A stretch of 33,005 nucleotides of DNA from Oscillospiraceae bacterium (GTDB lineage Bacteria; Bacillota; Clostridia; Oscillospirales; Oscillospiraceae): the NCBI GenBank assembly GCA_017535865.1, contig JAFXTM010000012.1:1-33005 (forward strand), given 5' to 3'. Positions 1 through 33,005 of this stretch are shown piece after piece; positions within the stretch are counted from its first letter, which is position 1, and every line of letters begins with the position of its first letter. The translations under genes and the position numbers were made by a program. The notes beneath the pieces were generated by a model. That model worked only from the letters and a program-made list of their open reading frames with translations. It ran no database searches and was not told the DNA's origin.

Positions 1-791
1 AGGCAGCTGGCAAACCTGTTTCGGAGTTGCTGCGGGATCTTGGTCTCTATGCCGCGCCCGCCGTTGAGGAGACGGTGCGCGAGTATATCGAGCGCCGGCT
101 CGCGGGTGAGCCTGTGGCCTACATCACGGGGACCTGGGAGTTTTACGGGCTGCCGATGCTCGTCACCCCAGATGTGCTGATCCCCCGTATGGACACGGAG
201 CTGCTTGTCGACACAGCCAAAGAGCTGCTGATCGGTCGAAAAATGGACGCGCGCATCCTCGACCTCTGCTGCGGCAGCGGCTGCATCAGCTGCGCGCTTG
301 GGCATGAGCTTCCGGCCTCAAAGCTCGTCGCGGTCGATATCAGCGCAAGCGCGCTGGAGATATGCCGGAAGAACATCGCGCTCAACCGCCTCAGTACCCG
401 CATCATCACCATGCAGGCGGACGCCGCTTTTTCTCCCCCGCTGGGGATCGGTCAGTTTGACATGCTGGTGTCCAATCCGCCCTATATTGCGAGCGGCGAG
501 ATCCTGACGCTGGATCCCTCCGTGCGCGATTACGAACCAATCTGGGCGCTCGACGGCGGCGAGAACGGGCTGCGTTTCTACAAAAGCATCATCAAATACT
601 GGAAGAGCGTCCTGCGCCCCGGCGGCTATCTGCTCTTTGAAGTGGGCGAAGGCCAGGCGGACGATGTGAAAGAGATGCTGCTCGACGGCGGTTTCGAGTC
701 GGCCGACACGCGCAAGGACACGCTCGGCGTCGAGCGTGTGGTTTTCGGGCGTATGTCCGCATTGGACTGCGAATCTTATTCGGTATTCTGA
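1..791 (+). CDS. prmC: Peptide chain release factor N5-glutamine methyltransferase PrmC (5' end outside window)
   Basis: PrmC (HemK) methylates the glutamine of the GGQ motif in release factors RF1 and RF2, using S-adenosylmethionine, in the cytosol. The frame is open from base 3 at the window edge, so the true start lies upstream; the TTG at 27 is probably internal because family members carry a longer N-terminal helical domain (about 280 residues in all). Counting from that TTG, the SAM-binding motif I ([10 protein letters not shown]) is at about 79-88 and the catalytic NPPY tetrapeptide that holds the substrate glutamine is at 150-153. The stop at 789-791 lies about 30 bases before recA, so the two are probably co-transcribed. 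Family assignment is firm because motif I and NPPY are both present; only the N-terminus is unknown. Confidence 0.93.
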
Positions 792-820
792 AGTACGTAT
801 ATAAACAGAGGAGAATGGAA

Positions 821-1945
821 ATGGCTGAGAAGAAAAAAACGGCAGCGGCGGATACGGCCGAAAACAGCGACAAGAAGAAAGCGCTTGAGACCGCCATTGC
901 GCAGATCGAGAAGAACTACGGCAAGGGCACCATCATGCGCCTGGGCGACGATATACCCGTGAATGTCGAGGCGCTTTCAACCGGCTCTCTGTCTCTGGAC
1001 CTCGCGCTCGGCATCGGCGGCGTCCCCCGCGGCCGCATCGTGGAGATTTACGGTCCCGAGGCATCCGGCAAGACCACGCTGGCACTGCACGTCGTCGCCT
1101 CCGCGCAGAAAGCCGGCGGCGAGGCAGCTTACATCGACGTGGAGCACGCGCTGGAGCCCGCCTACGCCCGCGCTCTCGGCGTGGACATCGACAGTCTTCT
1201 GATCTCGCAGCCGGATACCGGTGAACAGGCGCTCGACATCGCAGAGTCGCTGGTCCGTTCCGGCGCGATCGACGTGCTGGTGGTCGACTCCGTGGCCGCG
1301 CTGATCCCCCGCGCCGAGCTCGACGGTGAGATCGGCGATACCGTGGTCGGCATGCTGGCTCGTCTGATGAGCCAGGCCATGCGCCGTCTGGCCGGTGCGA
1401 TCTCCCGGAACAACTGCACGGTCATTTTCATCAACCAGCTCCGCCAGAAGATCGGCGTCATGTACGGTAACCCCGAGACCACGCCAGGCGGTCTGGCACT
1501 GAAATATTACGCCTCTGTCCGCATCGATGTGCGGCGTATCGAGACCCTGAAGGCAGGCGGGGAAATGATCGGCAATCGCACCCGCGCCAAAGTCGTCAAG
1601 AACAAGGTCGCCCCTCCCTTCCGCGAGGCCGAATTCGACATCATGTACGGCGAGGGCATTTCCCGTGTCGGTGAGATCATCGACCTCGGCGTGAAGCTGG
1701 AGATCATCGACAAGGCCGGCGCCTGGTTCACGGTCGACGGCCAGCGCATTCAGGGCAGAGACGGTGTGAAGGAATACCTGCAGAGCAACGAGGCGGTGCG
1801 TGAAAAGATCGAAGCGCAGATCCGCGAGAATGCATATAAGCTCATGTCTCCCCAGTCGCGGAAAGCAGCCGAGGCCTCCGGCCGTGTGAACGTCTCCTCC
1901 GTTTCGGCTGTGGACGTTTCCGCTGCCGACTTCGATCAGGACTAA
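821..1945 (+). CDS. recA: Recombinase RecA
   Basis: RecA forms ATP-dependent filaments on single-stranded DNA, drives homologous strand exchange and triggers LexA self-cleavage. The 374-residue protein has the Walker A loop GPEASGKTT at 78-86, a Walker B strand near 150 (DVLVVDS) and the L2-region sequence [12 protein letters not shown]; length is normal. I chose the ATG at 821 over the ATG at 815 because GAGGAG at 808-813 is 7 bases from 821 and only 1 base from 815. The C-terminal tail is less acidic than in proteobacterial RecA. The gene abuts recX with no gap and follows prmC closely. I see no LexA-type box (GAAC-N4-GTTC) in the short upstream gap, so any SOS control must act from further upstream or inside prmC. 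Confidence 0.98.
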
Positions 1946-2563
1946 ATGCAGCTGGCTTCTTTGAAGCAGACGAGCCCGGGGCGGATCACCGTCGTCTTGG
2001 AGGACGGCACGGAGATTCGCTCCTCTCTTGCTGTGGTAGCCGATCTGCGGCTCTTCGCCGGCAAAGAATTGGACGAGGAGCAGCTTGGGGAGCTGCGCGT
2101 CCTCTCCCGCCGCTCTCTTGCTCGGGACAAGGCGGTGGAGTATCTCTCTCACAGGCCCATGTCCTGTCGGGAACTGCGGGACAAACTGCTGGAAAAAGGT
2201 GAGGACGAGGCCGTTGCCGATTATTGCGTTGGCTGGCTTCTCGGGCAGGGCTTTTTGAACGACGCACGCTATGCCGCGATGGTCGTGCGGCATTATGCTG
2301 CAAAAAACTACGGTGCGGTGAAGCTCCGGCAGGAGCTTAGTCGGCGCGGCATCCCGCGCGAGTTCTGGGACGACGCGCTTGCGGAAGCGCCGGAGCCGGA
2401 AGACAAGCTCGACGCTTTTATTGCCGCCAGGCTGAAAGATCCGTCGGACCGCGCACAGATCCAAAAGGTGTCGAACGCGCTCTATCGGCGGGGCTACTCC
2501 TGGGAGCAGATCCGGGATGCGCTGCGCCGCCGCACCGATACGCTTGACGAGGAATCAACATGA
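1946..2563 (+). CDS. recX: Regulatory protein RecX
   Basis: RecX binds RecA filaments and modulates their ATPase and strand-exchange activity. The 205-residue product shows the RecX three-helix repeats: a central stretch with ALSFL-like 'VEYLSHRPMSCRELRDKL' followed by 'DYCVGWLLGQGFLNDARYA' and 'KLRQELSRRGIPREFWDDAL'. Its ATG at 1946 directly follows the recA stop codon, so translation is probably coupled to recA termination, as expected for a RecA modulator. The 3' end overlaps the rimO start by 4 bases (ATGA). The N-terminal 60 residues are less conserved and form the extended N-domain seen in Gram-positive RecX. Identification rests on the motifs plus position behind recA. Confidence 0.92.
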   Translation: MQLASLKQTSPGRITVVLEDGTEIRSSLAVVADLRLFAGKELDEEQLGELRVLSRRSLARDKAVEYLSHRPMSCRELRDKLLEKGEDEAVADYCVGWLLGQGFLNDARYAAMVVRHYAAKNYGAVKLRQELSRRGIPREFWDDALAEAPEPEDKLDAFIAARLKDPSDRAQIQKVSNALYRRGYSWEQIRDALRRRTDTLDEEST

Positions 2564-3876
2564 GGAAAACCTTTGCGCTCATCTCGCTCGGCTGTGCCAA
2601 GAATCTGGTCAACAGCGAGCAGATGCTCTACCTTCTGGACGAGGCCGGCTATATCCTGGTTCCCGAGCCGGAAGGCGCGGATTTTTGCATCATCAACACC
2701 TGCGGCTTCATCGACGCCGCCAAGAGCGAGGCCATCGACTGCATCCTTGAGATGGCGGAGCTCAAGAAGGCTGGGAAGCTCGGCGCGCTGATCGTGACCG
2801 GCTGCCTCTCCGAGCGCTATCAGGACTCGATCCTGGACGAGCTGCCGGAAATCGACGCGGTGCTCGGCATCAGCAGCTTCGGGGATATCGTGAATGCCGT
2901 GGAGGCGCTCGATCTCGGGCAGCGTCCGCAGTTCTTTGCCGACCGCAGCGCTCCCGTGGAGGAGATCCCGCGCGTAGTTTCCACCGGCCCGGGCTGGGCC
3001 TATCTGCGCATCGCCGAGGGCTGCAGCAATTTCTGCGCCTTTTGCGCCATCCCCTATATCCGCGGCCGCTACCGCTCCCGTTCCATGGAAAATGTGCTCG
3101 CCGAGGCGCGGGATCTCGCCGCCCACGGAGTGAAGGAGCTCATCGTCATCGCGCAGGATATCACGCGCTACGGCACGGACCTGTACGGGCGGCGCTGTCT
3201 GGCGGAGCTCTGCCGCGAGCTTGGCAGAATCGAGGGCGTGGAGTGGATCCGTCTCCACTATCTCTATCCGGATCAGTTCGACGACGAGCTGATCGATGAG
3301 ATCGCAGGCAATCCCAAGATCGTCAAGTATCTGGATATCCCGATCCAGCATATCAACGACGGCATTTTGAAGCGCATGAACCGCAGGGGCACCGGCGCGG
3401 AGATCCGCGCGCTGTTCAAAACGCTGCGCGAGCGCATACCGGGGCTGGTGCTCCGCACGAGTCTCATCGCCGGGCTCCCCGGCGAGGGCGACGAGGAATT
3501 TGACGAGCTGTGCGCGTTCCTGCGCGAAGCACGCATCGAGCGTGCCGGAGTCTTCCCCTTTTCGCCCGAGGAGGGCACGCCTGCCGCCTTGATGGCGCAT
3601 GTGGAGGAAGAGGAGGCCCGGCGGCGCGCCGAGCTGATCCTGTCGCTTCAGCAGCCGATCATGGACGCTTTCTGTCAGGGCTTTGTCGGGCAGACGCTCC
3701 GTATTCTGGTTGAGCGTTACGATGAGGAGGAGCAGCGCTGGATCGGCCGCTCGTACGCCGACTCCCCCGAGATCGACGGTGAGGTGCATTTTGATGGTCT
3801 GGCCCGCGAAGGCGCGTTTTCCGATGTCTACATCACGGCTGCCGAGGACGGAATCCTGTACGGCGAGGAGGTTTGA
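2560..3876 (+). CDS. rimO: Ribosomal protein S12 methylthiotransferase RimO
   Basis: RimO is a radical SAM enzyme that adds a methylthio group to the conserved aspartate of ribosomal protein S12. The 438-residue protein has the full three-part layout: an N-terminal UPF0004 domain with auxiliary-cluster cysteines C12, C48 and C82; a radical SAM domain with the CxxxCxxC triad C155/C159/C162 (EGCSNFCAFC); and a C-terminal TRAM domain. The opening 'SLGCAKNLVNSEQML' is diagnostic of RimO against MiaB. The start overlaps recX by 4 bases and pgsA begins 3 bases after the stop. The rimO-pgsA-recA association is known in Firmicutes, although here recA precedes rimO and cinA is absent. Confidence 0.97.
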   Translation: MRKTFALISLGCAKNLVNSEQMLYLLDEAGYILVPEPEGADFCIINTCGFIDAAKSEAIDCILEMAELKKAGKLGALIVTGCLSERYQDSILDELPEIDAVLGISSFGDIVNAVEALDLGQRPQFFADRSAPVEEIPRVVSTGPGWAYLRIAEGCSNFCAFCAIPYIRGRYRSRSMENVLAEARDLAAHGVKELIVIAQDITRYGTDLYGRRCLAELCRELGRIEGVEWIRLHYLYPDQFDDELIDEIAGNPKIVKYLDIPIQHINDGILKRMNRRGTGAEIRALFKTLRERIPGLVLRTSLIAGLPGEGDEEFDELCAFLREARIERAGVFPFSPEEGTPAALMAHVEEEEARRRAELILSLQQPIMDAFCQGFVGQTLRILVERYDEEEQRWIGRSYADSPEIDGEVHFDGLAREGAFSDVYITAAEDGILYGEEV

Positions 3877-3879
3877 GCC

Positions 3880-4419
3880 ATGACTACCGCGAACAAGATC
3901 ACTATTTTCCGGGTCGTGCTGATCCCGGTCTTTCTCGTGCTCGCTTATACCGGGCACATGCGCTGGGCGCTCGTCGTCTTCGTGCTCGCGAGCCTGTCCG
4001 ATATGCTGGACGGCTATATCGCGCGGCACTATAACCAGATCACCGACTTCGGCAAATTTATGGACCCGCTTGCCGACAAGGTGCTCGTGATGGCAGCGAT
4101 GTGCTTTTTCGTCGAGGCGGGGCGGATGCCCGGCTGGGTGCTCGCTATCGTCCTGCTGCGTGAGTTTGCCGTCTCCGGCATGCGGCTCGTCGCCGTGGAG
4201 CAGGGGCGCGTCATCGCCGCCGCCTGGTCCGGCAAGATCAAAACCGCCTCGACCATGGTCTGCCTCTGTCTGATGCTTCTGATCGGCCCTCCGGCGCTCG
4301 GGGATTCCGCGCCGGACTGGATCGCACACATCGGCTCTGCTGTTATCCTTGTCACCACCGTTTACTCCGGTATCGAATATTTCATCAAAAACCGCGACGT
4401 GTTCCGTCACGTCGATTGA
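3880..4419 (+). CDS. pgsA: CDP-diacylglycerol--glycerol-3-phosphate 3-phosphatidyltransferase
   Basis: PgsA makes phosphatidylglycerol phosphate from CDP-diacylglycerol and glycerol 3-phosphate at the cytoplasmic membrane, the committed step to phosphatidylglycerol and cardiolipin. The 179-residue protein carries the complete CDP-alcohol phosphatidyltransferase signature: D41, D44-G45, A48-R49, G58, D62 and D66, with the family's exact spacing. Several hydrophobic segments (about 10-35, 70-95, 120-140 and 150-170) fit an integral membrane enzyme. The 'NKITIFRVVLIPVFL' opening is typical of PgsA rather than phosphatidylserine synthase. It lies 3 bases after rimO in the same operon, and its stop is 14 bases before the cysS start codon. 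Confidence 0.95.
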   Translation: MTTANKITIFRVVLIPVFLVLAYTGHMRWALVVFVLASLSDMLDGYIARHYNQITDFGKFMDPLADKVLVMAAMCFFVEAGRMPGWVLAIVLLREFAVSGMRLVAVEQGRVIAAAWSGKIKTASTMVCLCLMLLIGPPALGDSAPDWIAHIGSAVILVTTVYSGIEYFIKNRDVFRHVD

Positions 4420-4433
4420 GAAGGAGCGTTTGT

Positions 4434-5885
4434 ATGTATCTCTATAATTCCGCCAGCCGCAAGAAGGAGCTCTTCGTCCCCAATCATCCCGACATCGTCA
4501 AGATGTATACCTGCGGGCCTACCGTCTATCACTATGCCCACATCGGCAATCTCCGCTCCTACATCATGGAGGACATTCTGGAGAAATACCTGCGCTTTAT
4601 CGGCTACAACGTCAAGCGCGTCATGAACATCACCGACGTCGGCCACCTGACCTCCGACGCCGACGAGGGCGAGGACAAGATGCTCAAGGGAGCCAGGCGC
4701 GAGCACAAGAGCGTTCTGGAGATCGCGAAGTTCTATACCGACGCTTTCTTCTCCGACTGCGCCAAGCTCAACATCAAAACGCCCGACGTCGTCGAGCCAG
4801 CCACCAACTGCATCGACGTGTATATCAAGATCATCACGAAGCTGATGGACACCGGCTACGCCTATTTTGCCGGCGGCAACGTATACTTCGACACCTCCAA
4901 GCTCGCGCGCTATTATGTCTTCAACGATTTCAACGCCGAGGATCTGGATGTCGGCGTGCGCGAGGGCGTCGAGGAGGATACCAACAAGCGCAACAAAAAT
5001 GACTTCGTGCTCTGGTTCACCAAGTCCAAGTTCGAGGATCAGGCCCTGAAATGGGATTCTCCCTGGGGCGTCGGCTATCCCGGCTGGCACATCGAGTGCT
5101 CCGGCATCTCCATGAAGCACCTCGGCGAAGATCTGGATATCCACTGCGGCGGCATCGACAACGCCTTCCCGCACCACACCAACGAGATCGCCCAGAGCGA
5201 GAGCTATCTGGGGCACAAGTGGTGCAACTGGTGGATGCACGTGCTGCACCTGAATACGACAAGCGGCAAAATGTCCAAGTCCAGCGGCGAATTTCTGACC
5301 GTCTCCCTGCTGGAGCAGAAGGGCTATGATCCCCTGTCTTACCGTCTCTTCTGCCTGCAGAGCCATTACCGCAAGTCTCTGGTCTTTTCCTGGGAAAACC
5401 TCGACAACGCCCAGACCACCTATCAAAAGCTCATCGCACGCATTGCGGCGCTCAAACCCGGTGACGGAGCGGTGGACGAGGCTGCCGTCGAGGCGCTGAA
5501 AGCAAAGTTCTGCGCTGCGCTCGACAACGACCTGAACACCTCTCTCGCCGTCACGGCGCTCTACGATGTGCTCAAGTATCCGACAAACGACGAGACCCGG
5601 CTCTTCGTACTGGGCGAATTTGACAAAGTTCTGGGGCTGAGCCTGCTGGAAAAGGCCGCGGCCAAGCGCGAGGAGCTAAAAAAGCAGGCTGTCACCGGCA
5701 CGGAGTTCGCAATCATTTCCGAGTCCGGGGAGAGCGACGCCGCCGTCGAGGAACAGATCCTGGCGCGTCAGGCGGCCAAAAAGGCCAAGAACTTTGCCGA
5801 GGCCGACCGGATCCGTGACGAACTGAAGGCAGCGGGTATCGAGCTGACCGACATCCCCCATGGGGCAAAGTGGAAGCGTATCTGA
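4434..5885 (+). CDS. cysS: Cysteinyl-tRNA synthetase
   Basis: CysRS charges tRNA-Cys with cysteine. The 483-residue class I synthetase shows the zinc ligand C27 in 'YTCGPTVYHYAHIGN', the HIGH-type signature HIGN at 36-39, the cysteine-binding zinc segment 'WHIECSGISMKHLG' with the following 'HHTNEIAQSE', and KMSKS at 279-283. I chose the ATG at 4434: AAGGAG at 4421-4426 is 7 bases away, while the in-frame TTG at 4416 lies inside pgsA and has no ribosome binding site. The C-terminal 'FAEADRIRDELKAAGIELTD' helical segment is typical. The next gene's ATG directly follows the stop codon, suggesting translational coupling with another tRNA-related protein. Confidence 0.97.
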   Translation: MYLYNSASRKKELFVPNHPDIVKMYTCGPTVYHYAHIGNLRSYIMEDILEKYLRFIGYNVKRVMNITDVGHLTSDADEGEDKMLKGARREHKSVLEIAKFYTDAFFSDCAKLNIKTPDVVEPATNCIDVYIKIITKLMDTGYAYFAGGNVYFDTSKLARYYVFNDFNAEDLDVGVREGVEEDTNKRNKNDFVLWFTKSKFEDQALKWDSPWGVGYPGWHIECSGISMKHLGEDLDIHCGGIDNAFPHHTNEIAQSESYLGHKWCNWWMHVLHLNTTSGKMSKSSGEFLTVSLLEQKGYDPLSYRLFCLQSHYRKSLVFSWENLDNAQTTYQKLIARIAALKPGDGAVDEAAVEALKAKFCAALDNDLNTSLAVTALYDVLKYPTNDETRLFVLGEFDKVLGLSLLEKAAAKREELKKQAVTGTEFAIISESGESDAAVEEQILARQAAKKAKNFAEADRIRDELKAAGIELTDIPHGAKWKRI

Positions 5886-6743
5886 ATGGGCAGAGAACTC
5901 CAGCCTCACGAGCTTGTTGAGCGAAGCCTGATCACCAAATTCCGCAAGACGATCTGGCGGCCCTTTGTGGAGGGCGTGCGCCGCTATGAGCTCATCGAGC
6001 CCGGCGACCGGATCGCGGTGTGCATTTCCGGCGGGAAGGATTCGATGCTCATGGCCAAGCTCCTCCAGCAGCTCCAGAAGCACAGCGACTTTCCCTTCGA
6101 TCTGCGTTACCTGGTCATGGATCCCGGGTATAACCCCGCCAACCGCGCGCGGATCGAGCAGAATGCCGCGCTGCTGCAGGTACCGGTCACGATCTTCGAG
6201 TCCGAAATCTTCGAGGCCGCCAACAGCACCGACCGCAACCCCTGCTATCTCTGCGCCCGGATGCGGCGCGGTCACCTCTACGCGAAGGCGCGGGAGCTCG
6301 GCTGCAACAAGATCGCGCTCGGCCACCACTTCAACGACGTGATCGAAACCACCGTTATGGCTATGTTCTACGGCGCGCAGCTTCAGGCCATGCTCCCAAA
6401 GCTCCATTCGACAAACTTTCCCGGAATGACGCTGATCCGCCCGCTCTACTGCGTACGGGAGGAGGATATCCTCCACTGGTGCCGATACAACGATCTGCAT
6501 TTCATCCAGTGCGCCTGCCGCTTTACGGAGGGGATCGGTGCCTCCGACGACGGCATCGGGGAGAGCAAGCGGCAGGAGGTCAAGCAGCTGCTCCGGGAGC
6601 TGAGCAAGACGAATCACAACCTCGAGATCAGCATCTTCAACGCCCTGCATGCCGTCTGTCTCGACACCTTTCCGGGATACAAAACGCACGGCGAGACACA
6701 CAGCTTTCTCGAAGCCTATGACCGGGCAAGAGAGGATAGTTGA
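5886..6743 (+). CDS. TtcA-like PP-loop ATPase, probable tRNA thiolation protein
   Basis: This 285-residue protein belongs to the PP-loop ATPases that adenylate and thiolate tRNA bases; TtcA makes 2-thiocytidine at position 32. The PP-loop SGGKDS is at 48-53, with the CxxC pair C120/C123 (NPCYLC) and further cysteines C209/C211 (QCAC) that could complete an Fe-S or catalytic site as in TtcA. 'GHHFNDVIETT' matches the conserved region after the first CxxC. The substrate base cannot be read from sequence: clostridial members of this branch are often named only as PP-loop ATPases, so I leave the symbol blank. The ATG directly follows the cysS stop, and cysteine-activating and sulfur-transfer proteins sitting together is a plausible functional pairing (inference). 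Confidence 0.8.
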   Translation: MGRELQPHELVERSLITKFRKTIWRPFVEGVRRYELIEPGDRIAVCISGGKDSMLMAKLLQQLQKHSDFPFDLRYLVMDPGYNPANRARIEQNAALLQVPVTIFESEIFEAANSTDRNPCYLCARMRRGHLYAKARELGCNKIALGHHFNDVIETTVMAMFYGAQLQAMLPKLHSTNFPGMTLIRPLYCVREEDILHWCRYNDLHFIQCACRFTEGIGASDDGIGESKRQEVKQLLRELSKTNHNLEISIFNALHAVCLDTFPGYKTHGETHSFLEAYDRAREDS

Positions 6744-6767
6744 CATAATTTAGTTTTCATAATATTA

Positions 6768-6797
6768 AAACGCCTCCGGGTCAGACCGGAGGCGTTT
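6768..6797 (+). terminator. Bidirectional rho-independent terminator
   Basis: A perfect 12-bp stem (AAACGCCTCCGG / CCGGAGGCGTTT) encloses a 6-base loop, GTCAGA. The A-run on the left and T-run on the right let it work in both directions. It ends the prmC-to-TtcA operon and the convergent minus-strand dehydrogenase gene. Confidence 0.9.
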
Positions 6798-6814
6798 CTT
6801 TATCGGTATGAAGC

Positions 6815-7834
6815 TCAGCCAAGCCAGACCTTGTCGCGGGTTATATCCTTCAAGGAGGCCGCGCCGCACATGGTCATCGTCGATTTGAGTTCGCCCACGA
6901 CTTTGTCCATCAAGACCCGGAAGCCCTCCTCGCCCGCGCCGTAGATCGCGTTCAGGATGGGGCGGCCGATCAGCACGGCATCGGCGCCGAGCGCCAGCGC
7001 GCGAAATACGTCCACACCGGAACGGATGCCGCCGTCAACCAGGATCGTGATCTCGCCCTTGACCTCCTCGACGATCGCGGGCAGGACCTCCGCCGTGGAG
7101 GGGACGCCGCCCTGTACACGCCCGCCGTGGTTGGAGACCACGATGGCTTTTGCGCCGGACTCCACCGCCTTGCGCGCGCCTGCGGGAGTCATGATGCCTT
7201 TGATGATGAAAGGCATTTTGGCATAGTTTACGATCTCGCGCATCTCCTCGACGGATTTGCTGCCGGCGTTTGGGTTCATCGCTTTCAGGAAAGGAAGGCC
7301 AGCGCCGTCGACATCCATGGCTGCGGCGAAGATCCCGTTGGCGTTCAGGATATCCAGCTTTTCAAAGACCGCTTCTTTGTTCCAGGGCTTGATCGTCGGG
7401 CAGCCCATCCCCTCTACCTTGACCATGTCGACGACGGAAGCCTTCATGATCGCGGGGTCCACGCCGTCGCCGGTCAGAGCCATGATACCGTATTCCTTGG
7501 CTGCCTTAATCAGAATGGCGTTGTACTCCTGATCGCTGTACTTGTCGCCGTAGTGGAGCTTCAGCGCACCGAGGGGAGCGGCAAAAACAGGCGCCGCGAA
7601 GTGATGGCCGAACAGCTCAAAGGAAATATCCGGCTCGGCATTTGGGCAAAGCGTGTCCATGTTCACGCAGATCTCCTGCCACTTGTCATAGTTGCGCGCA
7701 GCGGTCTGGCCGGGGTATTTGCAGCCGGGGCCGGGCATGGCGTTGCCGCAGGCGCGGCCGTTGCAGACCGGGCAGGCCTTGCAGAAGGGGCCGACTTCGG
7801 TCTTCGCGGCGGCGAGCACTTCGTTGTAGGTCAT
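6815..7834 (-). CDS. FMN-dependent alpha-hydroxy-acid dehydrogenase/oxidase family protein
   Basis: This 339-residue TIM-barrel protein belongs to the FMN-dependent alpha-hydroxy-acid dehydrogenases (lactate oxidase, glycolate oxidase, L-lactate dehydrogenase LldD). The barrel's 'PFIIKGIMTPAGARKAVESGAKAIVVSNHGGR' stretch carries the substrate lysine region and the catalytic His-Gly-Gly-Arg, and 'ILVDGGIRSGVDVFRALALGADAVLIGRP' is the FMN phosphate site. Unusually, the N-terminus has a cysteine cluster (C18, C21, C24, C29, C38) absent from classical aerobic oxidases, which could bind a metal or cluster. I chose the ATG at 7834 because AGGAGG lies 9 bases upstream; a longer in-frame start would include the promoter. 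The electron acceptor and substrate are unknown. It has its own promoter and ends at the bidirectional terminator. Confidence 0.85.
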   Translation of the reverse strand: MTYNEVLAAAKTEVGPFCKACPVCNGRACGNAMPGPGCKYPGQTAARNYDKWQEICVNMDTLCPNAEPDISFELFGHHFAAPVFAAPLGALKLHYGDKYSDQEYNAILIKAAKEYGIMALTGDGVDPAIMKASVVDMVKVEGMGCPTIKPWNKEAVFEKLDILNANGIFAAAMDVDGAGLPFLKAMNPNAGSKSVEEMREIVNYAKMPFIIKGIMTPAGARKAVESGAKAIVVSNHGGRVQGGVPSTAEVLPAIVEEVKGEITILVDGGIRSGVDVFRALALGADAVLIGRPILNAIYGAGEEGFRVLMDKVVGELKSTMTMCGAASLKDITRDKVWLG

Positions 7835-7871
7835 GGGAATGCGCCTCCTGTTTTTTAATTGTGTGTAATCT

Positions 7872-7900
7872 ATTATCTCTTTTTCGCGCGGCAATGTCAA
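7872..7900 (-). promoter_or_regulatory. Sigma-A-type promoter of the hydroxy-acid dehydrogenase gene
   Basis: On the minus strand, TTGACA (7895-7900) and GATAAT (7872-7877) are separated by exactly 17 bases, 38 bases upstream of the chosen ATG. This is a near-consensus vegetative promoter and argues against the longer start. Confidence 0.75.
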
Positions 7901-7913
7901 GGGAAAGTCTGTT

Positions 7914-8801
7914 TCATACGCCGGTGAGATCCCAAGCCGGGATCATCTCGTCCGTAGCGGCGCTCCCCTCCTGCCAGTAGCCGTCCGCAGGACCGTAACG
8001 CTCCAGATACGCGCGCAGCCGCTCGCTCAGCTCTGGTTCAACGGGCCGCGTCAGCTCCGGACAAGCCTCCAGTCCCGGCATCGGCGTATACTGGCTCATC
8101 AGTGAGAAAAGAACGCTCCCCGCCGGGAACTCCTCCGCGACGAAGTCGATCGCATCCATGCTGTTGAGATCCTGGTCCGGAAGGATCAGGTGGCGGATCA
8201 GCAAGCCGGAACGCAGCATCCCCTCATCGTCCAGTTCAAAGTGGCCGCGCTGTCGGAACATCTCCCGGATCGCCGCGCGGGCCACAGCCGGATAATCGGG
8301 TGCCACCGAGTAGCGCCGGGCCGGTTCCTCCCGGAGGTACTTGAGGTCGGGCATGTATATCTGCACCAGCCCCTCGAGGCGGCGGAGCGTTTCGACGCTC
8401 TCGTAGCCGGAGCTGTTCCAGACGACGGGGATACCGAGTTCCAGCCCGTCGAGCGCCGCGGCCAGGGCACGGCTGTAATGTGTCGGCGTGACGAGATTGA
8501 TGTTGTGCACGCCCTTGTCCTGCAAACGCCTGAACAGGTCCCGCAGAGCGGATACCGAGAGCATCTTCCCGACGCTCTCGCGGCTGATCTCCCTGTTCTG
8601 GCAGAAAACGCAGCGCAGGTTGCAGCCGGAAAAGAATACCGTTCCGGATCCGCGCGTGCCGCTGATACAGGGCTCTTCCCCATAATGCGGCGCGGCCCGT
8701 ACCACCGTCGGAAGCGCGGGGCTCCTGCAGAAGCCGGCGCCAGCGTCGTCGGTCCTGCGCGCCCCGCAGCGGCGGGGGCAGTCGCTGCAGATAAAGTCCA
8801 T
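7914..8801 (-). CDS. PflX-type radical SAM protein (pyruvate formate-lyase activase-like)
   Basis: This 295-residue radical SAM protein is of the PflX/COG1313 type, related to pyruvate formate-lyase activating enzymes. The SAM cluster triad is C60, C64 and C67 (SGCNLRCVFCQN), with 'GSGTVFFSG' just before it. An N-terminal set of cysteines (C5, C8, C12, C25), typical of this subfamily, may hold a second metal site. The glycyl-radical target is unknown and no glycyl-radical enzyme gene lies nearby, so 'activase' is by family resemblance only. I chose the ATG at 8801, which has GGAGGG 4-5 bases upstream; the in-frame extension to 8882 would cross the promoter. It is divergent from trmL. Confidence 0.83.
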   Translation of the reverse strand: MDFICSDCPRRCGARRTDDAGAGFCRSPALPTVVRAAPHYGEEPCISGTRGSGTVFFSGCNLRCVFCQNREISRESVGKMLSVSALRDLFRRLQDKGVHNINLVTPTHYSRALAAALDGLELGIPVVWNSSGYESVETLRRLEGLVQIYMPDLKYLREEPARRYSVAPDYPAVARAAIREMFRQRGHFELDDEGMLRSGLLIRHLILPDQDLNSMDAIDFVAEEFPAGSVLFSLMSQYTPMPGLEACPELTRPVEPELSERLRAYLERYGPADGYWQEGSAATDEMIPAWDLTGV

Positions 8802-8870
8802 ACTCCCTCCGTAGAATCGTCCAGGCAGGAAATTGGCAAATTGACCATAAAAAGGCCGTTTGCGAGACCG

Positions 8871-8899
8871 ATTATACCCCAAATTTGTCTATTATGCAA
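8871..8899 (-). promoter_or_regulatory. Sigma-A-type promoter of the radical SAM gene
   Basis: On the minus strand, TTGCAT (8894-8899) and a perfect TATAAT (8871-8876) are spaced 17 bases apart, about 70 bases upstream of the gene start. Confidence 0.75.
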
Positions 8900-8945
8900 G
8901 AACTTGCAAAAAGATAAAAAAAGTGCATGATTTTTCGAAAATCTG

Positions 8946-8954
8946 TGCTAAAAT
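8946..8954 (+). promoter_or_regulatory. Possible extended -10 promoter for the trmL-pgk-tpiA-gpmI run
   Basis: TG-C-TAAAAT is an extended -10 element 45 bases before the trmL ATG, in an AT-rich gap between divergent genes. No good -35 box is seen at 16-18 bases, so this rests on the extended -10 alone. Confidence 0.45.
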
Positions 8955-8998
8955 GATGCTGAACAGGGCAAAGTAATACGTATCACGGAGGCGCTCGG

Positions 8999-9487
8999 AT
9001 GCTGGATATCGTTCTTGTGGAGCCGGAGATCCCGCACAACACCGGAGCGATCGCGCGTACCTGTGCTGCCACCGGCGCGCGGCTGCATCTGATCAAGCCG
9101 CTGGGCTTTGACATCTCCGACAAGGCGGTCAAGCGCTGCGGGCTGGATTACTGGCCCCTGGTCGATCTGCACGTCTATGAGAATCTGGACGCGTACTTCG
9201 TCGAAAACGGCGACGCTTCGCTCTTTCTTGCGACCACCAAGGCGCCCCGCGCCTACACGGAGGTTGATCTCTCGGGAGAGCATACAGCGCTGATGTTCGG
9301 CAAAGAAACCGCGGGGCTGCCCCAGTGGCTGCGGGAGAAATACCGTGAGCGCTGCATCCGCATCCCCATGATCTCGGACGCCCGGAGTCTGAATCTTTCA
9401 AACTCCGTTGCGATCCTGACCTACGAGGCGCTCCGCCAGCAGGGCTTTCCCGGGCTGCGCGGGACGGGCTGTATGGCAGGAGTATAA
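8999..9487 (+). CDS. trmL: tRNA (cytidine(34)-2'-O)-methyltransferase TrmL
   Basis: TrmL is a SPOUT-class methyltransferase that 2'-O-methylates the wobble nucleotide of tRNA-Leu isoacceptors. The 162-residue length is typical of this minimal, single-domain family. The N-terminus 'IVLVEPEIPHNTGAIARTCAATG' is the hallmark RNA-contact region, and the C-terminal knot has 'LMFGKETAGLP' and 'RSLNLSNSVAILTYEALRQ', which form the SAM-binding trefoil knot with the conserved SLNLSN. The ATG at 8999 has GGAGG 7-8 bases upstream. It opens a run that continues into pgk 32 bases later, so wobble modification and lower glycolysis may share a transcript; I know of no functional reason for the pairing. Confidence 0.93.
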   Translation: MLDIVLVEPEIPHNTGAIARTCAATGARLHLIKPLGFDISDKAVKRCGLDYWPLVDLHVYENLDAYFVENGDASLFLATTKAPRAYTEVDLSGEHTALMFGKETAGLPQWLREKYRERCIRIPMISDARSLNLSNSVAILTYEALRQQGFPGLRGTGCMAGV

Positions 9488-9519
9488 ATTTCCGTAATCA
9501 TTTTTGAAGGAGGATATCC

Positions 9520-10785
9520 ATGAACTACAACAAGAAAACCGTCTATGACGTCGACGTCAAAGGCAAGAAGGTTCTCGTGCGCTGCGACTTCAACGTCCCC
9601 CAAGACAAGAAGACCGGCGAGATCACCAGCGACAAACGTATCGTCGCGGCTATCCCCACTCTGAAGTATCTGCTCGATCAGGGCGCCGCCGTCATCGCGT
9701 GCTCTCATCTCGGCAAACCCGTGGCCACCTTCGACGGCTATGTGAAGAAGCAGGTGGAAAAGGGCAAGAACGAGGCAGATATCACCCGCGAGGACTGGGA
9801 GAAGTCCCTGCGCAAGCTGACCCTCGCTCCCGTCGCCAAGCGTCTGAGCGAGCTGCTCGGCCAGGATGTGATCTTCGCCTCCGACACGATCGGCCCCGAC
9901 GCGCAGGCCAAGGCCGCCGCGCTGCAGCCCGGTGAGATCATGCTGCTCGAAAATCTCCGCTTTGCCAAGGGCGAGACCAAGAACGATCCTGCCTTTGCCA
10001 AGTCTCTGGCCGACATGGCCGAGATCTTTGTCTCCGACGCGTTCGGCACCGTGCACCGCGCCCACGCCTCCACCGCCGGTGTCGCCGCCTACCTGCCCGC
10101 CTATTCCGGCCTACTCGTCCAGAAGGAGCTGAGCATTATGGGCAAGGCGCTTGACAACCCCGTGCGTCCCTTCGTGGCCGTCCTCGGCGGCGCCAAAGTC
10201 TCCGACAAAATCAATGTCATCAACAATCTCCTTGAGAAGGCCGACACTATCATCATCGGCGGCGGCATGGCCTACACTTTCAAGAAAGCCCAGGGCTTCG
10301 AGATCGGCAAGTCCCTGCTGGAGGCCGACCGCATCGACTATGCCAAGGACATGATCGCCAAGGCCGAGGCCAAGGGCGTGAAGTTCCTGCTGCCCGTTGA
10401 CAATGTCTGCGCGAAGGAGTTCGCCGCCGACGCCGAGCCCGTGCTCGTCGAGGGCGATATTCCCCAGGACATGATGGGCATGGATATTGGCCCCAAGACC
10501 CGCGAGCTCTTTGCCGAGGCTGTCCGCGGCGCCGGCACCATCGTGTGGAACGGGCCGATGGGCGTGTTTGAGTTCGACGCCTTTGCCGTCGGCACCAAGG
10601 AGATGGCCAGAGCGCTGGCCGAGTCCGGCGCCGTCACCATCGTCGGCGGCGGCGACTCCGCCTCCGCGGTCGAAAAGCTCGGCTTTGCCGATAAGATCAC
10701 CCACATCTCCACCGGCGGCGGGGCTTCCCTCGAGTTCCTTGAAGGCAAGGAGCTCCCCGGCGTGGCCTGCCTGCTCGACGCTTGA
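9520..10785 (+). CDS. pgk: Phosphoglycerate kinase
   Basis: PGK transfers a phosphate from 1,3-bisphosphoglycerate to ADP, the first ATP-yielding step of glycolysis. The 421-residue protein has '[11 protein letters not shown]' (N-terminal substrate site), '[11 protein letters not shown]', '[14 protein letters not shown]', the basic-patch region and the nucleotide-site GGGDS near the C-terminus. It is about 25 residues longer than typical bacterial PGK: between 'SHLGKP' and 'LAPVAKRL' (residues about 68-100) lies an extra charged segment where most enzymes have a short loop. AAGGAGG precedes the ATG by about 8 bases. It is followed at 33 bases by tpiA, a usual glycolytic order. No gap or eno gene is in the window. 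Confidence 0.97.
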
Positions 10786-10818
10786 TCCCGGCATATCATC
10801 AGGAAGGAAGTCATCAAC

Positions 10819-11592
10819 ATGAACAGAAAGTATCGCAAGACCGTTATCGCCGGCAACTGGAAGATGAACCAGCTCGCCTCTACCATCAAGCCCTTCATGG
10901 AAGAGCTGAAAGCCAATCTTCCCAAGAACAAAGCCTGCGACATCGTGCTCTGCACGCCCGCCGTCATGGTACCTGCCATGATCAAGGCCGGCAAGGAGTG
11001 CAAGGTCGCTGCCGGCGCGCAGGATGTCTCGAAGTACGAGAAGGGCGCGTACACCGGTGAGATCTCCGCCGATCAGCTGGCGGATATCGGCGCCAAGTAC
11101 TGCATCGTCGGCCATTCCGAGCGCCGTCAGTATCACGGCGAGGACGATATGCTCGTCAACGCCAAAGCCAAGGCGCTGCTCGCCAAGGGCATCATCCCCA
11201 TCATCTGCGTGGGTGAGAGCCTGGAGCAGCGTGAGATGGACCTCACCATGGAGTATGTGGCTTACCAGGTCAAGGCCGCCCTTAGCGGCATCGACGCCAC
11301 ACAGCTTCGTCACTGCATCATCGCCTACGAGCCGATCTGGGCCATCGGCACCGGCAAGACAGCCACGGCCGAGCAGGCGCAGGAGGTCTGCGAGGGGATC
11401 CGCGCCGTCATCCGCAAGATCTACGGCGCCCGTCCGGCCCGTGCCGTCAGCATCCTCTACGGCGGCAGCATGAACGCCAAAAACGCAGCCGAGCTGCTCG
11501 CGCAGCCCGACATCGACGGCGGCCTGATCGGCGGCGCTTCTCTGAAGCCCGTTGACTTTGCCGCCATCGTCGCGGCGACCGCGCAGGAGTAA
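10819..11592 (+). CDS. tpiA: Triosephosphate isomerase
   Basis: TpiA interconverts dihydroxyacetone phosphate and glyceraldehyde 3-phosphate. The 257-residue TIM barrel has every catalytic element: N13 and K15 in 'AGNWKMN', H99 in 'VGHSERR', E171 in 'AYEPIWAIGTG' (mobile loop 6) and the phosphate-binding 'YGGSMNAKNA' and 'GLIGGASL'. Length is normal. AGGAAGG at 10801-10807 lies upstream of the ATG. It sits between pgk and gpmI; the gap to gpmI holds a perfect hairpin without a T-run, which may set relative mRNA levels rather than end transcription. Confidence 0.98.
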   Translation: MNRKYRKTVIAGNWKMNQLASTIKPFMEELKANLPKNKACDIVLCTPAVMVPAMIKAGKECKVAAGAQDVSKYEKGAYTGEISADQLADIGAKYCIVGHSERRQYHGEDDMLVNAKAKALLAKGIIPIICVGESLEQREMDLTMEYVAYQVKAALSGIDATQLRHCIIAYEPIWAIGTGKTATAEQAQEVCEGIRAVIRKIYGARPARAVSILYGGSMNAKNAAELLAQPDIDGGLIGGASLKPVDFAAIVAATAQE

Positions 11593-11601
11593 TACGAGAG
11601 A

Positions 11602-11629
11602 AGCGGAGCGATGCGCGCATCGCTCCGCT
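11602..11629 (+). repeat. Perfect 28-bp palindrome between tpiA and gpmI
   Basis: The 14-base arm AGCGGAGCGATGCG is followed directly by its exact reverse complement. In RNA it would form a very stable GC-rich hairpin with a minimal loop. No T-run follows, and the gpmI start is only 20 bases on, so an intra-operon processing or stabilising hairpin is more likely than a terminator. Confidence 0.75.
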
Positions 11630-11649
11630 ATCCGACTTAGAAGGATTCG

Positions 11650-13170
11650 ATGATTATGAAAAAAGCAGTCTTTATCATCATGGATGGTTTTGGCATCGCC
11701 CCTCCCACGGCCGGCAATGCCATCGCGCAGGCAAAAACGCCTCATCTCGACAAGCTCTTTTCCGAATACCCATGCACGCAGCTGCAGGCCTCCGGTATGG
11801 ACGTCGGTCTCCCCGAGGGGCAGATGGGCAACTCTGAGGTCGGCCACACCAATATCGGTGCCGGACGCGTCGTGTTCCAGATCCTGCCCAAGATCAGCCA
11901 GGAGATCCAGAACGGCAAGTTCTTCGAGAACCCCGTCTATATCAAGGCTATGGACGACGCGAAGGCAAACGGTAAGGCCCTCCACATTCTGGGTCTGCTC
12001 TCCACCGGCGGCGTACACAGCCACCTGACGCACATCTTCGGCATCCTCGACATGGCCAAAGCACGCGGGCTGGAGAAGGTCTATCTCCACTGCTTTCTTG
12101 ACGGGCGCGACGTGCCGCCCCGCAGCGGCGCCGGCTTCATGGCGCAGCTGCAGCAGAAGTGCGACGAGCTCGGCAACGCGAAGATCGCGACGCTGCAGGG
12201 CCGCTTCTGGGGCATGGACCGCGACAAGCGCTGGGATCGCGTGGAAGCCGGCTACAACGCCATCGTCTGCGGCGAAGGCGTGCAGGATCCCGACGCCGTC
12301 CACGCAATCGAGGCCAGCTATGCCGAGGACGTGACCGACGAGTTTGTGAAGCCCACCGTGGTCTGCTCCGAAGGCGTCATCAATCAGGGCGACAGCGTGA
12401 TCTTCATGAACTTCCGCCCCGACCGTGCGCGTGAAATGACCTGGGCGCTGAACCTGCCCGACTTCGACGGCTTCGCGCGCAAAAAGCTTGTCTATCCCCT
12501 CTCCTATGTCTGCACCGCGCAGTACGACGAGGCGCTGACGCTTCCCATTGCCTATCCGCCCGAGGTCATCGAGGATACGCTTGGCGATCTGATCAGTGCG
12601 AAGGGCCTCAAGCAGTTCCGCGTGGCTGAAACCGAGAAGTACGCCCACGTGACCTTTTTCTTCAACGGCGGCGTCGAGAAGCAGTGCGAAGGCGAGGACC
12701 GCTGCCTGGTCCCCTCTCCGAAGGAATTCCCGACCTACGACCTGATCCCGCAGATGAGCGCCGTGAAGGTCTGCGACAAGGTGATCGAAGCCATCGCCTC
12801 CGAGCAGTATGCGCTGATCGTCTGCAACTTTGCCAACTGCGACATGGTCGGCCACACCGGCGTCATGGACGCGGCAGTCACGGCTGTGGAGACAGTCGAC
12901 GCCTGCATGGGCCGCATCATCGATGAGGTCGCGAAGCACCCGGACGTCGTGCTGCTCGTCACCGCCGACCACGGCAACGCCGACTGCATGTTCGATGAGA
13001 ACGGCAAGGTCAACACCGCTCACACCACGAACCCCGTTCCCTTCTGCGTTACCGAGAAGGGCGCTTCGCTCAAGCCCGGCCGTCTGGCCGATATCGCTCC
13101 CACGATCCTGCATGTCATGGGTCTGGAGCAGCCCGCCGCTATGACCGGCGAGTGCCTGCTGAGTGAGTAA
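11650..13170 (+). CDS. gpmI: 2,3-bisphosphoglycerate-independent phosphoglycerate mutase
   Basis: iPGM converts 3-phosphoglycerate to 2-phosphoglycerate through a phosphoserine intermediate and needs Mn2+. The 506-residue length is standard. D12 in the opening 'IIMDGFGIAP' is a metal ligand, the phosphorylated serine is S62 in 'MGNSEVGHTNIGAGR', and the C-terminal phosphatase half has 'VTADHGNADCM' with further metal ligands. Two starts are possible: ATG 11650 (AAGGA 4 bases away) or ATG 11656 (10 bases away); the difference is two residues. It ends the glycolytic run and is followed by a strong terminator. Confidence 0.97.
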   Translation: MIMKKAVFIIMDGFGIAPPTAGNAIAQAKTPHLDKLFSEYPCTQLQASGMDVGLPEGQMGNSEVGHTNIGAGRVVFQILPKISQEIQNGKFFENPVYIKAMDDAKANGKALHILGLLSTGGVHSHLTHIFGILDMAKARGLEKVYLHCFLDGRDVPPRSGAGFMAQLQQKCDELGNAKIATLQGRFWGMDRDKRWDRVEAGYNAIVCGEGVQDPDAVHAIEASYAEDVTDEFVKPTVVCSEGVINQGDSVIFMNFRPDRAREMTWALNLPDFDGFARKKLVYPLSYVCTAQYDEALTLPIAYPPEVIEDTLGDLISAKGLKQFRVAETEKYAHVTFFFNGGVEKQCEGEDRCLVPSPKEFPTYDLIPQMSAVKVCDKVIEAIASEQYALIVCNFANCDMVGHTGVMDAAVTAVETVDACMGRIIDEVAKHPDVVLLVTADHGNADCMFDENGKVNTAHTTNPVPFCVTEKGASLKPGRLADIAPTILHVMGLEQPAAMTGECLLSE

Positions 13171-13180
13171 TAGACACCTT

Positions 13181-13216
13181 AGCAAAAAAGGAGCTGCCCG
13201 GCAGCTCCTTTTTGCT
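13181..13216 (+). terminator. Rho-independent terminator after gpmI
   Basis: GGAGCTGCC and GGCAGCTCC form a 9-bp core, extended by an A-run on the left and a T-run on the right. It closes the trmL-pgk-tpiA-gpmI run. Confidence 0.9.
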
Positions 13217-13240
13217 GATATGGCGCAGCGCTGGAAACTC

Positions 13241-13268
13241 TTGACAGTTCCCGCAATGTGACTATAGT
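13241..13268 (+). promoter_or_regulatory. Promoter of the glycogen synthase gene
   Basis: TTGACA at 13241-13246 and TATAGT at 13263-13268 are 16 bases apart. Transcription would begin near 13275, giving a leader of about 90 bases before the chosen ATG at 13368. Confidence 0.8.
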
Positions 13269-13279
13269 GATGTGGGCAT

Positions 13280-13342
13280 GGCTGCGGTCCTGCAGCCGTC
13301 TGACCTCATGATCCGTAGCAAGCGGATCGAGTATTCCCTCGA
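13280..13342 (+). promoter_or_regulatory. Structured 5' leader of glgA with three short stems
   Basis: Three inverted repeats follow each other: GGCTGC/GCAGCC (13280-13297), GATCCG/CGGATC (13310-13328) and TCGAG/CTCGA (13327-13342). The second and third share two bases and so may exclude each other. No known riboswitch class is recognised and no terminator stem is present. Confidence 0.4.
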
Positions 13343-13367
13343 GATCTTTGATAATAAGGAGAAATGT

Positions 13368-15206
13368 ATGCCTACCAAAAAGACTGCATCCAAAAAAGAT
13401 GAATCGCTTGAAATAGAAAAAGAGAGCGCGGAGAAGCCCGTGAAGAAGACTGCCGCGAAGAAGGCCGCCGCGGACAAGCCGGCGGAGACGGCTGAAAAGA
13501 AGGCCCCCGCGAAGAAAACCGCCGCTGCGAAAGACGCGGAGAAACCCGTGAAAAAGGCTGCTGCGAAGAAGCCGGCGGAGACGGCGGAGAAGAAGGCTCC
13601 CGCGAAAAAAACTGCAGCGCCGAAAAAAACGGCCGCGAAAAAAGTGCCTGCGGCCGAGGCTCCCGTTGAGGAGGCCGTGCCGACGGAGCAGCCCGTTTCG
13701 ATCGAAGCTGTACCGGAGGTCGTCGAGCCCATCCCCGCGGAGGAGCTCCCGCAGCCGCGCCGGAGCGTCGCCTTCATCGGCTCGGAGTGCTATCCCTTTG
13801 TCAAGACAGGCGGTCTGGGCGACGTCATGTACGCGCTGCCGCGCGCGCTCACGAAGCAGAACTGCGACGTCAAGGTCATCCTGCCGCGCTACAAGTGCAT
13901 CCCCTGGAAGTATCAGGAGAAGATGGTATACCGTGGGGAGTTCCAGATGGATCTCTGTGCCGACGGGCGTTCCTTCTATGTCGGCATCATGGAGTATGTG
14001 TGGGACGGCGTGGTCTATGACTTCATCGACAACGAAGAGTTCTTCAGCGCCGGCAACCCCTATATCAGTCTGGTGGACGATATCCCCAAGTACTGTTTCT
14101 TCGCCAAAGCAGCGCTCGCGGCGCTGAACTACATGAACTGGATCCCCGACGTGATCCACTGCCACGACTGGCAGGCGGCGCTGGCGCCGGTCTATCTGCG
14201 TACGCTCTTTGCCGGTACGCCGATCGGCGGCGCAAAGACGATGCTGACGATCCACAATCTGCGCTTCCAGGGCATCTTCAACATCCCGACCCTCAAGTAT
14301 TGGACCGGTCTGCCCGACTATGTGTTCAACATCGACGTGTTCAAGCAGAGCTTTGAGGATGCGAACATGCTCAAGGCCGGTCTGGCCTACGCCGATATGA
14401 TCACCACCGTGAGCAACACCTATGCCGGGGAGATCCAGACGCCTTTCTTTGGCGAAAATCTGGACGCACATCTGCGCCACCACAGCTACAAGCTGCGCGG
14501 CATCGTCAACGGTATCGACGTCGAGCTCTGGGACAGCAGCAAGGATGAGCTTCTGGCCGCTCCTTACGGCCGCGACGACGCGCTTGAGAAGAAGAAAGCG
14601 AACAAGAAGGCTCTGCAGGAGACGCTCGGTCTGGAGCAGGACGAAAGCAAGTTCGTGCTCGGTCTGATCTCCCGCCTGACAGATCAGAAGGGCCTGGATC
14701 TGATCACCGCGATCCTGCCGGCCCTGATCGACGGCAACACCCAGGTCGTCGTGCTCGGCACGGGCGACGCCCGCTATGAGGACGCCTTCCGCTGGTTCGA
14801 GAACGAGTACAAGGGCAGCGTCTGCTCCAACATCATGTACGATGAGAGCCGTGCCCACGCGATCTACGCCGGCTCCGACGCACTGCTCGTGCCCTCTCTG
14901 TTCGAGCCCTGCGGCTTGACGCAGCTCATCGCCATGCGCTACGGCACGATCCCCGTCGTGCGGGAGACCGGCGGTCTGAAGGACACCGTGCAGCCCTACA
15001 ACGAGTATGAAAACGCGGGCAACGGCTTCACTTTTGACCGCTACGAGGCGGGGCTGCTGCTCGATGCGGTCAACCGCGCCAAGACCGTGTTCTTCACGGC
15101 GCGCGAGCGCTGGGATGAGATGGTGCTGCGCGATATGGGGAAGGACGTGTCCTGGGAAAACGCCGCCAAACAGTATCGCGCGCTGTATCTCGAATTGAAG
15201 CCCTGA
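13368..15206 (+). CDS. glgA: Glycogen synthase (GT5) with lysine/alanine/proline-rich N-terminal tail
   Basis: GlgA extends alpha-1,4-glucan from ADP-glucose. The catalytic part starts at residue 131 and has the GT5 hallmarks: the KTGGLGDV loop (K146 on) that binds the ADP-glucose phosphates, 'DVIHCHDWQ', and the C-terminal 'EPCGLTQLIAMRYGTIPVVRETGGLKDT' acid-motif region. At 612 residues it is about 130 longer than normal GlgA. The surplus is an N-terminal tail: residues 1-93 are almost only Lys, Ala, Pro, Thr and Glu in histone-H1-like repeats, and 94-130 are acidic and proline-rich. The ATG at 13368 has AAGGAG 6 bases upstream; the longer in-frame extension would begin before the predicted transcription start. 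The gene stands alone between promoter and terminator, with no other glg genes nearby. Confidence 0.93.
   Translation: MPTKKTASKKDESLEIEKESAEKPVKKTAAKKAAADKPAETAEKKAPAKKTAAAKDAEKPVKKAAAKKPAETAEKKAPAKKTAAPKKTAAKKVPAAEAPVEEAVPTEQPVSIEAVPEVVEPIPAEELPQPRRSVAFIGSECYPFVKTGGLGDVMYALPRALTKQNCDVKVILPRYKCIPWKYQEKMVYRGEFQMDLCADGRSFYVGIMEYVWDGVVYDFIDNEEFFSAGNPYISLVDDIPKYCFFAKAALAALNYMNWIPDVIHCHDWQAALAPVYLRTLFAGTPIGGAKTMLTIHNLRFQGIFNIPTLKYWTGLPDYVFNIDVFKQSFEDANMLKAGLAYADMITTVSNTYAGEIQTPFFGENLDAHLRHHSYKLRGIVNGIDVELWDSSKDELLAAPYGRDDALEKKKANKKALQETLGLEQDESKFVLGLISRLTDQKGLDLITAILPALIDGNTQVVVLGTGDARYEDAFRWFENEYKGSVCSNIMYDESRAHAIYAGSDALLVPSLFEPCGLTQLIAMRYGTIPVVRETGGLKDTVQPYNEYENAGNGFTFDRYEAGLLLDAVNRAKTVFFTARERWDEMVLRDMGKDVSWENAAKQYRALYLELKP
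13428..13631 (+). repeat. Tandem repeat encoding the H1-like tail of GlgA
   Basis: Two units of about 36 and 32 codons begin at 13428 and 13536. Each encodes AEKPVKK, then an AAKK-type run, then ETAEKKAPAKKTAA. The copies differ at many synonymous positions, so the duplication is not recent. Confidence 0.75.
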
Positions 15207-15220
15207 TCCTTCCGACACGC

Positions 15221-15258
15221 AAAAAACAAGGACGCCCGCCGGGCGTCCTTGTTTTTTT
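15221..15258 (+). terminator. Strong bidirectional terminator between glgA and the alpha/beta hydrolase
   Basis: ACAAGGACGCCCG and CGGGCGTCCTTGT pair around a tiny loop, with an A-run before and nine or more Ts after. It serves glgA and the convergent hydrolase gene. Confidence 0.92.
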
Positions 15259-15267
15259 TTCTGATTT

Positions 15268-16074
15268 TTATACAGGTGAGCACAGGAACTCATAGACACG
15301 GCGGTTGAAATCCTTCGCCTCACTGTAAGCCTCATGACTCAGCTCGTCGTACATGTAGCAGGCGCAGTGCAGCTTCTCGGCGATCTCCCGCGAGGCCTCC
15401 GCGGACACGACCCTATCACGGCCGCCGCCGATCACAAGCACCGGGCAGCGGATCCTGTCAAGCTCCTCGTAGCTGCGGCAGGTCAGGCAGGCCTCCGCCA
15501 GATTGATGAAACGCTCCGTCGGCATTGGTTTCTGAAGCCGAAACACGAGCGGCAGGAAAGCGGCGTACTTTTTGCAGTACGCCTCTGAAAAGCCGCGGCG
15601 CATGTAGTTTCGGGCAAAGCCGTCGATATCATGCTTCTCCAAAAGCGCGATCCAGGTGCGGATCGCGTCTTCCATAACCGGATTGCTTCGGCTCGCTGTC
15701 ACGGCGAGCACCATTTTGCGCACGAGCTCCGGGTGGTGGATCGCCAGATCCTGGGCGATCATGCCGCCCTGTGAGGCTCCCAGCACATCGGCGCCGCGCA
15801 GGCCGAGCCGGTCCATGGCCGCCGCCAGGTCCTCGGCCAGATCGTGGATCGTGCAGCCGGGCAGAAGCGGTTCCTTGCGGTCGAAAATGTAGACGGTATA
15901 GGCCTCGGAAAACAGACGGTAATAGCGCGCGGAGACGGCCCCGCTCCCCCTGAGCGATGACAGGCGCAGTCCCGGGATCAAAACCAGGCTCCGGCTGCCG
16001 CGGCCAAAGGTGATGCAGAGCTGCCTGCCGCCGTTTGCGTCGATATAGAATTCCTTTGCCGGGCCGATGCTCAT
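15268..16074 (-). CDS. Alpha/beta hydrolase
   Basis: This 268-residue alpha/beta-hydrolase-fold protein has an oxyanion-side 'LVLIPGLRLSS', the nucleophile elbow GASQGG (serine) at about residues 119-124, the acid in 'VIGGGRDRVVSAE' and the catalytic histidine in 'ELSHEAY'. A cap domain lies between 'SRSNPVMEDAIR' and 'LDRIRCP'. The substrate cannot be inferred; the closest families are haloperoxidase/esterase-like hydrolases. The ATG at 16074 has GGAGG 6-7 bases upstream; a longer in-frame start would run into the divergent promoter zone. It has no signal peptide, so it is cytosolic. It diverges from the large oxidoreductase gene, with which it may share regulation. Confidence 0.85.
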   Translation of the reverse strand: MSIGPAKEFYIDANGGRQLCITFGRGSRSLVLIPGLRLSSLRGSGAVSARYYRLFSEAYTVYIFDRKEPLLPGCTIHDLAEDLAAAMDRLGLRGADVLGASQGGMIAQDLAIHHPELVRKMVLAVTASRSNPVMEDAIRTWIALLEKHDIDGFARNYMRRGFSEAYCKKYAAFLPLVFRLQKPMPTERFINLAEACLTCRSYEELDRIRCPVLVIGGGRDRVVSAEASREIAEKLHCACYMYDELSHEAYSEAKDFNRRVYEFLCSPV

Positions 16075-16210
16075 GGCTTGCCTCCTTCCGCCTTTTCTTT
16101 TTGTACAATTCAAGGATACCACAGTTTCCCGCTTTTTTCTATACATTTTTTCCCGGTGTCCATATCCGTCTGTGCCGCCCGCTTCCTTTGTCATTTTTGA
16201 GCGGATTTCA

Positions 16211-16239
16211 TTGACATTTGGCGGGAAAGCCGATAAACT
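16211..16239 (+). promoter_or_regulatory. Promoter of the multidomain oxidoreductase gene
   Basis: TTGACA (16211-16216) and TAAACT (16234-16239) are spaced 17 bases apart. The transcript would have a leader of about 55 bases before the TTG start at 16300. Confidence 0.75.
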
Positions 16240-16299
16240 GAAAACAGACCATCCGGGTTTGAGCCCGGCTTACGGATCCAAATACGAGGAGGGAACGAT

Positions 16300-18915
16300 T
16301 TGGAAGTCAGAGAGAATCTGATCCGTCTCTGCGAAAAAATCAATGGCGGACACTACAAGATCACGCCGGACTGTGCGGAATACAAGCTGTTCGAGCAATG
16401 GATCACCGACGAACAGATCACCGTGATGTTATCCTTGACCGATATGAAGCCGGCCTTCATACCGCTGATCGCGCGCAAGGCGAAGCTGTCTGCGGAGCGA
16501 ACCAAACAGGTCCTGCATGAGCTCACCGATATTGGTCTGGTCGTGCAGGTCGTCGTGCCGAAGGTCGGCCTGGAGATCTATCTGCTGCCGCCCTATACCC
16601 CCGGCATTTTTGAGTTCCTGCTCATCAATGAGAAATTCTGCATCGCCCATCCCGAGATCGCCTACGCCTTTCACCAGCACGCGACCACCAGCCAGATCGA
16701 GCACGCCCCGAACACGCCCATGGGCGCCGGCATCATGCGCGTCATCCCCGTGGAGAGCGCCATCCCTTCCGACGCTGTGGCGATCGACAACGAGAAATGC
16801 AGCAAGTATATTGAAGACAATGACGGGCATCTGAGCGTCACCCCCTGCCAGTGCCGCCGTGTCCGACGCATGATGGGCGAAGGAAGCGGCGACCTCGACG
16901 AGGGGCTGTGCATCTTCATGGGCCATGTGGCGGACATGTTCAACCGCACCGGCAAAGGCCGCCCCGTCTCCGTGCAGGAGGCCAAGGATCTGGTCAAGCT
17001 GTGCGACGAGCGCGGCTGCGTCCACCAGATCACCACGCTGCATCCGGGAGAGACCTTCGCCATCTGCAACTGTATGCCCGAGAGCTGCCTGGCGCTCGGT
17101 GTCACCCAGTATTACAACACGCCCGGCACCTCCCGCAGCAACTACGTGGCCGAGATCGACGAGAGCAAATGCGTCGCCTGCGGACAGTGCACCGACCGCT
17201 GCGCCAACAACGCCATCCAGATGGGCCAGAAGCTCTGCGCCAGGACCCCCATCGTTCACGAGCGCAAGGAGCTGCCCGACGACATCGAGTGGACGCCGGA
17301 GCACTGGAACCCGGAGCACCGCACCAACCGCGAATACATCGCGCCCGAGGGCACGGCCCCCTGCAAGACGGCCTGTCCCGCCCACATCGCGGTGCAGGGC
17401 TACCTCAAGCTTGCTGCGCAGGGCCGCTATCTTGAAGCGCTCGAGCTCATCAAAAAGGAGAATCCGCTTCCCGCTGTCTGCGGCCGCATCTGCAACCGCC
17501 GCTGCGAGGACGAGTGTACCCGCGGAAACATCGACCGGGCCGTTGCCATCGACGAGGTCAAGAAGTTCATCGCCGACCGCGAGCTCAGCCGTGATACCCG
17601 CTTCGTCCCCAAAAAGATCTATGATTACAGCGACAAGAAGATCGCCGTGATCGGCGCCGGTCCGGCCGGTCTGAGCTGCGCCTACTTCCTGGCGGCCGAA
17701 AACCACCGGGTCACCGTCTTCGACAGGAACGAGCTGCCTGGCGGTATGCTGCGCTACGGCATTCCGAGCTTCCGGCTGGAGAAGCCTGTGCTGGACGCGG
17801 AGATCGACGTCCTCAAGGAGCTCGGCGTCATCTTCCGCTGCGGCGTGGAGGTCGGCAGGGACGTCACGATCCAGCAGCTTCGCGAGCAGGGCTTCGACGC
17901 CTTCTATCTCGCCGTCGGGGCGCAGAAGTCCGCCTCGCTCGGTATCCCGGGCGAAGAGCTGAGCGGCGTCTGGGGCGGCATCGACTTCCTGCGGGAGGTC
18001 AACGCCGGCGCGCGGCCAGCTCTCGGCAATAAGGTCGTCGTGGTCGGCGGCGGCAACGTGGCTATGGACGTTGCCCGCACGGCCGTGCGTCTCGGCGCAG
18101 AGGTCACGGTGGCGTACCGCCGCAAAGAGAGCGACATGCCCGCCGATCCTGCTGAGGTCGCGGAGGCGAAGGAGGAAGGCGTGCAGTTTCTCTTCGAGCA
18201 TCGCCCCGTGGAGATCGAGGGACATGACGGCAAGGTCGCTGCACTCGTCTGTGAAGGCGGCAAGCGCGTCGAATGTGATGCGATCCTTGCGGCCATCGGG
18301 CAGCGAATCGACCTCGGCGGGTTGGATCTCGGTACGCTCGCATGCGACGAGAAAGGCCGCGTCCAGGCGGACGGCGTCACCTATCAGACCGCACAGCCCG
18401 ATATTTTTGTCGGCGGCGACGCTTACACCGGCCCCAAGTTCGCCATCGACGCGATCGCCCAGGGCAAGCAGGCGGCCATCTCTCTCCACCGCTTCGTCTA
18501 TCCCGGCCAGAGTCTTGTGATCGGGCGCGACCGGCTGAGCTATCACGCCTTTGATAAGGACAACGTGGACTTCGACACGGTCCGGCGAGACTGCGACGCC
18601 GGGGCGCGGCAGGTGCCCGGCCGGGACGCTGCGAAAGCCTCCAGCTTCCGGGACGACCGCAGGACCTTCACCGAAGAGCAGGTGAAGCAGGAGACGGCCC
18701 GCTGCCTCGGCTGCGGTGCCTCCTTTGTCGATCCCAACAAGTGCCTCGGCTGCGGCGTCTGCACGACACGCTGCAAGTTTGACGCCATCCACCTGCGCAA
18801 ACGGACCTTTGTGGAGAGCATCGACTACTTCGACCGTCCGAAGGTGCTGCCGGAGTTCATCTCCAACCGGCAGGACAAGATCCGCATCCGCCGCCTGAAG
18901 GAGAGCAGAAAATAA
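16300..18915 (+). CDS. Multidomain Fe-S/FAD oxidoreductase (GltD-like) with winged-helix-like N-terminus
   Basis: This 871-residue protein is built from an N-terminal winged-helix-like region (about 1-105), a cysteine-rich segment with 'PCQCRRVRR' and 'CNCMPESC' (about 180-270), a ferredoxin 4Fe-4S motif C291/C294/C297/C301, the Cys-rich domain II of dihydropyrimidine dehydrogenase and glutamate synthase small subunits (about 352-425), an FAD-binding GAGPAG fold at 451 with a second NAD(P)-binding GGGNVA at about 582, and a C-terminal ferredoxin-like domain (CLGCGVCTTRC). It should move electrons between NAD(P)H, FAD and iron-sulfur clusters; the physiological partner is unknown. The start is a TTG with GAGGAGGG 6-7 bases upstream; no ATG fits. 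It is monocistronic, with its own promoter and terminator. Confidence 0.85.
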   Translation: MEVRENLIRLCEKINGGHYKITPDCAEYKLFEQWITDEQITVMLSLTDMKPAFIPLIARKAKLSAERTKQVLHELTDIGLVVQVVVPKVGLEIYLLPPYTPGIFEFLLINEKFCIAHPEIAYAFHQHATTSQIEHAPNTPMGAGIMRVIPVESAIPSDAVAIDNEKCSKYIEDNDGHLSVTPCQCRRVRRMMGEGSGDLDEGLCIFMGHVADMFNRTGKGRPVSVQEAKDLVKLCDERGCVHQITTLHPGETFAICNCMPESCLALGVTQYYNTPGTSRSNYVAEIDESKCVACGQCTDRCANNAIQMGQKLCARTPIVHERKELPDDIEWTPEHWNPEHRTNREYIAPEGTAPCKTACPAHIAVQGYLKLAAQGRYLEALELIKKENPLPAVCGRICNRRCEDECTRGNIDRAVAIDEVKKFIADRELSRDTRFVPKKIYDYSDKKIAVIGAGPAGLSCAYFLAAENHRVTVFDRNELPGGMLRYGIPSFRLEKPVLDAEIDVLKELGVIFRCGVEVGRDVTIQQLREQGFDAFYLAVGAQKSASLGIPGEELSGVWGGIDFLREVNAGARPALGNKVVVVGGGNVAMDVARTAVRLGAEVTVAYRRKESDMPADPAEVAEAKEEGVQFLFEHRPVEIEGHDGKVAALVCEGGKRVECDAILAAIGQRIDLGGLDLGTLACDEKGRVQADGVTYQTAQPDIFVGGDAYTGPKFAIDAIAQGKQAAISLHRFVYPGQSLVIGRDRLSYHAFDKDNVDFDTVRRDCDAGARQVPGRDAAKASSFRDDRRTFTEEQVKQETARCLGCGASFVDPNKCLGCGVCTTRCKFDAIHLRKRTFVESIDYFDRPKVLPEFISNRQDKIRIRRLKESRK

Positions 18916-18930
18916 TCAAAAAACGGTTTT

Positions 18931-18967
18931 CGCCCGGCGATCCGAAAGGATCGCCGGGCGATTTTTC
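18931..18967 (+). terminator. Terminator after the multidomain oxidoreductase
   Basis: A 13-bp GC-rich stem (CGCCCGGCGATCC / GGATCGCCGGGCG) is capped by a GAAA tetraloop and followed by a T-run. Confidence 0.93.
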
Positions 18968-19005
18968 TATATATCTCGTTTGGAGCGGCGGGAAGGAAGG
19001 CTGCT

Positions 19006-19632
19006 TTATTCCGCACGAAGGCAGCGGACCGTAAAGCGGGTCGCGCCGCCATAGGTGCAGGTAAACAGCGTCAGGTCATACTCCCCCGCCGTCAGGCGAT
19101 CTACCGCATCCGGCGGCAGGATCTCCAGTTCCGCGACAGTAAAGTGCGTCGTTTCACCCACCGCGTCCGTAAACAGGACCTCCGCGCCGAGCTTCAGATC
19201 CATCAGGTGCCCGAAATGCCTCAGGTAATTGTGCGCTGCGATCGTGAGATCATGCTCCAGCAGCGTTCCCGTATAGCGGCAGGGCGCGGTTTTCAGCTTC
19301 TCATAATCCCAGTCCTCCATCACCGGCAGTTCCAGTGCCAGATCCGGGATCGTGAGAAAGCCGACGTACCGATTACCCCCAATCTCCACACACGGCATCG
19401 TGGGGTCGATCGGCATCGCTTCCGAAAGCGCGGACCGAAAATCCAAATCGGCCGGCGGGCGATCCGCCGCCCGTTCGCAAATCGCGGGAGCAAGCTGCTC
19501 CATGACCGCAGCCGCTGCCGCTTCCGCTTCCCGCGCCTCACTTCGATTGCTCTGATAGAGCCCGAACGCGCCGGTCAGGCAGAGGACGCCCAGCGCCAGA
19601 CAGACGAGTCCGGCTGCGCCTCTATTTCCCAT
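19006..19632 (-). CDS. Sortase
   Basis: This 208-residue membrane-anchored transpeptidase has an N-terminal transmembrane helix (about 6-26), a coiled linker and a sortase domain from about 88. The catalytic triad is visible: H134 in 'TIAAHNYLRHFG', C192 in 'LTLFTCTYGG' and R199 in 'ATRFTVRC'. Sortases cut LPXTG-type signals and attach the protein to peptidoglycan or pilin. The class is not certain; the small size fits class D/E-like or B-like clostridial sortases. Its ATG overlaps the stop of the LPXTG-type tail at 19622-19744 on the same strand, and a GGAG sits about 7 bases upstream. It appears intact although its neighbouring substrate gene is reduced to a remnant. There is no clear terminator between it and the convergent gene's terminator. 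Confidence 0.85.
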   Translation of the reverse strand: MGNRGAAGLVCLALGVLCLTGAFGLYQSNRSEAREAEAAAAAVMEQLAPAICERAADRPPADLDFRSALSEAMPIDPTMPCVEIGGNRYVGFLTIPDLALELPVMEDWDYEKLKTAPCRYTGTLLEHDLTIAAHNYLRHFGHLMDLKLGAEVLFTDAVGETTHFTVAELEILPPDAVDRLTAGEYDLTLFTCTYGGATRFTVRCLRAE

Positions 19633-20135
19633 GGCGCTCTCTCCACTTTTTCATCGGGCAATCCGAGGCAAGCAGCGCCGCCCCGATCAAAAGCAGCGTC
19701 AGTCCCAGGCAAGCCAGGACCGGAACGGGCCAGGTTGACCCAGTCCCCCGCGCCGCAGATCACCCGCTTGACGAGGATCTTGTTATTGTAGTAAAAGGCG
19801 ATGATATCCCCCGTCTTGAAATCAGAGCCTTTCAGCGCGACCACGATCTGCCCCTCATTCAGCGTGGGCGTCATGGATTTTCCATATATTTTCAGCACGG
19901 GAAACAGCAGCGTCGAGAGAAGGACCACCGCAGCAGCCACCGTAACCAGGACGAAAACAGTACTGCGCAGCGCACGGGAAAAACGGCGCTGCTGGTCATC
20001 GCGCTCGATCTCGGCCTCCAGCTGCCGGACAGTCGGCCTGTTATTTTTTTGTTTCTCGTCCGCCCGCTTTGTCCCTGCCTTGCTTTGCGCAGGCGGGGAT
20101 GCCTTATCCGGCTTCCCGCTTCTTTTGTTTTTCAT
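19575..20135 (-). pseudogene. Signal peptidase I, 3' end replaced (truncated remnant)
   Basis: Residues 1-50 form a basic cytosolic tail, about 58-81 a transmembrane helix, then the type I signal peptidase core: catalytic S88 in 'YGKSMTPTL', 'GDIIAFYYNN', and catalytic K123 in 'LVKRVICGAGDWVN'. After N134 the homology stops: the family's remaining domain, including the conserved GDN-S-DSR box, is missing, and the frame runs for about 50 unrelated residues through the next gene's tail into the sortase start. The ATG at 20135 is the likely start; AAGGAG at 20153-20158 is too far for ideal use, so initiation may be weak. An upstream promoter survives. I infer an internal deletion that removed the 3' end of this gene. 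A novel minimal peptidase is possible but unlikely without the DSR box. Confidence 0.75.
19622..19744 (-). pseudogene. C-terminal cell-wall sorting tail of a lost LPXTG-type surface protein
   Basis: In a frame different from the signal peptidase, the minus strand reads T-G-S-T-W-P-V-P-V, then a hydrophobic helix of about 17 residues, then a positive tail KKWRERHGK and a stop. TG followed by a W-P-V-P stretch, a membrane helix and basic residues is what follows the threonine-glycine of many clostridial LPXTG signals. Upstream of TG the frame reads A-A-R-G, not L-P-X, and belongs to the signal peptidase DNA. Only about 40 codons remain. Its stop (19622-19624) overlaps the sortase start, the expected layout for a substrate-sortase pair. 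No separate start codon exists, so it is not expected to be made. Confidence 0.65.
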
Positions 20136-20159
20136 CCGAAAGACCCCGTCCACTCCTTA

Positions 20160-20412
20160 TCATGGCCATCTATCGACCGTCGGCTCCGCCATGACCGCCT
20201 CGGCGATCCCGGAAATATAAGATGATGTTTCTTTATTTGTAATCTAATGTAACCCAAATGACTTTATATGCTTTTTTCTATGAGATTTCAAGAGCTATTT
20301 CCACTCTAAAGGCGGAATCATACCGCTTTTTTGCCCAATTTCATATCAAAAAAAGAGAGTATTAACCCCAGGATAGTCCGCTGAGATCGATATGTCGGAA
20401 AACATGAAATAT
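20160..20412. other. AT-rich gap of about 250 bases between the peptidase remnant and the terminator
   Basis: This stretch is clearly more AT-rich than its neighbours. It holds the promoter for the signal peptidase remnant and a short terminator-like hairpin at 20308-20332 (AAAGGCGG/CCGCTTTT, then Ts). I see no credible gene in it on either strand. Confidence 0.6.
20214..20242 (-). promoter_or_regulatory. Likely promoter for the signal peptidase remnant and sortase
   Basis: On the minus strand, TTACAA (20237-20242) and TATATT (20214-20219) are 17 bases apart. It would transcribe the remnant and, through it, the sortase. Confidence 0.5.
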
Positions 20413-20456
20413 AAAAAGCTCTGCTATCTCGTTGCGGAGGGAGAGCAGAGCTTTTT
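20413..20456 (-). terminator. Terminator of the aminopeptidase-binding protein operon
   Basis: The 13-base arms AAAAAGCTCTGCT and AGCAGAGCTTTTT enclose an 18-base loop that can itself partly pair. It lies 19 bases beyond the stop of the substrate-binding lipoprotein and has A/T runs on both sides. Confidence 0.85.
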
Positions 20457-20474
20457 GTGTGGTCAAATTTGCGC

Positions 20475-21287
20475 TCAATGACAATTGATGTAAGCGATGG
20501 CGGTCGTATCCGTGAGGACCGCGTCGCATCGCCCGGCGAAGAGATACTCAAAGCACTGGGTCGTCCCTCCCGCGAGGCGCATGATCTGCCCCAGACGGCG
20601 CTCCAGCCGTGCATCCTTCTTGAGCGCTTCGAGCGCCTCCGGCGTCGAACACATGGCCATGCATTTGCCCTGCAGCATGAGCTTGTTGAAGAGCATGGTG
20701 CCGTTTCGCGTGGCGACCACAATGTCGTTTTTCACATAGGGACCGTAGCGGAGATACAGGCCCTGCTGCACCTCCTTGGGATCCAGCGCGATCCCGCCCC
20801 AGGCGCAGTCGATGTTGCCCGAGGAGAGCTCGACATATACGTTCTCCTTCTCGATCGCCTGGATCTTCAGATCCCAGCCGAGCTTTTCAGCAACAGCGAT
20901 TGCAAGCTCGACGTCATAACCCCAGTAGGTGTCGTTCGAGACATAAGCCATCGGGAAGGAATTGATATCCACACCGACGATGAATTCCCGCGGAAAGTTT
21001 TCCTCCGTCACCTCGTCGAGCGCCTTTGCATTCGCGTCGAAGTCGATCATCTTACTGCCGAACCACTTGATGGCGAGCTCGTCCACCTTGCCCTCGGCAG
21101 AGAGGACTTCCAGCGCCGCAATAACAAAGTCCGCAGTCGGGTCGTTGAGCCGGAAGGCCAGGGAGTACTCCTGCTCCACGAGTGTTTCAATGGTATGTAC
21201 ACCGTAGGCGCTGCCCCCCTGCCGGCCGCAGGCACACAGGCTCAGGGAGAGCGTGAGGACAAGCAAAACACAAATCGTTTTCTTCAC
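20475..21287 (-). CDS. Substrate-binding lipoprotein with apparently permuted SBP_bac_3 domain
   Basis: This 270-residue exported protein begins with a lipoprotein signal (basic start, hydrophobic core, lipobox L-C-A-C with C20 as the likely lipidated residue). The mature part resembles polar amino acid-binding proteins of ABC importers, but with the segments swapped. Residues about 40-77 (EYSLAFRLND...ALEVLSAEGKVDELAIKWFG) match what is normally the C-terminal end of the family. Residues about 102-270 (FIVGVDINSFPMAY...GYDVELAIAVAEKLG...SGNIDCAWGG...AGRCDAVLTDTTAIAY) match the normal N-terminal and middle parts and stop just where the missing end should follow. The start is GTG at 21287 with GGAGGA 7 bases upstream, and that site directly follows the stop of the M18 aminopeptidase, so the two are coupled. 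No ABC permease or ATPase gene is near. The ligand is unknown. Confidence 0.82.
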   Translation of the reverse strand: MKKTICVLLVLTLSLSLCACGRQGGSAYGVHTIETLVEQEYSLAFRLNDPTADFVIAALEVLSAEGKVDELAIKWFGSKMIDFDANAKALDEVTEENFPREFIVGVDINSFPMAYVSNDTYWGYDVELAIAVAEKLGWDLKIQAIEKENVYVELSSGNIDCAWGGIALDPKEVQQGLYLRYGPYVKNDIVVATRNGTMLFNKLMLQGKCMAMCSTPEALEALKKDARLERRLGQIMRLAGGTTQCFEYLFAGRCDAVLTDTTAIAYINCH

Positions 21288-21300
21288 GGAAAGCTCCTCC

Positions 21301-22647
21301 TCAATCTGCTGCCGTCCGGGCAACAGCTGCGTCGCAAGCAGCACGTCCGTCGCGGATCGTGAGTGTTTCACCGTTCAGATACAGACTGCTCGAGAAAAAG
21401 CGCTCTGCCGCCCGGATCATCCAAACCGTGTCCTGTGCACCGGCCGTCTCATAGCTGGAGTGCATGGCGAGCTGTGCAAGCCCGGCATCCAGCGAGCGGA
21501 CGGCCACCTGCCCCAGGCTGACATGTCCGAGCGTCCAGCCGCCGGCCAGATCCGCCCGGTTCGTATAGCGCTGCACCGGGACCTCTGCGCGGCGGCAGAT
21601 CTCCCGAAACACAGCGGCGCTCACAGCGTCGGTGATATACCGCTGCGAGGCGTTGAACTTGATGACGACGCCCTTGTTCATCTCCGGTCGATCCACAGGG
21701 TCCGCGTACTCGGGATGATTCGGGTGTACGGCGTGGGCGTTATCCGCCGAGACAAGAAAGCTCTGCGCCAACAGGCGCGGCAGAGAGCAGTTAAGGCAGA
21801 TGGCGATCCGTTCCAGCGTCCGCGCCAGGAAATCCGCACCCGCCCCTTGCCGGGTCGTGTTGCCGACTTCCTCATTGTCAAAGGCGCAGAAGACCGGGAC
21901 GGCGTCGCTCTCCCCTGCCTGCAGGAAACCTTGCGCGCAGGAGAAAACACACTGCAGGTCATCCAGGCGCGGGGAAGAGATAAACTCGTCCTCCGCGCCC
22001 CAGACTCTGCCAAGCGTTCGCGGATAGAACTGAAGCTCAGCGGATACGATATCTTTTTCCTCCGCTTCCGCCGCTTCGGCGATCAGGCGGCGAAAGCTCT
22101 CCGCACTTGCCTCTCCGCCGATCAGCGGGAGCATATCCGTCTTGAGGTCGAGGGCCTTGCCCTCGTTTGCGCTGCGGTCCATGTGGATCGCGACGTTCGG
22201 GATCAAGGCGACATCGCGCCGGAGATCCACCAGGCGTTCCCTGAGCGTCTCCCCTTCCCGGACGACGACCCGTCCCGCGACGGAGAGCGGCCGGTCAAGC
22301 CAGGTGGACAGCAGCATCCCCCCATATCGCTCCACGGGGACCTGCGCATAAACGCCGGCGGATCCCAAGGTCGTAAGCTCCTTGAGCCGCAGGCAGGGAG
22401 AATCGTTGTGCGCCGCCATCATCATGAAGCCGGCGGGCGTCCCCTGCGGGATGCGAAAAGCCAGGAGGCTTGAAGCGTTGCGGCGCACAAAGCAGCGCGC
22501 GCCGGGTCCAAGCGTCCATTCCTCTTCCTCGCGCAGTTCGCGGTAACCCGCCGCGCGGAGAAGCCCGGTAAGGTTTTCCGCCGTGTGCCAGGCTGTCGGG
22601 GACTTTTCAATAAATGCCAATAGATTCCGGTTGATGTCGTTTTCCAT
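21301..22647 (-). CDS. M18 family aminopeptidase
   Basis: This 448-residue zinc aminopeptidase of family M18 (aspartyl aminopeptidase type) should trim N-terminal residues, often acidic ones, from peptides in the cytosol. Metal and catalytic elements are visible: H80 and D82 in 'MMAAHNDSPCLRLK', the acidic pair in 'VFCAFDNEEVGN' and the histidines in 'VSADNAHAVHPNHPE'. 'VALIPNVAIHMDR' is typical of M18. I chose the ATG at 22647, with CGGAG 7 bases upstream, over an in-frame TTG two codons earlier. It is the first gene of a two-gene operon with the substrate-binding lipoprotein, which hints at peptide or amino acid uptake and use (inference). There is no signal peptide. Confidence 0.92.
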   Translation of the reverse strand: MENDINRNLLAFIEKSPTAWHTAENLTGLLRAAGYRELREEEEWTLGPGARCFVRRNASSLLAFRIPQGTPAGFMMMAAHNDSPCLRLKELTTLGSAGVYAQVPVERYGGMLLSTWLDRPLSVAGRVVVREGETLRERLVDLRRDVALIPNVAIHMDRSANEGKALDLKTDMLPLIGGEASAESFRRLIAEAAEAEEKDIVSAELQFYPRTLGRVWGAEDEFISSPRLDDLQCVFSCAQGFLQAGESDAVPVFCAFDNEEVGNTTRQGAGADFLARTLERIAICLNCSLPRLLAQSFLVSADNAHAVHPNHPEYADPVDRPEMNKGVVIKFNASQRYITDAVSAAVFREICRRAEVPVQRYTNRADLAGGWTLGHVSLGQVAVRSLDAGLAQLAMHSSYETAGAQDTVWMIRAAERFFSSSLYLNGETLTIRDGRAACDAAVARTAAD

Positions 22648-22663
22648 TTTCAAACTCCGAACA

Positions 22664-22697
22664 GGCAGGAAGGGCAGGCTCCGCTGCCCTTCCTGCC
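22664..22697 (-). other. Strong hairpin in the M18 leader / after the kinase-lectin gene
   Basis: GGCAGGAAGGGCAG and CTGCCCTTCCTGCC pair perfectly over 14 bp with a 6-base loop. It has no T-run on either side. It lies after the pseudokinase-lectin gene but downstream of a TATAAT, so it could be a leader structure of the M18 mRNA or a weak terminator of the gene before it. Confidence 0.65.
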
Positions 22698-22713
22698 GGA
22701 TTGATTTTCCAGT

Positions 22714-22719
22714 ATTATA
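22714..22719 (-). promoter_or_regulatory. Possible -10 element of the M18 aminopeptidase operon
   Basis: A perfect TATAAT lies on the minus strand 67 bases before the ATG. The -35 region (CAAACG at 17 bases) is a poor match, so the promoter may be weak or activator-dependent. Confidence 0.45.
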
Positions 22720-22731
22720 CGCGCCTTTCGC

Positions 22732-24381
22732 TCATCCGTTTGTGAACTCGCAGAGATAGCCGATCTGTCCGCCGTAGACGCCGGGATCCGCAGAAACGGG
22801 ATCGTTGCGGCAGTCGATATAGGCCCAGCCGTCGCCGGTATTCCACAGCATGATATAGTCCTCGGCGGCGCCGTCGCGGCTGTCGGTATAGCTGGGCTCG
22901 TTGCTGGCCCAGATCATGTTCGCAACAGGCTCGGTGTTCTCCCAGAGCAGATAGCCGCCCTCGCGGTGGCAGCCGACCCAGACGCCCCGCACACCGGACT
23001 GCTGTGCGAGCTGGGTAACCATCGTGAACTCATCGGTCGTGTTGATGACGGCGAGCGTCCCGTTCTGGTCCGAGCAGGCATTTTTCGCGGCGGTCCAGCT
23101 GATATCGCCTTTGAACACCTGATAGTACGACGGGCGCGCGGCAGCCGCCTCCTCCTGCTGCTGACGGACCAGCTCCTCGCTTGAGATAAAAGCGTCGTCT
23201 TTGCCGATCGCGTTTTCGCCGACTTCCGGCATAGCGACGTTTTTTCCGCGGCCCTCGTCCTCCCACTCATAGTTGCGCAGGCGGGAATTTGCGATCAGCG
23301 CCGCAATGATCAACAGTCCGCACAGGATCAGCACCACGCCGATCGGACGCGTGCGGCGCTTTTTCACATTTTCCGTGATCTGGCGGTTGCGCTCCGCATC
23401 CGCGCTGTACTGGACACGCGGGCGTTTGCTTGGCGTCACCGGCGCCAGCTCCGGGTTTTTCTCCTCGGTCAAAATCGGGATCGGAAGGTGATCCTTCTGT
23501 GCCTTGCCGGGTTCATAGACACGCACATCCTCTTCCGGCTTTGGCTCCGCCGGGGCGGCAGGCTCCTCGACCTCCGGTTTTTCCGGTTCCCCGAAGACCT
23601 CTTGCACCAGAGCCTTCTTTTCGGCCTCGAGGTCCCGCTCTGCCGGCTTTTCTGGCGCATGCTCGGCAAGAATCTGCTCCTCGATTTCCTCCCGGCTGAG
23701 CGGCGGTTTCTTGTCCGGCTCCTCGACGCTTTCCGCCGGAACGGCCTCGTCCGTATCTTTTGTATCGGCAGGCTCGCCTTCGATGATGGCAAGCATCATG
23801 CGCTCAGCCTCGCTGAGCTCCGTCTCCTCTTTCTTTTTAAACAGCTCCGCGCCGCTTTCATAGCGGTCGTCCAGACAGCTCTTCAGCATCACGCCGAGCT
23901 CCTTCGCATCGGCATAGCGGTCCTCCGCGCGAAAGCTGCACGCTTTCTGCACGATCTCCGCCAGACGCACGCCCACGCCGGCGGGCGCCGGAAGCTCCTT
24001 TCCGGTCATGCGGCTGAGCTGCGCGGCCGGACTTTCATCCTCGAGCGGCAGCTTTCCGCCGCTCAGCCCATACCATAACAGCAGGCCGAGGGAATACACA
24101 TCGCTCGCCGGACCGCAGTCCCCGTCCCAGTAGAGCTCGGGAGCCACATACTGCAGTTCCTCCCCGCCCCAATCGCGAAGCGCTCCGGGGCCGATCACCG
24201 GTTCGCCGGACTCGCTTGTGCCTATATTGCCGGGAAAGATACCGCCGCGGTAGCCGGACTCGCCGGCCTCTTCGCTCACGACGCCGCACAGCTCGATCAC
24301 AAAGCGGCAGAGCTCCTGCCGATCCATCGACGCGATGCTTCGGCCGAGCGCCTTCGCCGGTTCAAATGTTCTCTCGCTCAT
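22732..24381 (-). CDS. Membrane pseudokinase with extracellular C-type lectin-like domain
   Basis: This 549-residue protein has three parts. Residues 1-175 are a protein-kinase C-lobe without the ATP-binding N-lobe: an APE helix (YVAPELYWDG, 78-87), 'SDVYSLGLLLWYGLSGG' (93-109, helix F) and 'ACSFRAEDRYADAKEL' (helix I). The HRD equivalent reads YRGG-IFPGN (44-52) and the DFG equivalent reads GPG (64-66), so both catalytic aspartates and the N-lobe lysine are absent. Residues about 176-345 are a charged, proline-rich linker. A transmembrane helix follows (about 347-365), and then a C-type lectin-like domain outside (about 419-547) with 'WTAAKNACSDQNGTLAVIN', 'GVWVGC', 'WASNEPS' and cysteines C436, C471, C524 and C544. 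Type II topology puts the kinase lobe in the cytosol. The function is unknown; signalling or scaffolding from a bound surface ligand is inference. It has its own promoter. Confidence 0.82.
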   Translation of the reverse strand: MSERTFEPAKALGRSIASMDRQELCRFVIELCGVVSEEAGESGYRGGIFPGNIGTSESGEPVIGPGALRDWGGEELQYVAPELYWDGDCGPASDVYSLGLLLWYGLSGGKLPLEDESPAAQLSRMTGKELPAPAGVGVRLAEIVQKACSFRAEDRYADAKELGVMLKSCLDDRYESGAELFKKKEETELSEAERMMLAIIEGEPADTKDTDEAVPAESVEEPDKKPPLSREEIEEQILAEHAPEKPAERDLEAEKKALVQEVFGEPEKPEVEEPAAPAEPKPEEDVRVYEPGKAQKDHLPIPILTEEKNPELAPVTPSKRPRVQYSADAERNRQITENVKKRRTRPIGVVLILCGLLIIAALIANSRLRNYEWEDEGRGKNVAMPEVGENAIGKDDAFISSEELVRQQQEEAAAARPSYYQVFKGDISWTAAKNACSDQNGTLAVINTTDEFTMVTQLAQQSGVRGVWVGCHREGGYLLWENTEPVANMIWASNEPSYTDSRDGAAEDYIMLWNTGDGWAYIDCRNDPVSADPGVYGGQIGYLCEFTNG

Positions 24382-24422
24382 AGTCTTTTTTTCTCCATTT
24401 CGGACTATGTTCTTCTTATGTT

Positions 24423-24451
24423 ATGTTAACACAGCCGAGCGGATTCGTCAA
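24423..24451 (-). promoter_or_regulatory. Promoter of the pseudokinase-lectin gene
   Basis: On the minus strand, TTGACG (24446-24451) and TAACAT (24423-24428) are 17 bases apart, about 40 bases before the ATG at 24381. Confidence 0.65.
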
Positions 24452-24508
24452 TCTTCGATTTGCGTTTTTCGGTCTTTTTGAAACCGGAAAAGCTGCTGCC
24501 GAGTCGGA

Positions 24509-26119
24509 TCAACGCTCCATTTTGTCTGCAAGGTGCGTGATCGAGTCGGCATAGCCCGCAAGCTCCTTGTTTGCATGGCCCTCGAGTCCCTTTGCGATGC
24601 GCAGCAGACGCTCGGCCGCCTCGACAAGACGCGTATAGGTGGGGCTGGTCCGGCGCTGTTTTCCGCCGTCGGACTTCTTTTCAACGGGCTTCCCCTCCGG
24701 CATACGAACGAAGCTGCGCCGGAGCAGATCAAAGCATGCACCGCTGTACGGTGCGTAAGCGTGATAGCCGAGTTCATCATTGAGACAGGCGGCGAAGGCG
24801 TCGACGGTCTCGGGGTCGCCGTGGTTGACGAAGACCAGCGCCGGCTTTTCCGCAAAGCCGCCCAGCCAGCGCAGCAGCCCCGCTTTGTCCGCATGGCCGC
24901 TGACGCCGGGCAGCGTGTCGATCTCAGCCTCCACCTGAATATCCTCGTTGAAAAGCTTCACGTGCTTCGCGCCGTCGATCAGGATCCGGCCCAGGGTCCC
25001 GACTGCCTGGTAACCCACGAAAAGCACCATGCATTCCGGGCGCCAGAGGTTATGCTTGAGATGATGGCGGATGCGCCCCGCATCGCACATTCCGCTCGCG
25101 GAGAGGATGATCTTGGGCGTCTTGTCCTCGTTGATGGCTCTGGACTCCTCCTGGGAGACGCTGAGTTCCAGGCCGGGAAAAACGATGGGGTTGACGCCGG
25201 AGTGGATCAGACGCTTCATTTCCTCATCGAAATACTGCGTGTCGCACTGGAGGAAGATGCTCGTCGCCTCGATCGCGAGCGGACTGTCGATGTAGACCGG
25301 GAAATCCCCGTGGCCGCGGACAAGCCCACGCTCCTTGATCTCCCGGATGAAATACAGCATCTCCTGCGTGCGGCCGACCGCAAAAGAGGGAATGAGCATG
25401 TTTCCGCCGCGGTCCAGCGTTTTCTGGATCCGGGCAGCCAGCTCCGATACATAGTCCACGCGCTCCTCGCTGTGCAGGCTGTCGCCGTAGGTCGATTCGA
25501 GCACAAGGTATTCCGTGTCGTGCACAAACTGGGGATCGCGGAGGATGGGCTGATCAAGGTTGCCAACGTCGCCCGAAAACGTGATCTTGCGCGTTTCCCC
25601 TCCCTCACGGAGCCAGACCTCGATCGCCGAGGAGCCGAGAAGGTGCCCCACATCGGTCAGGCGGATCGTGACGCAGTCGTTGACCTGGATCTCCTCTCTG
25701 TAGCCGCAGGGGCGCAGCTGCCCGATGATCCCGAGTGCGTCGTCCATGTCGTAAAGGGGCTCCACATCCCCGCCGCCGCTGCGCTTGGACTTGCGGTTTT
25801 TCCACTCGGCCTCGGACATCTGGATGTTCGCACAGTCGCGCAGCATGACGTCGCAGAGCGAACAGGTGGCAGCACTGGCATAGACCGGACCGCGGTACCC
25901 GCCCTTATAGAGCAGGGGGAGCTGCCCGCTGTGGTCGATGTGCGCATGCGTCAGCAGAACAAAGTCCAGCTCTGCGGGTGAGATCGGCAATTCCTCATTC
26001 ACGAAAAGATCCTTGCCCTGCTCCATGCCGAAATCCACGAGGCCCTTCTTGTCTCCGACCTCAATAAAGGTACAGCTGCCCGTCACCTCATGAGCGGCAC
26101 CGAGAAACGTGATCTTCAT
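24509..26119 (-). CDS. Beta-CASP metallo-beta-lactamase-fold RNase-like protein
   Basis: This 536-residue protein is of the metallo-beta-lactamase/beta-CASP group (CPSF73/YSH1-like), whose members cleave RNA with two zinc ions. The HxHxDH motif HAHIDH is at 58-63, followed by the later ligands in 'TDVGHLLGSSAIEV' and 'FSGDVGNLDQPIL'. 'VYIDSPLAIEAT' and 'ILSASGMCDAGRIRHHLKHNL' are the beta-CASP A and B motifs, and 'SGHADKAGLLRWL' carries the RNA-specificity histidine. It lacks the KH domain of archaeal CPSF proteins. About 60 C-terminal residues form a Lys-rich, then helical extension. The ATG at 26119 has AAAGGAG 9 bases upstream. It is divergent from bioY and has its own promoter. An RNA substrate is likely but unproven. 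Confidence 0.9.
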   Translation of the reverse strand: MKITFLGAAHEVTGSCTFIEVGDKKGLVDFGMEQGKDLFVNEELPISPAELDFVLLTHAHIDHSGQLPLLYKGGYRGPVYASAATCSLCDVMLRDCANIQMSEAEWKNRKSKRSGGGDVEPLYDMDDALGIIGQLRPCGYREEIQVNDCVTIRLTDVGHLLGSSAIEVWLREGGETRKITFSGDVGNLDQPILRDPQFVHDTEYLVLESTYGDSLHSEERVDYVSELAARIQKTLDRGGNMLIPSFAVGRTQEMLYFIREIKERGLVRGHGDFPVYIDSPLAIEATSIFLQCDTQYFDEEMKRLIHSGVNPIVFPGLELSVSQEESRAINEDKTPKIILSASGMCDAGRIRHHLKHNLWRPECMVLFVGYQAVGTLGRILIDGAKHVKLFNEDIQVEAEIDTLPGVSGHADKAGLLRWLGGFAEKPALVFVNHGDPETVDAFAACLNDELGYHAYAPYSGACFDLLRRSFVRMPEGKPVEKKSDGGKQRRTSPTYTRLVEAAERLLRIAKGLEGHANKELAGYADSITHLADKMER

Positions 26120-26160
26120 TATCGTTTGCTCCTTTCCCGGAATTATCCCTTTTTCTATAT

Positions 26161-26189
26161 ATTTTACACCCGCTTCCCTCAATACGCAA
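26161..26189 (-). promoter_or_regulatory. Promoter of the beta-CASP gene
   Basis: On the minus strand, TTGCGT (26184-26189) and TGTAAAAT (TAAAAT at 26161-26166) are spaced 17 bases apart, about 40 bases upstream of the ATG. Confidence 0.65.
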
Positions 26190-26230
26190 TTGCTGTTTGG
26201 AAAAGTTAAGATTTTCACGCCATCCTCTAT

Positions 26231-26261
26231 TGTCAACTAATTATGTATCTAATAGTTGACA
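26231..26261. promoter_or_regulatory. Dyad operator over the bioY promoter, probable BirA site
   Basis: TGTCAACTA (26231-26239) and TAGTTGACA (26253-26261) are perfect inverted 9-base arms, 13 bases apart. The arm sequence and spacing resemble BirA operators of Gram-positive bacteria (TTGTTAAC-type arms about 14-16 bases apart). The right arm covers the -35 box of bioY, so binding would block transcription, and birA is the second gene of the same operon. Confidence 0.72.
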
Positions 26262-26284
26262 TTTTGGTTACAAAGTCGTATACT
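26256..26284 (+). promoter_or_regulatory. Promoter of the bioY-birA operon
   Basis: A consensus TTGACA (26256-26261) and TATACT (26279-26284) are 17 bases apart, 29 bases before the bioY ATG. The -35 box is the right half of the operator dyad. Confidence 0.85.
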
Positions 26285-26313
26285 GGAACCATTCCAAAAA
26301 AAAGGAACTCATT

Positions 26314-26856
26314 ATGACCGATCACAAACTCTCTGTTCGGGATCTCTGCTATGTCGCCATCGGCGCGGCGCTGACAGCCGTCTGCTCCTGGCTGTCCATC
26401 CCCTTCACCGTCCCTTTCACGCTCCAGTCCTTTGCCGTGTGTCTGATTGCGGCGCTGCTCGGACTCCGGCGCGGGCTGCTGTCCGTGATGGTCTATCTGC
26501 TGCTCGGCGTAGTCGGGCTGCCGGTATTCGCGGGCTTCAAGGCCGGTTTCGGGACGTTGCTCGGTGCGACAGGCGGGTTCCTGTTCGGTTTTCTGTTCGT
26601 CGCACTCACGGTCGGTTTTGCTTCAGACCGCTCTCCCGGCCGGACGCTGCCCCTGGCGCTTGCGATGCTGCTTGGCATGCTGCTGTGCTACGTCTGCGGG
26701 ACCGTCTGGTTCATGATCGCCTACTCCCGCGGGAGCGGTGCGGTCGGCGTGCTCGCCGCGCTGAATCTCTGCGTTTTCCCTTTCCTGCTTCCCGACGCGC
26801 TCAAATGCGCGCTGGCGCTGCTGATCTCTCTGCGGCTGCGCCCTCATATCAAATAA
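26314..26856 (+). CDS. bioY: Biotin ECF transporter S component BioY
   Basis: BioY is the biotin-binding membrane subunit of the energy-coupling-factor importer. The 180-residue protein has about six hydrophobic helices and the family signature 'IPFTVPFTLQSFAVCL' followed by 'GLRRGLLSVMVYLLLGVVGLPVFAGFKAG' and a glycine-rich 'LLGATGGFLFGF'. AAGGA lies about 8 bases before the ATG. It is the first gene of an operon with birA. Shared EcfA/EcfT subunits are not in the window, so it probably uses a general module encoded elsewhere. With no biotin synthesis genes here, the operon points to biotin scavenging. Confidence 0.93.
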   Translation: MTDHKLSVRDLCYVAIGAALTAVCSWLSIPFTVPFTLQSFAVCLIAALLGLRRGLLSVMVYLLLGVVGLPVFAGFKAGFGTLLGATGGFLFGFLFVALTVGFASDRSPGRTLPLALAMLLGMLLCYVCGTVWFMIAYSRGSGAVGVLAALNLCVFPFLLPDALKCALALLISLRLRPHIK

Positions 26857-26912
26857 TCATATTTATAAAAAAAGAGAGACCTCAATTCTGACAGAAAGGA
26901 CAGGCGGACGAC

Positions 26913-27881
26913 ATGCGCATCCGGGACGCCGTACTGGCGGAGCTTCTGCTGAAACGGGAACAGTATCTCTCCGGAGAAGAACTGGCCGCATTGCTCTCCG
27001 TAAGCCGCAGCGCGGTGTGGAAGGCCATCGGACAGCTCCGTTCCGAGGGTTATGCCATCGAGGCCGGCACGAACCGGGGCTATCGCCTCATCGGCGGCGA
27101 TGTGCTGAGCCGGGAGGGCGTCAGCCGCTTTCTCACCACGCCCGATATCGACGTGCATGTCTATTCCAGCGTGGGGTCGACCAACACCCTGCTCAAGGCC
27201 TGGGCTGAGGACGGCTGTGCCGAGGGCACGGTCGCCGCAGCGGAGGAGCAGACATCCGGGCGCGGCCGCCGCGGGCGCAGTTTCTTCTCCCCCCGCGGAA
27301 CGGGGCTGTACTTGAGCATTCTGCTCCGCCCGGAATCCAACGCCGGCGCCGCGCTTGGGATCACGACCGCCGCCGCCGTCGCCGCTGCCGAGGCGATCGA
27401 GGCGCTCTCCGGAGAGCCGACGCAGATCAAGTGGGTCAACGACATCTATCTGCGCGGGAAAAAAGTCTGCGGGATCCTGACCGAGGCCTCGCTCGACGTG
27501 GAGAGCGGGGGCCTGCGGTATGCCATTGTCGGCATCGGGATCAACGTCCTCCAGCCTGCCGGTGGGTTCCCGAACGAGCTGCGGGCAGTCGCCGGCTCAA
27601 TCTTCAAGGACAGCGCGCTGCCCGATCTTCGCAATCGTCTCGCCGCCTCGCTGATCGACCGCTTTTTTGTGCACTTTCGCCAGCTCGGGGACGAGGAATG
27701 CTATGAAGCCTATCGGCGTCGCTGCTCGGTGCTTGGCCGCCGCGTGACGGTCCTCTCCGGCGGTGTCGCCGTCGCAGAGGGCGAGGTGCTGGACCTCGAG
27801 CGCGATTACAGCCTGCGCATCCGTTACGACGACGGCACGGAGAGCCTGCTCAGCTCCGGGGAAGTGAGCGTTCTGGCGTGA
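26913..27881 (+). CDS. birA: Bifunctional biotin ligase/repressor BirA
   Basis: BirA makes biotinyl-AMP, transfers biotin to carrier proteins and, when not needed for ligation, represses biotin genes. The 322-residue protein has an N-terminal winged helix (about 5-60, with 'SGEELAALLSVSRSAVWKAIGQLRSEGY'), so it is the DNA-binding class. The ligase core has the biotin/ATP loop GRGRRG at 117-122, 'GLYLSILLRP', and 'KWVNDIYLRGKKVCGILTE' (171-189) with the catalytic lysines. A C-terminal SH3-like cap ends in 'DDGTESLLSSGEVSVL'. Its position behind bioY, together with the dyad over the bioY promoter, fits feedback control. It overlaps the NUDIX gene by 4 bases. Confidence 0.95.
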   Translation: MRIRDAVLAELLLKREQYLSGEELAALLSVSRSAVWKAIGQLRSEGYAIEAGTNRGYRLIGGDVLSREGVSRFLTTPDIDVHVYSSVGSTNTLLKAWAEDGCAEGTVAAAEEQTSGRGRRGRSFFSPRGTGLYLSILLRPESNAGAALGITTAAAVAAAEAIEALSGEPTQIKWVNDIYLRGKKVCGILTEASLDVESGGLRYAIVGIGINVLQPAGGFPNELRAVAGSIFKDSALPDLRNRLAASLIDRFFVHFRQLGDEECYEAYRRRCSVLGRRVTVLSGGVAVAEGEVLDLERDYSLRIRYDDGTESLLSSGEVSVLA

Positions 27882-28351
27882 AGAACACAACACTCTGCTA
27901 TATCGAGCGCGGGCGGGAATACCTGTTGCTGCACCGCGTCAAGAAAGAGCACGACGAGAATCACGACAAGTGGGTCGGGATCGGCGGCAAGTTCGAGGAG
28001 GGCGAGAGTCCGGAGGACTGCCTGCTGCGCGAAGTGCGTGAGGAGACGGGACTGAAGCTTGAGCGTTGGCGTTACCGGGGGATCGTGACCTTTGTTTCAG
28101 ATGAGTGGGGAACGGAGTACATGCATCTCTTCACCGCCGACCGCTGGAGCGGAGAGCTGGTCTCAGCCTGCGAGGAGGGCGATCTTGCCTGGCTCGACCG
28201 GGATGAATTGCTGAACAAGCCGATCTGGGAGGGCGACCGTGTTTTTCTGCGCCTGCTGGATTCCGAACGCCCCTTCTTCTCGCTCAAGCTCCGATACCGC
28301 GGCGAAAGGCTTGTTGAAGCCGTTCTGGACGGTGAAGCACTGCGGATCTGA
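27878..28351 (+). CDS. NUDIX hydrolase (MutT/8-oxo-dGTP diphosphatase-like)
   Basis: This 157-residue NUDIX hydrolase cleaves a nucleoside diphosphate linked to some other moiety. The Nudix box runs from G37 to L59 with all key residues: G37, E43, R51, E52, E55, E56 and G58. The flanking 'WVGIGGKFEEGES' and the aspartate/glutamate-rich tail are like those in MutT-type 8-oxo-dGTP diphosphatases of Firmicutes, but the true substrate is not readable from sequence. The start is a GTG overlapping the birA stop codon (GTGA), so translation is coupled to birA. It ends the bioY operon at a strong terminator. Confidence 0.88.
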   Translation: MKNTTLCYIERGREYLLLHRVKKEHDENHDKWVGIGGKFEEGESPEDCLLREVREETGLKLERWRYRGIVTFVSDEWGTEYMHLFTADRWSGELVSACEEGDLAWLDRDELLNKPIWEGDRVFLRLLDSERPFFSLKLRYRGERLVEAVLDGEALRI

Positions 28352-28362
28352 AGCAGCATATA

Positions 28363-28399
28363 AAAAGAGTGGCATCCCGATACGGGATGCCACTCTTTT
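28363..28399 (+). terminator. Bidirectional terminator between the NUDIX and phosphoribosyltransferase genes
   Basis: A 17-bp perfect stem (AAAAGAGTGGCATCCCG with its complement) has a 3-base ATA loop and A/T runs on both sides, serving the two convergent genes. Confidence 0.93.
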
Positions 28400-28412
28400 A
28401 TGTGTTGTGTGC

Positions 28413-28967
28413 TTACTCCTTCACCGTGCCGTCGGCGTTGAAGAGGGGCAGCGGGGCCAGGACGATGATATCGTCCCGCTTTGCGGCGTCGCCCTCGGCC
28501 AGGACTGCCATACGGCCCGCCACGATGCCGCCGGCCGCCTCGACCAGCTGCTCCATCGCGTGCAGGCTTTCGCCGGTGGAGATCACGTCGTCCAGGATCA
28601 GCATGCGCTTGCCTTTGATGAGCTCCGCGTCGGCCGTGTCGATAACGAGTTTCTGCACGGCCAGGGTGGTGATGGACTTGACAGAGACCTCAAAAACGCC
28701 GGACATATAGGCCTTGGGGCCCTTGCGAGCCAGGAAATACTTGTCCGCGCCGCTCTGGCGAGCCATCTCGTACAGCAGGGGGATGGATTTGGCTTCCGGG
28801 GCGATCAGGTAGTCATATTCGGGGGCGAGCTTAAGCAGCTCGGTCGCGCAGTGGACCGTCAGCTCCACGTCGCCGAACATGACAAAAGCGCCGATGTACA
28901 GATCGTCGCTGACTTTGCAAAGCGGCAGTTCCCGCTTCAAGCCCGCAACGTCGATCTCATAAGTCAT
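28413..28967 (-). CDS. Purine phosphoribosyltransferase (Apt/Xpt-like)
   Basis: This 184-residue type I phosphoribosyltransferase attaches ribose 5-phosphate from PRPP to a purine base. The PRPP motif is 'RMLILDDVISTGESLHAM' (about 119-136), with the acidic pair DD and the T-G-E-S phosphate loop. The opening 'GLKRELPLCKVSDDLYIGAF' and 'DYLIAPEAKSIPLLYEMAR' match a clostridial branch usually annotated as adenine phosphoribosyltransferase; xanthine or another base is possible, so no symbol is given. GGAGGG lies 7 bases before the ATG. It is monocistronic and convergent with the NUDIX gene; a purine salvage role is likely. Confidence 0.85.
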   Translation of the reverse strand: MTYEIDVAGLKRELPLCKVSDDLYIGAFVMFGDVELTVHCATELLKLAPEYDYLIAPEAKSIPLLYEMARQSGADKYFLARKGPKAYMSGVFEVSVKSITTLAVQKLVIDTADAELIKGKRMLILDDVISTGESLHAMEQLVEAAGGIVAGRMAVLAEGDAAKRDDIIVLAPLPLFNADGTVKE

Positions 28968-29008
28968 GATGCTTCCCTCCAGAATGCATACAGATTGTTT
29001 ACGCTCTC

Positions 29009-29036
29009 ATTTTACAGAAAACCGGCAAAAAATCAA
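29009..29036 (-). promoter_or_regulatory. Promoter of the phosphoribosyltransferase gene
   Basis: On the minus strand, TTGATT (29031-29036) and TGTAAAAT (TAAAAT at 29009-29014) are 16 bases apart, with an A/T-rich spacer, about 40 bases before the ATG. Confidence 0.65.
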
Positions 29037-29152
29037 GAGCCTTTTCAGAAAAACATTCCGGCCCGGCAGCCGGTATCGCAGTTGACAAATGACCATCTCA
29101 GCCGCGTGTTTCCTTCTCTGACAAAAAACGCGAACACAGGGTGCGAAAACGC

Positions 29153-29181
29153 TTGACATGTGACCGCTCGTTCTCTATACT
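29153..29181 (+). promoter_or_regulatory. Promoter of the TetR-led operon
   Basis: A consensus TTGACA (29153-29158) and TATACT (29176-29181) are 17 bases apart. The -10 box is at the centre of a 44-bp dyad, so repressor binding would directly block RNA polymerase. Confidence 0.85.
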
Positions 29182-29202
29182 ATACGAGAACGAAAGGTCA
29201 CA
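29159..29202. promoter_or_regulatory. 44-bp dyad operator at the tetR promoter
   Basis: Two nested inverted repeats share one centre (29180.5): outer arms TGTGACC (29159-29165) and GGTCACA (29196-29202), inner arms CGTTCT (29169-29174) and AGAACG (29187-29192). The two half sites are nearly identical over 17 bases. It is placed for autoregulation by the adjacent TetR protein, which may bind as two dimers. Confidence 0.75.
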
Positions 29203-29220
29203 TTTTTGGAGGCTCTTCTC

Positions 29221-29823
29221 ATGGCGAAAGATACGAAGGAAAGAATCTTGACGGCAGCGCTGGAGATGTTCTCGCAATACGGCTATGCCGGTACGAATAT
29301 CCGGGAACTGACTGCCTCGCTCGGGCTTGTCAAGTCCTCCCTGTACCGTCATTTTGAGAGTAAGGAGGATATCTGGAACACCCTGCTGGATGAGATGGTC
29401 GTCTACTATGATGAGCGTTTCGGTTCGCGGGAACATCTTCCCCCTGTGCCGGATTCAACAGAGGAACTGGTCGCGATGACGATGCGCATGGTGGAGTTCA
29501 CGGTTCACGATGAGAAGATCATCCTGACCAGGAAAGTGCTTATGATCGAACAGTTCCGCGACGAGCGTGCGCGGGACCTGGCCACAAAGCATTTTCTTAC
29601 GGGTCTTACGGAGATCTTTACGCCTGTCTTCACCGGCATGATGGATAAAGGGCTCCTCCGCCGCAACGACCCCGTCATGCTCGCCTTTGCCTATACCGCG
29701 CCGATTGCGGCGCTGATCCATCTGTGTGACCGCGAGCCCGAAAGAGCAGAGTGGGCCATGGCGCAGGCAGAGGCGTTCAGCCGGCATTTTATTCAAACAT
29801 ACGAGGGCAGGGACAATGACTGA
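29221..29823 (+). CDS. TetR/AcrR family transcriptional regulator
   Basis: This 200-residue repressor has the TetR N-terminal helix-turn-helix (about 26-45, 'NIRELTASLGLVKSSLYRHF') preceded by 'RILTAALEMFSQYGYAGT'. The rest is a helical ligand/dimer domain that cannot be assigned to an inducer. The ATG at 29221 has GGAGG 8 bases upstream; an in-frame TTG at 29206 would lie on that ribosome binding site. Its promoter carries the 44-bp dyad, so it very likely represses itself and the genes behind it. Its end overlaps the next gene by 8 bases. Confidence 0.92.
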   Translation: MAKDTKERILTAALEMFSQYGYAGTNIRELTASLGLVKSSLYRHFESKEDIWNTLLDEMVVYYDERFGSREHLPPVPDSTEELVAMTMRMVEFTVHDEKIILTRKVLMIEQFRDERARDLATKHFLTGLTEIFTPVFTGMMDKGLLRRNDPVMLAFAYTAPIAALIHLCDREPERAEWAMAQAEAFSRHFIQTYEGRDND

Positions 29824-30316
29824 TAAGGCGCTCGTCGTTATCGATATTCAAAATGACATTACCAGGCATTACCGGGACATCCTCTTGCGGCTCAACGACG
29901 CCATTGACTGGGCGCTGGAGCAGCGGATGGCCGTCGTGTATATCCTGCATAACAACCTCTCCCCCGGCACACGTACGTTCAAGCCCGGAACGAAAGGTGC
30001 GGAACTCGTACCGGAATTGAGGATCGTATCGGACAACCTCTTTGTCAAGTCGAAAGCAAACGCACTGACGAGCGAAGCGTTTGCCGACTTTATCCGCGAA
30101 AACGGGATCGACGAGTTTTTCCTCACCGGAGCGGATGCCACTGCCTGTGTAAAGTCCACCTGCTTCAACATGAGAAAAGCCGGATACGCCGTCCACGTGA
30201 TCTCTGACTGCGTTACCAGCTACGACTTGAAGAAGCTGCCGGAGATGCTCGCCTATTATACGGACAAGGGCTGTGAGGTCAAGCCATTGGCCGCGTATCA
30301 GGAGGAAGGACGGTGA
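29816..30316 (+). CDS. Isochorismatase-like cysteine hydrolase
   Basis: This 166-residue protein has the isochorismatase/nicotinamidase fold with its Asp-Lys-Cys triad: D10 in 'LVVIDIQND', K78 in 'LFVKSKANAL' and C111 in 'LTGADATACVKSTCFNMR'. The last segment also contains the non-proline cis-peptide region before the cysteine. The substrate is unknown; family members act on nicotinamide, isochorismate, ureidoacrylate or similar amides. The ATG at 29816 overlaps the tetR end by 8 bases with a GAGGG upstream, so it is coupled to the regulator and is the likely main target of the TetR control. The stop overlaps the following GTG. Confidence 0.87.
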   Translation: MTDKALVVIDIQNDITRHYRDILLRLNDAIDWALEQRMAVVYILHNNLSPGTRTFKPGTKGAELVPELRIVSDNLFVKSKANALTSEAFADFIRENGIDEFFLTGADATACVKSTCFNMRKAGYAVHVISDCVTSYDLKKLPEMLAYYTDKGCEVKPLAAYQEEGR

Positions 30317-31305
30317 AACGGAGCATGCGCATGGTAACGGAGCGGCTGATCCTGGATCCTATACGCGCCTCCGATAAAGAGGATTATTTCATCAACATTT
30401 CCCATGACAGGAAGGTGCTGGAGACCTTTATCTGCCGCTATGCGGAGAGTCTGGAGGACTTCGATTTTTCCGCGTACCTCGCCCCAGGTCAGACGGGAAG
30501 CCGCCTGTTTGCGATCCGTCTGAAAGAGACGGGCCGCTTGATCGGGATCCTGACCTGTTTCGATGAAACCGAGCATTCCTGTGAGATCGGCTTCGGGATC
30601 GGCTCCCGGCATTGGGGGCACGGCTATGCCACCGAAGCGGTCGAGCGCTTTCTCACCTATCTGTTTGACGAGAAAGGCTTTCAAACCGTATATGCCTCCT
30701 TCTTTCCCGGGAACAGCGCCTCCCGGCGCGTGATGGAGAAATGCGGCATGCGCTATGACCGCTTTTCGGAAAAGGAGCTGAGCTACCTCGGTGCAGAGCG
30801 TGACCTGATCTATTACAGGATCAGCCGCGATTCCCGCCGGACGCTCTGGGCGATTCGTCCTCTGACAGAAGAGGAGACCCCCGCCGCGCTTCGGCTGGCC
30901 TGGAAAGTGTTTACGGAGTATGAGTCTCCGGACTACGCGCCGGAGGGAACGGAAGAATTCCGAAAATGCCTGCACGACGACAGTTATCTCACCGGGATCC
31001 GCTATTATGGTGCGTTTGATGGCAACAGGCCGGTCGGCGTGCTCGGAATCCGGGAGGAAGAACGTCACATCTGTTTTTTCTTCGTGGACGGAGAATACCA
31101 GCGCCGCGGCATCGGCACCGGGCTGTTCCGGCGGATGCGGGAGGACTTTCCCGCTCAGGCGATCACGCTCAACTCTTCACCTTTCGGTGTGCCGTTCTAC
31201 AAAGCGCTCGGCTTCACAGCGACGGCCCCTGAGCAGACGGTCCGCGGCATTCGCTTTACGCCGATGGTGTATGACGAAGAAAATCAAGAGGGCCGACAGC
31301 TATGA
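30313..31305 (+). CDS. Tandem GNAT-domain acetyltransferase
   Basis: This 330-residue protein holds two GNAT N-acetyltransferase domains. Domain 1 (about 1-175) is RimJ/RimL-like, with 'TERLILDPIRASD', the acetyl-CoA loop region 'RHWGHGYATEAVERFL' and 'NSASRRVMEKCGM'. Domain 2 (about 178-325) has 'ICFFFVDGEYQRRGIGTGLFRRM' (Q/RxxGxG/A loop) and 'NSSPFGVPFYKALGF'. Substrates are unknown. The start is a GTG with AGGAAGG 3 bases upstream, overlapping the hydrolase stop; its own end overlaps the next gene by 4 bases. Two fused GNATs behind a TetR and an amidohydrolase suggest modification or detoxification of a small molecule (inference). Confidence 0.85.
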   Translation: MKRSMRMVTERLILDPIRASDKEDYFINISHDRKVLETFICRYAESLEDFDFSAYLAPGQTGSRLFAIRLKETGRLIGILTCFDETEHSCEIGFGIGSRHWGHGYATEAVERFLTYLFDEKGFQTVYASFFPGNSASRRVMEKCGMRYDRFSEKELSYLGAERDLIYYRISRDSRRTLWAIRPLTEEETPAALRLAWKVFTEYESPDYAPEGTEEFRKCLHDDSYLTGIRYYGAFDGNRPVGVLGIREEERHICFFFVDGEYQRRGIGTGLFRRMREDFPAQAITLNSSPFGVPFYKALGFTATAPEQTVRGIRFTPMVYDEENQEGRQL

Positions 31306-31532
31306 GCAAATATGAGCCATTGTGGGAATATGTCCAAAGCCACGCGCCTTTGGAGCTGCGCTTTGACGAGGTGCGGCAAATCTGCGGCTTCCCCATCGAC
31401 CATTCCTTTTTGACCTGCAAAAAAGAGCTTGAGGCCTATGGGTATCTGGTCGGCAAGATTTCGATGAAAAACCAGACGGTGAGATTTCAGCCTGCTGCAT
31501 CAAAAGCGGATAAGAAAGGGCGTATGAAATAA
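31302..31532 (+). CDS. Small uncharacterised protein (76 residues)
   Basis: I do not recognise a named family with certainty. The product is soluble and acidic at its start (MSKYEPLWEYV), with a core 'LRFDEVRQICGFPIDHSFLTCKKELEAYGYLVGKISMKNQTVRF' that resembles a short conserved protein seen in many Firmicutes and looks like a small winged-helix-type fold (helix-helix-hairpin). The ATG overlaps the GNAT stop (ATGA), so it belongs to the TetR-led operon. The tail is lysine-rich (SKADKKGRMK). No cysteine pair or catalytic motif is visible. Confidence 0.75.
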   Translation: MSKYEPLWEYVQSHAPLELRFDEVRQICGFPIDHSFLTCKKELEAYGYLVGKISMKNQTVRFQPAASKADKKGRMK

Positions 31533-31533
31533 A

Positions 31534-31797
31534 ATGGAAGAGTTCCTTGATTCTATGAAAGCTGCGCTGCCGTGGATCGCCGCGGGGCTTTCGCTTGCCA
31601 TCTTCTTTGCGAGAGCAGCCAGGCGAAAACAGGCAAAACAGAAAAAGGCAGACTGCGGCTCCGAGGGCATGACGCTGGGTATGTGCTTTGGTGTGGCCAT
31701 GAGTACAGCGCTGCACATGGATACCGGCCTTGGCCTGACGCTCGGAATGCTGTTGGGGCTTCTCATCGGCTCGGGCATTGAGAAGAAGGACGAATGA
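31534..31797 (+). CDS. Small two-helix membrane protein
   Basis: This 87-residue product has a hydrophobic segment at about 12-28 (LPWIAAGLSLAIFFA), a basic stretch RRKQAKQKK, and a second long glycine- and methionine-rich hydrophobic region at about 45-83 with glycine-zipper-like spacing (GMTLGMCFG...GLGLTLGMLLGLLIGSG). Its ATG is one base after the previous stop. It resembles small clostridial membrane proteins of unknown role; I cannot assign function. It is the last tightly packed gene of the TetR-led operon before the next GNAT. Confidence 0.75.
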   Translation: MEEFLDSMKAALPWIAAGLSLAIFFARAARRKQAKQKKADCGSEGMTLGMCFGVAMSTALHMDTGLGLTLGMLLGLLIGSGIEKKDE

Positions 31798-31836
31798 ACC
31801 GACATATCCGTGATTTGTGAGAATTGAGAATAGATT

Positions 31837-32337
31837 ATGCTGGACACCTCCATACTGAGCAGTCATTATGAAATCCGCAGGCTGGGTGATCCCGATGCAG
31901 ACAGCATTCTGGAGCTCTGCGAGGGAAACACGCAGTTTTATCAATACTGCGAAGCGAAGCCGTCCAGGGAGCAGGTGCTCCACGATCTGCATATCACGCC
32001 CCCGGGTATCGAATCATCAGGCAAATACTATATCGGCTTTTTTCAAGAAGGCGTCCTGGTCGCTGTGATGGATCTAATCGACGGATACCCGGAGCCGGAT
32101 ATGGCTTTTATCGGCTTTTTTATGACGAGGAAAGAACTTCAGGGGCGGCAGATCGGCAGCATGATCATCCGGGAAACCGCAGTCTTCCTCAAAACAGTCG
32201 GCAAAACGGCCATACGACTGGCAATCGACAAAGACAATCCGCAATCCACCCATTTCTGGACAAAGAACGGCTTCTTCGTGATACGGGAACATATACGAAA
32301 CGGTTGGACGCTTCTTGAAGCGGAGAAGGCGCTTTGA
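31837..32337 (+). CDS. GNAT family N-acetyltransferase
   Basis: This 166-residue single GNAT domain has 'YEIRRLGDPDADSILELCEGN', the strand 'FIGFFMTRKELQGRQIGSMIIRET' carrying the acetyl-CoA pyrophosphate loop (QxxxIG form), and the C-terminal 'AIDKDNPQSTHFWTKNGF' that is common to GNATs with an FWxKxGF ending. The substrate is unknown. It starts 39 bases after the small membrane protein with only a weak upstream ribosome binding site (a GAGAAT-like stretch), so it may be expressed less. It is closed by a strong hairpin terminator. Confidence 0.85.
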   Translation: MLDTSILSSHYEIRRLGDPDADSILELCEGNTQFYQYCEAKPSREQVLHDLHITPPGIESSGKYYIGFFQEGVLVAVMDLIDGYPEPDMAFIGFFMTRKELQGRQIGSMIIRETAVFLKTVGKTAIRLAIDKDNPQSTHFWTKNGFFVIREHIRNGWTLLEAEKAL

Positions 32338-32350
32338 GCATCAGGCGGCA

Positions 32351-32399
32351 AAAAAACGACGCTGAACTGTGCTTCACACACAACTCAGCGTCGTTTTTT
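32351..32399 (+). terminator. Bidirectional terminator after the GNAT gene
   Basis: The 15-base arms AAAAAACGACGCTGA and TCAGCGTCGTTTTTT enclose a 19-base loop. It serves the GNAT gene and the convergent zinc-ribbon gene. Confidence 0.88.
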
Positions 32400-32438
32400 C
32401 CGGAAAGTCATGCGCCCACAAGCGATGGGCGGTACCGT

Positions 32439-32675
32439 TCAGTCTGTCGTATCGTCGAGCCAGTCGGCTACCTTCTCCTCTTCGAGGCCGAAGCCCGAAG
32501 CAAGAAACGCCGTCATCTCGTTGATGTTCATGGTCTTGATGCGTTCGAAGTTGGTCAAACCCTTGACGTCTTCCACAGCGCGTCCTTCGATGTAGCCGCA
32601 GTTATAGCACATATTAAGGGGGATCCTGCGATGGGAATCCAGCGTCATCTCGCTCCCGCAGCGGGGACATTTCAT
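32439..32675 (-). CDS. Zinc-ribbon microprotein
   Basis: This 78-residue product has a zinc ribbon built from two CxxC knuckles: C3/C6 (MKCPRCGSE) and C23/C26 (NMCYNCGYIEGR). After it comes a helical segment ending 'ERIKTMNINEMTAFLASGFGLEEEKVADWLDD', a shape often seen in small clostridial proteins. The ATG at 32675 has GGAGG 8 bases upstream, better than the longer in-frame start. It may bind nucleic acid or act as a metal-bound adaptor; nothing fixes its role. It has its own promoter and converges on the GNAT terminator. Confidence 0.72.
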   Translation of the reverse strand: MKCPRCGSEMTLDSHRRIPLNMCYNCGYIEGRAVEDVKGLTNFERIKTMNINEMTAFLASGFGLEEEKVADWLDDTTD

Positions 32676-32723
32676 AGTATTTTCCTCCAATCGGCTGAAA
32701 AGTTTGGGTATATCCTTAAATGT

Positions 32724-32752
32724 ATCGTAACGCAAAGCGCCGAGTTTTGCAA
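32724..32752 (-). promoter_or_regulatory. Probable promoter of the zinc-ribbon gene
   Basis: On the minus strand, TTGCAA (32747-32752) and TACGAT (32724-32729) are 17 bases apart, about 50 bases before the ATG at 32675. Confidence 0.45.
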
Positions 32753-32834
32753 GAGGGACGGACGCTTTTCCGTCAAAAAACCTCCCGGCCGGATGGGCGG
32801 GTGTCGTAAAACAGTTTTATAGTGTTTTGCAGGG

Positions 32835-32862
32835 ACGGCATGACTTACGGGTCATGCCGTTT
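32835..32862 (+). other. Hairpin in the right-hand gap
   Basis: ACGGCATGAC and GTCATGCCGT form a 10-bp stem with a 6-base loop, followed by a short, broken T-run. It could be a weak terminator. The rest of the 32753-32935 gap shows no gene. Confidence 0.5.
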
Positions 32863-32935
32863 CCTGTTTCATCAGTTCATCCAGAGGGATAAGCAGTTTG
32901 CGTGAAAAAGATAACCTGAAGAAAGAAAGATTCTG

Positions 32936-32964
32936 TTGACACGGTGTCAGAATGATGATATAGT
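32936..32964 (+). promoter_or_regulatory. Promoter for a gene beginning just beyond the window
   Basis: TTGACA (32936-32941) and TATAGT (32959-32964) are 17 bases apart. A Shine-Dalgarno AGAAGGAG lies at 32995-33002, so a coding start is expected within about 10 bases of the window end. Confidence 0.8.
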
Positions 32965-32983
32965 GTGTTCTGACATCGTGTCA
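32937..32983. promoter_or_regulatory. Twin TGACAC-type operators flanking the last promoter's -10 box
   Basis: TGACAC-G-GTGTCA (32937-32949) is a perfect dyad and overlaps the -35 box. TGACAT-C-GTGTCA (32971-32983) is the same dyad with one mismatch and lies just past the start point. They are 34 bp centre to centre. The form fits a TetR-family repressor, which may be the gene just outside. Confidence 0.7.
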
Positions 32984-33005
32984 ATATGCTTTTGAGAAGG
33001 AGTAA

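Follow-up and report, generated by a model that had tools for sequence, protein, structure and literature searches.

What can a bacterial membrane protein do with one lobe of a protein kinase that lacks its catalytic residues? The question is raised by a gene at positions 22732..24381, minus strand, of the window, that is, the whole 33,005-nucleotide stretch from an Oscillospiraceae bacterium that was analysed. The ORF call, Pfam and homologues give a product of 549 amino acids that comprises, in this order, a kinase C-lobe, a linker, a transmembrane (TM) segment and a C-type-lectin-like domain (CTLD); all its features given below lie on the same strand. An earlier note, made from the sequence alone, had described a membrane protein joining a dead kinase lobe to a CTLD. 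Pfam, profile alignments and hydropathy bear this out, and the family is under purifying selection. As far as sequences can tell, and with profile-based fold assignments for both domains, there is thus a family in uncultured Clostridia of membrane proteins with an inner half of dead protein kinase and an outer domain of lectin type.

The kinase homology occupies residues 1-172 (23866..24381). In Pfam, PK_Tyr_Ser-Thr (PF07714) matches residues 76-155 above its cut-off (E 5e-6), and Pkinase (PF00069) scores 17.1 bits, under its cut-off of 31.7. The best NCBIfam match is a PASTA kinase model (residues 77-214, E 5e-14), which scores 52 bits where its cut-off is 450. Profile searches with the lobe alone, a check that the earlier note had proposed, recovered kinase C-lobe homology. 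Namely, a profile of eight orthologues (A1) aligned by hhalign with a profile (A4) built on 13 kinases of the window's genus and order, over residues 19-176, with a probability of 99.8 and E 2e-28, and PknB was the top PDB match of the lobe profile (4.6e-8). The C-lobe landmarks recognised before are all in place: the APE motif (residues 80-82, 24136..24144), SDVYSLG in alphaF (residues 93-99, 24085..24105) and the helix-I arginine, with E82, D94 and R155 each kept in 52/52 lobed rows.

The missing N-lobe reported in the earlier note was likewise confirmed. In hhalign, nothing in the orthologue profile corresponds to the first ~130 kinase residues, so the N-lobe with its Gly-loop and beta3 Lys is missing. 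Nor does it lie hidden 5' of the ORF, since the open frame has 562 codons and thus exceeds the ORF by only 13. The longest N-terminal extensions in the family (G858, G923) are acidic and Pro/Glu-rich, which also argues against a concealed N-lobe. To extend the comparison, 97 proteins were assembled from 60 of the 62 loci, 36 proteins of the wider survey and the protein of G221, leaving out L080 (the second locus of G049) and the frame-broken G031. They comprise 6 complete kinases, 8 lobe-less proteins and 83 C-lobe-only proteins (75 assigned by pattern, 8 by profile and eye). The match to the kinase model begins at position 165 at least in 83/83 C-lobe-only proteins, against positions 103-118 in the six complete kinases.

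Both catalytic sites appear to be dead, as the earlier note had claimed, but its readings YRG and GPG were one residue out of register. In hhalign against the 13 kinases and in a 48-sequence alignment, HRDIKP aligns to R45-G46-G47-I-F-P, which puts a glycine in the place of the catalytic aspartate (24241..24249); the same two alignments give P65-G66-A67 as the DFG equivalent (24181..24189). The RGG register is favoured because the loops of other genera read, e.g., HGGVRPDN. No C-lobe-only protein keeps the HRD aspartate (0/83). An aspartate stands at the DFG site in 5/83 and also, as aligned in the 48-sequence alignment, in G956. Whichever register is used, the window protein reads as having neither catalytic base nor metal-binding aspartate. 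An active Hanks-type Ser/Thr protein kinase has an N-lobe, an HRD Asp and a DFG Asp, and none of the three is recognised here. By its kinase homology and the loss of catalytic residues, the protein is classified as a bacterial pseudokinase that consists of a C-lobe only. Because N-lobe, catalytic Asp and DFG Asp are all missing, it should neither bind ATP nor transfer phosphate from it.

The CTLD spans residues 416-549 (22735..23136). Lectin_C matches residues 428-500 above its Pfam cut-off (E 1.8e-6), and a profile of the domain (A2) has PDB matches to DEC-205 (2.5e-5 for its best single domain), to mannose receptors and to the low-affinity IgE receptor. Together with the WVG and WASNEPS motifs in the window protein, these matches support the lectin-like fold proposed for it with W-x-G and WASNEPS at its core. 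The core cysteines hold less generally: 42/60 rows have C436 as well as C544, 12 have neither and 6 have the first alone.

EPN is the usual motif for calcium-dependent sugar binding, and C-type lectins that bind carbohydrate through calcium carry EPN or QPD plus WND ligands. In the window protein, EPS replaces EPN at residues 495-497 (22891..22899), as residue counts and a motif survey indicate. E495, P496, E507 and D523 are invariant in 60/60 rows. Position 497 is Ser in 52 and Thr in 8 of them, so that EPS/EPT is found throughout. At 522 most rows have Asn (53), the others Ile (5, the window protein included) or Trp (2). Within the last 120 residues, EPN occurs in 6/6 complete kinase-CTLD proteins versus 0/91 dead or lobe-less ones. 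The strict motif pattern missed 9 of the 97 proteins; by eye, four of these show EPS or QPS, and the other five come from genus g443, where the CTLD is degenerate and lacks the motif. Since the six complete kinases are mutually related, the association of EPN with a live kinase is a lineage-level link rather than independent evidence. The altered motif makes classical sugar binding less likely. Of the surface ligand suggested in the earlier note, glycan or protein, it is thus the glycan in its classical form that is weakened; calcium or sugar may still be bound by another arrangement. We would expect the CTLD to bind a surface ligand, possibly an envelope polymer or a protein and not a sugar held by calcium in the classical way. 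Two other CTLD proteins came to light as well. One (L080 7978-10668, G049) combines Peptidase C26 and a hydrophobic segment at the N-terminus with a CTLD ~46% identical to that of the window protein. The other (L052 5912-6727, G006) is encoded directly 3' of a family member and has acidic repeats and, by eye, a lipoprotein-like start.

Hydropathy and flank charge place a single TM segment at residues 346-364 (23290..23346), preceded by KKRRTRP. One hydrophobic TM-like segment was found in 61/62 loci, in most with the positive flank on its N-terminal side; for this reason the lobe is predicted to lie inside and the CTLD outside. On a crude hydropathy scale, 71/83 C-lobe-only proteins have one hydrophobic segment and 12/83 have two, the extra stretch falling in the lobe, in the linker or near the N-terminus. 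The flank-charge rule gives N-in for 78/83 of them versus 3/6 complete kinases. The low share among the complete kinases and the second stretches speak against the predicted layout. A conserved motif of 27 residues, FxKxxxELSxxERMMxxI, occupies the juxtamembrane region (residues 178-205, 23767..23850). It follows the lobe in lobed members and stands near the N-terminus in lobe-less ones, where its pattern is kept in 7/8 intact proteins. A profile of the motif found no convincing protein beyond the family in 40 genomes (best other match E 0.007), and we discarded the idea that it is a general module. A different conserved stretch, of the YKVDKDFEK type, occurs in other genera (15/97 proteins by pattern). 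In g443, an SH3_3 domain precedes the degenerate CTLD on pseudokinase C-lobe proteins (L180, L182 and L184, the three tested), which suggests an association with the envelope or cell wall.

How widespread is this architecture? The survey of such fusions in Clostridia that the earlier note had called for shows that 19 genera of the window's family have proteins of the C-lobe/CTLD form, the CTLD being degenerate in one of these genera (g443). At order level, 14/295 genomes pass a threshold of 1e-20; among them, the C-lobe/CTLD form appears only in the window's family (a kinase-only match, G177, was left out). Within that family, 77/300 genomes (31/106 genera) match at 1e-25, a count that includes other CTLD or kinase proteins. 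Among 36 regions taken from matching family genomes, a CTLD goes with a C-lobe in 31 and with a complete kinase in 3; one region has a CTLD but no kinase, and one a kinase but no CTLD. Three regions from the family of G221 gave two complete kinases with CTLD and one CTLD only. In the window's genus, a family member was found in 57/60 other genomes, most of which are incomplete drafts, and G025, G055 and G060 gave kinase matches only.

With the window protein counted, the lobe is present in 49/58 genus members and missing in 9/58, one of which (L142, G031) has a broken reading frame. The lobe-less members keep TM segment and CTLD. In a tree of the post-lobe region, the eight intact ones fall in three places (G001/G019/G023/G058; G005/G016/G024; G013), with lobed outgroups and with some low supports (0.30-0.86 around the second and third groups). 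The lobe thus appears to be missing at three or more places of the tree. In this regard, the suggestion that the protein signals through an inactive kinase module stands in part: the lobe is dead and lacks its N-lobe, but signalling via the pseudokinase is not the whole function, given that nine members retain TM segment and CTLD without it. By the same token, whatever work the CTLD does, it does not require the lobe. Across 12 sister pairs that we picked ourselves, the lobe had dN/dS values of 0.05-0.19 by the Nei-Gojobori method and the CTLD values of 0.03-0.19; the linker was mostly looser. These values argue that the lobe is maintained where present, and its absence elsewhere, that it is nonetheless dispensable. 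Conservation and dN/dS also disfavour a pseudogene.

Complete kinases joined to a CTLD exist as well. Within the window's taxonomic order, such membrane proteins occur in one other family (L101 of G221, G735 and G731) and in the window's own (G906, G1043 and G893). They have HRD, with DFG or DFS in the five that were aligned; Pfam was run on three of them. Three more genomes match L101 over nearly its full length. In yet another family of the class, L135 (G479) carries a kinase-CTLD gene beside a PP2C gene and two kinase genes, one cut by the contig end. These complete proteins (L101/L203/L204, L200-L202, L135) share the arrangement of the window protein, namely kinase, hydrophobic segment and C-terminal CTLD, yet they keep the N-lobe, HRD and the EPN/WND calcium motif, which the window family does not. 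Their presence in the window's order, together with L135 elsewhere in the class, indicates that the family has a receptor-kinase layout. In the lobe tree built from the 48-sequence alignment, the pseudokinases form one weakly supported group (0.56) beside, not inside, the complete kinase-CTLD group. Direct descent from proteins of the L101 type is therefore unsupported, and independent kinase/CTLD fusions are possible.

The surroundings of the gene were examined for regulatory sites and for partners. Directly upstream on the same strand lies a gene assigned to the beta-CASP/RMMBL metallo-hydrolases (24509..26236, minus strand). The same neighbour is found in 39/49 lobed genus members versus 0/9 lobe-less ones, although in four of the nine lobe-less loci the upstream sequence is shorter than 1.4 kb. 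It is also near in five loci of other genera, a search in which one further genus member turned up as well. This may be a positional association only, with no obvious link to the window gene. In 27/49 loci, some of which are the same contig twice, a gene resembling the solute-binding protein gene at 20475-21371 is no more than a few kb away. Between the upstream gene and the ORF there is a promoter-like TTGACG-17-TAACAT whose second hexamer is preceded by TG (24423..24451, minus strand), one of two sites in the region and no excess over the 1.3 expected in shuffles. A 14-bp inverted repeat between the ORF and an M18 peptidase gene (22664..22697, fold z -3.6) was rejected as a clear terminator for the ORF, its T-rich tail being on the plus-strand side; terminator-like sites in the region are no commoner than in shuffles. 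A kinase profile that includes the N-lobe detected no further kinase-like gene beside the family gene in 62 loci (778 kb, some on short contigs), and on this ground a split kinase with its N-lobe in a neighbouring gene was rejected. In the window's own genome, L088 3697-5937 (C34), the sole other match to the window protein there, encodes a kinase, a weak zinc ribbon and a TIR domain.

Taken together, we favour a non-catalytic receptor or tether of the envelope, of type II (N-in, C-out), that docks partners via the C-lobe and the juxtamembrane motif; we regard the chances that this is right as evenly balanced. The C-lobe would be kept as a protein-docking surface formed by alphaE-alphaI and the APE/SDVYSLG core. 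When the CTLD outside is occupied or clustered, C-lobe and motif would recruit or release a cytosolic partner. Like the topology, the binding of a ligand, the docking of partners and the direction of signalling are what we infer from the architecture. A plainer possibility, which we consider real but rather doubtful, is a surface adhesin or wall anchor, in which CTLD and TM segment hold a surface polymer or organise the envelope and the inner parts merely fix the protein, with no signal. The repeated loss of the lobe while TM segment and CTLD are kept fits such an anchor, as do the SH3_3, SLH or VWA domains on other CTLD proteins of the group. Yet an anchor does not account for a lobe under purifying selection similar to that of the CTLD, nor for the conservation of a juxtamembrane motif seen with confidence in no other protein of 40 genomes, and the complete kinase versions share the same layout.

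Decay of a receptor kinase that is losing its inner part could be read from the missing N-lobe, the nine genus members without a C-lobe and the broken frame of G031. We consider it highly improbable because of the low dN/dS of the lobe, which is moreover open and present in 49/58 genus members and across 19 genera. The dead lobe might instead pair with an active kinase encoded elsewhere, such as one with PASTA-like repeats, and add the input of the CTLD. The window's genome does hold a complete kinase with PASTA-like repeats, as judged by eye (L090), and other kinases too, and the available text of a review (PMC12599244) describes pseudokinases that activate their partner kinases allosterically. 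However, the same text places the dimer-interface constraints of MviN in the N-lobe, which is missing here, and the partner kinase that the earlier note had proposed to look for was adjacent to the family gene in none of the 62 loci, some of them on short contigs; we judge this pairing unlikely. To return to the receptor or tether, a bolder version of it may be put forward tentatively, with a prospect of holding that is well below even. A kinase C-lobe stripped of its N-lobe would live on in a bacterial surface receptor as a free-standing docking module coupled to a ligand, the ectodomain of the dead-kinase lineage would have another binding chemistry, with EPS/EPT where EPN is usual, and some species would have dropped the lobe and signal by the 27-residue motif alone. 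If true, a receptor kinase would have been converted stepwise to a kinase-free receptor.

Several known systems resemble the window protein in part. PASTA kinases (PknB/PrkC/StkP) have the layout kinase, linker, TM segment and outer repeats. They share the order of parts with the window protein, and PknB is the best PDB match of its lobe profile, but they are active, two-lobed and carry PASTA where it has a CTLD. EssB/YukC is, like the window protein, a cytosolic pseudokinase on a single TM segment and a non-catalytic scaffold; it belongs to type VII secretion, its available descriptions give it no CTLD, and it differs in that the window protein is without an N-lobe (PMC12599244; PMC9600267). 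The MviN pseudokinase (ActPs3 family) is another membrane-linked dead kinase that serves binding, yet it keeps its N-lobe, is annotated mainly in Actinobacteria and is attached to a different membrane protein, according to the part of PMC12599244 at hand. The window protein, whose N-lobe is missing, was also set against the pseudokinases of the 42-family bSTK scheme (ActPs1-3, DLHK, GLW, CP1, DYD), each with a motif and constraint pattern of its own, as described in that part; it may or may not belong to one of them. In cyanobacteria, serine-kinase/CLec fusions also combine an N-terminal kinase with a C-terminal C-type-lectin fold. In the available text they are treated as kinases, their CLec domains are hypervariable, being diversified by retroelements, and most such retroelement-targeted proteins are predicted to be cytosolic (PMC7517822); the window protein, in contrast, is dead, membrane-bound and conserved in its CTLD. 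A CTLD with dN/dS of 0.03-0.19 in the 12 pairs is not hypervariable, as those targets of retroelements are.

The earlier note knew of no bacterial system with this architecture. This holds for a pseudokinase/CTLD membrane protein, no description of which we recognised in the open-access literature searched; it does not extend to the combination of kinase and lectin fold, given the cyanobacterial fusions (PMC7517822, available text) and the complete kinase-CTLD proteins of the window's taxonomic order. Lectins are not mentioned in the available portions of a review of bacterial pseudokinases, which calls these proteins largely unexplored (PMC12599244), or of a survey of prokaryotic kinase architectures (PMC1262709). 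We recognised no half-kinase of such a kind in the literature found. The natural series within one bacterial group, from complete kinase-lectin through C-lobe-lectin to lobe-less lectin, allows tests of the role of a kinase C-lobe that no longer catalyses, and of C-type-lectin ectodomains as possible inputs to bacterial signalling.

Other combinations of these domains were seen alongside. L136 2689-4188 (G700) has a TIR domain, a segment that looks hydrophobic by eye, a PASTA match that narrowly misses the cut-off and a C-terminal CTLD, and thus joins a lectin ectodomain to another signalling domain. A VWA domain followed by a terminal CTLD occurs in L098, L099, L100 and L199; Pfam adds a zinc ribbon and TPR in L098 and L199, and L099 and L100 were assigned by reading the sequence. 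L205 1969-3060 (G758) is a CTLD protein with S-layer homology domains. Finally, in L103 3855-6089 (G313), VanW and G5 domains are fused to a kinase-like domain in which the motifs read HGD/GFD.
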